Shown here piece after piece: positions 1 to 64,000 of a stretch of DNA of 64,000 bases. The stretch's first letter is position 1, and the number at the start of each line of letters is the position of its first letter. Made by a program: the position numbers and the translations under genes. The stretch comes from Amedibacterium intestinale (GTDB taxonomy: Bacteria > Bacillota_I > Bacilli_A > Erysipelotrichales > Erysipelotrichaceae). The notes below the pieces were generated by a model that had not been told where the DNA came from, did not search any database, and saw only the letters and a program-made list of their open reading frames with translations. The stretch is taken from contig NZ_AP019711.1 in the NCBI RefSeq assembly GCF_010537335.1, positions 2,294,001-2,358,000 of the forward strand. The letters are read 5' to 3'.

Positions 1-191
1 AAGGAATCTATATCGTCATCTTGCAGGCAGATCATGCCGTGTTTTCACAGGCAAGTCTTATACAAATGGTAGGAAGAGTGGGAAGAAACATAGAAATGCC
101 AACAGGAGAGGGGTGGTTTTTATGCGCAAAGAAAACAAAAGACATCGAACAGTGTGTTTCTGCCATTCAGAAAATGAACGAAACAGGATGA
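1..191 (+). CDS. comFA: ComFA-like DNA helicase, C-terminal end (partial)
   Basis: This is the 3' end of a gene that begins outside the window; the frame starts at base 3 and stops at TGA 189-191. The 62 visible residues contain helicase motif VI (QMVGRVGR), the arginine-finger segment of superfamily 2 ATPases. With comFC overlapping its stop codon, this is best read as ComFA, the ATP-driven motor that helps bring transforming single-stranded DNA across the membrane. The ATGA overlap with comFC (188-191) suggests translational coupling. Only the last motif is visible, so the family call leans on gene order. Confidence 0.8.
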   Translation, partial: GIYIVILQADHAVFSQASLIQMVGRVGRNIEMPTGEGWFLCAKKTKDIEQCVSAIQKMNETG

Positions 192-850
192 AGTATTGTT
201 TGCTGTGTCATAAGGAACTTGACTATAAACAAAATTTCTTTCAGTATTTTCAAGAAAGTGAGGCATTGTGTGGAGGGTGTAAAGAACAGTTGAAGTTTTT
301 AAATGTGAAGACCAAACTGGAAGATATGCCATTACATATTTTGTATGAGTACAATGATTTTTTAGAAAGTATGCTGTTTCAATACAAAGAAGGAAGAGAT
401 ATCGCGCTGGCAAACGTATTTTTCCAGCCGTTTCTAACAAAACTTTCCAGCAAATTTCGACATCATGTAATTGTTTTAATGCCCTCCAGCAAAGAGAAGA
501 TGCTGGAAAGAGGATTTCTTCCAGTAAGGGAAATGTTGAAGAATTGTCCTCTTGCCATATGGGAGCCTTTTTATAAGGTAAACAATACGAAACAATCGAT
601 GCAGTCATTTGAAAATCGCCAATTTATTTCCCAGGTAATAAAAAGAAAAGAAAATGAAACTCTGCCAGGCAGAAAGCTTCTTTTGGTAGATGATGTATGC
701 ACGAGTGGTTCTACACTTTTAAGTGCATATCATTTACTGAAAGAGCATAAGTTGAAAGTAGAAGCCTTAGTGCTTTGTGCACACCCTTTGTTTGTCGAAT
801 CCTGCGATGAAAAAGGTTTGCTTAGAAAGGGAAGCTTCTCTATACTTTGA
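188..850 (+). CDS. comFC: ComFC-like phosphoribosyltransferase-fold competence protein
   Basis: A 220-residue protein of the ComFC/GntX family, cytoplasmic and associated with natural competence in Bacillota. The N-terminus has a zinc-ribbon pattern (C4, C7, C28, C31). Near the C-terminus is a phosphoribosyl-pyrophosphate loop, LLLVDDVCTSGST, the hallmark of type I phosphoribosyltransferases. The start at 188 is preferred over an in-frame start at 113 because it places the first CxxC at residue 4, as in the family, and gives an ATGA overlap with comFA. The 113 start would overlap comFA by 79 bases. The biochemical reaction of ComFC is not settled; the motif shows a nucleotide-binding fold only. 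Confidence 0.88.
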   Translation: MKYCLLCHKELDYKQNFFQYFQESEALCGGCKEQLKFLNVKTKLEDMPLHILYEYNDFLESMLFQYKEGRDIALANVFFQPFLTKLSSKFRHHVIVLMPSSKEKMLERGFLPVREMLKNCPLAIWEPFYKVNNTKQSMQSFENRQFISQVIKRKENETLPGRKLLLVDDVCTSGSTLLSAYHLLKEHKLKVEALVLCAHPLFVESCDEKGLLRKGSFSIL

Positions 851-877
851 TGTGTACTTTAGGAAGGTGGTTATCGT

Positions 878-1078
878 ATGAAAGGTAAAGTAAAATGGTT
901 TAACACAGAAAAAGGATATGGATTTATTAGTGATGAAAATGGAAAGGATGTCTTTGTACATTATTCTCATATCTTGCAAGATGGTTATAAAACTTTAACA
1001 GAAGGTGAAGAAGTGAATTTTGATGTTGTAGAATCTGAAAAAGGTATACAGGCAAGAAATGTAGAGAAAATAAATTAA
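878..1078 (+). CDS. Cold-shock family RNA-binding protein
   Basis: A 66-residue single-domain cold-shock protein. It carries both RNA-binding motifs: RNP1 (KGYGFI, about residues 13-18) and RNP2 (VFVHYSHI, about 26-33). These proteins bind single-stranded nucleic acid and loosen RNA structure, acting as RNA chaperones. The ribosome binding site is AGGAAGGTGG before the ATG. Only 27 bases separate it from comFC and no promoter is visible there, so it may be read from the comF operon or from a promoter inside comFC. The paralogue type (CspA, B, C or D) cannot be told from one sequence. Confidence 0.93.
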
Positions 1079-1120
1079 CTCGTTTTTAAAACGAAATGTC
1101 TTGTATTTTTAAACAACTTC

Positions 1121-1149
1121 TTGTAATGTCTTAAAAAAGATTTTATAAT
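1121..1149 (+). promoter_or_regulatory. Sigma-A promoter of the candidate RNA unit
   Basis: TTGTAA at 1121-1126 and TATAAT at 1144-1149 are separated by exactly 17 bases. No ORF follows before the terminator at 1263-1297, so this promoter appears to drive a non-coding transcript. Confidence 0.7.
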
Positions 1150-1155
1150 AAAATA

Positions 1156-1297
1156 CGTAGGGAAACCCTATATTTCACTCTGTTGCAGGAAACTTTCTAA
1201 GAACAAAAAGGGAGAGTATACAAATTTGTATATACAGGCAAAACCAATGGAGAGAAAAGAAGAAAGTCTGTCAAATAAGGGGGACAGACTTTTTTTA
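1156..1297 (+). ncRNA. Candidate structured non-coding RNA upstream of secA
   Basis: This unit has a good promoter (1121-1149) and an intrinsic terminator (1263-1297) but no reading frame of any length. The predicted transcript of about 140 nt begins with a perfect hairpin TAGGG-AAA-CCCTA (1158-1170), contains a 16-base palindrome TATACAAATTTGTATA (1217-1232), and ends in the terminator stem. The context (comF cluster on one side, secA on the other) is where Bacillota often carry the ribosome hibernation gene hpf/raiA, and a structured 'raiA' RNA is known near that gene; hpf itself is absent here. Assignment to that RNA class is inference. A 6S-like or entirely new RNA is also possible. Confidence 0.45.
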
Positions 1298-1337
1298 TGA
1301 TTTAGGATATGCTTATGGGGGAAGAATGTGTTATAAT
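1252..1337 (+). repeat. 86-bp direct repeat, left copy flanking the IS1634-family element
   Basis: Identical over all 86 bases to 3313-3398, offset by 2061. It contains the terminator of the upstream RNA unit and the extended -10 element TGTTATAAT (1329-1337). This is a long target-site duplication of the kind known for the IS1634 family. Confidence 0.9.
1263..1297 (+). terminator. Intrinsic terminator of the candidate RNA (left repeat copy)
   Basis: Stem AAAGTCTGTC (1263-1272) pairs perfectly with GACAGACTTT (1283-1292), followed by a run of T to 1297. Confidence 0.85.
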
Positions 1338-1362
1338 CTCGTCTTTGACAGTTAGAAAGCGA

Positions 1363-1408
1363 AAAAAGTGCATTAAAGACTTTAGAATTAAGCTTTTTTG
1401 CACTTTTT
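1363..1408. terminator. Hairpin at the IS left end, transposase terminator and read-in block
   Basis: AAAAAGTGCA (1363-1372) pairs perfectly with TGCACTTTTT (1399-1408). The flanking A and T runs let it work in both directions: it can end the minus-strand transposase message and stop transcripts entering from the duplicated secA promoter in the left repeat. Confidence 0.65.
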
Positions 1409-1427
1409 GTCTTTGTAACGAATTGTG

Positions 1428-3170
1428 CTATATATGATGTTCTTTTGTGTATTTGATAATATTTCTCATTGTGGATCGTTTTATTATTTCTCTGTCTGTT
1501 TCAAAACCAAACAACTCATGCAGTAAATCTGTTAAATCTGTTCGTGTGTAAGAAGGTATATATCCTAATCCTTCTTTTAATTTTGTTACGTTCATCTTTC
1601 TCAATGTATCTATTATTTGTTCAGATGTATATTTTTTCTCTAATTTATATTCTAATATTCGATATATCAGAAGGGACAAGAAACAAATCAGGAAATGCGC
1701 TTTGATCCTGTCTTCTCTTTGCAGATAGATTGGTCGTGCATCAAAATCCGTTTTCATTATTCTAAAGCACTCTTCGATCTGCCATCTGCGTTTGTTGATA
1801 GCGATGATCTCCGCTACATCACCTTCCATATCTGTGCTTACCGCATAGAAACCATCATACATTGCTTCTTTATCTATAGCCTCCTGATCGATTTCGTAGA
1901 TTTCTTCTTCTGCTACTTCTCCATTCGCTGTGATGGAAGTCCTCTTTGTAAATCTGCTTGGATCATTCGGATTTTTTCTATTCTTTTTGATTTTTCCATT
2001 TTTACTTATCATGTTTTTTGCTCTGTCTATCTGCCCTTGTCTTATCTTTTCCTGATAAGCTTTATATTTTGGAGAATAGGTAACGATAAGAGTTTCCGAT
2101 ATCTTTTTAGATTCTATAGGTACTTCTTTATAATAGATGGATTCATATACCTCTGGGTCATTTTCATCAAGATCTTTCAAATCAATGAATGTGCTGCTTC
2201 CTACTTTTCGATATTGTTTCGTATTTAAAGCGATATCTCTATCTTCTTTCTTTAATTTTTTTAATGACTGTGTAATGACATAGGATCTTCCTCCTATATC
2301 ATTGAACAGTTTGTTATTCTGTGATGCCAGTCCACTGTCTGAGCAGTAGATGAATTCGGAACAGTCGAAATCCTGAATAACTTTATGTTCTAATGGTTTC
2401 AAGGATTTCTGTTCGTTTTGATTTCCGGGAAAGATATCAAAAGCTAAAGGGAAACCATCTCCATCCATGAATAACCCCATGCCTACGATAGGATTTGGAC
2501 GATGTTCTTTGCTTTTTCCGTATTTTTTAAGTTCATCTTCTTGTTCGATTTCAAAGTAATAGTTCGTACAGTCATAATAAAGAACTTTTGTGTTTCTTTT
2601 ATGAAGAAAGTTAGAATTTCGATAAACTTCCGCCTGTATGTAATCAGATTCCTCGGCCAATATAGATAAGGAACGATAGATATCCTGTAATTTATACTTT
2701 GGCTGTTCCAGCAGAGAATGAGCGAAAGAGAAAGAAGAGCGTTTACTGGAAGGATATAGAACACGAGCGTAGACAAGATCGCAGAGGATGCGATGGATAT
2801 CATATTCGAATTTATGATGATTCTTAATATTACGACAAATATTGTCAAAATGAAGATTGGAACAGATGGATTGAAGGAATAGGTAGCCAACATTAAATAA
2901 CAAAACTTCATTTTTTTTGATTTTTTTGTCGCTAGAGAAAGGTATGAGAACAGGTGCAGTATCCTGTTGATGGGATAAAGTGTCCTTTTTAGCTTCAGAA
3001 CGAGCCCATTCCAATAATTTTTCTTCATTATTATCAAATTGAGGAAGCAGGTCATTTAATCGACCAAGCTTTCTAAAAATGCGACTAGAAGTTTTACCAT
3101 TGTTTTTGCGATAAGAACTCATAATATAAATGCTTTTGGAATTGCCAGTGCCATTGATTGCAACGTACAT
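1428..3170 (-). CDS. IS1634-family DDE transposase
   Basis: A 580-residue transposase of the IS4-like superfamily, IS1634 type. Typical segments are the N-terminal YVAINGTGNSKSIYI, the first catalytic aspartate region YYDCTNYYFE, the HRPNPIVGMGLFMDGDGFPL block, the second aspartate region YCSDSGLAS, and a C-terminal R(3)E(6)K signature in RRWQIEECFRIMKTD. The open frame extends to 3218, but starts at 3176 or 3170 match family N-termini and are preceded by GGGTGA; 3170 has the better spacing. There is no frameshift or internal stop. It catalyses transposition of the element and is transcribed opposite to secA. Confidence 0.9.
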   Translation of the reverse strand: MYVAINGTGNSKSIYIMSSYRKNNGKTSSRIFRKLGRLNDLLPQFDNNEEKLLEWARSEAKKDTLSHQQDTAPVLIPFSSDKKIKKNEVLLFNVGYLFLQSICSNLHFDNICRNIKNHHKFEYDIHRILCDLVYARVLYPSSKRSSFSFAHSLLEQPKYKLQDIYRSLSILAEESDYIQAEVYRNSNFLHKRNTKVLYYDCTNYYFEIEQEDELKKYGKSKEHRPNPIVGMGLFMDGDGFPLAFDIFPGNQNEQKSLKPLEHKVIQDFDCSEFIYCSDSGLASQNNKLFNDIGGRSYVITQSLKKLKKEDRDIALNTKQYRKVGSSTFIDLKDLDENDPEVYESIYYKEVPIESKKISETLIVTYSPKYKAYQEKIRQGQIDRAKNMISKNGKIKKNRKNPNDPSRFTKRTSITANGEVAEEEIYEIDQEAIDKEAMYDGFYAVSTDMEGDVAEIIAINKRRWQIEECFRIMKTDFDARPIYLQREDRIKAHFLICFLSLLIYRILEYKLEKKYTSEQIIDTLRKMNVTKLKEGLGYIPSYTRTDLTDLLHELFGFETDREIIKRSTMRNIIKYTKEHHI

Positions 3171-3323
3171 ATTCATCACCCAATATAATAATAACACATA
3201 TAGCACAATATAGCACATAATAGAACATAAAATTTGACAAAAAAAGTAAAAGAAAAGCGCCTGTTTAAAGCGCCATAGTAAATTTATGAAATTTTATATG
3301 TGTCAAACTCCCGAGAAAAGAAG

Positions 3324-3358
3324 AAAGTCTGTCAAATAAGGGGGACAGACTTTTTTTA
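3324..3358 (+). terminator. Duplicated intrinsic terminator upstream of secA
   Basis: Right-hand copy of the stem AAAGTCTGTC / GACAGACTTT followed by seven T. Here it lies just outside the promoter-distal end of the IS and would stop plus-strand transcripts leaving the element. Confidence 0.8.
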
Positions 3359-3389
3359 TGATTTAGGATATGCTTATGGGGGAAGAATG

Positions 3390-3398
3390 TGTTATAAT
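3390..3398 (+). promoter_or_regulatory. Extended -10 promoter of secA
   Basis: TGT followed by TATAAT (3393-3398) forms an extended -10 element; no good -35 is visible at 17 bases. The start would be near 3405, about 50 bases before the secA ATG. Confidence 0.6.
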
Positions 3399-3453
3399 GC
3401 ACTTATCTGGGTAAAAAGAATAGTAATACATATATAGAAATTGGAGGGTCTTT

Positions 3454-5802
3454 ATGGCTGGATTATTAGAACGTATGTTCAGTGGAGAAAAACGTATTTT
3501 AAATCGATTGGAGAAAACAGCAGATGAAGTTATGGCATTGGCTGATTCTATGGCTTCTTTAAGTGATGATGAATTACGTGGAAAAACAGATGAATTTAAA
3601 AAGCGCTATCAGAATGGTGAAAGCTTAGATGATTTGAAAGTAGAAGCTTTTGCGGTTGCCAGAGAAGCAGCGAAACGTACGATTGGAGAATATCCATATA
3701 AAGTACAGATCATGGGTGCTGCGGCAATGCATGAAGGGGATATTGCGGAAATGAAAACAGGGGAAGGAAAAACCCTGACATCTACAATGTGTGTATATTT
3801 GAATGCGTTAAGTGGAGAAGGTGTTCATGTTGTTACAGTCAATGAATATTTGGCTCAGCGTGATGCTGAATGGATGGGGCAGATTTATCGCTTTCTTGGC
3901 TTAAGTGTTGGATTTAATGCAAGAGCAATGTCTGCTTTCCAGAAAAGAGAAGCTTATGCATGTGATATTACGTATACGACAAACTCTGAATTAGGGTTTG
4001 ATTATTTACGTGACAACATGGTAACCGATGTAAAAGATCGTGTTATGAGAGGACTTCATGTGGCAATTGTCGATGAGGTTGACTCTATTTTGATCGATGA
4101 ATCCAGAACGCCATTAATTATTAGTGGAGGAGCTAAGAAAACAGCAAATCTGTATTTGCAGGCAGATGCTTTTGCGAAACGTTTAAAAAGCGATGGATAT
4201 GAAATTGATGAAAAGACAAAACAGATTATGTTGACAGAATCCGGTGTGGAAAAAGCAGAGCGTTACTTTAAATTGGATAACTTGTATGATGTTGATCATA
4301 CACAGCTTGTACATCATATTACACAGGCTTTAAAAGCAAATTATATTATGAAAAATGAAGTAGAATATGTTGTGCAGGATGATGAAATCGTTATCGTTGA
4401 TACCTTCACGGGTCGTACAATGCCTGGACGTGCGTATTCTGATGGTTTGCATCAGGCGATTGAAGCAAAAGAAGGAGTTCCTATCAAAGAAGAAACTTCT
4501 ACATTGGCTACAATTACATATCAGAATTTCTTCCGTTTATATGACAAGCTGGCTGGTATGACAGGTACCGCAAAAACAGAGGAAGAAGAATTCTTGGATA
4601 TTTATAATATGCGTGTTATTGAAATTCCAACAAACCGTCCTGTGCAGCGTCAGGATTTGCCAGATGCAATATTTGCAAAACCAGCTTTAAAATTTAATGC
4701 GCTGATTGAAGAAGTAAAACGTTTATATGATAAAGGGCAGCCGGTATTGGTTGGTACAATTTCGGTAGAAGCTAGTGAACTTGTGCATAATCTTCTTGTG
4801 AAAGCAAAAATTCCTCATGAAGTATTGAATGCGAAAAACCATGCTCGTGAAGCAGAAATCATTGCGAAAGCTGGACAGGTAAAAGCTGTTACAGTTGCGA
4901 CCAATATGGCAGGGCGTGGTACCGACATTAAATTAAGTGAAGAATCAAGGGCACTTGGAGGGCTTGCAGTGCTTGGTAGTGAACGTCATGAATCTCGTCG
5001 TATTGACAACCAGTTACGAGGACGTAGTGGACGTCAGGGAGATCCTGGATTCTCTCGTTTCTATGTTTCTTTGCAGGATGAATTGATGATTCGTTTTGGT
5101 GGAGATAAATTTAAAAACTTGTTTGAAACTTTGGGAGATGCACAGATTGAATCTAAAATGGTAACAAAATCCATTACACAGGCACAAAAACGTGTAGAAG
5201 GATATAACTATGACGTTCGTAAACAGCTGCTTGATTATGATGATGTATTGCGTAAACAGCGTGAAATTATGTATGAACAGCGTAACTATGTGTTGGAAAA
5301 TGAAGATGTACATGGTATCGTTCGTGATATGATGGATCGTGTTGTGGAAAGTGTTGTAATGGCTAATGTTGATGCATCAAAACATAATGAAGTAGACTAT
5401 GAATCTGTTATCCAGGGATTGGAAATGCTTGGTGTTACACCTGAACAAAATATCAAAGTGGAAGAAATTCGTGGAAAATCCAGTGATGAAACAGCATCTT
5501 ACTGTGCAGAAAAGTTATTCCAGCTGTATGATGATAAAATTAAAGATTTCCGTGAAGAGTTTAAACGATTCGAAAAGAATATCGTTCTTCGAAACATGGA
5601 TAGAAACTGGATTGAACATATTGACATGATGGATAAACTTCGTAATGGAATTCATTTACGTGCTTATGCACAAAACAATCCACTTCAGGCATATATTGAA
5701 GAAGGGTATGAAATGTTTGAAGAAATGCAGCAGCGTATTGCACGTGAAGTTGTATTCTTTGCGATGAAATTAGAAATTCAAAGAACAGAAACTGAGGCTT
5801 AA
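3454..5802 (+). CDS. secA: SecA preprotein translocase ATPase
   Basis: A 782-residue SecA, the peripheral membrane motor that pushes unfolded preproteins through SecYEG (secY is at 39252). The Walker A segment MKTGEGKT is at residues 100-107 and the DEVDSILIDESRTPL Walker B/DEAD-like segment is near 206. The preprotein cross-linking, helical scaffold and arm regions follow. The protein ends shortly after the helical scaffold and lacks the C-terminal Cys3His zinc motif found in many SecA1 proteins, which explains the short length compared with roughly 840-900 residues elsewhere. GGAGGG precedes the ATG. prfB follows after 3 bases. Confidence 0.97.
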   Translation: MAGLLERMFSGEKRILNRLEKTADEVMALADSMASLSDDELRGKTDEFKKRYQNGESLDDLKVEAFAVAREAAKRTIGEYPYKVQIMGAAAMHEGDIAEMKTGEGKTLTSTMCVYLNALSGEGVHVVTVNEYLAQRDAEWMGQIYRFLGLSVGFNARAMSAFQKREAYACDITYTTNSELGFDYLRDNMVTDVKDRVMRGLHVAIVDEVDSILIDESRTPLIISGGAKKTANLYLQADAFAKRLKSDGYEIDEKTKQIMLTESGVEKAERYFKLDNLYDVDHTQLVHHITQALKANYIMKNEVEYVVQDDEIVIVDTFTGRTMPGRAYSDGLHQAIEAKEGVPIKEETSTLATITYQNFFRLYDKLAGMTGTAKTEEEEFLDIYNMRVIEIPTNRPVQRQDLPDAIFAKPALKFNALIEEVKRLYDKGQPVLVGTISVEASELVHNLLVKAKIPHEVLNAKNHAREAEIIAKAGQVKAVTVATNMAGRGTDIKLSEESRALGGLAVLGSERHESRRIDNQLRGRSGRQGDPGFSRFYVSLQDELMIRFGGDKFKNLFETLGDAQIESKMVTKSITQAQKRVEGYNYDVRKQLLDYDDVLRKQREIMYEQRNYVLENEDVHGIVRDMMDRVVESVVMANVDASKHNEVDYESVIQGLEMLGVTPEQNIKVEEIRGKSSDETASYCAEKLFQLYDDKIKDFREEFKRFEKNIVLRNMDRNWIEHIDMMDKLRNGIHLRAYAQNNPLQAYIEEGYEMFEEMQQRIAREVVFFAMKLEIQRTETEA

Positions 5803-5805
5803 AAT

Positions 5806-6907
5806 ATGGAACTTTATGAAATTAGACAAGGAGTGAATACTTATCAGGAGAAGCTAGCTTCTCTTGGTGAGTCTCTTTGACTTAGCTGAAAAAAGACATA
5901 AAATTGAAGAGTTAAACGCAAAAACGATGGAAGAAAGTTTCTGGAGTGATCCAGAAGCTGCACAGCATACGATTCGAAAACTAAACAGCATAAAAGAAGT
6001 TGTGGAAAGTTATGATCATTTAGAGAAAACACTGGATTCTTTAAAAGATAGTGAAGAAATGTTGAAAGATGATTTTGATGAAGAATTGTTTATGCTGGTG
6101 GAAGAAGAATATCAGGAATTGACAAAGGCATTTGATGATTTTGAAATTCAAATTCTTTTATCTCATGAATATGATCATTCCAATGCGATTCTTGAACTGC
6201 ATCCAGGAGCAGGAGGAACAGAATCTTGTGACTGGGCAGATATGTTGTATCGCATGTATTCCAGATGGGCAGAGAAAAAAGGCTTTAAAGTCAGCGTTTT
6301 GGATTATCTTCCAGGAGAAGAAGCCGGTATTAAATCGGTTACGTTTATGGTTGAGGGAGATATGGCATACGGTTATTTAAAAGCTGAAAAAGGCGTACAT
6401 CGTCTGGTGCGCATATCACCTTTTGATTCTGGTGGAAGAAGACATACTTCTTTTGCGTCTTTGGATGTTATGCCACAATTCAATAACGAAATAGAAATTG
6501 AAATCAAACCGGAAGATTTGCTTGTGGAAACAAAGCGAGCAAGTGGAGCTGGAGGGCAGCACATCAACAAAACAGACTCTGCAGTGCGTATGGTACATAA
6601 ACCTACAGGACTTGTTGCGACTTGTCAAAACGGAAGAAGCCAGCATGAAAATCGCGAGGAGGCTTTGCGTATATTGAAAAGTCGTTTGTATCAGAAGATG
6701 ATTGAAGAACAGGAAGCAAAACTTGCGGAAATTAAAGGAGAACAGAAACTGATCGAGTGGGGTTCTCAGATTCGAAGTTATGTATTTCATCCATACAGTA
6801 TGGTGAAAGATCATCGCACCAATGTGGAAACAAGCGATATTCAAGGTGTCATGGATGGAGATTTAGATAACTTTATCTATGCATATTTAAAATCAATGAT
6901 AAAATAA
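5806..6907 (+). CDS. prfB: Peptide chain release factor 2, with programmed +1 frameshift
   Basis: RF2 releases finished proteins at UGA and UAA codons. The gene starts at ATG 5806, reads 24 codons, meets an in-frame TGA at 5878-5880, and continues in the +1 frame from GAC 5879 to 6907, giving 366 residues. The joined N-terminus [19 protein letters not shown] matches RF2 proteins, whereas a start at 5864 would lack it. The codon-recognition motif SPF is at residues 204-206 and the catalytic GGQ at 249-251. The gene lies 3 bases after secA, the usual Bacillota order. Low RF2 promotes the shift and so raises RF2 synthesis. Confidence 0.96.
5866..5881 (+). other. Programmed +1 ribosomal frameshift site of prfB
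   Basis: Slippery CTT-TGA-C occupies 5875-5881. A Shine-Dalgarno-like GGTGAG (5866-5871) lies 3 bases before the CTT, the classic spacing that pushes the ribosome forward. TGA followed by C is a weak stop context. Confidence 0.93.
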
Positions 6908-6915
6908 CGCTAATT

Positions 6916-6942
6916 GGGGGTGAAATTCACCCTCTTTTTTAT
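6916..6942 (+). terminator. Terminator of the secA-prfB unit
   Basis: GGGTGAA (6918-6924) pairs with TTCACCC (6926-6932), followed by CTC and a T run. Confidence 0.8.
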
Positions 6943-6965
6943 ATATTTCTTAAATATATGGAATC

Positions 6966-6994
6966 TTTTCATTTTGCGTTTGGAATGTTATAAT
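6966..6994 (+). promoter_or_regulatory. Promoter of the yitT-like gene
   Basis: Extended -10 TG-T-TATAAT (TATAAT 6989-6994) with a weak TTTTCA at the -35 position, 17 bases upstream. Confidence 0.65.
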
Positions 6995-7031
6995 ACGATA
7001 CGTATGTTTTGTGGAAGTGTGGAGGATACGT

Positions 7032-7892
7032 ATGTCAAAATCAAAAGAATTTGTTTCATCTCTTGCCTTTGTTGTTGCAGGGAATTTTGTGATAGCCCTT
7101 GGGGTATCTTTGTTTATTCTGCCATTAAATATTTTATCTGGTGGAGTTGCAGGTATTTCGGTGGCAGTACAGCCTATTTTCCATTTGCCGCCTACTTTTG
7201 TCATTAACTTTTTAACTGTAGCGCTATTTGTCGTAGGTGCTTGTTTTTTAGGGAAACAATTTGCCTTTAAAACGATCATCAGTACACTGATTTATCCAGT
7301 TTTTATTACTTTACTTACAAATGTGCTTGGGGATGTACAGATTACGCAGAATCCATTGCTTGGATCTATTTATGCAGGGGTATGTACAGGTGTTGGAATA
7401 GGACTTGTATATCGTGTAGGTGCAAGTACAGGAGGGATGGATATTCCTCCACTGGTTATTAATAAGTTTACAAAAATTCCACTTCCAGTATTGGTTATGT
7501 GCATTGATGGAATGACGGTTATTCTTGGGGCTAGTACCTATGGAATTGAGGCAGCGATGATTGGACTTGTATCGGTGTTTGTTTGTGGACAGGTTATCAA
7601 TAAAGTTTTGACATTTGGTATACAGGAAGCAAAAAACATTATGATCATTTCAGATAAGCATGAAGAAATGCTGCAGGAACTTTACAGTAATGTAAATCGC
7701 GGGGCAACGATTTTGCAGGCAAAAGGCGGCTATACAAGAGAACAAAAACCAGTCATTATGATGGTGGTGGCAAAAAAGCAGCTTTCTGCTTTAAATAAAG
7801 TTATTCTGCAGGTGGATCCAGAAGCGTTTGTAATCATGAGTGATGTAAATGAAGTGCATGGAGAAGGATTTACCTACAAAGAACATTTATAA
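7032..7892 (+). CDS. YitT-family membrane protein (DUF161 and DUF2179)
   Basis: A 286-residue protein of the YitT family. The first two thirds hold about five to six membrane segments, beginning with a hydrophobic stretch at residues 8-28 and containing the family segment YRVGASTGGMDI. The last third is a soluble DUF2179 domain (about 205-286). The start at 7032 follows GGAGGA; the upstream in-frame codon at 7011 has no ribosome binding site. The physiological role of this family is not established. It is a single-gene unit between two terminators. Confidence 0.9.
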   Translation: MSKSKEFVSSLAFVVAGNFVIALGVSLFILPLNILSGGVAGISVAVQPIFHLPPTFVINFLTVALFVVGACFLGKQFAFKTIISTLIYPVFITLLTNVLGDVQITQNPLLGSIYAGVCTGVGIGLVYRVGASTGGMDIPPLVINKFTKIPLPVLVMCIDGMTVILGASTYGIEAAMIGLVSVFVCGQVINKVLTFGIQEAKNIMIISDKHEEMLQELYSNVNRGATILQAKGGYTREQKPVIMMVVAKKQLSALNKVILQVDPEAFVIMSDVNEVHGEGFTYKEHL

Positions 7893-7912
7893 TATAATTG
7901 TAAGAATTTACT

Positions 7913-7943
7913 AACCTGAATTTTTTTGAGTTCAGGTTTTTTT
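7913..7943 (+). terminator. Terminator of the yitT-like gene
   Basis: AACCTGAA (7913-7920) pairs with TTCAGGTT (7931-7938), then T to 7943. Confidence 0.85.
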
Positions 7944-7953
7944 ATGCTATAAT
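7926..7953 (+). promoter_or_regulatory. Promoter of the ftsEX-pcsB-ftsEX cluster
   Basis: TTGAGT (7926-7931), 16-base spacer, TATAAT (7948-7953) preceded by TGC, an extended -10. The -35 overlaps the terminator of the preceding gene. Confidence 0.65.
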
Positions 7954-7985
7954 GGGAAAAGTAAAAACAAGGAAGGAGTGCGTTT

Positions 7986-8675
7986 ATGATTCACTTGAAA
8001 AATGTAAGCAAAACATATAAAAATGGAGTCCATGCACTTCGTAATATAGATTTACAAATAGAAGATGGAGAGTTTGTTTATGTCATTGGTCCTACGGGAA
8101 GTGGAAAATCTACCCTGATCAAACTGCTGGATGGAGAAGAAGTGCCTAATGAAGGACAGGTAATTGTGAATGATATTAATGTAGGAAAGCTTCGACATTC
8201 TCGTGTTCCTGTTTATCGAAGAAATATAGGAGTTGTGTTCCAGGATTTTCGCCTGCTTCCAAAAATGACAGTGTTTGAAAATATCGCTTTTGCCTTGGAA
8301 ATATTGGCAATGGGTAAGATTGAAATTCGACGTCGTGTTCGTGAAGTGCTTGATCTTGTGGATCTGCGAGACAAAGCAAAAGCATTTCCTAGTGAGTTAA
8401 GTGGAGGACAGCAGCAAAGAGCAACGATTGGAAGAGCAATTGCCAATCATCCAAAAGTATTGATTGCGGATGAACCTACTGGAAATTTAGATCCGGAAAA
8501 ATCAAAGGAAATTGTTGAGCTGCTGGAAAAAATCAATGAAGTAGAAAATACAACAATTGTCATGGTTACACATGATTCTGATTTAGTAAACACTTATAAA
8601 AAAAGAACGATTGCTTTGGAGGAAGGCTGTATTGTATCCGATTTGATGGAAGGCGGTTATTTGAAACATGATTAG
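7986..8675 (+). CDS. ftsE: FtsE, cell-division ABC ATPase (first copy)
   Basis: A 229-residue ATP-binding subunit that pairs with FtsX at the septum to control peptidoglycan hydrolases during division. Walker A GPTGSGKST is at residues 35-43, the signature LSGGQQQR near 139, and Walker B VLIADEPT near 159. The next gene, ftsX, overlaps its 3' end by 8 bases. A second ftsE at 10961 has the same length and, in a hand alignment, differs at 48 positions (about 79% identity), so the two are recent paralogues. GGAAGGAG lies before the ATG. Confidence 0.96.
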   Translation: MIHLKNVSKTYKNGVHALRNIDLQIEDGEFVYVIGPTGSGKSTLIKLLDGEEVPNEGQVIVNDINVGKLRHSRVPVYRRNIGVVFQDFRLLPKMTVFENIAFALEILAMGKIEIRRRVREVLDLVDLRDKAKAFPSELSGGQQQRATIGRAIANHPKVLIADEPTGNLDPEKSKEIVELLEKINEVENTTIVMVTHDSDLVNTYKKRTIALEEGCIVSDLMEGGYLKHD

Positions 8676-9561
8676 GTTTATCGAAAGTCTTCCAAAACAT
8701 TTTGTTACAGCATGTATTTCTTTACATCGTCACATGGCTATGACAATTTCCAGCATTTCTGCAATTTTGGTTACGATGCTTTTGATGGGAGTACTCCTGC
8801 TGGCTGGAGGGAATATCGATGCATTTACAGAGAATGTGGAAAAAGAAGTAAAGATTCATGTGTCTATCGATTCTTTAACAAAAGATGAGCAGATTGAAAA
8901 GTTAGAAAAAGAAATTTCATCTTTTCCTCAGGTAAAACAAGTTGTTTTTTCCAGCAGTGAAGATGAATTAAATGCTTTGATAGAAAATAATGGAGCGGTT
9001 TTTTCACGTTATAAGGATAGAAATCCAATGCCAAATGTTTTTGATGTAGAAGTATATAAGGCAGAAGATGTAAAAATGATTGCAAAGAAAATTGAATCTT
9101 TGGATGGAATTGAGAAAGCGGACTATGGAGGAGCTTCAATTGAAAATTTGATTTCTGTATTTGAAATCGTAAGAAATGGCGCTATGGCAGTAATTGCGGC
9201 TTTAGGTGTATTAACGTTATTTCTAATAACTCATACGATTCGCATGTCTATTTATACACGTATGAATGAAATTTCCATTATGCGCAATGTAGGTGCAGAA
9301 AACTGGTATATTCGTATGCCTTTTGTATTTGAAGGAATGATGATCGGGTTTATAGGTTCTATGATTCCTGCAGCAATATGCATTGCTGCATACAGTTCGA
9401 TTTTTCAAATGTTAAATGGCTATTTTGTATCAGATATGTTTGTATTAAAACCAGTTGCTTTTGCTTATGGTATTGGTGGAATATTGCTTTTAGCAGGAAC
9501 ATTGGTAGGAATGTTTGGGAGTTTTTTGGCAGCAAGTAAATATTTGAGGTGGCGAAGATGA
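8668..9561 (+). CDS. ftsX: FtsX, cell-division permease-like protein (first copy)
   Basis: A 297-residue FtsX: a cytoplasmic N-terminus, one membrane segment (about 24-48), a large extracellular domain (about 50-165) that contacts the wall hydrolase, then three membrane segments. The conserved RMNEISIMRNVGAENWYIR cytoplasmic loop is present. It overlaps ftsE and ends in an ATGA overlap (9558-9561) with the hydrolase gene, so the three are translationally coupled. Compared with the second FtsX at 11643, the membrane and loop regions match well and the extracellular domain is strongly diverged. Confidence 0.95.
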   Translation: MIRFIESLPKHFVTACISLHRHMAMTISSISAILVTMLLMGVLLLAGGNIDAFTENVEKEVKIHVSIDSLTKDEQIEKLEKEISSFPQVKQVVFSSSEDELNALIENNGAVFSRYKDRNPMPNVFDVEVYKAEDVKMIAKKIESLDGIEKADYGGASIENLISVFEIVRNGAMAVIAALGVLTLFLITHTIRMSIYTRMNEISIMRNVGAENWYIRMPFVFEGMMIGFIGSMIPAAICIAAYSSIFQMLNGYFVSDMFVLKPVAFAYGIGGILLLAGTLVGMFGSFLAASKYLRWRR

Positions 9562-10937
9562 AAAAATGGAAATTAGGTGCATTGATGTTTCTGGTTTTTA
9601 TGTTTGCAGTATCACCTTCTGCTTCAATCCTTCAAGCATATGATTTTGAAGGAAATGAAGAAGAATGGCTCAATCGCTGTTCAACGGCACAGTCATCGCA
9701 GTCAGGTGCACAAGCCTGTGAAGCGTTTAAAAAATATTATGCGGGACAGGAAAAAGAGCTGAAAAAAGAAATCAGTTCTTTAGATAGGCAAATTGATAAA
9801 ATTGGAAATGATATTGAAAAGTTAAATGGTGCACTAAAAACACAGGAAAAATTAATTGCATCCATTAATAAAAAAATTGAAATTAATGAAGCGAATATAA
9901 ATAAAATCAATAGTGAAATTAAAATCTTAGATGAAAAAATTTTAAAACTGCAAAAATCAATTGATGAAAGAAACAAGATCATCAAAGACCGTATGAAAGA
10001 TGATCAGGCATATATTGGTACAAATATGAGTTTGGAGATTGTGATGGGGGCACAAGATCTAACAGATATGGTTCGTAAAATGGATGGACTAAGACGAATT
10101 GATGAAGCAGATCAAAAAGAAATTAAGATTATTTTAGAAGAAAAGGAAAAACAGGATCTGCAGAAAAAAGAGCAGGTACGTTTAAAAGAGGAACAGGAAA
10201 AAACAAAAGAAGATAATGTAAAACAGAAAAAACAGGCAGAACAGGTAAAGAAACAGAAACAGGAACTTATAAAAAAGTTTAGGGAACAGGAAGCAGCACT
10301 GGATGAAAAAATGCGTTCTGTTAAAGTAGACTTATCGACGATTCAGGATAACATAATTTCTATTTCTAGCGGGTTTGATTTTTCTGGCAATGCAACATTG
10401 GCAAAACCGGTAAATGGTTCTATTTCTGCACATAGTTTCTATTATCCAGATGGCTCTGTTCATTTAGGACTTGATGTGGCAGTTCCACTGCTTACTCCTA
10501 TATATGCACCTGGAAATGGTATTATTTTATATGCCAACAATCCAGTTTCAACAAACAGCGGGTATATCGGAAATACGACCGGCTATCCTTCGGGTACTGG
10601 AAATTCTATTCATATGCTGACACAGGCAAATGGTACTACATATGCATTATCATTTTTCCATATGGCACAGGAAAATTTTGCTGTTCGTGCAGGACAGAGT
10701 GTAAAAAAAGGCCAGCTATTAGGGTTAAGTGGAAATACAGGGAATACAACAGGACCACATTGCCATTTGGAAGTTATTAATCTTGGAAAGATGAGCATTG
10801 CACAGGCGGTATCTCAATTTCAGGCTACAGCTGATTTTTCCTGGGGAAATGGCTGGGGGAATACAGGTTTATCTGGTATCTGTGATGTAAAAGGAGCTCC
10901 TTGCAGAGAGCATCCAGAAAAAATTTATGGGTATTAG
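9558..10937 (+). CDS. PcsB-like secreted peptidoglycan hydrolase (coiled coil plus M23)
   Basis: A 459-residue exported protein. A signal peptide covers about residues 1-28, ending near SILQA. A long charged coiled coil follows (about 55-275), then an M23 (LytM) metallopeptidase domain (about 295-430). The zinc-site motifs are complete: HLGLD (HxxxD) and HCH (HxH), so it should be an active endopeptidase. The design matches PcsB of streptococci and CwlO-type hydrolases, whose coiled coil is operated by FtsEX. The start at 9558 is preferred over GTG 9549 because of the ATGA overlap and the GAGGTGG site. It lies between two ftsEX pairs. Confidence 0.93.
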   Translation: MKKWKLGALMFLVFMFAVSPSASILQAYDFEGNEEEWLNRCSTAQSSQSGAQACEAFKKYYAGQEKELKKEISSLDRQIDKIGNDIEKLNGALKTQEKLIASINKKIEINEANINKINSEIKILDEKILKLQKSIDERNKIIKDRMKDDQAYIGTNMSLEIVMGAQDLTDMVRKMDGLRRIDEADQKEIKIILEEKEKQDLQKKEQVRLKEEQEKTKEDNVKQKKQAEQVKKQKQELIKKFREQEAALDEKMRSVKVDLSTIQDNIISISSGFDFSGNATLAKPVNGSISAHSFYYPDGSVHLGLDVAVPLLTPIYAPGNGIILYANNPVSTNSGYIGNTTGYPSGTGNSIHMLTQANGTTYALSFFHMAQENFAVRAGQSVKKGQLLGLSGNTGNTTGPHCHLEVINLGKMSIAQAVSQFQATADFSWGNGWGNTGLSGICDVKGAPCREHPEKIYGY

Positions 10938-10960
10938 GGATAACAAATAGGAGAAATAAT

Positions 10961-11650
10961 ATGATCGTTTTAGAAAATATATCAAAAGAATATAAAAATG
11001 GCGTGCATGCGTTAAGGGATGTAACTTTAACAATTGAAGATGGAGAGTTTGTATATATCATTGGTCCTACAGGAAGTGGAAAATCTACGATGATAAAATT
11101 GCTGGATGGGGAAGAAATTCCAACTTCTGGAAGAGTGCTGGTGGAGAATACAGATGTTGGAAAACTGAAACATTCCAAAGTCCCTATTTATCGAAGAAAT
11201 ATCGGTGTTGTTTTTCAGGATTATCGTTTGCTGCCAAGATTAACAGTATTTGAAAATATTGCATTTGCTTTGGAAGTTATCGGTATGAAAAAAGTAGATA
11301 TACGACGTCGTGTAAGAGAAGTTTTAGAACTTGTATCGCTGGAAGATAAAGCAAAATCATTTCCTAGTGAATTAAGTGGTGGACAGCAGCAAAGAGCAGC
11401 TATTGGACGTGCGATTGCGAATCATCCAAAAGTTTTGATTGCGGATGAACCAACAGGAAATCTTGACCCGCAGAAATCAAAGGAAATTATGGAACTGCTG
11501 GAAAAAATCAATGAAGTAGAAAATACAACGATTGTTATGGTTACACATGACAGCACGATTGTTGATCGTTATAAAAAACGTACGATATGTCTGGAAGAAG
11601 GATATGTTGTCGCAGATATTATGAAGGGAGGCTATTTAAAACATGATTAG
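10961..11650 (+). CDS. ftsE: FtsE, cell-division ABC ATPase (second copy)
   Basis: A 229-residue ATPase with all motifs intact: GPTGSGKST (35-43), LSGGQQQR and VLIADEPTGNLD. The start at ATG 10961 follows AGGAG; an in-frame start at 10901 inside the hydrolase gene would add 20 residues unlike FtsE. It follows the hydrolase gene by 23 bases and overlaps the second ftsX by 8 bases, repeating the junction of the first pair. The near-identical catalytic parts suggest both copies are functional rather than one being relic. Confidence 0.96.
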   Translation: MIVLENISKEYKNGVHALRDVTLTIEDGEFVYIIGPTGSGKSTMIKLLDGEEIPTSGRVLVENTDVGKLKHSKVPIYRRNIGVVFQDYRLLPRLTVFENIAFALEVIGMKKVDIRRRVREVLELVSLEDKAKSFPSELSGGQQQRAAIGRAIANHPKVLIADEPTGNLDPQKSKEIMELLEKINEVENTTIVMVTHDSTIVDRYKKRTICLEEGYVVADIMKGGYLKHD

Positions 11651-12545
11651 TTTTTTCAGAGCTCTTCCTAAGCATATTAAAACAGCTTTTTTAAGTATAT
11701 TTCGACACTTGGCAATGTCTTTATCAGCCATTAGTGCAGTAACGGTAACTTTGGTGCTGTTTGCGGTATTTTTGATTATTGCAGGTAATGTATCGCTTTT
11801 TGCGAATAACATTGAAAATGATGTAAGCATACATGTTGTATTGAAGGAAAACATTGAAAAACAAAAAGATATTGAGCAGGCAGAACAGGAAATTAAACAA
11901 ATCAATGGTGTTCGCAGAGTAAAATTTTCAGATAAAGATGCGGAATTGGAATTGATGATCAAAGAACGCGGGGAAGAACTTGAAATGTACAGAGGGAAAG
12001 AAAATCCTTTAAGCAATGCTTTCTTTGTGTATGTAAATAATGCGGATAATGTTGAAAAAGTGACAGAAGAGATTAAGAAACTAGACTTTGTGAGTGATGC
12101 GGTATATGGGGGCAGTAGTGTTAAACAAATGGTTCAAATCATAAATATGGTTCGAACAGGTGGAAGCATTGGTGTTTTGTTGTTGACTTTGCTGGCGCTC
12201 TTTCTGATTTCCAATACGATAAAAATGACCATTTATGCAAGAAATACAGAGATTTCCATTATGCGAAATGTTGGGGCAGCCAATTGGTATATCAAAGTTC
12301 CTTTTATGCTGGAAGGTATGATAATTGGACTTCTTGGTTCCATTCTTCCATGTTTGTTTGTGTATTTTGGATATCCGTATTTATACGAAGTGATGGGTGG
12401 ACAGCTTGTAACCTCTATGTTTAGTTTAAAAGAAGCAGTTCCATTTGTGGCACAGGTATGTGGTGCTTTGACTTTGTTTGGAATGCTTGTCGGCTTGATT
12501 GGAAGTTTCTTCTCTACGGGAAAATATTTACGTTGGAAAAGATAA
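11643..12545 (+). CDS. ftsX: FtsX, cell-division permease-like protein (second copy)
   Basis: A 300-residue FtsX with four membrane segments and an extracellular domain of about 110 residues after the first. The loop TEISIMRNVGAANWYIKV matches the first copy, and both proteins end in KYLRW(R/K)R. The extracellular part differs strongly from that of the first FtsX, which would fit contact with a different hydrolase or a different face of the same one; this is inference. A weak hairpin (12554-12571) follows the stop. Confidence 0.95.
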   Translation: MISFFRALPKHIKTAFLSIFRHLAMSLSAISAVTVTLVLFAVFLIIAGNVSLFANNIENDVSIHVVLKENIEKQKDIEQAEQEIKQINGVRRVKFSDKDAELELMIKERGEELEMYRGKENPLSNAFFVYVNNADNVEKVTEEIKKLDFVSDAVYGGSSVKQMVQIINMVRTGGSIGVLLLTLLALFLISNTIKMTIYARNTEISIMRNVGAANWYIKVPFMLEGMIIGLLGSILPCLFVYFGYPYLYEVMGGQLVTSMFSLKEAVPFVAQVCGALTLFGMLVGLIGSFFSTGKYLRWKR

Positions 12546-12553
12546 ATGGATGA

Positions 12554-12571
12554 AGCAGGTTTTACCCTGCT
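12554..12571 (+). terminator. Weak hairpin after the second ftsX
   Basis: AGCAGG (12554-12559) pairs with CCTGCT (12566-12571). There is no T run after it, so termination is uncertain. Confidence 0.3.
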
Positions 12572-12603
12572 GCATTTGGTATGTAAAAAATATTAAAAAA
12601 GTA

Positions 12604-12632
12604 TTGCATTTCTGTTTAAAAAGTATTATTCT
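12604..12632 (+). promoter_or_regulatory. Promoter of rplK-rplA
   Basis: TTGCAT (12604-12609), 17 bases, TATTCT (12627-12632). The transcript would start near 12640 and carry a leader of about 95 nt. Confidence 0.55.
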
Positions 12633-12651
12633 ATATAAGAACTGCATTATT

Positions 12652-12706
12652 GCGGTGTTTTTCATGCGTGGGAGAAGGAGCAACGCCTTCAGTCAAACCA
12701 CTGCAT
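12652..12706 (+). promoter_or_regulatory. Candidate ribosomal protein L1 autoregulatory leader
   Basis: GTGG (12668-12671) can pair with CCAC (12698-12701), enclosing GAG, a hairpin GAAGG/CCTTC (12674-12690) and a GTCAAA segment. TGCGGTG upstream can also pair with CACTGCA. This layout resembles the L1 mRNA-binding leaders that precede rplK-rplA in Bacillota and mimic the L1 site of 23S rRNA. Excess L1 would then repress the operon. The assignment is from memory of the motif and gene context. Confidence 0.55.
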
Positions 12707-12734
12707 AAGACAACAATTATAGGAGGTGTGTCTT

Positions 12735-13151
12735 GTGAGTAAGAAAGTTGCAAAAGTATGTAAACTTCAGTTCCCTGCAGGAGGGGCTAGACCGGGACCA
12801 GCATTGGCATCTGCCGGAATCAATATGCCACAGTTCTGTACAGCATTTAATGATGCTACAAAAGATCGTGGTGGAGATATGGTACCAGTTATCATCACTG
12901 CATACGAAGACAAAAGTTTTGATTTCGTATTAAAAACAACTCCAGCTGCAATCATGATCAAAAAAGCTGCTGGAATCAAAAAAGCTTCTGGAAACCAGAA
13001 AGATATCTGCGGTAAAATCACAGTTGATCAGTTACGTGAAATCGCTGAATACAAAATGCCTGACTTGAACGCTAACGATGTTGAAGCTGCTATGCGTATT
13101 GTTGCTGGTACAGCTAAAAACATGGGTGTTGAAGTAGAAGGTTTTGAATAG
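12735..13151 (+). CDS. rplK: 50S ribosomal protein L11
   Basis: L11 (138 residues) forms the base of the L7/L12 stalk with 23S rRNA at the GTPase-associated centre. The proline-rich N-terminal domain segment [13 protein letters not shown] and the C-terminal rRNA-binding domain are intact. The start is GTG 12735, six bases after AGGAGGTG; the in-frame GTG at 12726 lies inside that site. Unlike many Bacillota, the gene is preceded by ftsX rather than secE-nusG. Confidence 0.97.
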
Positions 13152-13172
13152 GAAAAGGAGAGGTAAGAGATT

Positions 13173-13859
13173 ATGGCAAAAGTAGGAAAAAAATATGCTG
13201 AAGCTGCTAAAAAAGTCGACCGCTCTAAAACTTATTCAGTAGCGGAAGCTGTAAAATTAGCAAAAGAAACAAACACAGCTAAATTTGACGCTTCAGTTGA
13301 AGTTAGCTTTAAATTAAATGTTGATCCACGTCATGCAGATCAGCAGATTCGTGGAGCAATGGTATTACCACATGGTACTGGTAAAACACAGCGTGTATGT
13401 GTTATCACACAGGGACCTAAAGAACAGGAAGCAAAAGATGCTGGTGCAGATTTTGTAGGTGGTAAAGAATTATTAGAAGATATCCAGAAAGGTTGGTTTG
13501 ACTTCGATGTTATCGTTGCAACTCCAAACATGATGGGTGAACTTGGTAAATTGGGACGTGTTTTAGGACCTAAAGGTTTGATGCCAAACCCTAAAACTGG
13601 AACAGTTACTATGGATGTAGCAAAAGCTGTTGAAGATATTAAAAAAGGTAAAGTTGAATACCGTGTTGATAAAGAAGGTAACATCAATCTTATGATTGGT
13701 AAAGTTAGCTTCGATGATGAAAAACTAGTTGATAACTTTAATGCTATCTACAACACAATCGTTAAAGCTCGTCCAGCTGCAGTAAAAGGTGCTTTCATTA
13801 AGAACCTTGTACTTTCTACAACAATGGGTCCTGGAATCCATGTAGAAATTGTCAAATAA
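13173..13859 (+). CDS. rplA: 50S ribosomal protein L1
   Basis: L1 (228 residues) forms the mobile stalk near the E site and is usually the autoregulator of rplK-rplA. The conserved segment [18 protein letters not shown], part of the rRNA-binding interface, is intact. AGGAGAGG precedes the ATG and rplK ends 21 bases upstream. Confidence 0.97.
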
Positions 13860-13861
13860 GC

Positions 13862-13890
13862 TTGACAAAGAAAAATCACCAGGTTAAAAT
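13862..13890 (+). promoter_or_regulatory. Promoter of rplJ-rplL
   Basis: A consensus TTGACA (13862-13867) lies 17 bases from TAAAAT (13885-13890), immediately after the rplA stop. Confidence 0.75.
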
Positions 13891-13910
13891 ATTCGATGTT
13901 ATCAATATAC

Positions 13911-14010
13911 CATAGACAGTAACGGCTATTGCTTAATCATGTTACCGAGGTAGAAAGTAAGAACATATATTCTTTCGCCCGCAGACTGTCTAGGTATGCG
14001 GGTGTTTTAT
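13911..14010 (+). promoter_or_regulatory. L10 leader with attenuator
   Basis: The leader contains AGACAGT (13914-13920), which can pair with ACTGTCT (13985-13991) to close the L10/L12-binding structure. It competes with a terminator hairpin CCCGCA (13978-13983) / TGCGGG (13997-14002) followed by TGTTTTAT. This is the known L10 leader arrangement in Bacillota, in which excess L10-L12 complex shuts off rplJ-rplL. Confidence 0.88.
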
Positions 14011-14063
14011 ATATCACTCTTCAAAGGTATATTGTTACATATATAAAGTAGGAGGTGTGAAGA

Positions 14064-14573
14064 ATGAACCAGGCAATTATCGAAAACAAAAAAGCGATCG
14101 TTTCTGAAATTGCTCAGAAAATGAAAGAGTCTGATTCAACTGTAGTTGTAGAATACCGTGGACTAAGCGTTGCGGAAGTAACTCAGCTACGTAGAGATCT
14201 TCGCGCAGAAGGTGTAGAGTTCAAAGTTTATAAAAACTCTTTAGCTCAGCGCGCTGCGGAAGAAGTTGGTGCTAACGACTTGCTAAAAGACTTGACTGGT
14301 CCTAACGCAATTGCGTTTGGTAGCGATGCAGTTGCTCCTGCACGTGTACTTGCTAAATTTGCGAAAGACCACGATAAACTTGTATTGAAAAGCGGTATTG
14401 TTGAAGGTAAAGTTGTTGATGTTAATGTTATCAAAGAACTTTCAAGCTTGCCAAACCGCGAAGGTATGTTGTCTATGTTGCTGAGCTGCTTACAGTCTCC
14501 AGTACGTGGATTTGCATGCGCTGTTAAAGCTGTTGCTGACAATAAAGAAGGAAGCGAAGCTGCTGCTGAATAG
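14064..14573 (+). CDS. rplJ: 50S ribosomal protein L10
   Basis: L10 (169 residues) anchors L7/L12 dimers to the ribosomal stalk. The N-terminal rRNA-binding part carries VVEYRGLSVAEVTQLRRDLR and a C-terminal helix binds L12. AGGAGGTG precedes the ATG. It is preceded by the L10 leader and followed after 30 bases by rplL, the usual order. Confidence 0.97.
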   Translation: MNQAIIENKKAIVSEIAQKMKESDSTVVVEYRGLSVAEVTQLRRDLRAEGVEFKVYKNSLAQRAAEEVGANDLLKDLTGPNAIAFGSDAVAPARVLAKFAKDHDKLVLKSGIVEGKVVDVNVIKELSSLPNREGMLSMLLSCLQSPVRGFACAVKAVADNKEGSEAAAE

Positions 14574-14603
14574 CAGATTATTAAACATAGGAGGAAATTA
14601 AAA

Positions 14604-14972
14604 ATGGCTAAATTAACACATGAAGAAATTCTTGCTTACTTAGAAGAAGCTACAATCTTAGAACTTAACGAATTAGTAAAAGCAATCGAAGAAAAATTCG
14701 GAGTTACTGCTGCTGCTCCAGTTGCTGTAGCTGCTGCTGCTCCAGAAGCTGCTGCTGGTCCAAGCGAAGTAACTGTTACTTTAACAGATGTTGGTGGAAC
14801 TAAAGTTGCTGTAATCAAAGCAGTACGTGAAATCACTGGTTTAGGATTAGTTGAAGCTAAAGGAATGGTAGATAAAGTTCCTAGCGTAATCAAAGAAAAC
14901 ATCAGCCCTGAAGAAGCAGAAGAAATCAAGAAAAAATTGATGGATGCTGGTGCTAGCGTAGAAGTTAAATAA
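14604..14972 (+). CDS. rplL: 50S ribosomal protein L7/L12
   Basis: A 122-residue stalk protein that recruits translation GTPases. It has an N-terminal dimerisation helix pair (1-33), an Ala/Pro-rich hinge (about 36-52) and a globular C-terminal domain with the conserved [12 protein letters not shown] helix. TAGGAGGAAA precedes the ATG. A strong terminator follows, so most transcripts probably end here. Confidence 0.97.
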
Positions 14973-14998
14973 TTAACTTTTAAAATTTGATACAAACA

Positions 14999-15019
14999 CA
15001 AAAAGCCTTCGGGCTTTTT
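14999..15019 (+). terminator. Terminator after rplL
   Basis: AAAAAGCC and GGCTTTTT close on a TTCG tetraloop, then GTT. It should separate rplJL from the downstream methyltransferase and rpoBC, at least partly. Confidence 0.88.
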
Positions 15020-15044
15020 GTTACTTTAAAAAGGCGGGATAACT

Positions 15045-15644
15045 ATGAATCATTATTTCACAGATAATCGTCATTTAGCTGAAAACCGGAAGGAGATTTC
15101 TTTCCGGTTTTGGTGTATTACCTATTCGTTTATAAGTGATAACGGTGTGTTCTCTAAAGATAATATAGACTTTGGTACGAAAGTATTTTTAGATACTTTA
15201 TTAAAAAGAGAAGAGATGGGAAATCGCATTTTAGATGTTGGATGCGGTTATGGACCTATTGGTATCATTGTGAAAAAAACATATCCAGATAAAAGAGTAG
15301 AAATGGTGGATGTCAATCCACGTGCAGTTTTGCTTGCAAAAGAGAATGCGCAAAGAAATAATGTAGATGTATATGCGCATGAATCAAATATTTACGAGCA
15401 GGTAGATGGGAAAGATTATACAGACATTCTTACCAATCCACCTATTCGAGCAGGGAAAAGTGTTATTTATAAAATTTTTGAAGAGGCGTATGAGCGATTA
15501 TGTAAAGATGGCTCTTTATGGGTCGTTATTCGTAAACAGCAGGGAGCGAATAGTGCAGTAAAAAAAATAAATGAGATTTTTGGGAATTGTGACATTGTGA
15601 ATAAAGAAAAAGGATATTTTATATTAAAAGCGAAAAAATATTGA
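15045..15644 (+). CDS. YbxB-like class I SAM-dependent methyltransferase
   Basis: A 199-residue methyltransferase of the RsmC/RsmD-like 'MTS' type, found between rplL and rpoB in Bacillota (ybxB in Bacillus). Motif I is LDVGCGYGPIG (about residues 65-75) and motif IV, binding the target base, is TNPPIRAGK (about 129-137). The NPPI form is typical of N2-guanine methyltransferases acting on rRNA. The substrate is not proven by sequence. A perfect 10-bp inverted repeat (15082-15111) lies inside the first codons, in frame. Confidence 0.9.
   Translation: MNHYFTDNRHLAENRKEISFRFWCITYSFISDNGVFSKDNIDFGTKVFLDTLLKREEMGNRILDVGCGYGPIGIIVKKTYPDKRVEMVDVNPRAVLLAKENAQRNNVDVYAHESNIYEQVDGKDYTDILTNPPIRAGKSVIYKIFEEAYERLCKDGSLWVVIRKQQGANSAVKKINEIFGNCDIVNKEKGYFILKAKKY
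15082..15111 (+). other. Intragenic hairpin near the start of the ybxB-like gene
   Basis: AAAACCGGAA (15082-15091) pairs perfectly with TTCCGGTTTT (15102-15111), with a GGAGATTTCT loop. It encodes residues 13-22 of the protein and is followed by TGG rather than a T run, so it could be a weak attenuator, an RNA processing site, or chance. Confidence 0.5.
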
Positions 15645-15669
15645 CAATTTGACATTGCATTGCTATTAT
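15641..15669 (+). promoter_or_regulatory. Promoter of rpoB-rpoC
   Basis: TTGACA (15641-15646) and TATTAT (15664-15669) are 17 bases apart; the -35 overlaps the stop of the preceding gene. A second TTGACA at 15649 has no -10 at a usable distance. Confidence 0.65.
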
Positions 15670-15682
15670 AATAAATTGCATA

Positions 15683-15725
15683 ATACTAAAATATTAAAAT
15701 GGCTTTTTTGCCCTATTTTTAGTAT
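15683..15725 (+). promoter_or_regulatory. Leader hairpin of rpoB
   Basis: ATACTAAAA (15683-15691) pairs perfectly with TTTTAGTAT (15717-15725), enclosing a GGC-T6-GCC mini-stem. It sits in the untranslated leader just before the ribosome binding site and may stabilise or regulate the rpoBC message. Confidence 0.45.
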
Positions 15726-15751
15726 GAATACATGTAGAAAGGATGGCGTAC

Positions 15752-18700
15752 ATGGACAAAAAACAACCTTATCGTATTGTCGCTTCCGGTAAGAAGGCAG
15801 AGCGTCGCGACTATTCAAAAGTAAGTGGGCATTTGGAACTTCCTAACTTGGTTGAAATCCAAACTGACTCTTTTGCGTGGTTTAAGAACGAAGGAATCAA
15901 CGAAGTATTTAACGAGATTTACCCTATCCAAAACTATGGAGGGAATATTAAACTAAAATTTGCTGGATATGAATTCGGTGAACCAAAATACAATGCGGAA
16001 GAATCAATGTACCGCGAGTGTAACTATGCGGCTCCATTGAAAGCACGCATGGAACTTGAAATTACAGATAACCAGACAGGAGAAGTTATTAATAAATGGG
16101 AAGATGTTTTCTTAGGGGATTTCCCTTTGATGACAGAAACTGGAACATTTATTATCAATGGAGCAGAACGTGTCATCGTTTCTCAGATCGTACGTTCTCC
16201 AGGGGCATATTTTTCTACTGGATATGATGAAAAAACAGGTAAAGAATCTTATGCATGTGAATTAATTCCTAGTCGTGGTACATGGCTGGAATATATGAGC
16301 GAACAGAAAAAAGCGTCTAGCGGACGTATTTTAAATGTGAGCATTGACCGTAAACGTAAAATGCTTTCTACTGTTCTATTTAAAGCAATCGGTATGTCTG
16401 TAGATCTTGACCGCAGTGAAGATCCACATGATACTACACAGATCAAAACATTCCTAAATGCTTTAGGAAGAAATGTTATCGAAGATGTTGCACAGGATGA
16501 TGAAGATCGTGAATTCATGAATCTATACCTTACATTATATGCTTCATACTTTGGTAAATACGAAGAGCTGGAAAACACTTTGTTGGCTGATAAAGTAAAA
16601 ACTACACAGGAAGCATTGCTTTCTATTTACGAAAACCAGCGTTCAGATGAAATTCCTACATTAGATGGATCTATTACTTTAATGAATGCGAAATTCTTTG
16701 ATCCTAGACGTTATGATTTAACAAAGGCAGGACGTTTTAAACTTCGCAAGAAATTAAATGCAATCAATCGTTTGACACACAATCGTTTGGCTATGGATAT
16801 TTTAGATGTTAATGATGAAATGTTTATGCCAAGTGGTACATTGATCAATCGTGATGAAAGAAATACATTACGTGGAGAATTGGAAAAAGGTCGTTATGTA
16901 AATGCTTTCCCATTCAATCCATTGTTTAACTATCCAGATGCGGTAGAAGTACCTGTTAGCTATCATCTAGGTTTAATTGGACGTGTTTTAGCAGAAGATG
17001 TAGAACTAGAAGATACTACTTTATATGAAGGAACTATTCTAAGTGAGCAGGATGTTGAAATGCTGCAGGGCAAAGTAGAAAATATTACTGTTCATGGAGG
17101 AGTCATTGCGAAAAAAGTAGCATTGACAAGTGAAAATGCAGGTGCTGTATTAAATTATGGACAAAGATTATATGCTTTAGGAAGAATCACTGATGAAAAT
17201 GGAGCAGATTTATTGAGTGAAGATGGCGAAACTTATGCAGATGGATATCTTCCTCGTCATAAACCAGATCCAATGCATGTTCTTAAGGTTGAAGAGTTAA
17301 AGAACAAAGTAGGAAGTGGTGTAAAAGCATATGCTTGGCTTGTAGGTGCTGCTGTGCAGGAACTTTTCGTACGTACAGAAGATGGTGCTGTTGTAAAAGT
17401 AATTGGAAACGATCCATTTGCTAATAAGCACACAATTACCATTTCCGATATTTATGCATTGTATTCCTACAATTTAAATGTTATGGAAGGCGTAGGGGAA
17501 ACAGACGATATCGATATGCTTGGAAATCGTCGTATCCGTTCTGTAGGAGAATTGATTCAGAATCAATTCCGTATCGGTTTAAGCCGTATGGAAAGAGTAG
17601 TTAAGGAACGTATGTCTATTGCGGAAATTTCTACTTTAACTCCAAAGAAACTTACAAATATTCGTCCATTGACTGCAGCTATTAAAGAGTTCTTCTCTAG
17701 TTCACAGCTGTCTCAGTTCATGGATCAGCAAAACCCATTGGCAGAACTTACTAATAAACGTCGTATTTCTGCATTGGGACCTGGTGGTTTGACTCGTGAT
17801 CGTGCCGGTTTCGAGGTTCGTGACGTTCACAGTTCTCACTATGGTCGTATTTGTCCTATTGAAACACCTGAAGGGCCAAACATCGGTTTGATTTCAAACT
17901 TGACTTCTTATGGGAAAATTAACGAATATGGATTTATTCAGACGCCATATCGTATCGTTAATCCAGATGGTTCTGTAAAAGATGAAGCAATTTATTTATC
18001 AGCTGATGAAGAAGCGGATTATGTAATTGCACAGGCCAATGAGGTTGTTAATGGACAGCTTGTAAATGAAAATGTCGTAGCTCGTAAAGCGGGAGAAACG
18101 ATCATCGCTAAACGTGAAGAAGTTGAATTGGCCGACGTTTCACCAAAACAGATCGTATCTGTCGCAACAGCGTGTGTACCATTCTTGGAAAATGACGATG
18201 CTTCTCGTGCCTTAATGGGTGCCAACATGCAGCGTCAGGCAGTACCATTGTTAAAACCACATTCACCATATGTTGGAACTGGTATTGAATATAAAATTGC
18301 CAAAGACTCTGGTGTAGGTGTTGTAGCAAAAGAAGATGGATATGTTGAATATGTAGATGCACAGCGCATCATTATCAGTGGCGATGATGGACAGCGCCAT
18401 GAATATCGTCTACGTAAGTTCCAGCGTTCAAACAATGGAACAAACATTAACCAAAGCCCTATCGTTAAGAAAGGGGAACGTATTGACAAGGGAGATATTC
18501 TTGCGGATGGACCTTCTATGGAAAACGGAGAACTTGCTCTTGGACAAAACGTAACTATCGCTTACATGACATGGTATGGTTATAACTATGAAGATGCTAT
18601 CATTATGAGCGAGCGTTTAGTTCGTGATGACGTATATACATCTGTTCATATTGAAGAATATGACATTGACTGCCGTGAGACAAAACTAGGACCTGAAGAA

Positions 18701-19915
18701 ATTACACGTGACATTCCAAACGTAAGTGAAAATGCGTGTCGTAACTTGGATAGCCGTGGTATTATCATGGTCGGTGCAGAAGTTGCAGAAGGAGATATCC
18801 TGGTTGGTAAGGTTACTCCAAAAGGACAGAGTGAAATTTCACCAGAAGAAAAACTGCTGCTTGCAATTTTCGGAGAAAAATCACGTGAAGTTCGTGACAA
18901 TTCCTTAAAAGTACCACATGGTGGGGCTGGTATCGTTCATTCTATTCGTGTATTCAAACGAAGCGAAGGGCATGATCTTCCACCTGGGGTAAATGAAACT
19001 GTTAAAGTTTATATCGTTCAGAAACGTAAGATTTCTGAAGGGGATAAAATGGCAGGACGTCATGGTAACAAAGGGGTTATCTCTAAAATCTTGCCTGTAG
19101 AAGATATGCCATATATGGCAGATGGAACACCAATTGATATCATGTTGAACCCATTTGGTGTGCCTTCACGTATGAACATCGGACAGGTATTGGAAATTCA
19201 CTTAGGTTATGCGGCTAAGAAACTGGGTGTTAAATTCTCTACTCCAGTATTCGATGGTATCAATAACCAGGAATTAAGTGATATCATGAAAGAAGCAGAT
19301 ATGACAGTTGATGGAAAACAGGTACTGTATGATGGACGTACAGGGGAACCATTCGATGAACGTATTTCTGTTGGGGTCATGTATATGATCAAGCTGGCAC
19401 ACATGGTTGATGATAAACTTCATGCTCGTGCTACAGGACCTTATTCTTTAGTAACTCAGCAGCCATTAGGTGGTAAAGCACAAAATGGTGGTCAGAGATT
19501 TGGAGAGATGGAGGTTTGGGCATTAGAAGCATATGGTGCTGCTCATACTTTACAGGAAATCTTGACTGTAAAATCTGATGATATCGTAGGTCGTACAAAA
19601 ACTTATGAGGCTATCATTAAAGGAAAAGATATTCCAGAACCAGGAATTCCAGAATCATTCCGAGTATTGAAACACGAATTGCAGGCTTTAGCAATTGATG
19701 TGAAAATGCTGGATGAAGATGGAAATGAAGTAGATATTAATAAAGAAGACACTACAGAACCTACAATTGTTCCTAATTTGGTAGAGGAAGAATCTGTACG
19801 TGAAGAAGATGTAGATGCAATTAACGCTGATGATGAAATAGAAGAATCTGAAATGGAAGAAGATATGCCAGAAGATTTCAATGAAGAAGCGTTTTTAGAA
19901 GAAGAGGAGGCATAG
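15752..19915 (+). CDS. rpoB: RNA polymerase beta subunit
   Basis: The beta subunit forms one jaw of RNA polymerase and the rifampicin pocket. The rifampicin region ([17 protein letters not shown], then [18 protein letters not shown]) is wild-type. The start at ATG 15752 lies 8 bases after GAAAGGA; ATG 15743 overlaps that site. At 1387 residues it is about 190 longer than Bacillus subtilis RpoB. The extra length includes a poorly conserved stretch upstream of [20 protein letters not shown] and a very acidic C-terminal tail of about 50 residues. rpoC starts 3 bases downstream. Confidence 0.98.
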
Positions 19916-19918
19916 TAG

Positions 19919-22900
19919 ATGAGTGTTAATGATTTTGCTTCAATTCAGGTAAGCCTTGCTTCACCTGAAAGAATCCATGAATGGAGCCATGGAGAAGTTA
20001 AAAAACCAGAAACTATTAACTATCGTTCTCAAAAACCAGAACGCGATGGATTATTCTGTGAACGTATTTTTGGGCCTAGCAAAGACTGGGAATGTTATTG
20101 TGGAAAATACAAAAAAGTGCGTTACAAAGGAGTCGTGTGTGATCGCTGTGGTGTAGAAATTACAAAATCAAGTGTTCGTCGTGAACGTATGGGGCACATC
20201 GAACTTGCTGCACCAGTAGCTCATATCTGGTATTTACGTGGTATACCAAGCCGTATGGCACTTCTTTTGGATGTTACTCCAAAACAGCTGGAAGAAGTGG
20301 TATACTTCGTTTCTTGGATTGTTACTGATCCAAAAGAAACAAGTTTGGAATACAAACAGGTATTGTCAGAAAGAGAATATCGTGAGTACATGGCAATGTA
20401 TGGTCCAGGAAGCTTTGTTGCACAGACAGGAGCAGAAGCAGCTTTAACATTGTTGAAAAATGTAGACTTGGAATCTGAATATAAACAGATTCAGGAAGCT
20501 TTGGAAAATGCACAGGGTGAAAAACGTAAAAAATTGATTAAGCGTTTGGATACAGTGAATTCTTTCCGTAATTCTGACAACAAACCAGAATGGATGGTAT
20601 TAACTGTAATTCCGGTAATACCACCTGATTTGCGTCCAATGCTGCAGCTGGATGGAGGACGTTTTGCGACTAGTGATTTAAATGACTTATATCGTCGTGT
20701 AATTACTCGTAACAATCGTTTGAAAAAACTGTTAGAACTAGGAACACCTGCGATTATCGTACAGAACGAAAAACGTATGTTACAGGAAGCAGTAGATGCC
20801 TTGATTGATAATGGACGCCGTTCAAAACCTATTACAGGAGCTGGAGGACGTGCTTTGAAATCATTGTCTCACTCTTTGAAAGGGAAACAGGGACGTTTCC
20901 GTCAGAACTTATTGGGAAAACGTGTTGACTTCTCAGGACGTTCTGTAATCGCGGTAGGACCAGATTTAAAAATGTATCAGTGTGGTATTCCACGTGAAAT
21001 GGCAATTCAGTTGTTTAAACCATTTGTAATTAATGAAATTGTTAATCAGGAAATTGCAAGTAATCCAAAAACAGCAGAAAAATTGATTGATCGTCAGGAT
21101 CCACGTATTTGGGATATTGTAGAAAAAGTTATTGATGGATATCCAGTGTTGATGAACCGTGCGCCTACGCTTCACCGTTTAGGTATTCAGGCATTTAAAC
21201 CAAAATTGGTAGAAGGAAGAGCACTTCGTCTTCATCCACTTGTATGTACTGCATTTAATGCGGACTTCGATGGTGACCAGATGGCGGTACACGTACCATT
21301 AAGTGAAGAAGCAAGAGCAGAAGCCCTTGTTATGATGCTTGGTTCTAATAACATTCTAGGTCCTAAAGATGGAAAACCAATCGTTACTCCAGGACAGGAC
21401 ATGGTTATGGGGAACTTCTATTTAACAATGGAAGAAACTGCTGAAGAATTCTATGAAGAAGCGGAACGCTATAACTCTGTTGATTGCCCAAAATCTGCAG
21501 AATTATGGAAACGTTATGGGGATAATGAAGGTCATGTTTTTGGTAACATTAATGAAATTTTGATGGCATACCAGACAGAACAGATTCATTTGCACTCTCG
21601 TATTGCGATTCCTGCACGTGCATTAAAGAAAACAAGCTTTACAGCTGAACAGCAGAACAAATATTTGTTGACAACGGTTGGTAAAGTTATCTTTAATAAC
21701 ATGTTCCCATCTGACTTCCCATTCTTAAATGAAGTTAGTGGAGAAAACTTCAAAGCAACTCCAGATCGTTATTTCCTTGAAATGGGGAAAGACGTAAAAG
21801 AAGCAATTCGCAATTTACCAATTACTCCTGCTTTCAAAAAGAAAGATTTAGGAAAAATCATCGGTGAAATCTTTAAACGTTATAGTACAGAAAAAACATC
21901 TCAGATACTTGATGAAATCAAAGATATGGGATTTAAATATTCAACAGTGGCAGGTGTTACTGTATCATTAAGTGACATTGAAGTCGCTCCTCATAAAGAA
22001 GACCATGTAGAATATGGTAAAGAAAAAGCCGAGGAATTAAAAACACTGCGTAAAAAAGGAAAACTTACTATGCAGGAATGGGAGCGTCACCTAAACAAGT
22101 TATGGGCAGATGTTAAAGATGATATCGCAAAAGAGTTGTTAGGTAACCTTCCTCGTAAAAACCCAATTAATATGATGGCTCGCTCTGGTGCTCGTGGTAA
22201 TACGTCAAACTTTACACAGTTGGCAGGTATGCGTGGTCTGATGGCGAAACCGTCTCAGTCAAAATCCGCTAAAGGTGAATATGTACCAAGTATCATAGAG
22301 GTACCAATCTATTCATGTTTCCGTGAAGGTCTAAATGTGTCTGAGTTCTTTATCTCTACACATGGTGTGCGTAAAGGTCTTACAGATACAGCGTTGAAGA
22401 CAGCGGAATCTGGATATTTGACACGTCGTTTGGTTGATGTTGCACAGGATGTTATCATCAAACAGGAAGATTGTGGTACAGATAAGGGATACTGGGTAGA
22501 AGCAATCGTTGATCGCAAAACGAATACGGTTATTGAAAGCTTGTTTGATCGTTTAGTTGGACGTTATAGCAAACAGGAAGTAACGGATCCAAAAACTGGA
22601 GAAGTTATTATTGAAAGTGATGAATTCATTAGTGAAGCAATCGCGCAGAAAATAGTAGATGCTGGTGTTGAAGGAATGTATATCCGCAGTGCTTTCACAT
22701 GTAAATCTATCTATGGTGTATGTAAAAAATGTTATGGACGTAACATGGCTACAGGTAAAGATGTAGAAGTTGGAGAAGCTGTTGGTATCATGGCTGCGCA
22801 GTCTATCGGGGAACCTGGTACACAGTTGACCATGCGTACATTCCATACCGGTGGGGTTGCAAGTGCGGATGGTGGAGATATCACACAGGGTCTTCCTCGT

Positions 22901-23791
22901 GTCGAAGAACTATTTGAAGCACGTTGTCCAAAAGGTGTTGCTGTGCTAGCTCAGATTAGTGGAGAAATTACATCAATTGAGCAGGTAGAAACTGGATATG
23001 AAGTTGTTGTATCTAATGATAAGGAAAGTATTGTACACAAGCTTTCTCTAGTACAGGCAATTCGTCCTTGGTTAAAAGTAGGGGCAACAATTGAAGCTGG
23101 TGATAAGATTACAGAAGGTCAGGTAGATCCAAAAGAACTTCTAAAAGTAGCTGGTGTGCGTCAGGTACAGAATTATATCTTGAAAGAAGTTAAGAAGGTT
23201 TACCAAAGCCAGGGTATCGAAATTTCTGATAAACACATTGAGGTAATGATTCGTCAGATGCTTCGTAAAGTTGTTGTTTTAGAAGGAAATGATACAGATC
23301 TAAATTCTGGTGTTCAAATTTCATTGACTGAAATCACAAAAATTAACCGCCAGGCTTTATTGAGCGGTAAAACACCAGCAACATTTAAACCGGTATTATT
23401 AGGTATTTCGAAAGCATCTGTAGAAACAGATTCCTTCTTATCTGCCGCATCTTTCCAGGAAACTACAAAAGTATTGACAGATGCTGCTATTAAAGGTAAG
23501 AAAGATTACTTAATTGGTTTAAAAGAAAATGTAATTATTGGTAAATTAATTCCAGCAGGAACTGGTGTTAAGAATGATCGCCCAATGAATGAAATTGTTC
23601 ATGAAAAAGCAGAAGAACTTCGTGAAAAACGTATTGAAAGAAACAGAAAACCTGAAGATGAAGGATTTATGAGCTACGCTGCTAGTCCAGAGACATTTAC
23701 TAGTGAAATGGTAAAGCAGTTAATGGCAGGTAGAGATGCTATTCATGCAGAATCTTCTGTAGAAGACGAAGTTAATGATGTTAATGAATAA
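19919..23791 (+). CDS. rpoC: RNA polymerase beta' subunit
   Basis: A 1290-residue catalytic subunit. The first zinc site uses C59, C61, C74 and C77. The invariant Mg-binding NADFDGDQM is near residue 447. The trigger-loop region ([20 protein letters not shown]) and the second zinc site ([11 protein letters not shown]) are intact. GAGGAGG at the end of rpoB is the ribosome binding site. A strong terminator follows. Confidence 0.98.
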
Positions 23792-23833
23792 TATATACAA
23801 AGCAATTGTTTAGTGAATATACTGCAATAGAAA

Positions 23834-23884
23834 AAAACAGATGTTCTATGTAACTAGATTATATAGAGCATCTGTTTTCATTTA
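23834..23884 (+). terminator. Terminator of rpoBC
   Basis: AAAACAGATG then TCTAT on one arm pairs with ATAGA then CATCTGTTTT on the other, with one bulged position, followed by a T-rich stretch. Confidence 0.85.
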
Positions 23885-23914
23885 TATAAAAAGCCACACT
23901 CTACAGCATGGCTT
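23885..23914 (-). terminator. Terminator of the HAD phosphatase gene
   Basis: Read on the minus strand, AAGCCA and TGGCTT (plus-strand 23909-23914 and 23891-23896) form a stem followed by TTTATAT. It faces the rpoBC terminator between convergent genes. Confidence 0.65.
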
Positions 23915-24005
23915 CCAATATAGTATCAAAAGTATTTTATAAGTAAAATATGGCAGATCAAGATAAGTTTGTAAATAAGGTAAATGAGAGTTTAATATGT
24001 ATATA

Positions 24006-24806
24006 CTATATATCAAAAGCTTTCTTTAATCCTTGAGCAACTCCTTCGTCATAGACATTTGCGGTTACTTTATCTGCAAAGGATTTCACATAATCATTTG
24101 CATTTCCCATTGCAATACCTAATCCAGCTTTTTTCAACATTTGAATATCATTTGTACTATCCCCGAAACAAACACAATCCTTCCAGCTTAAATTTTCTTT
24201 TTTTAAAACCTGTTCAATTCCAACTGATTTATCATTACCTGCATTAAATATATCAAAGCAAAAATGATCTTGAGAAATTTCTATTAAATCACTACGTAAT
24301 TCATCATGGGAATTGATAAATGCATCAACTTTCTTTTTTTCTTTAGTCATTAAAACGGCATTATAAGCATTATGACGTTTATGATAAGATAAATTTTCAT
24401 CATAAAATAAATAATCTAATACATGATGATCTCTACAGAAGTAATACATCGGATAAAAATTATTGTAAATATAAGAAGAATCACCAAAATGAAACATAAG
24501 TCCGCTTTTGTTAGTATTGCACCAAGATACAATCTCATCGGTAGTTTCTGATTTTAAAGGATTTTCATAAAGTAGTCTTTGCTCTTTATCTAATACATAA
24601 CCTCCGTTAATTAAAACCATATAGTCAAACTTTATGCGTTCTAGAATAAGTTTCATTTGATTTAATGGTCGTCCAGTAGCCGCACAAACTAATACTCCCT
24701 GTTTACGAAGTTCGTTAATGGCATCCAGATTGGCTTGCTGAATGATATCATTTTCAGTTTGATATAAGGTGCCATCCATATCTAGAAATACAATTTTATA
24801 GTTCAT
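24006..24806 (-). CDS. HAD-superfamily phosphatase, Cof type
   Basis: A 266-residue hydrolase of the Cof/YidA group, which removes phosphate from sugar phosphates or cofactor precursors. Motif I FLDMDGTL gives nucleophile D9 and acid D11; motif II ATGRP (about 44-48) and motif IV CFGDSTNDIQML (about 214-225) are complete. The large type IIB cap lies between them. GAAGGGG precedes the ATG. The gene points against rpoBC, in the gap where many Bacillota have an L7Ae-like gene before rpsL. The substrate cannot be told. Confidence 0.92.
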   Translation of the reverse strand: MNYKIVFLDMDGTLYQTENDIIQQANLDAINELRKQGVLVCAATGRPLNQMKLILERIKFDYMVLINGGYVLDKEQRLLYENPLKSETTDEIVSWCNTNKSGLMFHFGDSSYIYNNFYPMYYFCRDHHVLDYLFYDENLSYHKRHNAYNAVLMTKEKKKVDAFINSHDELRSDLIEISQDHFCFDIFNAGNDKSVGIEQVLKKENLSWKDCVCFGDSTNDIQMLKKAGLGIAMGNANDYVKSFADKVTANVYDEGVAQGLKKAFDI

Positions 24807-24993
24807 TTCTTATTACCCCTTCTTTATAAATAACGATTAGTCAATCGAATAATGGATAAAACTTAAAGTAAATAAAAAGTTAACATCCGTTTATATTATA
24901 CATAAAAGTATGGCTTTTCTCATGATAAATTAAAAGAAATCAATACTATAAGGATGCGAAAGCAAAATTTAAATTCAAAAAGCAAAAAAATAT

Positions 24994-25022
24994 TTGACAA
25001 ATTTATTCAGATGAATTAAGAT
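24994..25022 (+). promoter_or_regulatory. Promoter of rpsL-rpsG-fusA
   Basis: TTGACA (24994-24999), 17 bases, TAAGAT (25017-25022). The transcript carries a leader of about 90 nt. Confidence 0.6.
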
Positions 25023-25045
25023 ATTTAAGCAAGTGGATTTTTTAG

Positions 25046-25103
25046 TTCCCCAATTTGGGGAATAAAATTTTTCGCTTCAAATGACACACCCGGAAATGTG
25101 TGT
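25046..25103 (+). promoter_or_regulatory. Two-hairpin leader of the str operon
   Basis: The 17-base palindrome TTCCCCAATTTGGGGAA (25046-25062), followed by TAAAATTTTT, looks like a small attenuator. A second hairpin ACACAC/GTGTGT (25084-25103) sits just before the ribosome binding site. Such leaders can allow autoregulation by S7 or S12, but no known binding motif is recognised. Confidence 0.45.
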
Positions 25104-25121
25104 TAGTGAAAGGAGGACAAT

Positions 25122-25544
25122 ATGCCAACAATTAACCAATTAATTCGTAAAGGTCGTGAACAGAGCGTGAATATGTCAAAATCACCTGCTCTGAATAGAG
25201 GATATAACTCATTAAAAAGACGTCCTACAAATCTGAGCTCACCTCAGAAACGTGGAGTATGTACTCGTGTCGGTACAATGACACCTAAAAAACCTAACTC
25301 TGCGCTACGTAAATATGCCCGTGTTCGTTTAAGTAATGGGATGGAAGTTACTGCTTATATTCCAGGAATTGGACATAACTTACAGGAACACTCTGTAGTA
25401 TTGATTCGTGGGGGACGTGTTAAAGACTTGCCAGGGGTTCGTTATCACATTATTCGTGGTACTTTGGACTGTGCTGGTGTGGCAAACCGTAACCAGAGCC
25501 GTTCTCTGTATGGTGCAAAAAAGCCAAAAGAAGCTAAGAAATAG
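25122..25544 (+). CDS. rpsL: 30S ribosomal protein S12
   Basis: S12 (140 residues) contacts the decoding centre. The loop [11 protein letters not shown], whose lysine is the usual streptomycin-resistance site, is wild-type. The Bacillota-type insertion around residues 20-35 is present. AAAGGAGG precedes the ATG. Confidence 0.97.
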
Positions 25545-25557
25545 CAATCAATTGTGA

Positions 25558-26043
<486 letters not shown>

Positions 26044-26058
26044 GAAAGGAGTCAGACT

Positions 26059-28137
26059 ATGGCACGTCAGTATTCATTGGAAAACACACGTAACATTGGT
26101 ATCATGGCTCACATCGATGCTGGTAAAACAACAACAACAGAACGTATCCTGTACTATACAGGGGTTAACCACAAAATTGGGGAAACTCATGATGGAGCTT
26201 CAACAATGGACTGGATGGCTCAGGAACAGGAACGTGGTATTACAATCACTTCTGCAGCAACAACAGCTGCTTGGAAGGGTCACCGTATCAACATCATCGA
26301 TACACCAGGACACGTAGACTTCACTGTTGAGGTTGAACGTTCTCTTCGTGTATTAGATGGCGCGGTAACTGTATTGGATGCAAAAGCAGGGGTTGAACCT
26401 CAGACAGAAACTGTTTGGCGTCAGGCTACTACTTATGGTGTTCCACGTATCGTATTCTGTAACAAAATGGATGCTACTGGGGCAGATTTCTTAATGTCTT
26501 GCAGAACTATCGTAGATCGTTTAGGGGCTAAATCTTGTCCAATTCAGCTTCCAATTGGTGCAGAATCTACATTCACTGGTATCGTTGATATCATTGAACG
26601 TAAAGCAGAAATTTACACAAACGATTTAGGAACAGATATCAAAATTGAAGAAGTTCCTGAAGATTTGAAAGATCTTTGTGAAGAATATCGTGCAAAATTA
26701 ATTGATTATCTAGCAGATTATGATGAAGATTTCATGATGCAGGTATTAGAAGGTGAAGAACCAAGCGTAGAAGAAATTAAACGTGTTCTTCGAATCGCAG
26801 TATGTAAAGGGGATTTCTTCCCAGTACTTTGTGGTTCTGCATACAAAAACAAAGGTGTTCAGATGGTATTGGATGCAGTTGTTGACTACTTGCCTTCTCC
26901 ACTAGATATTCCTGCAATCAAAGGAACAATCGAAGATGGTAGTGAAGTTGAACGTCATGCTGATGATAATGAACCATTCTCTGCATTGGCATTCAAAATC
27001 ATGACTGACCCATTTGTTGGAAAACTTTCTTACTTCCGTGTGTACTCAGGTACAGCGAAAGCAGGAAGCTATGTATTGAACTCAACAAAAGGAAAAAGAG
27101 AACGTTTTGGACGTATCGTACAGATGCATGCAAACTCACGTAAAGAAATTGATGAAGTATACGCTGGAGATATCGCAGCTGCTGTAGGTTTAAAAGCTAC
27201 TACAACTGGAGATACTTTATGTGCTGAAGATGCTCACATTATTCTGGAAAGTATGGAATTCCCAGAACCAGTTATCGAATTGTCTTTGGAACCAAAAACA
27301 AAAGCTGACCAGGATAAAATGGGGCTTGCTCTTGCTAAATTGGCAGAAGAAGATCCTACATTCAAAACATATACAGATCAGGAAACTGGACAGACAATCA
27401 TCGCAGGTGTTGGGGAACTTCACTTAGACATCATTGTTGACCGTCTACGCCGTGAATTTAAAGTAGAAGCAAATGTTGGTCAGCCAATGGTTGCTTATCG
27501 TGAAACGATTCGTCAGGCAGCTGATTGTGAAGGTAAATATATCAAACAGTCTGGTGGTCGTGGACAGTATGGTCACGTATGGATTAAATTCGAACCTCAG
27601 GAAGAAGGTAAAGGATTTGAATTCGTTGATGCTACAGTTGGTGGAAGTGTTCCTCGTGAATACATCAAGCCTACGGAAGAAGGTTTAAGAGATGCATTGG
27701 AAAATGGTATCATTGCAGGATATCCAGTAATCGATATCAAAGCTACATTGTTTGACGGTTCTTACCACGATGTCGATTCAAGTGAAATGGCATATAAAAT
27801 TGCTGCTTCTATGGCATTGAAAGCTGCTGCTAAACAGTGTAAACCAGTTATCTTGGAACCAATCATGATGGTAGAAGTAACTGCACCAAACGAATACCTT
27901 GGTAGTGTTATGGGAGATGTAAGTTCTCGTCGTGGTGCTATCGTTGATCAGGAAGAAAGAGGAAATGCTATTATTGTTAAAGCACACATTCCTTTATCTG
28001 AAATGTTTGGATATGTTACAGACTTACGTTCATTTACACAGGGGCGTGGTAACTATTCAATGAAATTTGATCACTATTCTGAAGTGCCTAAGAGCATTGC
28101 AGAAAAAATCGTTAAAAACAACGGTTCTGACAATTAA
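26059..28137 (+). CDS. fusA: Elongation factor G
   Basis: A 692-residue translocation GTPase. G1 is AHIDAGKTT (about 17-25), G3 DTPGHVDF, and G4 NKMD. Domains II to V follow, including the domain IV tip near [10 protein letters not shown]. The length is normal and there is no sign of a second copy in the window. AGGAG precedes the ATG. Confidence 0.98.
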
Positions 28138-28204
28138 CTGTTGCTTTTATAAAGATATTGAATTAGAATATATTTGAATCTTTAAAATAGGAGGAAATTA
28201 GAAA

Positions 28205-29389
28205 ATGGCTAAAGAAAAATTTGACCGTTCCAAAACGCATGTTAACATTGGAACTATCGGACACGTTGACCACGGTAAAACAACTTTAACTGCTGCTATT
28301 ACTAACGTATTGGCTAAAGCAGGTATGGCTCAGGCTCAGGCTTACGATCAGATCGATGGTGCTCCTGAAGAAAAAGAACGTGGTATCACAATCAACACTG
28401 CACACGTTGAATATCAGACTGAAAAACGTCACTATGCTCACGTTGACTGCCCAGGTCACGCTGACTACGTAAAAAACATGATTACTGGTGCTGCTCAGAT
28501 GGATGGTGCTATTCTTGTAGTAGCTGCTTCTGATGGTCCTATGCCTCAGACTCGTGAACACATCCTATTGGCTCGTCAGGTAGGTGTTCCTTACATCGTT
28601 GTATTCTTGAACAAATGCGACATGGTTGATGATGACGAATTGATCGACCTTGTTGAAATGGAAGTTCGTGAATTGTTAAGCGAATACGGATTCGACGGAG
28701 ATAACGCTCCAGTTATCCGTGGTTCAGCTTTAAAAGCTCTTGAAGGAGACGAAAAATATGTTGGTGCTATCCACGAATTGATGGATGCTGTTGATGAATT
28801 CATCCCAGATCCTGTTCGTGATACAGATAAACCATTCTTGATGTCTGTAGAAGACGTTATGACAATCACTGGACGTGGTACAGTTGCTACTGGACGTGTT
28901 GAACGTGGTGTTGTTAAATTAGGAGAAGAAGTGGAAATCGTTGGTATCCACGAAACTCAGAAAACTGTTATTACTGGATTGGAAATGTTCCGTAAACAGT
29001 TAGACTTCGCAGAATCTGGAGATAACATCGGTGCATTGCTTCGTGGTATCAACCGTGACCAGATCCAGCGTGGACAGGTTTTAGCTAAACCAGGATCAGT
29101 AAACCCTCACACAAAATTTAAAGCTCAGGTTTACGTATTAACTAAAGAAGAAGGTGGACGTCACACTCCATTCGTATCTAACTACCGTCCTCAGTTCTAC
29201 TTCCGTACAACTGACGTAACTGGTGTTATCACTCTTCCAGAAGGAACTGATATGGTAATGCCTGGGGATAACGTAGAAATGACTGTTGAATTGATCGCTC
29301 CAATCGCTATCGAAAACAACACTAAATTCTCTATCCGTGAAGGTGGACGTACTGTAGGTTCAGGAAACGTAATCGAAATTCTTGGTTAA
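28205..29389 (+). CDS. tuf: Elongation factor Tu
   Basis: A 394-residue GTPase that delivers aminoacyl-tRNA. G1 GHVDHGKTT (about 19-27), G3 DCPGHADY and G4 NKCD are intact, and domains II and III are complete. The gap of 67 bases after fusA contains only a weak promoter-like pair, so tuf is probably read mainly from the str promoter. TAGGAGG precedes the ATG and a strong terminator follows. Confidence 0.98.
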
Positions 29390-29400
29390 TTTTGAAATAT

Positions 29401-29428
29401 GAAAAAGAGTGCCGATGCACTCTTTTTT
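29401..29428 (+). terminator. Terminator of the str operon
   Basis: AAAAAGAGTGC and GCACTCTTTTT close on a CGAT loop, followed by more T. Confidence 0.9.
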
Positions 29429-30113
29429 TGTGGTGTTTGATTAAGTGAATAAAGGAAATGAAATGAACTAGTACAGATGTTTTAAAGTAATGTGTAGTTA
29501 GTAATTTCATTTGAAAGTAAGAGTACATAGATGATAGATTAATCTAGATAAAGTATATAGCTGATGTAAGCACGTAGGAAGATGACAATTAAAATAGATA
29601 TGAAGTTTAGTGATATTTATTGAGAATAAGATTTCTATAGCTTTAGAAGCATTGCGACCAATACTAAATAAATCTATAGCAAAATTACATATAGATAGAT
29701 ATTTGTTTCAAGAAACCTTCTTGTCAAAGAAATCTTAGCATGAAGATTTTTTTATGAAAGAAAAGAATAACGATACAATATGTTAAAGATATTCTCCAAT
29801 CATGAATAGATTGCATGATCAATTGCATCATTCTTATATATTATTATGGTTAGAATAATGACGAAGATAAGCGCTTAAATAATTAAATAAGAAATTGTTT
29901 CTATATTTTTTTTATAAGTATAAAACACAATTGCTTGATAAAAATATTAAAAAAAGATAAGCTATGACAACAATTCCTGGAGTGTCATTTTAATGTTTTT
30001 ATTCAATGAAATGAAATAAAGATTGTTAAAATGACCTATAAATATGGGATAATATGTAAATCCTAATAATATATAGAGAAATCAAAAATAAAATAAAAAA
30101 GTTAAAAAAAGCC
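29429..30113. other. Gene-free AT-rich gap between tuf and the S10 operon
   Basis: About 685 bases with stops in all frames and no recognisable gene or RNA. One terminator-like hairpin is visible, AAATCTT (29730-29736) / AAGATTT (29743-29749) with T to 29753. It is preceded by the palindrome CAAGAA-ACC-TTCTTG (29709-29723). These could close an unrecognised small transcript. The gap could also be decayed gene DNA; I see no remnant of a known protein. Confidence 0.5.
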
Positions 30114-30142
30114 TTGTAATTACAATTTTATTGTGTTAGTAT
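30114..30142 (+). promoter_or_regulatory. Promoter of the S10 operon
   Basis: TTGTAA (30114-30119), 17 bases, TAGTAT (30137-30142). It is the only good promoter seen before the ribosomal protein superoperon. Confidence 0.65.
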
Positions 30143-30149
30143 ATTGACA

Positions 30150-30250
30150 TGACCGCAAGGACATGCGAGGTTGCTGACCCACTGAAAAACGTTGTCATGA
30201 ACGGCGTGGTCAGGGAATTCGCATCGAGCGAGTCTATCAAGATATAGACG
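30150..30250 (+). promoter_or_regulatory. S10-operon ribosomal protein leader
   Basis: The leader folds with ATGCGA (30163-30168) against TCGCAT (30219-30224) and, inside it, TGACC (30175-30179) against GGTCA (30208-30212). Conserved-looking blocks GAGGTTGCTGA and GGGAATTCGCATCGAGCG flank these. The layout resembles the leader upstream of rpsJ in Bacillota, thought to allow feedback by a ribosomal protein. Which protein binds is not shown here. Confidence 0.7.
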
Positions 30251-30265
30251 AAAGGAGAATTATTC

Positions 30266-30577
30266 ATGGCAAAAAATAGCGTAAGAATTCGCTTAAAAGC
30301 CTATGAACACAGAATCTTAGATGCATCTGCAGAAAAGATCGTTCAGGCAGCACAAGCTCACGGTGCTAAAAAAATTGTTGGACCTGTACCACTTCCAACT
30401 GAAAAGCAAGTCGTTACAGTCTTGCGTGCGGTACACAAATATAAAGACTCTCGCGAACAGTTCGAGATCAGAACTCACAAACGTTTAATTGAGATTGTCG
30501 GACCTACAGCAGAAACTATCGACTCATTAAGTCGTCTAGAACTGCCAAGTGGTGTGGACATCGAAATTAAACTGTAA
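30266..30577 (+). CDS. rpsJ: 30S ribosomal protein S10
   Basis: S10 (103 residues) sits in the 30S head and also takes part in antitermination as NusE. The conserved long loop and the segment [18 protein letters not shown] are typical. AAAGGAG precedes the ATG. It is the first gene of a 31-gene run that reads through to rplQ without an obvious internal terminator. Confidence 0.97.
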
Positions 30578-30590
30578 TGGAGGTGACATC

Positions 30591-31274
30591 ATGAAGGGTA
30601 TTCTAGGACGTAAACTTGGGATGACACAGGTATTCACGGAAGATGGTGTACTGATTCCGGTTACTGTTGTTGAAGCTACACCAAATGTAGTTTTACAGAA
30701 AAAGACAGTGGAAAACGATGGATACGAAGCTGTACAGTTAGGATTTGAAGATGTAAAAGAAAAACGTAGCACAAAACCTGAAATTGGTCACGCTGCGAAA
30801 GCAAATACTGCTCCAAAACGTTTTGTTGAAGAAGTTCGTGACTGCGAACTAGAAGTTAACGTTGGAGATGAAGTTAAAGTTGATATCTTCGCTGCTGGAG
30901 AAACAGTTGATGTTATCGGAACAAGCAAAGGTAAAGGATTCATGGGTACAATCGTTCGTAACAATGCGAAAATCGGACCTAAGAGTCACGGTTCTGGACA
31001 TCACAGACACATCGGTTCTTTGGCAACTAACGGTATTACATCTCGTCAGGGGAAAATCCTGAAAGGGACAGTAATGGCTGGTCAGGAAGGATGCTATAGA
31101 ACAACAAACCAAAACCTGACAGTTATTAAAGTAGATGTTGAAAACAACTATCTATTAATCAAAGGAAACGTGCCTGGTCCTAAACGTGGAATGGTAATGG
31201 TACGTACTGCTAAATGTTCTAAAGGTAATTCAGAACCTGTAACATTAGTAGATTACACGAAAGAGGAGGAATAA
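30591..31274 (+). CDS. rplC: 50S ribosomal protein L3
   Basis: L3 (227 residues) reaches towards the peptidyl transferase centre. The start [15 protein letters not shown] at 30591 follows GGAGGTG; an upstream in-frame codon at 30549 lies inside rpsJ and is rejected. The segment [13 protein letters not shown] carries the loop near the active site. It is slightly longer than the usual 205-210 residues at the C-terminus. Confidence 0.97.
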
Positions 31275-31277
31275 AAG

Positions 31278-31907
31278 ATGCCTAAGATGGTCGTATTAAA
31301 CCAAGCTGGTAAAGAGTTGCACGAAATCACTCTTGCTGATGCAGTATTTGGCATCGAGCCAAATCAGCAATGTATCTTCGATGCTATCGTAATGCAGCGT
31401 GCTAGCATGCGTCAGGGAACACACGATACTAAAAACCGTACTGAAGTACGTGGTGGTGGACGTAAACCTTGGCGTCAGAAAGGAACTGGACGTGCTCGTC
31501 AGGGTTCTATCCGCGCTACACAGTGGAGAGGTGGAGGAACTGTATTTGGACCTACTCCAAGAAGCTATGCATATAAGCTGAACAAAAAAGTTCGTCGTCT
31601 AGCTTTAAAATCAGTTTTATCTGAAAAAGTACTAGAAAACGCAATGAGCGTTGTAGATAAATTTGAATTGGAAGCACCTAAAACAAAAGCTTTCAACGAA
31701 ATTATCGCAAATCTGGAAGCACCTAAGAAAACTTTATTCGTAGTTTCTGAAGGTGAAGATTTTGAAAATGCATTCTTAAGCATGCGTAACATCCCAACAA
31801 TGATGATGTTAACTGCTGATGGATTGAATGTTTACGATATCGTAAATGCTAACAAAATCGTCTTTACAGAAGCTGCTGTTAAAGATGTTGAGGAGGCACT
31901 TGCATAA
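31278..31907 (+). CDS. rplD: 50S ribosomal protein L4
   Basis: L4 (209 residues) lines the exit tunnel. The extended loop with [19 protein letters not shown], where macrolide-resistance changes occur, is wild-type in appearance. The gene is 3 bases after rplC and overlaps rplW by one base (TAATG). GAGGAGG precedes the ATG. Confidence 0.97.
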
Positions 31908-32203
31908 TGAACAATTATAAAGATATTATTATCCGTCCTATCATCACTGAAAAAACAATGAGATACATGGACGAAGACAACAAAGTAACTTTTGAAGTTA
32001 AAAAAGGAGCAAACAAAACATTGATCAAACAGGCTGTTGAAAGCATCTTCGGTGTTGATGTTGTTTCTGTAAATGTTGTAAACGTAAAACCTAAAACAAA
32101 AAGAATGGGTAAATACGTTGGTAAAACAAAAGCTGTTCGTAAAGCTTATGTAAAAATTGCTGAAGGACAGGATATCAATTTATTCGGTGAAGAAGCTGAA
32201 TAA
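31907..32203 (+). CDS. rplW: 50S ribosomal protein L23
   Basis: L23 (98 residues) lies at the tunnel exit and is the docking point for trigger factor and SRP. The start IIIRPIITEKTM motif is typical. It overlaps rplD by one base, with GAGGAGG inside the end of rplD. A hairpin follows in the 60-base gap before rplB. Confidence 0.96.
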   Translation: MNNYKDIIIRPIITEKTMRYMDEDNKVTFEVKKGANKTLIKQAVESIFGVDVVSVNVVNVKPKTKRMGKYVGKTKAVRKAYVKIAEGQDINLFGEEAE

Positions 32204-32206
32204 TCA

Positions 32207-32233
32207 TCAGGAAGAAGACACGCTATTTCCTGA
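32207..32233 (+). other. Intercistronic hairpin between rplW and rplB
   Basis: TCAGGAA (32207-32213) pairs with TTCCTGA (32227-32233). No T run follows. The 60-base gap is the largest inside the superoperon, so this may be a processing or stabilising structure. Confidence 0.5.
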
Positions 32234-32263
32234 ATAAATATTGCGTAAGGAGGACATTAGAAA

Positions 32264-33097
32264 ATGCCAATCAAAAAGTATAAACCGACCACTCCAGGTC
32301 GTCGTGGTATGACTAGCTTGTCTCGTGAAGAGATTACAGCTAACAAACCAGAAAAATCACTTTTGGCACCTTTAAATAGTAAAGGTGGAAGAAACAACAA
32401 TGGACGTATCACAACACGTCATCAGGGTGGAGGGCACAAACGTGCTTATCGTATCATCGACTTCAAACGTAATAAAGATGGAATCCCTGCTCGTGTAGCA
32501 ACAATTGAGTACGATCCAAACCGTTCTGCAAATATCGCTTTATTGAATTATGCAGATGGTGAAAAACGTTACATCATTGCTCCAAAAGGATTAACAGTTG
32601 GTACAACTGTTATATCTGGAAAGGGTGCAGATATTAAAGTTGGTAATGCGTTGGAATTGAAAGATATCCCAGAAGGTACTTTCATTCACAATATTGAATT
32701 AAAACCTGGAAAAGGTGGACAGATGGCTCGTTCAGCTGGTACATCTGCTCAGATTTTAGGTATTGAAGAAAAATATACAACAATCCGTTTAGCATCTGGA
32801 GAAGTTCGTAAAGTATTGTCTAACTGCCGTGCTACAATTGGTCAGGTTGGTAATGAAGATCACAGTCTAGTTAACTATGGTAAAGCTGGACGTAACCGTT
32901 GGAGAGGTATCCGCCCAACTGTTCGTGGTTCTGTTATGAACCCTAATGATCACCCTCATGGTGGTGGGGAAGGACGTACGCCAATCGGACGTAAATCTCC
33001 AATGACTCCTTGGGGTAAAAAAGCTATGGGTGTTAAAACTCGTAAAGCAAAACAGCCGTCTACGAAGTTAATTGTTCGTCGTCGTAATGGCAAATAG
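32264..33097 (+). CDS. rplB: 50S ribosomal protein L2
   Basis: L2 (277 residues) is required for subunit joining and supports the peptidyl transferase centre. The C-terminal block [19 protein letters not shown] carries the conserved histidine (HPHGGG). AAGGAGG precedes the ATG. Confidence 0.98.
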
Positions 33098-33116
33098 GCA
33101 AAGGAGGAAATGAAAA

Positions 33117-33392
33117 ATGAGTCGTAGTTTGAAAAAAGGCCCATTCTGTGATGACCACTTAATGAAAAAAGTGGAAGAACTGAATGCTGCTGGTAAAAAA
33201 CAAGTTATTAAAACCTGGTCACGTCGTTCAACGATTTTCCCTCAGTTTGTGGAACATACATTTGCCGTTTACAACGGAAAAGAACACCTGCCTGTATATG
33301 TTACAGAAGATATGGTAGGACACAAGCTTGGTGAATTTGTCCCAACTCGTAAATATACTGGACACGATGACGACAAAAAAGCTAAGAGATAA
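33117..33392 (+). CDS. rpsS: 30S ribosomal protein S19
   Basis: S19 (91 residues) lies in the 30S head and bridges to the 50[11 protein letters not shown] at the start and [15 protein letters not shown] near the end are typical. The gene is 19 bases after rplB with AAGGAGG before the ATG. Confidence 0.97.
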
Positions 33393-33406
33393 GGAGGAAA
33401 CGTTAC

Positions 33407-33742
33407 ATGGAAGTTAAAGCAACAGCAAAAACATTACGTATCCCACCTAGAAAAGCTCGTATCGTTATCGATCTAATTCGTGGGAAAGACGTTGCGGAAG
33501 CAGCTGCTATTTTGAAATTTACACCAAATGCTGCAGCTGATGCAATCGCAAAAGTATTGAAATCTGCAGTAGCTAATGCAGTAAATAACAATGAAATGAA
33601 TGAAGAAAAATTGTATGTTAAGGCATGCTATGCTAATGAAGGTATTACTTTAAAACGCTTCATGCCTCGTGCAAAAGGATCTGCAAGTGCAATCCACAAA
33701 CGCACCAGCCACATTACTATCGTGGTTGACGAGCGTGATTAA
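33407..33742 (+). CDS. rplV: 50S ribosomal protein L22
   Basis: L22 (111 residues) has a beta hairpin in the exit tunnel (around [13 protein letters not shown]). The N-terminal segment [15 protein letters not shown] is conserved. AAGGAGG precedes the ATG. Confidence 0.97.
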
Positions 33743-33753
33743 GGAGGTAGCTC

Positions 33754-34524
33754 ATGGGACAGAAAGTTAGTCCAATCGGATTACGTGTCGGTGTTATCCG
33801 TGACTGGGAATCTAGATGGTATGCTGACAAAGATTATGCCGATTTATTATTGGAAGATGTTAAAATTCGTGAATTCTTATTCGCTGAATTAAAAGCAGCG
33901 TCCGTTTCAAGAATTGAAATCGAACGTTCTAAAAACCGTGTTGAAATCATGATCCGTACAGCTCGTCCTGGTGTGATCATTGGAACAAATGGTGAAAATA
34001 TTGAAAACCTGAAAAAGAAATTAGAAAAATTAACAGGTGGAAAAAACATTTTCTTAAAAGTTTTAGAAATCGCAAACCCAGATTTGGATGCTAAATTGGT
34101 AGCTCGTAGTATTGCTGATCAGTTGGAACAGCGTGCAAGCTTCCGTACAGCACAGAAAAAAGCAATTCAGAGAACAATGCGTGCTGGAGCTAAAGGAATC
34201 AAAACAGCTGTTTCTGGACGTTTAGGTGGAGCTGATATGGCTCGTACAGAAGGATACAGTGAAGGTGTTGTTCCTTTGCATACTTTACGTGCTGACATTG
34301 ATTATGCTTGGGAAGAAGCACATACAACTTACGGTCGTCTAGGAGTTAAAGTTTGGATTTGCCGTGGTGAAGTATTGCCAGGACAGATGGTTCAGGAACC
34401 AGAAGCTCCAAAAAACAATATGAACGACAGACGTCGTAACCGTCGCGGAAACCGTGGTGGAAACAGAAATAACAGAAGAGACAACGCTGCAGCAAGTGCT
34501 CCAAAAGCTGAAGGAGGTAACTAA
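33754..34524 (+). CDS. rpsC: 30S ribosomal protein S3 with Arg/Asn-rich C-terminal tail
   Basis: S3 (256 residues) lines the mRNA entry site and helps unwind mRNA. The KH domain carries [17 protein letters not shown], and the C-terminal domain has [12 protein letters not shown]. After about residue 212 comes a low-complexity tail rich in Arg, Asn and Gly, then Ala. This makes it nearly 40 residues longer than Bacillus S3. The tail is in frame and directly followed by rplP, so it looks real. Confidence 0.96.
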
Positions 34525-34526
34525 TT

Positions 34527-34943
34527 ATGTTAATGCCTAAGAGAACAAAATATAGAAGACCTCACCGTTTAAGCTACGAAGGACGTGCAAAAGCAGGTCG
34601 TGATGTATCTTTTGGTGAATATGGTCTAATGGCTGATACTGGTGCTTATATCAGCAACCGTCAGATTGAGGCCGCTCGTATTGCCATGACACGTTATATG
34701 AAACGTGGTGGTAAAGTTTGGATTCGTATCTTCCCTCACATGGCAAGAACGAAAAAACCATTAGAAGTACGTATGGGTTCTGGTAAAGGTGCTCCAGAAG
34801 GATGGGTAGCAGTAGTTAAACCAGGACGTGTTATGTTCGAAATCGCTGGAGTTTCTGAAGAAGTAGCACGCGAAGCATTCCGTTTAGCTTCTCACAAATT
34901 GCCAGTAAAAACAAAATTTGTTGTTAGAAAAGGAGAGGAGTAA
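34527..34943 (+). CDS. rplP: 50S ribosomal protein L16
   Basis: L16 (138 residues) contacts the A and P site tRNAs on the 50S. The start [11 protein letters not shown] at 34527 is chosen over the second ATG because the family begins this way and AGGAGG lies 8 bases upstream. [20 protein letters not shown] is the conserved core. The gene starts 2 bases after rpsC. Confidence 0.97.
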
Positions 34944-34946
34944 TTT

Positions 34947-35147
34947 ATGACAGCGAAAGAGATCAGAGAAAAAAGCAATAGCGAAATCCTACAAGAGATC
35001 GAAACGCTTAAAGATGAACTTTTTAATCTTCGTTTCCAACAAGCAACTGGACAGTTGACAAACACTGCTCGTATGAAAACAGTGAAAAAGGATATTGCCC
35101 GTATGAAAACCGTATTGACTGAGCGTGAGCTTAGCAATCAGGATTAA
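34947..35147 (+). CDS. rpmC: 50S ribosomal protein L29
   Basis: L29 (66 residues) is a helical protein next to L23 at the tunnel exit. The segment [13 protein letters not shown] is the family signature. GGAGAGGAG at the end of rplP serves as ribosome binding site, with a 3-base gap. Confidence 0.95.
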
Positions 35148-35163
35148 GGAGGATCACTAAGCT

Positions 35164-35424
35164 ATGGAAAGATCTAACCGTAAAGTATATCGTGGAACAG
35201 TTGTTTCCGATAAAATGGATAAAACTATTACTGTAGTAGTAGAAACTAAGAAAACACATCCATTATATGGAAAACGTGTAAATTATTCTAAAAAATTCAA
35301 AGCTCATGACGAAAATAACGAAGCTAGAATCGGAGATAGAGTAGAAATTATGGAAACTCGTCCATTATCTGCAACTAAACGCTTCCGCTTAGTGAAAATC
35401 GTTGAGAAAGCTGTACAGCTGTAG
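35164..35424 (+). CDS. rpsQ: 30S ribosomal protein S17
   Basis: S17 (86 residues) binds 16S rRNA early in assembly. [14 protein letters not shown] and the [12 protein letters not shown] end are typical. AAGGAGG precedes the ATG by a rather long 9 bases. Confidence 0.96.
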
Positions 35425-35444
35425 ACGCTAGGAGGTAGACATTC

Positions 35445-35813
35445 ATGATCCAGAATGAAAGTAGATTACGCGTCGCTGATAACACTGGTGCCAAAGAAGT
35501 TTTGGTTATCCGTTGTTTAGGTGGTAGCGTTCGTAAGTTTTCAAACATCGGGGATATCGTTGTCTGTGCTGTAAAACAGGCTGCTCCTGGTGGAACTGTT
35601 AAAAAAGGTGATGTTGTTAAAGGTGTAATCGTACGTACAAAACGTGGAGTACGCCGTGAAAACGGAACATACATCAAATTTGATGACAATGCAGTTGTTC
35701 TTATCAAGGATGACAAAACACCACGTGGAACTCGTATTTTTGGACCAGTGGCAAGAGAACTTCGTGACAAAGACTTTATGAAAATTGTGTCTTTGGCACC
35801 AGAAGTATTATAA
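35445..35813 (+). CDS. rplN: 50S ribosomal protein L14
   Basis: L14 (122 residues) lies at the subunit interface and is the docking point of ribosome silencing factor. [18 protein letters not shown] is the conserved N-terminus. AGGAGGT precedes the ATG. Confidence 0.97.
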
Positions 35814-35825
35814 GGAGGTGTCTTT

Positions 35826-36149
35826 GTGAAAATCAAAAAAGGTGATAAAGTTCAGGTTATTACAGGTGCTTACAAGGGCACTATCGCTGAAGTAATTAAA
35901 GTTTTCCCTAAAGAAAACAAAGTTATCGTTGAAGGAGTTAACATGGTGAAAAAACACCTAAAACCTACTCAGGCTAATCCTGATGGAGGAATTGTTGAAA
36001 AAGAAGCTCCTATTCATGTATCTAACGTAATGGCTTACGATGCAAAAGCTAAGAAAGCTAGCCGTATCGGATTCGAAATTAAAGAAGACAAAAAAGGCAA
36101 TAAAACAAAAGTTCGCGTCTACAAAAAAACTGGCGCTGAAGTTAAGTAA
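35826..36149 (+). CDS. rplX: 50S ribosomal protein L24
   Basis: L24 (107 residues) initiates 50S assembly. It has an N-terminal KOW motif ([15 protein letters not shown]). The start codon is GTG at 35826, 5 to 6 bases after AAGGAGGTG. The gap to rplN is 12 bases. Confidence 0.96.
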
Positions 36150-36163
36150 GGAGGTTATAAAGG

Positions 36164-36703
36164 ATGAACCGCCTAAATCAAAAATACAATGAGGTTGTAG
36201 TACCTAACTTGATGAAAAAATTTAACTATAAATCAGTTATGGAAGTACCTTACGTAGATAAAATTGTTATCAATATGGGTATTGGTGAAGCTATTTCTAA
36301 CCCAAAAGTATTAGATGATGCAGTTGCTGAATTAGCACAGATTACTGGACAGGCTCCAGTAGTAACAAAAGCTAAAAAATCAATCGCAAACTTTAAAGTT
36401 CGTGAAGGAATGCCTATCGGATGTAAAGTTACTTTGCGTAAAGAAAAAATGTATGATTTCTTAGATAAATTAATGAACATCTCTTTACCACGTGTTCGTG
36501 ACTTCCGTGGTGTTTCAGATACATCTTTTGATGGTCGTGGAAACTATACTTTGGGTATCAAAGAACAGCTGATTTTCCCAGAAATCAATTACGATAAAGT
36601 AAATAAAGTACGTGGTATGGATATCGTAGTTGTTACAACTGCAAAAACAAACGAAGAAGCTAAGGCATTACTAGAAGAATTAGGTATGCCTTTCAAGAAA
36701 TAG
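36164..36703 (+). CDS. rplE: 50S ribosomal protein L5
   Basis: L5 (179 residues) binds 5S rRNA and contacts P-site tRNA. Conserved parts are [25 protein letters not shown] and RDFRGV. AAGGAGG precedes the ATG. Confidence 0.97.
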
Positions 36704-36716
36704 GAGGACTTGAAAT

Positions 36717-36902
36717 ATGGCAAAGAAAGCAATGATTAATAAATCAAAACGTCCTCAAAAGTTCAAAGTGCGTGAGTACACACGTTGTGAACGTTGTGGC
36801 CGTCCTCACTCAGTTTTACGTAAATACAAACTATGCCGTATTTGCTTCCGTGAACTTGCTTATAAAGGGCAGATTCCGGGTGTAAAAAAGGCAAGCTGGT
36901 AA
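36717..36902 (+). CDS. rpsZ: 30S ribosomal protein S14, zinc-binding type
   Basis: A 61-residue S14 of the short, zinc-containing form. C24, C27, C40 and C43 make the zinc ribbon (CERC and CRIC). In many bacteria a zinc-free paralogue replaces it under zinc shortage; none is in this window. TAGGAGG precedes the ATG. Confidence 0.96.
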
Positions 36903-36920
36903 GATAGGAGGAATAAAGTC

Positions 36921-37319
36921 ATGATGATAATGACAGATCCGATTGCAGATATGCTTACTAGAATTCGTAACGCAGTTCAGGCTCGTCACGATGTTGTAGA
37001 AGTTCCTGCAAACAAAGAAAAAATTGAAATTGCAAAAATTTTAAAAGAAGAAGGATTCATCACAGATTACAAAGTAGAGGGTGAAGTTAAGAAAACTATT
37101 ACTATTACTTTGAAATATGGTCCAAATAATGAAAAAGTAATCAATGGATTGAGAAGAATTTCAAAACCAGGATTAAGAGCTTATGCTAAAGTTGATTCAA
37201 TTCCTCGTGTATTGAATGGTCTTGGTATTGCTATTATCTCTACATCTCATGGATTAATGACAGATAAAGAAGCTAAAGCTAAACACGTTGGTGGCGAAGT
37301 TATCGCTTACGTGTGGTAG
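36921..37319 (+). CDS. rpsH: 30S ribosomal protein S8
   Basis: S8 (132 residues from 36921, or 129 from ATG 36930) is a central 16S rRNA-binding protein. [14 protein letters not shown] is the conserved N-terminus. AGGAGG lies 9 bases before the first ATG and 18 before the third, which favours 36921 or 36924, although most family members begin MTDPI. Confidence 0.95.
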
Positions 37320-37345
37320 TATAAAGCTATAACGGAGGTAAGGAA

Positions 37346-37891
37346 ATGTCACGTATCGGTAATAAAGCGATTACCATTCCTGCTGGTGTTGAAGTTACTA
37401 TCGCTAGCGGGAATGAGGTGACTGTTAAAGGGCCTAAAGGAACTTTAACTCGTCAGTTCAATTCTGATTTAGGTATCAAAATTGAAGAAAATATTTTAAC
37501 TGTTACTCGTCCTAATGAAGAGAAACATACAAAACAGTTGCACGGAACAACTCGTGCATTATTAGCTAACATGGTAGAAGGTGTAAGCGAAGGCTTCACT
37601 AAAGAACTTGAACTAGTTGGTATTGGGTTCCGTGCTGCAGTTAGTGGTAAAAAACTAACATTAAATGTTGGTTACTCTCACCCAGTTGAATTTGCTGTTG
37701 AAGAAGGAATCAGTGTTGAATGTCCATCAGCTACTGAAATTAAAGTATCTGGTATTGACAAACAGCGTGTTGGTGAATTCGCTGCAAATGTTCGTGCTGT
37801 AAGAAAACCAGAACCTTACAAAGGAAAAGGTATTCGCTATAAAGGTGAATATGTTCGTCGTAAGGAAGGTAAAACAGCAGGTAAGAAATAG
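37346..37891 (+). CDS. rplF: 50S ribosomal protein L6
   Basis: L6 (181 residues) sits near the sarcin-ricin loop and the factor-binding site. [15 protein letters not shown] and the C-terminal [11 protein letters not shown] block are typical. CGGAGGT precedes the ATG. Confidence 0.97.
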
Positions 37892-37912
37892 TGGGAAAGG
37901 AGAAATTGAACA

Positions 37913-38269
37913 ATGCTTAAGAAAGTATCTAGAAATGATGAGCGTTTACGCCGTCACGTACGTGTTCGTACCAAAATCAGTGGTACTCCTGAATGTCCCC
38001 GCCTGAACGTTTTCCGTTCAAACAGCCACATTCACGCGCAGATCATTGATGACGTTAATGGAAACACATTAGTTTCAGCTAGCTCAGTTGAATTGAAACT
38101 TGAAAATGGTGGAAATGTAGAAGCTGCTAAAACAGTTGGAACAGAAATTGCAAAACGCGCAATTGAAAAAAATATTACAAATGTAGTATTCGACCGTGGT
38201 GGATATGTTTACACAGGTCGTGTAAAAGCATTAGCTGATGCGGCTAGAGAAGCCGGACTGAAATTTTAG
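37913..38269 (+). CDS. rplR: 50S ribosomal protein L18
   Basis: L18 (118 residues) brings 5S rRNA to the large subunit together with L5. [13 protein letters not shown]-type segment (here [19 protein letters not shown]) and the [20 protein letters not shown] end are conserved. AAAGGAG precedes the ATG. Confidence 0.96.
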
Positions 38270-38281
38270 GAGGTTATGCGA

Positions 38282-38794
38282 ATGGAACGTAAACCAAGAA
38301 GAGACCGCGAACGCGAAAAGGAATTCGAAGAACGCGTAGTTGCCATCAACCGTGTAACAAAAGTAGTTAAAGGTGGACGTCGTTTCCGTTTTGCTGCTTT
38401 AGTTGTTATCGGTGATAAAAAAGGACGTGTTGGATTCGGTACAGGAAAAGCTAACGAGGTTCCTGATGCTATTAAAAAAGCAATTGAAGATGCTAAGAAA
38501 AACGTATTTACAGTACCTGTTGTAGGAACTACTATTCCTCATGAAATTACTGGTACATACGGTGCAGGTCAGGTATTCCTTCGTCCTGCTTCAGAAGGTA
38601 CTGGAGTTATCGCAGGTGGAGCAATTCGTGATGTATTAGAATTAGCTGGTATTAATGATATCCTTTCTAAATGTTTAGGAAGTCGTACTCCAATTAATAT
38701 GGTACGTGCAACAATGACAGCTTTAAAAGAATTAAAAACAATCGAAGAAGTTGCTCAGCTCCGTGGTAAAAAACCAGAAGAAATTCGCGGTTAA
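38282..38794 (+). CDS. rpsE: 30S ribosomal protein S5
   Basis: S5 (170 residues) affects decoding accuracy and helps open mRNA structure. The N-terminal double-stranded RNA-binding fold has [21 protein letters not shown] 38282 is chosen because AGGAGG (38268-38273) lies 8 bases upstream; the ATG at 38276 is only 2 bases away. rpmD, which normally follows, is absent: rplO starts 15 bases downstream. Confidence 0.96.
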
Positions 38795-38809
38795 CAGGAG
38801 GAATTTGAC

Positions 38810-39250
38810 ATGAAATTACATGAAATGAAATATACAGAAGGTGCACGTAAAGCTTCTTATCGAGTTGGACGTGGACATGGTTCTGGTAATGGGAAAACTG
38901 CTGGTAAAGGACATAAAGGACAAAACGCAAGATCAGGTGGAGGCGTTCGACTTGGTTTTGAAGGTGGTCAGACTCCTTTAGCTAGACGTTTACCTAAACG
39001 TGGATTTACAAACTTTACACGTAAAGAATATGCAATCGTTAATGTTGCTTCTTTAAATCGTTTTGAAGATGGAACTGAAGTAACTCCAGAATTACTAATC
39101 GAATGTGGATTAGTAAAAAAAGAATTGGATGGTATTAAAGTATTGGGTGAAGGTGCATTAGAGAAAAAATTAACAGTAAAAGCTAATAAATTCTCTAAAT
39201 CAGCTTTAGCTACAATTGAGCAGGCAGGCGGAAAAGCAGAGGTTATCTAA
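38810..39250 (+). CDS. rplO: 50S ribosomal protein L15
   Basis: L15 (146 residues) is a late-assembly protein deep in the 50S. The Gly-rich N-terminal extension [19 protein letters not shown] is typical. AGGAGG precedes the ATG. secY starts after a single base, so the two are probably coupled in translation. Confidence 0.97.
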
Positions 39251-39251
39251 T

Positions 39252-40544
39252 ATGCTAAAAACGATTATCAGCATGTTTAAGAGTAAAGATATCCGTAATC
39301 GAATACTCTTTACTCTCGCCATGTTGTTTATCTTCCGTTTTGGCGCAGCAATCACCGTACCAGGAGTTGACATTTCAACAATGACAAATGCTAAGAGCAA
39401 TAGTTTATTTGAAATGATCAACCTCCTTGGTGGGGGTGGTCTTGAACAGTTATCTGTTTTTGCTCTAGGTGTAGGCCCTTACATTACAGCTTCCATTATT
39501 ATCCAGTTATTGTCAATGGATGTTATTCCAGCATTAACTGAATTAGCAAAAGGTGGGGCTACAGGAAAAAAACAGATAGATAAATATACGCGATACCTGG
39601 CAGTAGTTTTAGGCTTCTTCCAGGCTTCAACGCTAATATACGGATTCTCCCGTGCATACCCTGGACTTCTAGTTGAGGGAGATGGATGGGCTTCCATTTT
39701 GTATATTTCAACTGTTCTAACTGGTGGTAGTATGTTCCTTTTATGGATTGGAGATCGTATTTCTATGAAAGGAATTGGAAATGGTATTTCTATGATTATT
39801 GCCGCTGGTATTATTGCTAGATTGCCGCATCAAATGATTACAGCATGGGAGACTGTTGTAGATACATCTAGTAGTTCAGCAACTTTCAATGGTATCCTTG
39901 GTTTTGCAGGGTATATTTTATGTTATCTACTAATCATCGTTTTTGTAGTATTTATGCAGACTGCTGAAAGAAAAATTCCAATTCAATATACTTCAAGTAC
40001 TGTTACTACTAGAAAGAAAGATATGACATATTTACCTTTGAAAATAAATTCAGCAAGTGTAATCCCAGTCATTTTCGCTTCTTCTCTGATGGTAGCACCA
40101 CTGTCTATTGTTAAAATGATTACTTCAGCTGACTGGGTAAATACACTAGAATATTTTTTAGGATTACAGACACCGGTGAGTTTAGTGATTTATGTTGTTT
40201 TAACAATATTATTTACTTTCTTCTATACACAGATGCAAGTAGATCCATCAAAGATTGCTGAAAATTTAGGAAAATCTGGTACGTACATTCCAGGAATTCG
40301 TCCAGGTAGTGAAACTAAAGAATATATAAATAAAGTACTAAACAGAATTACTGTTTTAGGTGCACTTGGCCTGGCATTTATTGCTGTATTGCCTCATGCG
40401 CTTCCATTGTTTACCTCTCTACCAGCATCTATGGGGATTGGTGGAACGGGAATTATTATCGTTGTTGGGGTTGCAATGGAAACCGTAAAACAAATTCAAG
40501 GACGTATGACACAGAAATCTTATCGTGGGTTTCTTCAGCGATAG
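39252..40544 (+). CDS. secY: SecY, protein-conducting channel subunit
   Basis: SecY (430 residues, ten membrane helices) forms the export channel driven by SecA. The plug-region and signal-sequence-gate segments near GAAITVPGVD and the conserved cytoplasmic loop with IPGIRPGSETKEYINK are intact. The start at 39252 gives the family N-terminus; an in-frame start at 39216 lies inside rplO. AGAGG at the end of rplO is the likely ribosome binding site. secE and secG are not in the window. Confidence 0.96.
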   Translation: MLKTIISMFKSKDIRNRILFTLAMLFIFRFGAAITVPGVDISTMTNAKSNSLFEMINLLGGGGLEQLSVFALGVGPYITASIIIQLLSMDVIPALTELAKGGATGKKQIDKYTRYLAVVLGFFQASTLIYGFSRAYPGLLVEGDGWASILYISTVLTGGSMFLLWIGDRISMKGIGNGISMIIAAGIIARLPHQMITAWETVVDTSSSSATFNGILGFAGYILCYLLIIVFVVFMQTAERKIPIQYTSSTVTTRKKDMTYLPLKINSASVIPVIFASSLMVAPLSIVKMITSADWVNTLEYFLGLQTPVSLVIYVVLTILFTFFYTQMQVDPSKIAENLGKSGTYIPGIRPGSETKEYINKVLNRITVLGALGLAFIAVLPHALPLFTSLPASMGIGGTGIIIVVGVAMETVKQIQGRMTQKSYRGFLQR

Positions 40545-40556
40545 AGGTGAATAAAA

Positions 40557-41204
40557 ATGAATATTCTTATTATGGGAGGACCTGGTGCTGGAAAAGGCAC
40601 TATGTCAGCAAGAATTGTTGAAAAATTTAATGTTAATCATATTTCAACAGGAGATATATTCCGCAGTGAAATTGGAAATGGTACAGCTTTGGGGTTAGAA
40701 GCAAAAAGCTATATGGATAAAGGTTTACTAGTTCCTGATGAATTGGTTAACAATATGGTTAAAAGTTATTTAGAAAATCTAGAAGATAAGAAGAACGGAT
40801 ACTTGCTAGATGGATACCCAAGAACACTGGATCAGGCAAAAGCTTTTGATGCTTTAGCAGGGGATAGTGACCTTGCAATTGATAAAGTCATCGCAATGGA
40901 GATTGATTTTGATGTTTTAGCAGGTCGAATTACCGGTCGTCGAATCTGTAAAGATTGTGGAGAAATCTATCATATAGAATCTAAACCTTCTAAATTAGAA
41001 GGAAAATGTGATAAATGTGGTGGAGAACTTTACCAGCGTAAAGACGATACTGTTGAAAGTTTGACAGTACGATTGGATGAATACAGTAAACAGACTGCTC
41101 CAGTTCTGGATTACTATGCAGAAAAGGGAATTGTTAATAAAATCAATGCTGATCAACCAATTGAAAGCGTCTGGAGCGATGTCCTGAAAGCATTGGAGGA
41201 CTAA
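40557..41204 (+). CDS. adk: Adenylate kinase, zinc-containing LID
   Basis: A 215-residue kinase that balances AMP, ADP and ATP. The P-loop is GGPGAGKGT (about 7-15). The LID domain has four cysteines (CKDC and CDKC) that bind zinc, the form common in Gram-positive bacteria. AGAGGTG precedes the ATG. map starts one base after the stop. Confidence 0.97.
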   Translation: MNILIMGGPGAGKGTMSARIVEKFNVNHISTGDIFRSEIGNGTALGLEAKSYMDKGLLVPDELVNNMVKSYLENLEDKKNGYLLDGYPRTLDQAKAFDALAGDSDLAIDKVIAMEIDFDVLAGRITGRRICKDCGEIYHIESKPSKLEGKCDKCGGELYQRKDDTVESLTVRLDEYSKQTAPVLDYYAEKGIVNKINADQPIESVWSDVLKALED

Positions 41205-41205
41205 A

Positions 41206-41952
41206 ATGGTCAAATCCAAGTCTATTCAGGAGTTGACATATATGAAAAAAGCAGGTATAATTGTTGCGCTTGCACATCGTGCAGCGCAATCAGTTATACA
41301 TCCTGGAATAAAAACCAAAGAGATAAATGAAATTGTTGAAAAAACAATTATTGAGAATGGCGGTTATCCGTCTTTTAAAGGTTTATATGGTTTTCCAGCT
41401 GCAGCTTGTATATCTGTAAATTCTGTTATAGTACATGGTATTCCTGATAATACAGTACTAAAAGACGGAGACATTGTTTCAGTAGATATCGGTGCCTGTT
41501 ATAAAGGGTATCATGGAGACTCGGCATGGACATATGCTGTTGGAAATGTAGATGAGCAGACAAAACGACTCATGTACATTGGAGAAAAATCTTTATATGA
41601 AGGTTTAAAAATGGCAAAGGTCGGGAATCATTTAACTGATATTTCTCATGCTATCGGAGAATATGTTTTTCAACATGGTTATTCGTTGCCAAGAGATTAT
41701 GCAGGTCATGGCATTGGAACTTCTGTCCATGAAGATCCGACAGTTCCAAATTTTGGTCCGGCAGGTCATGGAATCATTCTTAAAGAAGGTATGACTTTTG
41801 CGATTGAGCCTATGGTTCTAGCAGGAAGACCGCAAACACGATTGTTAAAGGATGGATGGGGTGTTGGCACTAGAGATGGTAAAAATGGTGTACACTTCGA
41901 ACATACAATCGTAATTACAAAAGATGGGTATGAAATACTCACAAAAGTTTAA
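41206..41952 (+). CDS. map: Methionine aminopeptidase, type I
   Basis: A 248-residue metalloenzyme that trims the initiator methionine. The metal ligands are visible in order: two aspartates in [17 protein letters not shown], the histidine in [12 protein letters not shown], and glutamates in FAIEPM and HFEHT. GGAGG at the end of adk is the ribosome binding site. The secY-adk-map-infA order is classic. Confidence 0.97.
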
Positions 41953-41972
41953 AGAGGAGGAACACTCAAATA

Positions 41973-42191
41973 ATGGGTAAGCAAGATGTTATTGAAATTG
42001 ACGGGGTTGTTACAGATACTCTGCCAAATGCAATGTTTAAAGTGAAATTGCCAAATGGACACGAAATACTGGCTCACGTTTCTGGTAAAATCCGCATGCA
42101 CTACATCCGCATTTTACCAGGGGATCGTGTTACTGTAGAAATTTCACCTTATGATTTAACACGTGGGCGAATTACATTCCGACACAAATAA
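41973..42191 (+). CDS. infA: Translation initiation factor IF-1
   Basis: IF-1 (72 residues) is an OB-fold protein that blocks the A site during initiation. [19 protein letters not shown] and [11 protein letters not shown] are conserved. AGAGGAGG precedes the ATG by a rather long 13 bases. Confidence 0.97.
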
Positions 42192-42214
42192 GTCGGTAAT
42201 AAGGAGGAAAACGC

Positions 42215-42331
42215 ATGAAAGTAAGACCATCTGTCAAACCAATATGCGATAAGTGCCGCATTATCAAACGTAAAGGCCGTATCATGGTTATTTGCGAAAA
42301 TCCAAAACACAAACAAAGACAAGGAAACTAA
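42215..42331 (+). CDS. rpmJ: 50S ribosomal protein L36, zinc-binding form
   Basis: A 38-residue protein between infA and rpsM, with ATG 42215 and TAA 42329-42331. It reads [14 protein letters not shown] and then a basic stretch to CENPKHKQ. C11, C14, C27 and H32 are the zinc ligands, so this is the zinc-containing type. AAGGAGG precedes the ATG. Confidence 0.97.
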
Positions 42332-42348
42332 TGGAGGTGTAATGTAAA

Positions 42349-42714
42349 ATGGCTCGTATTGCAGGTGTTGATTTACCACGCGATAAGCGCGTTGTAGTAT
42401 CATTAACTTATATTTATGGAATTGGCCGCCCAACTGCGGAAAAAATTCTAGCAAAAACAGGAATTAGCGAAGATATTCGTGTAAAAGATTTAACTGACGA
42501 ACAGGTTAACGCAATTCGTACAGAAATTGACGCAATCAAAGTTGAAGGTGATTTGCGTCGTGAAGTAGCGTTAAATATCAAACGTTTAATGGAAATTGGA
42601 TGCTATCGTGGGATCCGTCACCGTAAAGGATTACCGGTTCGCGGTCAGCGTACTAAAACAAATGCTCGTACACGTAAAGGTCCAGTTCGTACAGTAGCAA
42701 ACAAAAAGAAATAG
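42349..42714 (+). CDS. rpsM: 30S ribosomal protein S13
   Basis: S13 (121 residues) contacts P-site tRNA and the 50[16 protein letters not shown] and the basic tail [15 protein letters not shown] are typical. GGAGGTG precedes the ATG. Confidence 0.97.
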
Positions 42715-42735
42715 GACGATAGGAGGAAGTAAATA

Positions 42736-43131
42736 ATGGCAAAAAATGTAAAAGCGGGCGCTCGTAAACGCAAGGCACGTAAGAATATTGCTCGTGGATG
42801 TGCGCACATTCACTCAACTTTTAATAATACCATCGTTACTATTACTGACGAAAGTGGAAACGCAGTAGCTTGGTCTAGCGCTGGTGCATTAGGGTTCAAA
42901 GGTTCTCGTAAATCTACTCCATTTGCTGCTCAGATGGCTGGAGAAGCTGCAGGTAAAGCTGCAATAGAAAATGGTATGAAGACGGTATCTGTAAACGTTA
43001 AAGGTCCAGGACCTGGACGTGAAGCAGCTGTAAGAGCATTACAGGTTGCGGGATTAGAAATTACAATGATTAATGATGTAACTCCAATTCCACACAACGG
43101 TTGTCGTCCACCTAAACGACCACGTGGTTAA
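42736..43131 (+). CDS. rpsK: 30S ribosomal protein S11
   Basis: S11 (131 residues) forms part of the mRNA exit site on the platform. [19 protein letters not shown] and the end [15 protein letters not shown] are conserved. AGGAGG precedes the ATG. rpsD does not follow, as in other Bacillota where S4 is encoded elsewhere. Confidence 0.97.
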
Positions 43132-43158
43132 TAGATAGCGTAAGTGAGGAGGTATAAT

Positions 43159-44118
43159 ATGCAAAAATTCGAACGTGCACATTTTGAAGTAAAAGAATAC
43201 AGTGATTCAGAACATTACGGTAAGTTTGTATTTGGACCTTTGGAAAGAGGGTTTGGATATACTATTGGGAATGCACTAAGACGTGTTTTGCTCTCCTCTT
43301 TACCGGGAGCTGCCGTATTCTCAATTAAGGTTGATGGAGTGTACCATGAGTTCACTTCTATTCCAGGAATTGTTGAAGACGTTACGGCAATGATTTTAAA
43401 TATTAAAACTCTGGTAATGAAAATTCAAGATGATGAAATTTATACATTAAGAATTTCAAAACAGGGTCCAGGCGAAGTAACAGGTGCTGATATTATTTGC
43501 CCAGAAGGTGTAGAAGTGTTAAGTAAAGATTTACACATTTGTACATTGGAAGAAGGCGGAGTTTTGGAAATGGAACTGCAAGCACGCATTGGGCGTGGTT
43601 ACGTAAGTGCTGATACTAATAAACAGTTATATCAGACACCTAATCAGCCTTTAGGAATCATTTATACAGATTCTATTTATACTCCAATTGAAAAAGTATC
43701 ATATAGTGTAGATCCAACTCGTGTTGGTCAGGATGCACACTATGATAAAGTTACTTTGGAGGTATGGACTGATTCTTCAATTAGTCCTGCAGAATCCATC
43801 GCATTATCTTCTAAGATTTTAATTGATCATTTAGAATTGTTAACAAGTGTTGACGAAGCTGTAAATGATATGGAATCTTTAATGAAGGAAGCTCAAGGTG
43901 AAGTACAGAACAAAGGTCTTGTAATGATGATTGAAGATCTTGATCTTTCTGTTCGTTCATATAACTGTTTAAAACGTGCAGGTATTCAGACCGTAGAAGA
44001 GCTTACACAAAGAACTGAAGATGAAATGATGAGAGTTCGTAACTTAGGTAAGAAATCATTGAAAGAAGTTAAAGATAAAATTTATGATTTGGGCTTAAGC
44101 TTTAAATCATATGAATAG
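43159..44118 (+). CDS. rpoA: RNA polymerase alpha subunit
   Basis: A 319-residue subunit that dimerises to start polymerase assembly. The N-terminal domain contains PLERGFGYTIGNALRRVLL; the C-terminal domain (about 250-319), which contacts UP elements and activators, contains CLKRAGIQTVEEL. ATG 43159 follows GAGGAGG; an upstream in-frame codon at 43144 precedes that site and is rejected. Confidence 0.98.
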   Translation: MQKFERAHFEVKEYSDSEHYGKFVFGPLERGFGYTIGNALRRVLLSSLPGAAVFSIKVDGVYHEFTSIPGIVEDVTAMILNIKTLVMKIQDDEIYTLRISKQGPGEVTGADIICPEGVEVLSKDLHICTLEEGGVLEMELQARIGRGYVSADTNKQLYQTPNQPLGIIYTDSIYTPIEKVSYSVDPTRVGQDAHYDKVTLEVWTDSSISPAESIALSSKILIDHLELLTSVDEAVNDMESLMKEAQGEVQNKGLVMMIEDLDLSVRSYNCLKRAGIQTVEELTQRTEDEMMRVRNLGKKSLKEVKDKIYDLGLSFKSYE

Positions 44119-44142
44119 AAATACGAAGGAGGCTAATAACCA

Positions 44143-44508
44143 ATGTGGAATCGTAAATTAGGACGTAAAGCTGACCACCGTAAAGCATTGCTACGTAACA
44201 TGGCTACATCTGTAATTGCTTATGGTCAGATTGAAACTACAGAAATGAAAGCAAAAGAACTTCGTACTGTTGTAGATGAACTGATTACATTAGCAAAACG
44301 TGGTGATCTTCACGCACGTCGTCAGGCTGCAAGTTATGTACGTGATGTAGTAGTTAATGAAGCTACTGGGCAGACTGCTCTTCAGAAATTATTTGATGAA
44401 ATTGGTCCAGCATATAAAGATCGTAATGGTGGATATACTAGAGTAATCAAAACTAGAGTACGTCGTGGTGATGCTGCTCCAATGGCAATCATTGAATTGG
44501 TTAAGTAA
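44143..44508 (+). CDS. rplQ: 50S ribosomal protein L17
   Basis: L17 (121 residues) lies near the tunnel exit. [19 protein letters not shown] is the conserved start. AAGGAGG precedes the ATG. It is the last gene of the superoperon and is followed by a terminator; ecf transporter genes, common next in Bacillota, are not here. Confidence 0.97.
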
Positions 44509-44513
44509 TTTAT

Positions 44514-44540
44514 AAAAGGCTGAATATCAGCCTTTTTTCT
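44514..44540 (+). terminator. Terminator of the S10-spc-alpha superoperon
   Basis: AAAAGGCTG (44514-44522) pairs with CAGCCTTTT (44528-44536), followed by T. Confidence 0.9.
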
Positions 44541-44549
44541 ATTTATGAA

Positions 44550-44578
44550 TTGAATCAATAAGAAAAAAATGGTACCAT
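44550..44578 (+). promoter_or_regulatory. Promoter of the TrmR-like gene
   Basis: TTGAAT (44550-44555), 17 bases, TACCAT (44573-44578) preceded by TGG, an extended -10. Confidence 0.5.
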
Positions 44579-44636
44579 ACACTAGATGAATTTTTCTTTA
44601 GGCAATATTACAAAATAAAGGATAAGGTGAATATAC

Positions 44637-45215
44637 ATGACATTGATTGAAGAAATGGAAGCATATGCAAAAGATTTTGATGTTCCTATTATGCAAAAAG
44701 AAGGAATTGATTTTATGTGCAACTTTATAAATGAAAATAAGATTACTTCTATTTTAGAAATTGGAAGTGCAATAGGGTATTCAGCTATTCGTATGGCACA
44801 GTTAAATAAGAATATTCATATTACTACGATAGAGCGTGATGAAGAACGATATAAAAAGGCAGTGGATTACATTCAACGCAGTGGATTAGAAAAACAAATA
44901 AATATAATCTATGGAGATGCATTAGAAACGGTAGTTAATGGTAGTTATGATATGATTTTCATAGATGCTGCGAAAGCTCAATATATACGTTTTTTTGAAA
45001 GATATGAAGGTTATTTAAAAAAAGATGGATATATTATAACAGATAATTTAAAATTTCATGGTTTCGTAGAACACAAGGAATTAGTAAAAAATAGAAACTT
45101 AAGACAGTTAGTTGGTAAAATTCAACGTTTTGTTGACTATTTGAAGAATAGAGAAGATTTTGATACTACTTTTTATGAGTTTGGTGATGGTGTCGGAATA
45201 AGCAGAAAAAAATAA
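44637..45215 (+). CDS. TrmR/YrrM-like O-methyltransferase
   Basis: A 192-residue class I methyltransferase of the family 3 O-methyltransferase group. Motif I is ILEIGSAIGYSAI (about 38-50). The metal-site aspartate block MIFIDAAKAQY (about 105-115) and ITDNLKFHG (about 135-143) are present. Bacillota members of this type include TrmR, which methylates 5-hydroxyuridine at tRNA position 34. The size and motifs fit; the exact substrate is inference. AAGGTGA precedes the ATG. Confidence 0.85.
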   Translation: MTLIEEMEAYAKDFDVPIMQKEGIDFMCNFINENKITSILEIGSAIGYSAIRMAQLNKNIHITTIERDEERYKKAVDYIQRSGLEKQINIIYGDALETVVNGSYDMIFIDAAKAQYIRFFERYEGYLKKDGYIITDNLKFHGFVEHKELVKNRNLRQLVGKIQRFVDYLKNREDFDTTFYEFGDGVGISRKK

Positions 45216-45246
45216 GATTCTTTCTTGTATTATTTATTTCGTTTTG

Positions 45247-45255
45247 TGATACAAT
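45247..45255 (+). promoter_or_regulatory. Extended -10 promoter of the acidic membrane-anchored protein gene
   Basis: TG-A-TACAAT (TACAAT 45250-45255), about 24 bases before the ATG. A TTGTAT lies upstream with a 20-base spacer, too long to be a good -35. Confidence 0.5.
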
Positions 45256-45279
45256 AATATAAAGAAAGTGGTGATGTAA

Positions 45280-45840
45280 ATGAAAAAAATAATTCCAGCT
45301 TTAGCAGTTCTTGGAGGAGTTGCTGCTTTTGCAGTATACAAGCTAAAAAAAGAAGAGAAGAAGCATGTTGTTGATTTAGACCAGGGACTTCTTTATGATG
45401 AAGAAAACGAAGATGATATTTTAGAGAACAGCTTTAAAAAAGCAGAAACTGAAGTTCAAGATTTACCAGAACATAATGATACTATAACAATGGATAATGA
45501 GTATCCTAGTTTAACAAGTACTGAAGTTGAAAATTTAAAAAATGAATATAATACAAAAGTTGAAGAATTAGCGAGTGAAGGCGATATCCTTACAAAGGAA
45601 AGACCAGTTCGTCATAATGTATGTTTTTATAACGAAGTAGACTTAGAACATTTTAAAAAAGAAGTAATTAATCGTGGATTTGTTATTTCTACCGGAGAAG
45701 AGCCTTTAAATTTGGTTGTTTTACATATATCTCCTATAAATACAGAAAAACTTGTAGATAATATTTTATATTTAGCAAGTCGAGCAAAAGAAAATAAGGG
45801 AACTTATAAAAACTGGGAAACAAAAGTTATTTATGGATAG
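45280..45840 (+). CDS. Membrane-anchored acidic protein of unknown function
   Basis: I do not recognise this 186-residue protein. It starts with a single hydrophobic segment (about 4-21, IIPALAVLGGVAAFAVY) and a basic patch, which would place the rest in the cytoplasm. Residues about 30-100 are acidic and low-complexity. The C-terminal 75 residues (from RPVRHNVCFYNEVDLEHF) alternate predicted strands and helices, suggesting a small alpha/beta domain, possibly of the ferredoxin-like RraB type, but this is weak. Its stop codon TAG uses bases from the end of an inserted IS; without the IS the frame would run four residues further (FSEN). AAAGTGGTGA precedes the ATG. Confidence 0.7.
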   Translation: MKKIIPALAVLGGVAAFAVYKLKKEEKKHVVDLDQGLLYDEENEDDILENSFKKAETEVQDLPEHNDTITMDNEYPSLTSTEVENLKNEYNTKVEELASEGDILTKERPVRHNVCFYNEVDLEHFKKEVINRGFVISTGEEPLNLVVLHISPINTEKLVDNILYLASRAKENKGTYKNWETKVIYG

Positions 45841-45872
45841 GGGCTGTGACAGATAAATCAAAGCTCTAAGGT

Positions 45873-45916
45873 AAAAAAATACACCCAATCCTATAAGGAA
45901 AAAGGTGTATTTTTTT
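45873..45916 (+). terminator. Hairpin inside the IS1182 left end
   Basis: A perfect 13-bp stem, AAAAAAATACACC (45873-45885) with GGTGTATTTTTTT (45904-45916). It looks like a strong terminator that blocks read-through from the host gene into the transposase. Confidence 0.8.
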
Positions 45917-45924
45917 GGTATAAT
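45916..45924 (+). promoter_or_regulatory. Extended -10 promoter of the IS1182 transposase
   Basis: TG-G-TATAAT (TATAAT 45919-45924) ends only 6 bases before the ATG at 45931, so the transcript would start at or next to the start codon. No Shine-Dalgarno sequence lies between. Confidence 0.6.
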
Positions 45925-45930
45925 TTATGT

Positions 45931-47505
45931 ATGACAATTACTCAAATTAACCAACCAAATTATACAGCATATCAGCCATATATGCTACTGGATTTTGAAT
46001 TTTCTTTTCAAAACGATGTCCTTAAGGATGATTTGAGTATCACGATCCTGGAAGTCTTGAGGAGGATTGATCTGAGTAAGTTCATAGATTTCCATCATCT
46101 TGATTCTCGTTCTTATGATCCTGTCATGATGCTGACCGTCATTCTTATGGCCTTCGCTGAAGACGGCTACGCTTCTTTACGCAAGCTGGAAAAACTTTGC
46201 CGCTATGATGTCCGTTATCGCAGTATCACAAACGGCTTCATTCCCAGCTACAAGAGCTTTGAACGCTTCATCAATAACACACTGAAAGAATCGATAGAAA
46301 CCATTGCGAAAGAAATCTATCTGTATGTACAAGATGAAAAGGCATTGGAAGAACAGATTCTTTATATTGACGGGACGAAATTTGAGGCCAATGCCAATAA
46401 GATGACTTTCTGCTGGAGAGGCTGGAGCAAGCGTTATCTTCCAAGACACTGGCAGAAATGCATGGAACTGTTGAGACAGGTAAACCGATACTTTAAGAAA
46501 CATGAAATCGATATACATTATTCGATTCTGAAATATCCAAATATCGAATATATGATAAAAATAGATGAAGCACTTGAAAACTGGCTGAAGGAAAAAGAAC
46601 ATATCCGAAAAGGCAGAGGAAAACACGAGATCGCAAAATTGTGCGATGAACTGAAGAAAAGTGCAGTCAAGATGTGGCAGTATGCCATACAGGAAGATAT
46701 ACTTGGAGAAAGAAACAGTTTCTCCAAGACGGATCCGGATGCCACATTCATGCATATGAAATATGATTATTATAATCATACGAATGTGTTCAAGCCTGGA
46801 TATAATGTACAGATAGGAGTAAACAATGGGTACATCGCTTATCAGTATATCAGCAGTGATGCCAACGACATGAGAACCCTGCAGCCATTTACAGAAGGAT
46901 ACAAAGAACTGTATGGGCAGTATCCAAAGATGGAAGTAACGGATGCAGGATATGGGAGCTATGAAAACTACAGCTACTGTAAAAGCAAGGGGATCAAAGG
47001 CATATTGAAATATAGCGGATATGAAAAGAAGAAAGAAAAAGTAACTGACAAGAACCGTTATCAGCTGCGGCATATGGAACGCATGGAGGATGGAACACCA
47101 GTTTGTCCTGCAGGACATGTGTTTGAAAAAGAGCGAATCGGAGTAAATCTCCAGGGACAGTATCCAAAAATGACAGTGTATTATAGAAATAAAAACTGTT
47201 GTGGGTGTGCACAAAGAAATAAATGCACGACTTCAAAAAATGGAAGAAGTGCAAGGATCGTACCGGCATTAGAGAAGATGCATACAGAAATAGATGAATA
47301 TCTAAAGAGCGAAGAAGGAAAGATGTTGATGAGGAAACGCAGCGCACAGGCAGAGGGGGCATTTGCGGATATCAAGCAGGACTTTGAATATGTGCGACTT
47401 CATCGACGAGGGGAAAGCGGAGTAAAAGTAGAATTGATTCTGGTATGTATAGGATATAACCTAAGAAAGTACCATAATCGAAAAAAGGTGAAAAATATGA
47501 ATTAG
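45931..47505 (+). CDS. IS1182-family DDE transposase
   Basis: A 524-residue transposase. The catalytic residues sit in YIDGTKFEANANK (D147), VTDAGYGSYENY (D338) and AEGAFADIKQDF (E475). DPDATFMHMKYDYYNHTN between the first two is typical of the family, and a cysteine cluster (CCGCAQRNKC) lies before the glutamate. It has no frameshift, so the copy may be active. No ribosome binding site precedes ATG 45931; translation may be from a leaderless message. The GC content looks somewhat higher than that of neighbouring genes. Confidence 0.92.
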   Translation: MTITQINQPNYTAYQPYMLLDFEFSFQNDVLKDDLSITILEVLRRIDLSKFIDFHHLDSRSYDPVMMLTVILMAFAEDGYASLRKLEKLCRYDVRYRSITNGFIPSYKSFERFINNTLKESIETIAKEIYLYVQDEKALEEQILYIDGTKFEANANKMTFCWRGWSKRYLPRHWQKCMELLRQVNRYFKKHEIDIHYSILKYPNIEYMIKIDEALENWLKEKEHIRKGRGKHEIAKLCDELKKSAVKMWQYAIQEDILGERNSFSKTDPDATFMHMKYDYYNHTNVFKPGYNVQIGVNNGYIAYQYISSDANDMRTLQPFTEGYKELYGQYPKMEVTDAGYGSYENYSYCKSKGIKGILKYSGYEKKKEKVTDKNRYQLRHMERMEDGTPVCPAGHVFEKERIGVNLQGQYPKMTVYYRNKNCCGCAQRNKCTTSKNGRSARIVPALEKMHTEIDEYLKSEEGKMLMRKRSAQAEGAFADIKQDFEYVRLHRRGESGVKVELILVCIGYNLRKYHNRKKVKNMN

Positions 47506-47671
47506 TTTTCCACAATGAGCAGGGGGAAGATTGAAAAGCAAAGGTAGAAAATAGCTATTTTAAGGATAGTTGTTTTTAAAATACCCAAAAGCAGGAAGAA
47601 TTATTAAAAAAAGCTGTGATTTTCGGAGAAACTATAATTTCTCTTACTCGTCACAGCCCCTTTTCTGAAAA

Positions 47672-47699
47672 TTGAAAAAATAAGAAAAAGTGTTATACT
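47672..47699 (+). promoter_or_regulatory. Promoter of the CobW-type GTPase pair
   Basis: TTGAAA (47672-47677), 16 bases, TATACT (47694-47699) with TGT in front. The -35 begins 11 bases after the IS1182 tip, so the insertion just missed it. Confidence 0.65.
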
Positions 47700-47731
47700 A
47701 AACCATGATATAAAAGAAAGAAGGAATTTTA

Positions 47732-48805
47732 ATGACGAAAATAGATATTATTTCAGGGTTTTTGGGCGCTGGAAAAACAACGTTGATCAAAAAATTATTG
47801 CAGGAAGCTCTGCAGAATGAAAAACTAGTATTAATCGAGAATGAATTTGGAGAAATTGGAATTGATGGTGGATTCTTGAAAGATGCAGGTATTGAAATAA
47901 AAGAAATGAATTCTGGTTGTATTTGTTGTTCTTTGGTAGGAGATTTTTCAGAGGCTTTAAAAAAAGTTCTAGAAACATATTCTCCAGATCGTATCATAAT
48001 TGAACCAAGTGGTGTAGGTAAATTGTCTGATGTAGTGAAAGCAGTAAAAGGTGTAGCAGATACAACACTAGAAATTAATAGTATTACAACGGTTGTAGAT
48101 GCACAAAAATGTAACATGTATATGAAAAACTTTGGAGAATTTTTTAATAACCAAATCGAATATGCGAAAACAATTGTATTAAGTCGAAGCCAAAAATTAT
48201 CAGATGAAAATTTACATGAAGTAGTTCATGAATTAAAAGAACATAATGGTGCTGCTCATATCATTACAACAGAGTGGGATAAACTAGATGGTAAAGAAAT
48301 TTTAAATGTCATGGAAAATCAAGGCAACTTGGAATATGAACTTTTGCAGGAAAGTGAAGTTTGTCCAGAGTGTGGTCATGTTCATAACCATGATGAACAT
48401 CATCATACTCATGAACATTGTGAATGTCATCATGACCATGAAGAACATGATGGACATGCATGTGATTGTAACCATGAGCATCATCATAAGCATAGCTGTG
48501 GATGTACACATGAACATCATCACCATGCGGATGAAGTATTTACAAGTGTTGGAATGGAAACTGTTCAACACTATGATAAAGAAGAACTTGAAAGTATTTT
48601 AAAACAATTATCAGAAAGCGATGAATATGGAACAATATTACGTGCAAAAGGAATGTTAGAAGATAAAGAGGGAAAATGGATGTATTTTGATTTGGTACCT
48701 CATGAATATGAAATTCGTGAAGGACAGCCTACATATACAGGACGTTTTTGTATAATCGGATCAAAATTACAAGAAGAAAAACTAAAAGAACTTTTTAAGA
48801 TGTAG
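47732..48805 (+). CDS. CobW/ZNG-type GTPase with His/Cys-rich metal-binding insert
   Basis: A 357-residue G3E GTPase that probably hands a metal ion, most likely zinc, to target proteins. The P-loop is GFLGAGKTT (residues 9-17) and the metal-sensing GCICC is at 62-66, both complete. Residues about 211-266 form an extraordinary insert with 23 histidines and 8 cysteines arranged as CxxC or CxC pairs among H-rich runs. A C-terminal CobW domain follows. Such His-rich segments store or buffer zinc, nickel or cobalt. The next gene encodes a second CobW-like protein 12 bases downstream. GAAGGAA precedes the ATG. The metal is inferred. Confidence 0.9.
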   Translation: MTKIDIISGFLGAGKTTLIKKLLQEALQNEKLVLIENEFGEIGIDGGFLKDAGIEIKEMNSGCICCSLVGDFSEALKKVLETYSPDRIIIEPSGVGKLSDVVKAVKGVADTTLEINSITTVVDAQKCNMYMKNFGEFFNNQIEYAKTIVLSRSQKLSDENLHEVVHELKEHNGAAHIITTEWDKLDGKEILNVMENQGNLEYELLQESEVCPECGHVHNHDEHHHTHEHCECHHDHEEHDGHACDCNHEHHHKHSCGCTHEHHHHADEVFTSVGMETVQHYDKEELESILKQLSESDEYGTILRAKGMLEDKEGKWMYFDLVPHEYEIREGQPTYTGRFCIIGSKLQEEKLKELFKM

Positions 48806-48817
48806 GAGGAATATACA

Positions 48818-49765
48818 ATGACAGTACCTGTATATCTGTTTACTGGTTTCTTAGAGAGTGGAAAAACTTCTTTAATAAAAGATACTCTTTTAGATGAAGG
48901 GTTTAATACCGGTGAAAAAACGTTATTATTTGTCTGTGAAGAAGGTGTAGAAAGCTACGATGAGGAATTTCAGAAAAAGACAAACACTTCAATTGTAATA
49001 GTTGAAGCTAAGGAAGATTTAACATATGAATTCATGAAGAAATGTGACAGTATGATAGAACCAGAAAGAGTCATGATTGAATTTAATGGAATGTGGAATG
49101 TAACAGAATTTTTAGATACGCTAGATTTCCCATTTGACTGGCTTTTAGTTCAAATTCTATCAACTGTTGATGCTTCTTCATTTGAACTTTATTTATCAAA
49201 TATGCGATCTATCATGAATTCACAGCTGCAGCATTCTGAAACTATTATTTTCAATCGCTGTGATGAGAATACAAAGAAACTATATTTAAGAAATAATATT
49301 AAGGCTGTTAACAAAGGAGCACAATTAATTTACGAAACAAAAGATGGTCAAATCGTTGATTTGAAAGAAGACGAATTACCGTTTGACAAACAAGCAAAGG
49401 AATTAGTGATTTCTGATGATGACTATGGATTGTGGTATATGGATGCTATGGAACATCCTGAAGATTACGATGATAAAGAAATAACAATGAAAGGTAAAGT
49501 TATCAGTACTCATGTGGATGGAATGCAGAATGTATTCGTATTTGGACGTTATGCGATGGTTTGCTGTGCTGATGATACTTCTTTGATTGGATTATTATGT
49601 CATTTTGAACAAGCATCAAAGTTGCTTCCAAAAGAATGGATAGAAATGAACGCCGTTATTAAAGTTGAATTTGATGATGAATATAATGGCTATGTTCCAG
49701 TAATGTATGTGAAAAGAGTAAAAACAACAGAACCATTAGAAGATGAGTATGTGTACTTTACTTAA
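48818..49765 (+). CDS. Second CobW-like GTPase with C-terminal OB-like domain
   Basis: A 315-residue protein. The N-terminal half is a CobW-type GTPase (P-loop GFLESGKTS, about 9-17) but lacks the GCxCC metal motif of its neighbour. The C-terminal half (from about 215) has KGKVISTHVDGMQNVFVFGR and VPVMYVKRVKTTEPLEDEYV, which resemble the TIGR03943/YcgQ-type domain seen in zinc-related Bacillota proteins. It is cotranscribed with the first GTPase (AGGAGGA before the ATG), which suggests a two-part metal-handling module. The P-loop has E where G or A is usual. Confidence 0.8.
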   Translation: MTVPVYLFTGFLESGKTSLIKDTLLDEGFNTGEKTLLFVCEEGVESYDEEFQKKTNTSIVIVEAKEDLTYEFMKKCDSMIEPERVMIEFNGMWNVTEFLDTLDFPFDWLLVQILSTVDASSFELYLSNMRSIMNSQLQHSETIIFNRCDENTKKLYLRNNIKAVNKGAQLIYETKDGQIVDLKEDELPFDKQAKELVISDDDYGLWYMDAMEHPEDYDDKEITMKGKVISTHVDGMQNVFVFGRYAMVCCADDTSLIGLLCHFEQASKLLPKEWIEMNAVIKVEFDDEYNGYVPVMYVKRVKTTEPLEDEYVYFT

Positions 49766-49788
49766 ATAACTAAAAATTAAATCGTTGA

Positions 49789-49823
49789 AAAGAGTGGCAA
49801 ATAAAGATATGTCATTCTTTTTA
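49789..49823 (+). terminator. Terminator of the CobW-type pair
   Basis: AAAGAGTG (49789-49796) pairs with CATTCTTT (49813-49820) with one G-T pair, then T. Confidence 0.65.
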
Positions 49824-49858
49824 TTGTTAATTGGTAATTTTATACAAATGTAAATTAC

Positions 49859-49887
49859 TTGTAATGTCCAGTATCTTTATGTATCAT
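49859..49887 (+). promoter_or_regulatory. Promoter of the cystine-type symporter
   Basis: TTGTAA (49859-49864), 17 bases, TATCAT (49882-49887). A dyad TACAA...TTGTA (about 49843-49863) overlaps the -35 and might be an operator; no known regulator site is recognised. Confidence 0.6.
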
Positions 49888-49918
49888 ATAAACTAATAAA
49901 GTTTAGGTAGGTGTTCAT

Positions 49919-51325
49919 ATGGAAAATACTTTTTTAACTCAGTTTATTTCAATCAGTAATATAGAAACAATTATATTCTTATTTGTTTTTATAGGCATAT
50001 CCCTTATATTAAAAAATATGGCTAAAAAGAAAATTAGTTTTTCAACACGTGTATTATTTGCGACAGTTGCCGGGCTTATTATAGGGTTTGTGATACAGGC
50101 GGTGTCTGGATTTGTAAATGATCCATCAAGTGTTTCTTTTGTCAGAGAAACAACCTTATGGTATGGATTGATAGGAAATGGATTTGTTGGCTTTATTCGT
50201 ATGCTGGTGATTCCTCTTGTCATGGTTTCTATTATTCATGTTATTTTACATATGGAAGAAGGAACACACGTAAAAAAACTAGTGCAAAGAGGAATCCTAA
50301 TAACGATGGGAATGGTTGCTGTTGCGGCCATCATCGGACTATTATTTGGAATATTATTCCATATAGGTGGAGATGCAAATGCAATACAGCAGGAAAGTGC
50401 GAGCGCAAAAGAAATTGTTCCTGTTGTAACCACTCTGCTAAATTTAATACCTGCAAATCCTATAGAAGCTATGATACAAAATAACATTGTAGGAATTGTG
50501 ATTTTCTCTACTTTTATTGGTCTTGCGGCAAGAAAGATGCAGAAAAAATATCCAGATATTTTAAGTAGCTTTATTCATTTAATCGATGCTTTGCATAAGA
50601 TTGTTATTAGTATGGCACTGATGGTAATAAAAGCTATGCCATATGCAGTCTTAGCATTACTTGCTAATACGATTGCACAGCGTGGAATAAGCAGCATTAT
50701 TGAAGTGGGAAAATTTATTATTTTAATTTATGTTTCTTGTGGAGTTATGATGGTCGTACAGTTATGTATGCTGGCTATATATAAAGTGAATCCATTTATT
50801 TATCTAAAGAAAAGCTTTTCCACTTTGTTATTGGCATTTACATCACGTTCTAGTTTAGGAGTATTACCTGCTACTATCGAAGTATTAGAAAAAGAGATGG
50901 GGGTTTCTTCAGGTACAGCTAATTTTGTTGCCAGTTTTGGTACAACAGCGGGAATGCAGGGCTGTGCTGGAATCTTTCCTGCATTACTAATTGTTTATGT
51001 AGCAAATACAACTGGAATGACCATTGATTTTAGTTTCTTTTTAATGGCAGTATTAGTTATTACGATTGGCTCTATAGGTATTGCAGGAATACCGGGTACT
51101 AGTACTATGGCTGCATCAGTTGGCTTATCTGGTACAGGATTAGGAGGATATTTTTCATTCATTACTCCAATACTGGCGATTGATCCAATTATCGATATGG
51201 TAAGAACGATGTTGAATGTAAGTGGCTCTATGACAAATGCAATTTTAGTTGATCGTCAGCTGGGTCTTATGAATATGGAAATATATCATAATAAGACAAT
51301 TGATTTAGAAAAAGCAGATGATTAA
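49919..51325 (+). CDS. Dicarboxylate/amino acid:cation symporter, cystine (TcyP) type
   Basis: A 468-residue membrane symporter of the DAACS family. About eight membrane segments and two re-entrant loops are expected. The first re-entrant loop region has TSRSSLGVLPATIEVL, where most glutamate carriers have a serine-rich motif, and the second has GIAGIPGTSTMAASVGLSG. A sodium-site aspartate lies near the end in DPIIDMVRTMLNVSGS. The extra N-terminal segment and these loop sequences fit the cystine carriers TcyP/YhcL. AGGTAGGTG precedes the ATG. It is a single-gene unit. Confidence 0.85.
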   Translation: MENTFLTQFISISNIETIIFLFVFIGISLILKNMAKKKISFSTRVLFATVAGLIIGFVIQAVSGFVNDPSSVSFVRETTLWYGLIGNGFVGFIRMLVIPLVMVSIIHVILHMEEGTHVKKLVQRGILITMGMVAVAAIIGLLFGILFHIGGDANAIQQESASAKEIVPVVTTLLNLIPANPIEAMIQNNIVGIVIFSTFIGLAARKMQKKYPDILSSFIHLIDALHKIVISMALMVIKAMPYAVLALLANTIAQRGISSIIEVGKFIILIYVSCGVMMVVQLCMLAIYKVNPFIYLKKSFSTLLLAFTSRSSLGVLPATIEVLEKEMGVSSGTANFVASFGTTAGMQGCAGIFPALLIVYVANTTGMTIDFSFFLMAVLVITIGSIGIAGIPGTSTMAASVGLSGTGLGGYFSFITPILAIDPIIDMVRTMLNVSGSMTNAILVDRQLGLMNMEIYHNKTIDLEKADD

Positions 51326-51331
51326 AGTTAT

Positions 51332-51380
51332 AAGACTGTATAGATAGCAGAAGGGAATTGCTGTCTATACAGTCTTTCTT
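51332..51380 (+). terminator. Terminator of the symporter gene
   Basis: AAGACTGTATAGA (51332-51344) pairs perfectly with TCTATACAGTCTT (51364-51376), followed by TCTTTTTC. Confidence 0.85.
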
Positions 51381-51404
51381 TTTCAAGAGTATATAGGAAT
51401 AGAC

Positions 51405-51433
51405 TTGACAGAAGATAAACATAGATATATTAT
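51405..51433 (+). promoter_or_regulatory. Promoter of the marR-ABC exporter operon
   Basis: Consensus TTGACA (51405-51410), 17 bases, TATTAT (51428-51433). The -10 forms the left edge of the operator at 51428-51466. Confidence 0.85.
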
Positions 51434-51466
51434 TTAGCAGGCTAATAGTTAGTAAGCTAAATAATA
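51428..51466 (+). promoter_or_regulatory. Nested MarR operator over the promoter
   Basis: An outer perfect inverted repeat, TATTATTTAGC (51428-51438) and GCTAAATAATA (51456-51466), encloses two half-overlapping boxes of the same pattern: TTAGC-AG-GCTAA (51434-51445) and TTAG-TAAG-CTAA (51449-51460), 15 bases apart. The design fits two MarR dimers covering the -10 and the start site, so the operon is very probably autorepressed. Confidence 0.8.
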
Positions 51467-51478
51467 GGAGTGATGACC

Positions 51479-51901
51479 ATGAAGATACCGTTTCATTTAA
51501 TGATGTTTAAATCCTTTCATGCGCAAAGAAATGTACTGCGAAAAGGAATGAAGGAATTATCACCAGGACAGCCCAAAATATTACGTTATGTTGCAACGCA
51601 TCAAAATTGCATGTTGAAAGATATAGCTTCTTCATGTGATGTAGAATGTGCAACAGTTTCAAAAATTTTAAATGCATTAGAAGAAAAAGAATTTCTTGAA
51701 AAGGAAATTTCTAAAAACAATAAAAGAGCATTATGTCTTCGTATCACAGAAAAAGGAGAAAAAGCTTTACAGCATTGGAATTCACACTGTGAAAAAGTAG
51801 AACAGCTTTCTTTACAAGGATTTAGTGAAAGAGAAAAAGAACAGTTTTATGATTATTTAAACCGTATGTATGAAAATTTAAGTGGAAAAGAAATGAATTA
51901 G
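51479..51901 (+). CDS. MarR-family transcriptional regulator
   Basis: A 140-residue winged-helix repressor. The recognition part is about residues 45-70 (LKDIASSCDVECATVSKIL), the wing ISKNNKRALCLRITEKG follows, and terminal helices form the dimer. ATG 51479 lies 8 bases after TAGGAG; the two earlier start-like codons overlap that site. It heads an operon with two ABC exporter genes and its promoter carries a matching double operator, so it probably represses its own operon until a drug-like ligand binds. Confidence 0.93.
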   Translation: MKIPFHLMMFKSFHAQRNVLRKGMKELSPGQPKILRYVATHQNCMLKDIASSCDVECATVSKILNALEEKEFLEKEISKNNKRALCLRITEKGEKALQHWNSHCEKVEQLSLQGFSEREKEQFYDYLNRMYENLSGKEMN

Positions 51902-51912
51902 GAGGGAGTTCC

Positions 51913-53637
51913 ATGTTGAAGAGAATATGGCCATTTATGAGCCGGTATAAAAAATATTTGTTTATGAGCTGTTTATGCGTTATGGTAGAAACGGTATTTG
52001 AACTTGTCATTCCTATGTTGATGGCAGATATCATTGATGTAGGTGTTGCCAATAGGGATACACATTATATCTTTATACGCGGTATATTGATGATTGCCTG
52101 TGCTTTTTTTGCACTTCTGTTAGGAGTATTCTATGCAAAATACGCAGCTATGGCAGGGCAGGGATTTGCGGCAGAATTAAGGAAAGCAGAATTTAGAAAA
52201 GTTCAAAGTTTTTCTTTTTCAAATATGGATCATTTTTCTACATCAAGTTTAATTACACGTTTAACAAGTGATGTTACCATATTACAAACTGCAGTATCCA
52301 ATGGGATTCGACCAATCGTACGCTCACCCGTCATGCTTATTACCGCGTTGTTTTTAACATTTTCCATCAATGCGAAATTAACGATTGTATTCCTGATTGC
52401 GATACCGGTTTTAGGAATAAGCTTATTTTTGATAGTGAAAAAAGTAGGTCCATTGTATCGTTTGATGCAGACATCTGTTGATCGAGTAAATACGATTGTA
52501 CAGGAAAACTTAAATGCGATAAGAGTTGTGAAATCCTATGTAAGAGGAGATTATGAACAAGAGAAGTTTGAAAAGGTGAATGCAGATCTTCGCTCTTCCA
52601 GTGAAAAGGCATTTCGAACTTCTGTATGGAATCTTCCAATGTTTCAATTTGTTATGTATACAACAATTATCTGTATACTCTGGTTTGGGGGAAATATGAT
52701 TTTTGTTGGAACTATGAAAGTTGGGGAGCTAACAGGATTTTTAAGTTATGTTTTACAAATATTAAACTCTTTAATGATGATTTCCAATGTGTTTTTAATG
52801 TTGACTCGATCACTTGCAAGTTGTGAGCGAATCATTGAAATTTTTGATGAATCTATTGATATTTCTGAAAATGAAGAAAAACAGGCACAGGTGGAAAATG
52901 GAGACATTGTCTTTGATCATGTTTATTTTAAATATCAAGACAGTGCGAAAGAATATGTTTTACAGGATATTAATTTGCATATAAAAAAAGGAAGTACAGT
53001 TGGAATCTTAGGAGGATGTGGTTCCGCAAAAACAACTTTGGTACAGCTGATTCCTCGCTTATATGATGTAAGTGAAGGAGAGATTCGAATTGATGGAAAA
53101 AATGTAAAAGAATATCCATTACATCATCTAAGAGATGCGATTGGAATGGTCTTACAGAAAAATACTTTGTTTTCAGGAACAATTCGAGAAAATCTTTTAT
53201 GGGGAAATGAGCAGGCAAGCCAAGAAGATTTAGATTGGGCATGCCATGTTGCCTGTGCAGATGAGTTTATAGAAAGCTTTCCAAACGGTTATGAGAATGA
53301 TTTAGGTCAGGGAGGAGTAAATGTATCAGGTGGACAAAAACAGCGCTTATGTATTGCCAGAGCCTTATTAAAACATCCAAAGGTTTTAATCTTTGATGAT
53401 TCAACCAGTGCGGTAGATACTCGTACAGAAGCAAAAATAAAAGAAGGATTAGCTTCTTTAAAAGATACAACCAAAATCATTATTGCACAGCGTGTAAGCA
53501 GTATTATGCATGCCGATCAAATTGTAATTTTAGATGATGGAAAAATACATGCGATAGGAACACATGAAGAATTGTTGAAGAAAGATTATGTTTATCAGGA
53601 CATTTATACTTCACAGCTGGAAGGAGCTGGTTTATAA
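51913..53637 (+). CDS. ABC exporter half-transporter with degenerate ATP site
   Basis: A 574-residue half-transporter: six membrane segments (about 15-310) and an ATPase domain (about 335-574). The signature VSGGQKQR is normal. Other positions are altered: Walker A is GGCGSAKTT (about 367-375), the catalytic glutamate after Walker B is aspartate (D496 in IFDDSTS), and the switch histidine is glutamine (Q526 in AQRVSS). These changes are typical of the non-catalytic half of heterodimeric exporters such as BmrCD and LmrCD. The next gene overlaps its stop by one base and supplies the partner. GGAGGG precedes the ATG. Confidence 0.93.
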   Translation: MLKRIWPFMSRYKKYLFMSCLCVMVETVFELVIPMLMADIIDVGVANRDTHYIFIRGILMIACAFFALLLGVFYAKYAAMAGQGFAAELRKAEFRKVQSFSFSNMDHFSTSSLITRLTSDVTILQTAVSNGIRPIVRSPVMLITALFLTFSINAKLTIVFLIAIPVLGISLFLIVKKVGPLYRLMQTSVDRVNTIVQENLNAIRVVKSYVRGDYEQEKFEKVNADLRSSSEKAFRTSVWNLPMFQFVMYTTIICILWFGGNMIFVGTMKVGELTGFLSYVLQILNSLMMISNVFLMLTRSLASCERIIEIFDESIDISENEEKQAQVENGDIVFDHVYFKYQDSAKEYVLQDINLHIKKGSTVGILGGCGSAKTTLVQLIPRLYDVSEGEIRIDGKNVKEYPLHHLRDAIGMVLQKNTLFSGTIRENLLWGNEQASQEDLDWACHVACADEFIESFPNGYENDLGQGGVNVSGGQKQRLCIARALLKHPKVLIFDDSTSAVDTRTEAKIKEGLASLKDTTKIIIAQRVSSIMHADQIVILDDGKIHAIGTHEELLKKDYVYQDIYTSQLEGAGL

Positions 53638-55493
53638 TGGCAAAAGCTACAGGAAAAAAACCGCAGAATATGGCGAAAACATTACGAAAACTCATGAAAT
53701 ATATGGGGAATCATAAGTTCTCTTTATTGCTTGTAGGGATTCTTGTTATATGCAGTGCGGGGGCAAATTTATATGGTACTTATATGTTGCAGCCTATTAT
53801 TGATGAATATATCGTACCAAAAGATTATGATGGTTTGGTATCTGTGATTTTATTTATGGCATTGATGTATGGTGCAGGGGTATGTGCTACAGCTATTTAT
53901 AAACAGTTGATGACACATCATACAGCACAAAAGATTACACAGGAAATCCGCAGGGATTTATTTAAGAAAATGCAAAAACTTCCTTTGCGATTCTTTGACT
54001 CACAAACTCATGGAGATATTATGAGTCGATTTACCAATGATATCGATACTTTACAGGACGCTTTAAATAACTGTTTTGATAACCTTATTCAAAGTTTTAC
54101 GATGATCATAGGTACACTAACAGCCATCTTTATCCTAAACTGGCAATTGTCTTTGCTGGTCATGATATTTATGATCATTATGTATTTTTTAATACAGTTT
54201 TACAGTAAACGCTCTAAATATTATTTCTCTCATCAGCAGGCAGCTATGGGTAAACTAAATGGTTTTATAGAAGAAATGGTGGAAGGAAGCAAGGTTGTAA
54301 AAGTATTTAACCATGAAGATATAAGTTTTAAAGAATTTGAAGAACGAAATGAAAGACTTCGTATAGCTGGGACAAAAGCTTTAACGTATTCTGGAAAGAC
54401 GATACCTACGGTTGTCGCCATCTCTTATATCAATTATGCAGTTGTTGCCTGCATAGGTGGTTTTTTTGCGATAGCAGGAAAAATTCAGTTAGGTGCATTG
54501 GCATCTTATCTTGTTTATGTACGTCAAACTGCATTACCTATTAATCAGTTTACACAGCAGTTAAATTTTATTTTGGCAGCAATGGCTGGAGCTGAACGTA
54601 TTTTTACAATGATGGATGAAAAAGAAGAAGTAGATGATGGAAAGGTAACATTAACAAGTGTGCGTCTTATGGAAGATGGAAGTTTAGAGGAATGCAAAGA
54701 GCATACAGGTCATTGGGCATGGCGTCATCCTCATGGAGACCAAATAGAACTTGTTCCTTTACAAGGGGATGTACGTTTTCATGATGTTGTTTTTGGTTAT
54801 ACTTCCAATGTAACCGTGTTAAAAGGAATTCATGTATATGCGAAACCGGGACAAAAAATTGCCTTTGTAGGTAGTACAGGAGCAGGAAAAACAACCATCA
54901 CAAACTTAATCAATCGTTTTTATGATATTAAAAGTGGAAGTATTACCTATGATGGAATTGATGTAAAACTGATTCAGAAAGCAGATCTTCGTCATTCTAT
55001 TTCTGTTGTTTTACAAGATACACAGTTATTTACGGGTACGATAGCGGATAATATCCGTTATGGAAATTTAGATGCAGATATGGAGCAAATCATAGAGGCA
55101 GCAAAATTAGCAAATGCACATAGCTTTATTAAACGTCTGCCGAATGGATATGATACGATGCTGGAAGGCAATGGCAGCAATCTATCACAAGGACAAAGAC
55201 AATTGCTGGCAATTGCACGAGCTGCGGTTGCAGATCCTCCTGTTTTAATTTTAGATGAAGCAACTTCTTCTATAGATACTAGAACGGAAAAATTAATTGA
55301 GCAGGGAATGGATAAACTAATGGAAGGAAGAACGGTATTTGTCATTGCACATCGTCTTTCTACTGTACGTAATTCTGATGCGATCATGGTTTTGGATCAT
55401 GGAGAAATCATAGAAAGAGGAAGCCATGAAGAACTTCTTCAACAAAAAGGAAGATACTATCAGTTATATACCGGACAGTTTGAACTAAGCTAG
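53637..55493 (+). CDS. ABC exporter half-transporter, catalytic partner
   Basis: A 618-residue half-transporter with six membrane segments (about 30-335) and an ATPase domain (about 375-618). Walker A GSTGAGKTT, Walker B ILDEATSSID and the switch AHRLST are all canonical. Its signature is LSQGQ instead of LSGGQ; this signature faces the degenerate Walker site of the first subunit, so the change matches that site being inactive. An insert of about 40 residues before the ATPase core (EDGSLEECKEHTGHWAWR) is unusual. The pair probably exports drugs or lipids under MarR control. Confidence 0.93.
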   Translation: MAKATGKKPQNMAKTLRKLMKYMGNHKFSLLLVGILVICSAGANLYGTYMLQPIIDEYIVPKDYDGLVSVILFMALMYGAGVCATAIYKQLMTHHTAQKITQEIRRDLFKKMQKLPLRFFDSQTHGDIMSRFTNDIDTLQDALNNCFDNLIQSFTMIIGTLTAIFILNWQLSLLVMIFMIIMYFLIQFYSKRSKYYFSHQQAAMGKLNGFIEEMVEGSKVVKVFNHEDISFKEFEERNERLRIAGTKALTYSGKTIPTVVAISYINYAVVACIGGFFAIAGKIQLGALASYLVYVRQTALPINQFTQQLNFILAAMAGAERIFTMMDEKEEVDDGKVTLTSVRLMEDGSLEECKEHTGHWAWRHPHGDQIELVPLQGDVRFHDVVFGYTSNVTVLKGIHVYAKPGQKIAFVGSTGAGKTTITNLINRFYDIKSGSITYDGIDVKLIQKADLRHSISVVLQDTQLFTGTIADNIRYGNLDADMEQIIEAAKLANAHSFIKRLPNGYDTMLEGNGSNLSQGQRQLLAIARAAVADPPVLILDEATSSIDTRTEKLIEQGMDKLMEGRTVFVIAHRLSTVRNSDAIMVLDHGEIIERGSHEELLQQKGRYYQLYTGQFELS

Positions 55494-55515
55494 ACAGTCG
55501 TTAGACTGTCTATTT
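55492..55515 (+). terminator. Terminator of the exporter operon
   Basis: AGACAGTC (55492-55499) pairs with GACTGTCT (55504-55511), followed by ATTTTG. Confidence 0.7.
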
Positions 55516-55580
55516 TGATATCCGAAAAACATGAAAGAAAAAAAGAAAGAAATTAATTTTCCTACTTTGCATTCAAAATC

Positions 55581-55589
55581 TGTTATAAT
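55581..55589 (+). promoter_or_regulatory. Extended -10 promoter of the 55624 unit
   Basis: TG-T-TATAAT (TATAAT 55584-55589) without a clear -35. It would serve the next three genes. Confidence 0.6.
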
Positions 55590-55623
55590 AAAAACGTAAT
55601 AAATTCAAGAAGAAGGGATAAAC

Positions 55624-55932
55624 ATGATAGAAGAAATGCATAAACAGCAACTTATGGAATATGCAGAAGAAGTTTTACAGCCGCTTTTAGCTGAGGATAT
55701 TGCGATTATGGATACGAAGACAAACGAAGATGGAGATACAAACATCTGGCTTGTTGAAATGGAAGATGGAGAGGAATACTGGCTTTTAGAAGGCGCATAT
55801 CCTATGAATATATACAAAAAAAGTGGAATCTTAAATAATGCAGGGCGAGCATTTGAAGTACATTTGCAGTTTATTGAAAATATGGATAATAAAGAAGAAA
55901 CAATGGATCGATTTCAAATGATAAATCTATAA
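55624..55932 (+). CDS. Small acidic protein of unknown function
   Basis: I do not recognise this 102-residue protein. It is soluble and acidic, with an N-terminal helix (about 1-22) and likely strands in TNIWLVEMEDGEEYWLLEG (about 38-57). No signal peptide or membrane segment is present. GAAGGGA precedes the ATG and an extended -10 promoter lies 35 bases upstream. It is 18 bases ahead of a DegV gene and probably shares its transcript. Confidence 0.75.
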   Translation: MIEEMHKQQLMEYAEEVLQPLLAEDIAIMDTKTNEDGDTNIWLVEMEDGEEYWLLEGAYPMNIYKKSGILNNAGRAFEVHLQFIENMDNKEETMDRFQMINL

Positions 55933-55950
55933 AGTAAAGGATGGATAGTT

Positions 55951-56796
55951 ATGAAAACAGCAATTTTAACAGATAGTGGATGTGGTTTAACACCACAGCA
56001 GGCAAAAGAATATGGAATCTATTTAGTACCATTGCAGGTTATAGATGAGAATGTATCCTATCAGGATGGCTTAGACATGACAACAGAAGATTTATATGAA
56101 AGATTGAGACAGCAGCACACTCCAAAAACAAGTATGCCAAATGGGGAATCTTTGGAAAAAGTTATGAAAGAAATACGGGAAGCAGGCTATGAAGATGTGG
56201 TTGGAGTTCCTTTGTCTTCTGGTTTAAGCAGCACAGGAAATGCAATGCGTATGGCTGCGGAAGAGGAAGGTTTAGGATTTGCCTTATTAGAAACATATAC
56301 GACTTGTGATTTGCAGTTTCATAACGCTAAATTAGCGTTAGAATTTGCACAGCAGGGTTTATCAAAAGAAGATATCGTAAAAGAAGTAGAAAAGAAAGTA
56401 GTAAATAGTGCATCTTTGATCGTACCTAATGATATTCAGCATTTAAAACGCGGAGGACGCTTAACGCCAGTTACGGCAGCTGCGGCAAACTTGTTGAAAA
56501 TTAAACCGATATTAAAAATTGATCCATCAACAAATGGAAGAATAGATGTTATCGATAAAGTAAGGACAGAGAAAAAAGCAATTTCTAAAGTTGTGGATGA
56601 TGTTTGTGATGTGATAAAAGATGCACAAGGAGATATTTTTGTTATTCATTCGGACTGTCTTTCAAAAGCAGAGGAAATTCAAGAAGAAATTCGTAAGCGA
56701 TGTCCTAATGCAAATGTACACTGTAATCTTATATGTGCCGTTATTTCAGCACATACAGGACTTGATTGTATCGCAATTCAATACATGAAAAAGTAA
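55951..56796 (+). CDS. DegV-family fatty-acid-binding protein
   Basis: A 281-residue DegV protein. The N-terminal domain has ILTDSGCGLTPQQAKEYGI (TDSxxGL pattern), followed by PLSSGLSSTGNAM, whose serines contact the fatty acid head group. RGGRLTP in the middle is the usual DegV motif. Such proteins hold a fatty acid, and some act as FakB, presenting it to the kinase FakA. No fakA is visible here, so that role is a guess. Confidence 0.93.
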   Translation: MKTAILTDSGCGLTPQQAKEYGIYLVPLQVIDENVSYQDGLDMTTEDLYERLRQQHTPKTSMPNGESLEKVMKEIREAGYEDVVGVPLSSGLSSTGNAMRMAAEEEGLGFALLETYTTCDLQFHNAKLALEFAQQGLSKEDIVKEVEKKVVNSASLIVPNDIQHLKRGGRLTPVTAAAANLLKIKPILKIDPSTNGRIDVIDKVRTEKKAISKVVDDVCDVIKDAQGDIFVIHSDCLSKAEEIQEEIRKRCPNANVHCNLICAVISAHTGLDCIAIQYMKK

Positions 56797-56820
56797 GATA
56801 TGGAAAGGGAGGAAGAATTG

Positions 56821-57267
56821 ATGAAAGTATATGTAGCTGGAAGTTTGTTTAATGAAGCAGAAGTAGCACAGCGTAAAAAAGAAGGACAGCTTTTAAGAGA
56901 AAGATTTCCTTCTTTAGATATATTTAATCCCATTGATCAGCCATTTAATGAAAATAAAGCATCACTGCCTACACCACAGGAAATTTATGAAGCAGATACA
57001 AAAGCAGTGGAAGAATGTGATGTATTTATTGCGGATTTAACGAATGAAGATGCTGGGGTTATGGTAGAGTTAGGCATTGCGATTAAATCGAATACAAAAA
57101 TTATTATTGGAATCAATAGTGATATTCGCTTAGCAGATGCGAATCGTTATGATATTCCTACTTATGGAATGAACCATTATGTATTAGGCGGTGTATTAAA
57201 ACATGGTCATTTCGTTACATCATTTGCCCAGGCGATGGATGTGTTAGAGGAAGAATTAAAAAAATAA
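56821..57267 (+). CDS. Nucleoside 2-deoxyribosyltransferase-like protein
   Basis: A 148-residue protein of the PF05014 type, which swaps bases on 2-deoxyribose or cleaves the N-glycosidic bond in nucleotide salvage. VYVAGSLFNEAE at the N-terminus, FIADLTNEDAGVMVELG in the centre (with the likely catalytic glutamate in VELG), and an MNHYVLGGV end fit the family. ATG 56821 follows GGGAGGA; an in-frame ATG at 56800 precedes that site. The substrate is not known. Confidence 0.88.
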   Translation: MKVYVAGSLFNEAEVAQRKKEGQLLRERFPSLDIFNPIDQPFNENKASLPTPQEIYEADTKAVEECDVFIADLTNEDAGVMVELGIAIKSNTKIIIGINSDIRLADANRYDIPTYGMNHYVLGGVLKHGHFVTSFAQAMDVLEEELKK

Positions 57268-57281
57268 AAGAAATATTGGAT

Positions 57282-57329
57282 AAAGCGAATCATATAGGCT
57301 GTATAACTAGCAAAGAAGGTTCGCTTTTT
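57282..57329 (+). terminator. Terminator after the deoxyribosyltransferase-like gene
   Basis: AAAGCGAA (57282-57289) pairs with TTCGCTTT (57320-57327) across a 30-base loop, then T. The loop is long, so confidence is moderate. Confidence 0.55.
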
Positions 57330-57703
57330 AAATGGGTCAAAACATAAAAGAGAATAAAAATAGAATTATATTTAAAGAGAAAATCAGGAATTATAGTTTC
57401 ATATAAATCAATTTAGGAAATTTGCTTTGTTAATTAATAATTTAATTCTATAATAGATGATAAAACATTACAAAACCTTGAAAACAAAAAGATGTTCTTC
57501 ATGAACAATTACGATATAATGAAGATATGTTAACAGTATATAAGATGTATATTTGTGCTAAAAAGTATAGAAATCAAAAGAAATTATTATTCATACTAAA
57601 CACAAATAGTTTTTAATACTTATAGGATGTAAAACTAGTAAATTATGTTTTTATTACATAATTCATCTATATTTTTTATGCTAAGAAAGGCAGGATAGAT
57701 TTT
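57330..57703. other. Gene-free AT-rich stretch before the small membrane protein
   Basis: I see no coding or RNA gene here. A short dyad TGTTC-TTCAT-GAACA (57494-57508) lies at the -35 position of a TATAAT at 57516-57521, which may be a regulated promoter. The start codon is then almost 190 bases away, a long leader with no recognisable riboswitch. Confidence 0.45.
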
Positions 57704-58105
57704 ATGAAAAAAAACACTTTGTTAATTTTGATTACTGCATTTTATATTGCTTGTTTTATAGGTGTTATGTCATTGTTGAATGAAAAGAATTTACAAATAA
57801 AATTAGTATTTTTTGTTACATGTCTGTATTTTTACATATTTTCTAAGTTATTAAAACGAACAGGTAATGTATATTGGCTAGCTGGATTTGATTATGAAGA
57901 TTATAAAAAAATGTCATTAGATGAACGTTTTGAAATATCATCTAAATATGCTAAAGATATTGCTGTTCCTAGTTGTATGTTTTGTATTTATCAACTTGTA
58001 TCGCTTTATCTTCATATAAATACAATTATAGATGCTGTTATTTTTTTTATTTGTTTATTATTGATGTGCTTTCCTGTTGGTAAGAAAAAATCCCAAAATG
58101 ATTAG
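57704..58105 (+). CDS. Small integral membrane protein, DUF3784-like
   Basis: A 133-residue protein with about four membrane segments (roughly 5-22, 31-47, 84-102 and 106-122). A cytoplasmic loop between the second and third carries WLAGFDYEDYKKMSLDERF. The loop pattern (WLxAG then acidic helix) recalls DUF3784 proteins common in Bacillota, but I could not align it firmly. AAAGGCAGG precedes the ATG. The function is unknown. Confidence 0.72.
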   Translation: MKKNTLLILITAFYIACFIGVMSLLNEKNLQIKLVFFVTCLYFYIFSKLLKRTGNVYWLAGFDYEDYKKMSLDERFEISSKYAKDIAVPSCMFCIYQLVSLYLHINTIIDAVIFFICLLLMCFPVGKKKSQND

Positions 58106-58215
58106 CATAAAAACTTGATTTGTTGTATATTCTGTTAAATATACAGGTCTAAACAATATTTTCTATTGGGTTTTCTTTAAACCTTTAATGCTATCATTCT
58201 AGGAATTTTTGAATA

Positions 58216-58238
58216 AGTAATATTACTGCTTTTTTTTA
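58216..58238 (+). terminator. Possible terminator after the small membrane protein
   Basis: The palindrome AGTAATATTACT (58216-58227) is followed by GC and eight T. The loop is very short, so the stem may be weak. Confidence 0.4.
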
Positions 58239-58334
58239 TTTTATTCAGCAGGTTCTAATGAATTTTATTGTTATTTGCATATTAAGTGATCTAAAATTCA
58301 AACGTTTAAATGATTATTTTTAACTATATTTTTT

Positions 58335-60059
58335 TTAGATTTCTTCACGAATATATAATGGTTCTTGAAAAGATACAGATAGACTATCTCTCACCATCAT
58401 ATAAATATCTTGTTTCATTTTTCCATGCAAGGATACAGTAGAGTCCATATCTAAAAGAACTTTTCGCTGTTCTAAATGAAAATGAGCTAACATAGAATGC
58501 AGGGTTTCCATACTATCATAAACACATTCACTTATATGTATCTCATTATCTGTTTCTTTTGATAGAAAATATCCTTTGCATACACCATTTTCTTCATAGG
58601 AAAGGAAAGTATAGTCCCATAATGACATATAGGCTTTCTGTTCTTCATACCATTGTTCCTCACGAATACGATATCCATTTTTGTTGCTTGTAAAGTTTTG
58701 ATACGCGGATAACAAGTCTTTATTAACAGGATTTGTATTCCATGCACCATTGCATTTTACATAGGCATTTTTATCTAGTTTCCAGGTATAACGGGTATAT
58801 TGTTCATGGAAACCAAAACTTCTATATAAATCCCAGTTATAAGCTTGTATAAGCTGGATATGATCTGGAAATAGCGATAAAACATGATTTAACAGCAATC
58901 GCATATATCCGCATCCTTCATGTTTAGAAGATGTAGCAATACCAAAAAACAACACAGCAGTATATCCTTTATTTTCAAGTGATATCTTCATTTTACGAAC
59001 TTGAAGCATACATAAAAGTTCATCATTGGAATGTAAGATCCAGCAATTTTCTTTCTTGTACAAATTTTGGAAATAGTATTCACAGCTTTCTTCGCTCTCT
59101 TCTTTAAATTGTTCTATCCATAACTGTTTTATTTGTGGAAGCCATGTATCATTTGCCTGCTGAAGCTGAAGAGAAGATTGATGTGCTGTGAACTTTTTTA
59201 CTTTATAGATAGGATGCATATTCGTTTTGGCTTTTCGAAGTTCCTCTAATCCCATATCTTCTTCACGATTGATATATAAAACATCACTTTCTAAAGTTTC
59301 TAAAAAGTGTTTTAATATTGCGACATACAAGCCGCGAATCTCACTGTTTGCCTTTTCTATATGAATCTGAATCGTATCTTTAGATAAATAAGAGGCAATC
59401 AAGAAGGCTTCCAGCTGTCCATCGATATAGATACATCCTCCTCGTAAAGAAAGTTTCTCATAATTCGACAATAAGAGTTTCATTCCTTTTTCTTCTGCCT
59501 GAATACTGTCAAATTCCTGCTCTTTTTTTCTTTCCTGCCATTTCTTTAAAAAAGCATAAATGGCCTCATGGTCACTTTCTTCTATTGGCTTATATTGCAT
59601 ACGATGTTCATATGTAGAAAGAAAAGCACGATAATGATTTCTTCGTTTTTGCATTTTTTTACCAGCTAAAGATTCCTGCTGAAAACGATCGTATATATAA
59701 TCCTGTGCATCAATTACATTTTCAATCATAAACTGTAAAGGATATTCTTCTAAGATCCAGTCTCTAAATTCTTTGACTAGTGCACAAATAGAGAATGGAA
59801 TATGCTGTTCTTTACTTATACGCATCATCGCTTCCATAGCATCTTTTCGATATTCTTTTTTACAATGTGGGGCAAGCCATAAGATACCTTTTTCATCTTT
59901 GCTGCAGATAAGAGCATAGGTATCTGTGGTTTCAAAATACATATGATAAAGGTTATTCCACATCAATAAAGTAACGATGTTAGAATTGTATTCTTTATAG
60001 TTTGCAATCTCTAAATAGGGTAATAATTCTTTATAATTTTCAAGAGTTAATGGTTTCAT
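58335..60059 (-). CDS. DUF2156-GNAT fusion protein
   Basis: A 574-residue protein that looks like two acyltransferase modules joined. Residues 1 to about 290 fit DUF2156 (MKPLTLENYKELLPYLEI to VLYINREEDMG), the fold related to the lysyl-phosphatidylglycerol synthase C-terminal domain. Residues about 305-450 fit a GNAT acetyltransferase, with the acetyl-CoA loop KHEGCGYMRLLL and YRSFGFHEQY. The last 120 residues resemble the C-terminal region of Eis-type proteins. No membrane segment is present. The two modules are usually separate genes. It is a single-gene unit on the minus strand. Confidence 0.8.
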   Translation of the reverse strand: MKPLTLENYKELLPYLEIANYKEYNSNIVTLLMWNNLYHMYFETTDTYALICSKDEKGILWLAPHCKKEYRKDAMEAMMRISKEQHIPFSICALVKEFRDWILEEYPLQFMIENVIDAQDYIYDRFQQESLAGKKMQKRRNHYRAFLSTYEHRMQYKPIEESDHEAIYAFLKKWQERKKEQEFDSIQAEEKGMKLLLSNYEKLSLRGGCIYIDGQLEAFLIASYLSKDTIQIHIEKANSEIRGLYVAILKHFLETLESDVLYINREEDMGLEELRKAKTNMHPIYKVKKFTAHQSSLQLQQANDTWLPQIKQLWIEQFKEESEESCEYYFQNLYKKENCWILHSNDELLCMLQVRKMKISLENKGYTAVLFFGIATSSKHEGCGYMRLLLNHVLSLFPDHIQLIQAYNWDLYRSFGFHEQYTRYTWKLDKNAYVKCNGAWNTNPVNKDLLSAYQNFTSNKNGYRIREEQWYEEQKAYMSLWDYTFLSYEENGVCKGYFLSKETDNEIHISECVYDSMETLHSMLAHFHLEQRKVLLDMDSTVSLHGKMKQDIYMMVRDSLSVSFQEPLYIREEI

Positions 60060-60085
60060 AATATCTCACTTTCTATTTCGGCTTC

Positions 60086-60114
60086 ATTATAGTATTGTAC
60101 CCAGAAAATAACAA
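60086..60114 (-). promoter_or_regulatory. Promoter of the DUF2156-GNAT gene
   Basis: On the minus strand TTGTTA (plus 60109-60114), 17 bases, TATAAT (plus 60086-60091), about 27 bases before the ATG. Confidence 0.75.
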
Positions 60115-60207
60115 GTCGTTTGAATTTTTAGAAAAATTATATATAAGTTTCAGGTATGGATTCATGAAAGATTATTCTATTTACATATAGTAGAATTGGT
60201 GAAGATA

Positions 60208-60897
60208 ATGAAAAAGAAAACAATCATATTGGGTATATTTTTAACAACTACTCTAATTGTGTCCTCTTTTGTGACAGCACATCTTTCAAAAGTTGCGGCT
60301 TTACGGGAATACCATCCTTTAGATGGTATTTGCATAGGATTGGATGCAGGACATGGGGGAAAAGACGGTGGTACAAGAAGTGGCAATATTGAAGAAGATG
60401 ATGTGAATTTACAAATAACTAGAAAACTGGAAGAGAAAATTAAAAAGGCAGGAGGGAAAGTAATTCTAACAAGAAGTGAAGACAAGGATCTGGCATCAGA
60501 GCAAACGGATAATCGAAAAAAAGAAGATATGAAAAAAAGAATGGAGATAATGAATGGAGAGCAGGTAGATGTGTTTTTAAGCATTCACTTGAACGCTTAT
60601 CCAGATACCAATGTGAAAGGTGCACAGGTTTTCTATAAAGCAGATGATCAAATGTCAGAAACATTCGCAAAGATCGTTCAGAAACATTTAAAACAGGCAA
60701 CTGGTTCTGGAATGGAAATAAAGAAAGGAGATTATTATATTTTAAATAATGCGAAAAATATAGGGATATTAGTAGAGTGCGGATTTTTATCTAATCCAGA
60801 TGATCGAGATAATTTGGTAAAGAAATCTTATCAGGAAAAAATTGCACAAGCACTTTATGATAGTATTCGTGAATATTTTCGGATTTTAGATGAGTAA
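60208..60897 (+). CDS. CwlD-like N-acetylmuramoyl-L-alanine amidase
   Basis: A 229-residue Amidase_3 enzyme that cuts the bond between N-acetylmuramic acid and the peptide stem. An N-terminal hydrophobic segment (about 5-23) is a signal anchor. The zinc site is complete: LDAGHGGKDGG, the acidic EEDDVNLQ region, LSIHLNA, and the catalytic glutamate in VECGFLSNP. Its size and lack of wall-binding repeats match CwlD, which in spore formers shapes cortex peptidoglycan. Sporulation is not shown here. ATG 60208 follows GGTGA; a TTG at 60196 has nothing suitable upstream. Confidence 0.9.
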   Translation: MKKKTIILGIFLTTTLIVSSFVTAHLSKVAALREYHPLDGICIGLDAGHGGKDGGTRSGNIEEDDVNLQITRKLEEKIKKAGGKVILTRSEDKDLASEQTDNRKKEDMKKRMEIMNGEQVDVFLSIHLNAYPDTNVKGAQVFYKADDQMSETFAKIVQKHLKQATGSGMEIKKGDYYILNNAKNIGILVECGFLSNPDDRDNLVKKSYQEKIAQALYDSIREYFRILDE

Positions 60898-60949
60898 TTG
60901 GGTAAAAATAGAAGTAGAAATAGAAATGCAAAAAAATTTAAAAAAGTTG

Positions 60950-60978
60950 TTGACATAGGGATAGGAGGATGGTATTAT
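60950..60978 (+). promoter_or_regulatory. Promoter of the tRNA operon
   Basis: Consensus TTGACA (60950-60955), 17 bases, TATTAT (60973-60978), starting about 16 bases before the first tRNA. Confidence 0.8.
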
Positions 60979-61000
60979 ATTAAGGCATTCGATGGAAGAC

Positions 61001-61077
<77 letters not shown>

Positions 61078-61096
61078 TCGAATTTAATATACATGT

Positions 61097-61172
61097 GGGC
61101 TGTTAGCTCAGCTGGGAGAGCACCTGCCTTGCACGCAGGGGGTCAGCGGTTCGATCCCGCTACGGTCCACCA
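61097..61172 (+). tRNA. tRNA-Ala (TGC)
   Basis: 76 bases including an encoded CCA. The acceptor stem GGGCTGT/ACGGTCC has two G-T pairs. The anticodon stem CCTGC/GCAGG encloses CTTGCAC, giving anticodon TGC (61130-61132). The T arm is AGCGG-TTCGATC-CCGCT. It follows tRNA-Ile by 19 bases. Confidence 0.97.
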
Positions 61173-61186
61173 TTTATTTAGGAATT

Positions 61187-61218
61187 ACTGCTAGAAGTGT
61201 TATTCTAGCGGTTTTTTT
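61187..61218 (+). terminator. Terminator of the tRNA operon
   Basis: ACTGCTAGAA (61187-61196) pairs with TTCTAGCGGT (61203-61212) with one G-T pair, followed by seven T. Confidence 0.88.
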
Positions 61219-61520
61219 GTATTTTGACGAACTTTTAAATAGCAGTTCGACTGGAAAACTCCTTCAACTGAAGAGGGAGAAATTTTTGATAGATTTAAAA
61301 TTCATAATAAATTGAATAAATATATTTTTAAATGAATATAGATAATGGTATTGCTTTATAACATATTAAACAATTAATTTTAGATAGAAAGTACGATATG
61401 TTTGCTGGTGACAAGTAAAGGATGCTTCCTTGGGTATATTTGGATAAATCTGAAATAATTATATTCAACTTTATTTTGCATAAAAGAACGAAATTGTTAT
61501 TCTGTTCATGTAAAAAAACA
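61219..61520. other. Gene-free stretch between the tRNAs and the PRD regulator
   Basis: No coding or RNA gene is recognised. It holds a small hairpin CGAACT/AGTTCG (about 61229-61250) and, at its end, a CTGTT (61502-61506) ... AACAG (61517-61521) dyad just before the -10 of the regulator gene. Confidence 0.5.
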
Positions 61521-61531
61521 GACTTTATAAT
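61502..61531 (+). promoter_or_regulatory. Promoter with dyad upstream of the PRD regulator
   Basis: TATAAT (61526-61531) with a weak TGTTCA at the -35 position (61503-61508, 17 bases). The dyad CTGTT/AACAG covers the spacer and may be an operator. Confidence 0.5.
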
Positions 61532-61567
61532 AATCATGTAAGCGATATCTTAGAAAGGAGGAGCAGT

Positions 61568-63466
61568 ATGAGATTGTATTATATTATAAACGATTTTTTA
61601 AATCGACAGGATTATTTAAACTTAGATTATTTTGTAGAAACTTACAAAGTATCAAAACGAACGATTCAAAATGATATAGCATTTCTTATGCAGGTTTCTT
61701 CCAGAAAAGGTTATCAGCTGCATATGCGTAGAGGAAAAGGGTATTTATTGGAAGTTGTTAATAGGCAGTTACTTGATGAATTTATAGAAACTTTAAAGGT
61801 CAATGAAATATATGACACAAAGGATAGAGTATATAACATGGTTGCTTATCTTGCTACTCAAAAAAATTTCATCTCTATGGATAATATTGCAGATAGATTT
61901 AAAACTAGCAAGACATTAGTAAAAAAAGGTTTGTTGGAAGTAGAAGAATTCATCAAAGGTTATCAGCTGAAGTTAGAAAGAAAAAGTCATTATGGTATTC
62001 GTATTACGGGAAGTATGAAACAATATAAAACCTTGTTGAATGATTTGTTTTTTATAAATAACGAAATAATTGAAGATGCTTTTAAAGAAATTATGGGAGA
62101 CTTTTCTAATGTTCATAGTCTTTTGATAGAGCAAATTGAAAAAGAAAACTTAAATATTAATTATAATGAATTAAAAAATGTAATTGTTTGGTTAAGAGTA
62201 ACCGTATATTACGCATATTTAACAAATGAAGCAAGAGTTGAAAATGTAGTAAAAACAAATAGTTGGAGCAATCGCATTGCATATGAAATGAAGATGCTTT
62301 TAGAGGAAGAGTATTCAATAGGGATAAATGAGGAAAGTACTGCTTTGCTTGAGGAAAAGCTGATTAAAAATGTGCGTGCCAAAATAACAAAAACTTCATT
62401 ATGTGATAGATTAAGCCAAGATATTGATGAATTTCTTACGGAGATTGATAAAAGCTACTGTACAGATTTTGCAAGTGATAAGGAATTTAAAAAATCTTTA
62501 TTAATGCATGTTTCTCTATTGATTGATCGTTTACACCAGAAAATATCATATAAAAATACTTTAGTAAATGAGATATGTATTCAATATCCAATGATATTTA
62601 ATATTGCATTTCGATTTAGTGATATGTTGAAAGAAAAGTATGGTGTTGATGTTACAAATGATGAGGCGGGATTTATAGCTACGCATTTTGCTGGGCATAT
62701 GGAAAAAGAAAGAAAAGAAAAAATAATGCGTTTTAATCGAATAGGAGTTGTTTGTTCATCTGGAGGTGGAAGTGCTTATTTGATTAAAATGCAGTTAGAA
62801 TCTTTATTTAGTAAAGCAAATATAAAAACATTTAGTTTTTTACAAATGCATGAATTGGAACAATTTCAACCGGATCTTATTTTCACAATAACACAGCTTG
62901 ATAGAGAATTTCATGTACCAATTATCTACATAAAAGAATTATTGGACGATGATGATTTGATGCAGATAAGAAAATTCCTGCAATACGATAATTGTGATTC
63001 ATTCTCGCTAATAGATGTAAGTTCACCGATTTTGTCTTTGTTTTCACATGAGTTCTTTAAGGTGGCTTCTTATGATAGTTATATGGATGCGCTAAAAGAT
63101 ATGGCAAAGCAATTGGAAGAAAGTGGGTATGGAGGAAAAAATTATCAGAAATATGTGATGGAGAGAGAAGCCTATATGAGCACTATTTATATGAATGGTG
63201 TCTGTATTCCTCACCCTATTGAAATATGTGCTGATAAAAATATGATATCCGTCTGTATTTTAGAAAATCCAATATTCTATGATGGAAAATGTGTAAGAAT
63301 TATCTTTATGATTTCATTAATTAAGCAAGAATATGAACTTCATAAAGAAGTTACAAAGAAACTATATCTGTTGATGAAAGATGAAAAAGCGTTGAAAAAA
63401 GTTTTAAATGCCAGATCATTAGAGGAATTGCTCATTGTATTGAAAGAAATAGATGGAGGTGTATAG
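61568..63466 (+). CDS. PRD-containing PTS-linked transcriptional regulator (MtlR/LicR type)
   Basis: A 632-residue activator. Two N-terminal helix-turn-helix segments (about 10-60 and 85-140) are followed by two PTS regulation domains (about 175-385), a GatB/LicB-like EIIB domain with its phospho-cysteine in GVVCSSGGGSAYLI (C396), and an EIIA-like C-terminal domain with the phospho-histidine in CIPHPIE (H549). Phosphorylation by the sugar PTS controls activity. A ribosome binding site AAAGGAGG precedes the ATG. The next gene is an M42 peptidase, an arrangement like E. coli frvX-frvR, and a PTS operon may continue beyond the window. Confidence 0.9.
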   Translation: MRLYYIINDFLNRQDYLNLDYFVETYKVSKRTIQNDIAFLMQVSSRKGYQLHMRRGKGYLLEVVNRQLLDEFIETLKVNEIYDTKDRVYNMVAYLATQKNFISMDNIADRFKTSKTLVKKGLLEVEEFIKGYQLKLERKSHYGIRITGSMKQYKTLLNDLFFINNEIIEDAFKEIMGDFSNVHSLLIEQIEKENLNINYNELKNVIVWLRVTVYYAYLTNEARVENVVKTNSWSNRIAYEMKMLLEEEYSIGINEESTALLEEKLIKNVRAKITKTSLCDRLSQDIDEFLTEIDKSYCTDFASDKEFKKSLLMHVSLLIDRLHQKISYKNTLVNEICIQYPMIFNIAFRFSDMLKEKYGVDVTNDEAGFIATHFAGHMEKERKEKIMRFNRIGVVCSSGGGSAYLIKMQLESLFSKANIKTFSFLQMHELEQFQPDLIFTITQLDREFHVPIIYIKELLDDDDLMQIRKFLQYDNCDSFSLIDVSSPILSLFSHEFFKVASYDSYMDALKDMAKQLEESGYGGKNYQKYVMEREAYMSTIYMNGVCIPHPIEICADKNMISVCILENPIFYDGKCVRIIFMISLIKQEYELHKEVTKKLYLLMKDEKALKKVLNARSLEELLIVLKEIDGGV

Positions 63467-63467
63467 A

Positions 63468-64000
63468 ATGATGGACTTATTAAAGCGATTAAGTAATGCA
63501 GATGCTGTAGCGGCAAAAGAGAACGAAGTTCGAAACATTTTAAAAGAAGAATGTTCACCTTATTGTGATGAGGTATCATATGATCATTTAGGTAGTGTTA
63601 TTTTTCATAAAAAAGGGACTGATAGTGATCCATTGAAAATAATGTTTTCTGCACATATGGATGAAGTTGGTTTTCTGGTTCGACATATTTCGGATATTGG
63701 ATTTGTCTATCTAATTGCTCTTGGAGGAGTGCTGGATAAGAGTAAAGAGATGCAAAAAGTACGAATTACGACATGTACCGGAGAGAAAATTACAGGCATC
63801 TTAAATGTAACAAAAAATGAACATGGTGCTGTTAAAGATATGTATGTGGATTTAGGAGTGGACTCTAGGGAAGAAGTAGAAAATCTTGGAGTGGAAATTG
63901 GTAATATGGTTTGCTTTGCAAGTGAATGTATACAAATGAATAATGAAAAGGTGTATGCAGGTAAAGCGATGGATGATCGAAGCGGATGTTATGTTATAAG
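63468..64000 (+). CDS. M42-family aminopeptidase (FrvX/PepA type), 3' end cut by window
   Basis: The first 177 residues of a co-catalytic metallopeptidase. The metal-binding histidine lies in FSAHMDEVGF (about 64-73) and the bridging aspartate in GKAMDDRSGCY at the window end. These proteins form large tetrahedral complexes that remove N-terminal residues from peptides; some relatives are annotated as glucanases. ATG 63468 is 7 bases after GGAGGT (a second ATG follows directly). It starts one base after the regulator's stop codon and is clearly cotranscribed. Confidence 0.92.
   Translation, partial: MMDLLKRLSNADAVAAKENEVRNILKEECSPYCDEVSYDHLGSVIFHKKGTDSDPLKIMFSAHMDEVGFLVRHISDIGFVYLIALGGVLDKSKEMQKVRITTCTGEKITGILNVTKNEHGAVKDMYVDLGVDSREEVENLGVEIGNMVCFASECIQMNNEKVYAGKAMDDRSGCYVI

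Follow-up and report, generated by a model that had tools for sequence, protein, structure and literature searches.

Several regulators of the winged-helix MarR type have been described that resemble the one considered here. In E. coli, an exact copy of the SlyA consensus site is reported 22 bp upstream of the slyA gene itself (PMC5797941). MepR of Staphylococcus aureus, the regulator of mepRAB, is described as binding pseudo-palindromes and a GTTAG motif, as repressing its own synthesis beside a multidrug pump, and as being released by a substrate of that pump; at the mepA promoter, two MepR dimers may be bound (PMC3617543). Two dimers of Rv2887 from Mycobacterium tuberculosis were crystallised on a 30-bp duplex, each over 15 bp and on nearly opposite faces of the DNA, and according to the authors each dimer sits independently (PMC5526998). 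Here, we analysed a stretch of 64,000 nucleotides of Amedibacterium intestinale DNA (contig NZ_AP019711.1, positions 2,294,001 to 2,358,000; hereafter, the window), in which a marR gene is followed by two genes for ABC half-transporters. We are confident, short of certainty, that positions 51434-51460 form the double operator of a self-repressed MarR-ABC-ABC operon, to which two MarR dimers would bind. The features of the region are collected in Table 1.

Table 1. Coordinates of the promoter region and genes of the predicted MarR-ABC-ABC operon in the window.
Feature	Position	Strand	Remarks
Intrinsic terminator	51332..51376	+	19-pair stem and T run; also inverted repeat I1
-35 element TTGACA	51405..51410	+	
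-10 element TATTAT	51428..51433	+	17-bp spacer to -35; doubles as outer part of left outer arm
Outer dyad TATTATTTAGC / GCTAAATAATA	51428..51466	none	exact; arms at 51428-51438 and 51456-51466
MarR box 1 TTAGCAGGCTAA	51434..51445	+	predicted; starts directly 3' of -10
Gap TAG, 3 bp	51446..51448	+	sets the 15-bp period
MarR box 2 TTAGTAAGCTAA	51449..51460	+	predicted
Probable ribosome-binding site AGGAG	51466..51470	+	read from the sequence; listed as SD at +5 in the promoter comparison
marR, winged-helix regulator, 140 aa	51479..51901	+	PF01047
ABC half-transporter 1	51913..53637	+	PF00664 + PF00005 (membrane and ATPase domains)
ABC half-transporter 2	53637..55493	+	PF00664 + PF00005

The marR product belongs to the MarR family, as it matched PF01047 with 47.4 bits (E=1.8e-12; cut-off 24.6), and a palindromic site, conserved in the orthologues, lies on its promoter. 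The structure model (pLDDT 92.6) contains wing strands and shows the recognition helix (residues 57-69) as one helix, and the best-ranked PDB matches include MepR, MarR, MexR, and SlyA. The marR gene is separated from the first ABC gene by 11 bp, and the stop of the latter overlaps the second ABC gene by 1 base. Together, the three genes make up one predicted unit of the MarR-ABC-ABC type. The reading of the two half-transporters as an exporter is based on their Pfam domains; among the matches listed for either ABC protein, none of the 25 NCBIfam models reached its cut-off. The terminator, which stands 3' of a sodium:dicarboxylate symporter gene and parts two transcription units, was found once against 0.0 expected in shuffles. 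Further upstream (47732-48805), the window contains a gene for a CobW-family GTPase (PF02492) with a histidine-rich stretch. A similar CobW-like ORF adjoins the MarR operon, in divergent orientation, in five other loci (L047-L051), and the neighbourhood may be linked.

The region reads, in order, terminator, TTGACA, TATTAT, box 1, TAG, box 2, AGGAG, and the marR ATG at 51479, with the start of box 1 placed 45 bp 5' of the start codon. TTGACA-17-TATTAT agrees with the promoter consensus at 11 of 12 bases, and promoter-like sites alone are not significant in this region (1 found vs 1.3 expected). The preliminary description of this DNA had reported two TTAG-N4-CTAA boxes at an offset of 15 bases, and both of them were located, the start of box 2 lying 15 bp from that of box 1; adjacent sites about 15 bp apart are also what characterises the Rv2887 complex. 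The boxes had further been said to overlap the -10 element, but in the window box 1 abuts it without overlap. The perfect 11-base outer dyad was confirmed, as its arms are exact. It does not enclose the boxes as had been stated; instead, each arm has 5 bases in common with a box, while its other 6 bases are the -10 element (left) or the AT-rich flank (right).

The two-box pattern gave one match in the window and none in 100 dinucleotide shuffles, and it occurs at a single place in the 2.49 Mb genome (reversed control, 0). The outer dyad pattern was likewise absent from 100 shuffles, but this pattern was written from the sequence itself. A lone TTAG-N4-CTAA box is unremarkable in the window, with 2 found and 1.52 expected. 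In the whole genome it is present at 13 places, two of which are the boxes described here, compared with 109 places for the reversed control; this rarity perhaps arises since both half-sites hold stop-codon letters. A genome scan with TTAGC-N2-GCTAA, by which the regulon was to be defined according to the preliminary description, gave one exact place and, with up to one mismatch, 23 places vs 79 for the reversed control. Thus, with no enrichment of this word over the control, no wider regulon was detected in the genome scan. None of the other 11 TTAG-N4-CTAA places is paired: six are within an ORF or reach its end (L075, L007, L078, L080, L081, L082), two are intergenic and not 5' of a likely gene (L077, L010), and three stand 73-95 bp 5' of an ORF (L076, L079, L083). 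Each of the last three is a lone box that lacks the pyrimidine-N-N-purine core typical of most conserved boxes, and they may still be kept as candidates for further regulon sites.

The conservation of the pair was determined in two surveys of MarR homologues. In 60 related genomes, nine MarR orthologues of 46-63% identity were found. Both boxes, perfect and at the same gap, precede marR in five of them (L018-L022), where box 1 starts 40-44 bp before the gene, and one orthologue (L026) has one perfect box. The other three (L023-L025) have no box directly upstream of marR; a perfect pair about 0.8 kb upstream heads the same operon. Since that pair stands ahead of an extra ORF, its position follows the operon promoter rather than the start codon of marR. 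The extra ORF, of 237 aa, lies between the double operator and marR in all three loci and would hence be under the same control if the operator acts; the one tested, that of L024, belongs to the Asp/Glu racemase family.

In the survey of named homologues, 80 of 134 confirmed homologue loci were kept. The perfect pair with a gap of 3 bp was present within 250 bp in 21 of these and within 1.2 kb in 4 more (25/80). Another 25 loci have one or more perfect boxes within 250 bp, and the remaining 30 have neither a perfect TTAG box within 250 bp nor a perfect pair within 1.2 kb. Conservation 5' of orthologous marR genes, on which the preliminary description had made its operator depend, or at the operon head was observed in 23 of the 31 best-scoring named loci (L085-L115), and the gap is 3 bp in each of these; among the remaining 8, five show the pair at gap 3 with one or two mismatches. 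In L097, L098, L100, and L108, the pair is about 0.8 kb upstream of marR. One perfect box only was found in L099, L101, and L109, so two boxes are not required everywhere. The two surveys overlap (L088, L091, L092, L093, L097, L100, L108, and L109 with G043, G038, G056, G048, G045, G040, G058, and G025), and their counts are therefore not independent. The tree of the MarR proteins omits L052, L054, and L055 as near copies of L107, L085, and L086.

We also searched 395 class genomes from the DNA side. The fixed pair pattern was found at 16 sites in 15 genomes; the reversed control, a more frequent word (for a single box in the genome of the window, 109 places vs 13), matched in 2 genomes. All 16 sites precede a MarR ORF and then an ABC ORF, with one extra ORF between in G040 and G045. 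The check with Pfam and tblastn comprised five loci of a more distant genus, plus L165, the second site of G081; L056-L060 represent one genus. When the gap was left free from 0 to 20, 27 of the 395 genomes matched, and the reversed control matched more of them (55, by our count), so only the concentration at gaps 3 and 9 is informative. The free-gap sites cluster at two gaps, namely 3 and, in a single family (eight genomes), 9, the latter corresponding to 21 bp or two helical turns; single or few cases were seen at gaps 1, 8, 11, 12, 13, 15, and 18. In all 8 gap-9 loci, the ORF behind the sites was assigned by eye to another MarR family, and both of those that were tested matched Pfam MarR; the rows of this family form a separate tree branch (99/98), and in 6 of these 8 loci the ABC-like ORF family matches the first ABC protein of the window. 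In this second MarR-ABC family (L061-L065, L067-L069), TATAAT is found, on one strand, between TTAG-N4-CTAA boxes that are 21 bp apart, and L063 and L064 contain a third box 27 bp upstream.

The spacing of the boxes was then considered apart from their letters. With up to two mismatches allowed, the best gap was 3 in 32 loci, and the next one, gap 0, was best in 4. In the half-site-free scan, the mutual likeness of the four half-sites is scored and the letters are ignored; it was applied to 21 + 55 of the 80 loci and omits the four loci with a pair beyond 250 bp. The result showed that gap 3 is the best in 19 of the 21 perfect-pair loci and in 25 of the 55 loci without a perfect pair. Among the 55, the runner-up was gap 18 with 6 loci (ties shared), and shuffles, in which base composition alone was preserved, had no preferred gap. 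The 55 include a clade with TTGA-N4-TCAA and a few loci with TAAG-N4-CTTA, likewise 15 bp apart; where the half-site differs in this way, the 15-bp period is often kept.

The half-site tracks residue 61, which lies in the recognition helix of the adjacent MarR. Proteins with Ser61 have TTAG in 33 of 45 cases (12 unclassified), those with Cys61 have TTGA in 11 of 13 (2 unclassified), and those with Gly61 have TAAG in 3 of 5 (2 unclassified); these three combinations were never crossed. With Thr61, TTAG was found in 4 of 10 (6 unclassified), and with Val61 in 0 of 7. The Cys rows and the Gly rows each form one clade (100/100 and 100/95), so they represent about two evolutionary changes and not eighteen. 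Blurred half-sites were observed in six Ser61 rows of a Victivallales clade and in L123, L125, and L129. In L144, L147, and L148, which have Thr at residue 61, the boxes abut (gap 0, 12-bp period). Ser62, Val64, and Arg65 of SlyA are reported to touch base pairs (PMC4737184), and residues 59, 61, and 62 of the window MarR would correspond to them, given that its match to the NCBIfam SlyA model is offset by 3. A broader proposal, that the 15-bp period is a conserved code, is put forward tentatively, and we hold it to be slightly more doubtful than not. According to it, the regulator would, in a broad clade of MarR-ABC operons, stack helically as two and sometimes three dimers, with the spacing constrained more than the half-site; the half-site could switch from TTAG to TTGA or TAAG together with Ser61 to Cys or Gly while the stack is kept, and a sister MarR-ABC class would use a 21-bp, two-turn period.

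In the proposed mechanism, the MarR dimer encoded just downstream would bind both TTAG-N4-CTAA boxes when no inducer is present. MarR would be loosened by a ligand, which is probably transported by the two-subunit ABC exporter, and the marR and exporter genes would be released together. If transcription starts 7 bp 3' of the -10 element, the boxes would span about -6 to +21, and for this reason their occupancy should block the entry or the escape of the polymerase. Judging by the position of the sites, MarR probably represses its own promoter. The preliminary description had placed the two dimers on shifted faces of the helix. The preferred 15-bp offset, about 1.4 helical turns, agrees with this, because, at 10.5 bp per turn, a rotation of about 154 degrees would separate dimers centred 15 bp apart and place them on nearly opposite faces; such binding is suggested by analogy with Rv2887. 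Cooperativity, if any, may act via DNA shape. As far as can be judged from the DNA, the operator is very probably real, conserved, and autoregulatory, and for it we infer binding of the regulator, occupancy by two dimers, repression, release by a ligand, and drug export.

Alternatively, one MarR dimer might bind at a time, the two boxes being alternative or overlapping sites that raise the local number of sites and are not occupied simultaneously. The boxes are close together for a MarR footprint, and the three loci with only one perfect box also fit such binding, but mere extra sites would tolerate any gap, whereas both boxes stand at one gap in 25 of the 80 loci. The Rv2887 complex, as described, shows that two dimers can share a duplex of 30 bp. 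In addition, the 15-bp period extends over three box-like sites in L121, L135, and L142 (1-2 mismatches in 24 positions, counted without a shuffle control). We therefore consider binding of one dimer at a time unlikely. It is much less probable that the boxes are used by a MarR-family protein other than that of the window. They match the consensus of SlyA, which is a different regulator (PMC5797941), and the word is thus not exclusive to one regulator; however, the genome has a single copy of the pair, located next to this marR, all 16 class sites lie before a MarR gene or its operon, and the half-site changes follow the recognition helix of the MarR encoded next to them. Occupancy of the pair by two dimers of the window MarR is our preferred reading.

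To evaluate the outer dyad, 26 promoters were compared, namely that of the window and those of all 25 perfect-pair loci. In 22 of them, the end of the best -10 element and the beginning of box 1 are at most 2 bp apart (range -2 to +1), and the exceptions (L110, L115, L120, and L156) are weak predicted promoters with 5-8 of 12 consensus bases. The -35 sequence TTGACA is present in 15 of the 26, with near variants in most others. Of the seven positions that flank the pair on either side, six are complementary in the window and in L107 and L156; in each of the remaining 23 promoters, no more than four are (0-4 of 7). The outer dyad had been presented as a part of the operator; with flank pairing conserved in only 3 of 26 promoters, this was not supported, and because pairing is low in all the others, the dyad is most likely a local coincidence of the AT-rich -10 element and leader. 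Least probable of all, and hardly credible, is that one large complex uses the 39-bp dyad as its operator or that the dyad is a 5' leader RNA hairpin acting on translation: the 18-nt arms of the dyad (51428-51445 and 51449-51466) are 83% complementary and the dyad ends where the ribosome-binding site lies, but the conserved part is the box pair with its gap, the pair may stand about 0.8 kb away from marR (the four loci named above), the left outer arm is the -10 element, which is not expected to be transcribed, and the hairpin was judged unlikely on the same low conservation of flank pairing.

If the double-operator reading is true, the operon provides a ready-made test system for MarR dimers that share one promoter, with a natural series of gaps (3, 9, and 0), of one, two, or three boxes, and of three half-sites whose change goes with that of one residue. 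ABC operons under the control of MarR would then be recognisable in gut bacteria from DNA alone. For the window itself, the site appears to be an ordinary, well resolved autoregulatory operator; the part that deserves specialist attention is the fixed period with changing half-sites. Among the literature matches listed, from a coverage that leaves out most subscription journals, neither this operon nor a conserved pair of MarR operators at 15 bp was the subject of any title or abstract.

The comparison with known systems shows where the locus resembles them and where it departs. The consensus of SlyA, a MarR-family regulator of Salmonella and E. coli, is TTAGCAAGCTAA, from which each window box is one base off, and the MarR-type winged helix is common to both proteins. 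The window MarR scored 31 bits against the SlyA NCBIfam model PRK03573 (cut-off 120), so it is not a SlyA equivalog, and unlike SlyA it is encoded in an ABC operon with a fixed site pair and without a detected wider regulon. MepR is the best-scoring solved relative by sequence profile and has the best Foldseek E-value, with MarR (3bpx), MexR, and PcaV having TM-scores above that of MepR; identity to MepR is 22-25%. A MepR system has the MATE pump gene mepA beside the regulator gene, while the two genes that follow marR here code for ABC half-transporters. MepR is described as acting at two promoters with unequal sites, whereas in the window one promoter carries two alike boxes at 15 bp. The marRAB operon of Mycobacterium smegmatis (Ms6508-6510) also consists of a MarR gene and two ABC transporter genes and is repressed by MarR; it differs in having one conserved 21-bp palindromic motif, and its transporters are reported to pump rifampicin into the cell (PMC4143341). 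ZitR and AdcR of Lactococcus and Streptococcus are MarR-type repressors whose own promoter carries the 12-bp TTAACYRGTTAA palindrome in one or two copies; they are described as zinc sensors of a zinc uptake operon, and their sites overlap the -35 and -10 elements, whereas the window boxes lie from the -10 element downstream (PMC6372160). The sites of Rv2887 are, as reported, GC-rich and read indirectly, one of them is not palindromic, and the target is Rv0560c (PMC5526998); its geometry is, by analogy, the arrangement that we propose for the two MarR dimers of this operon.
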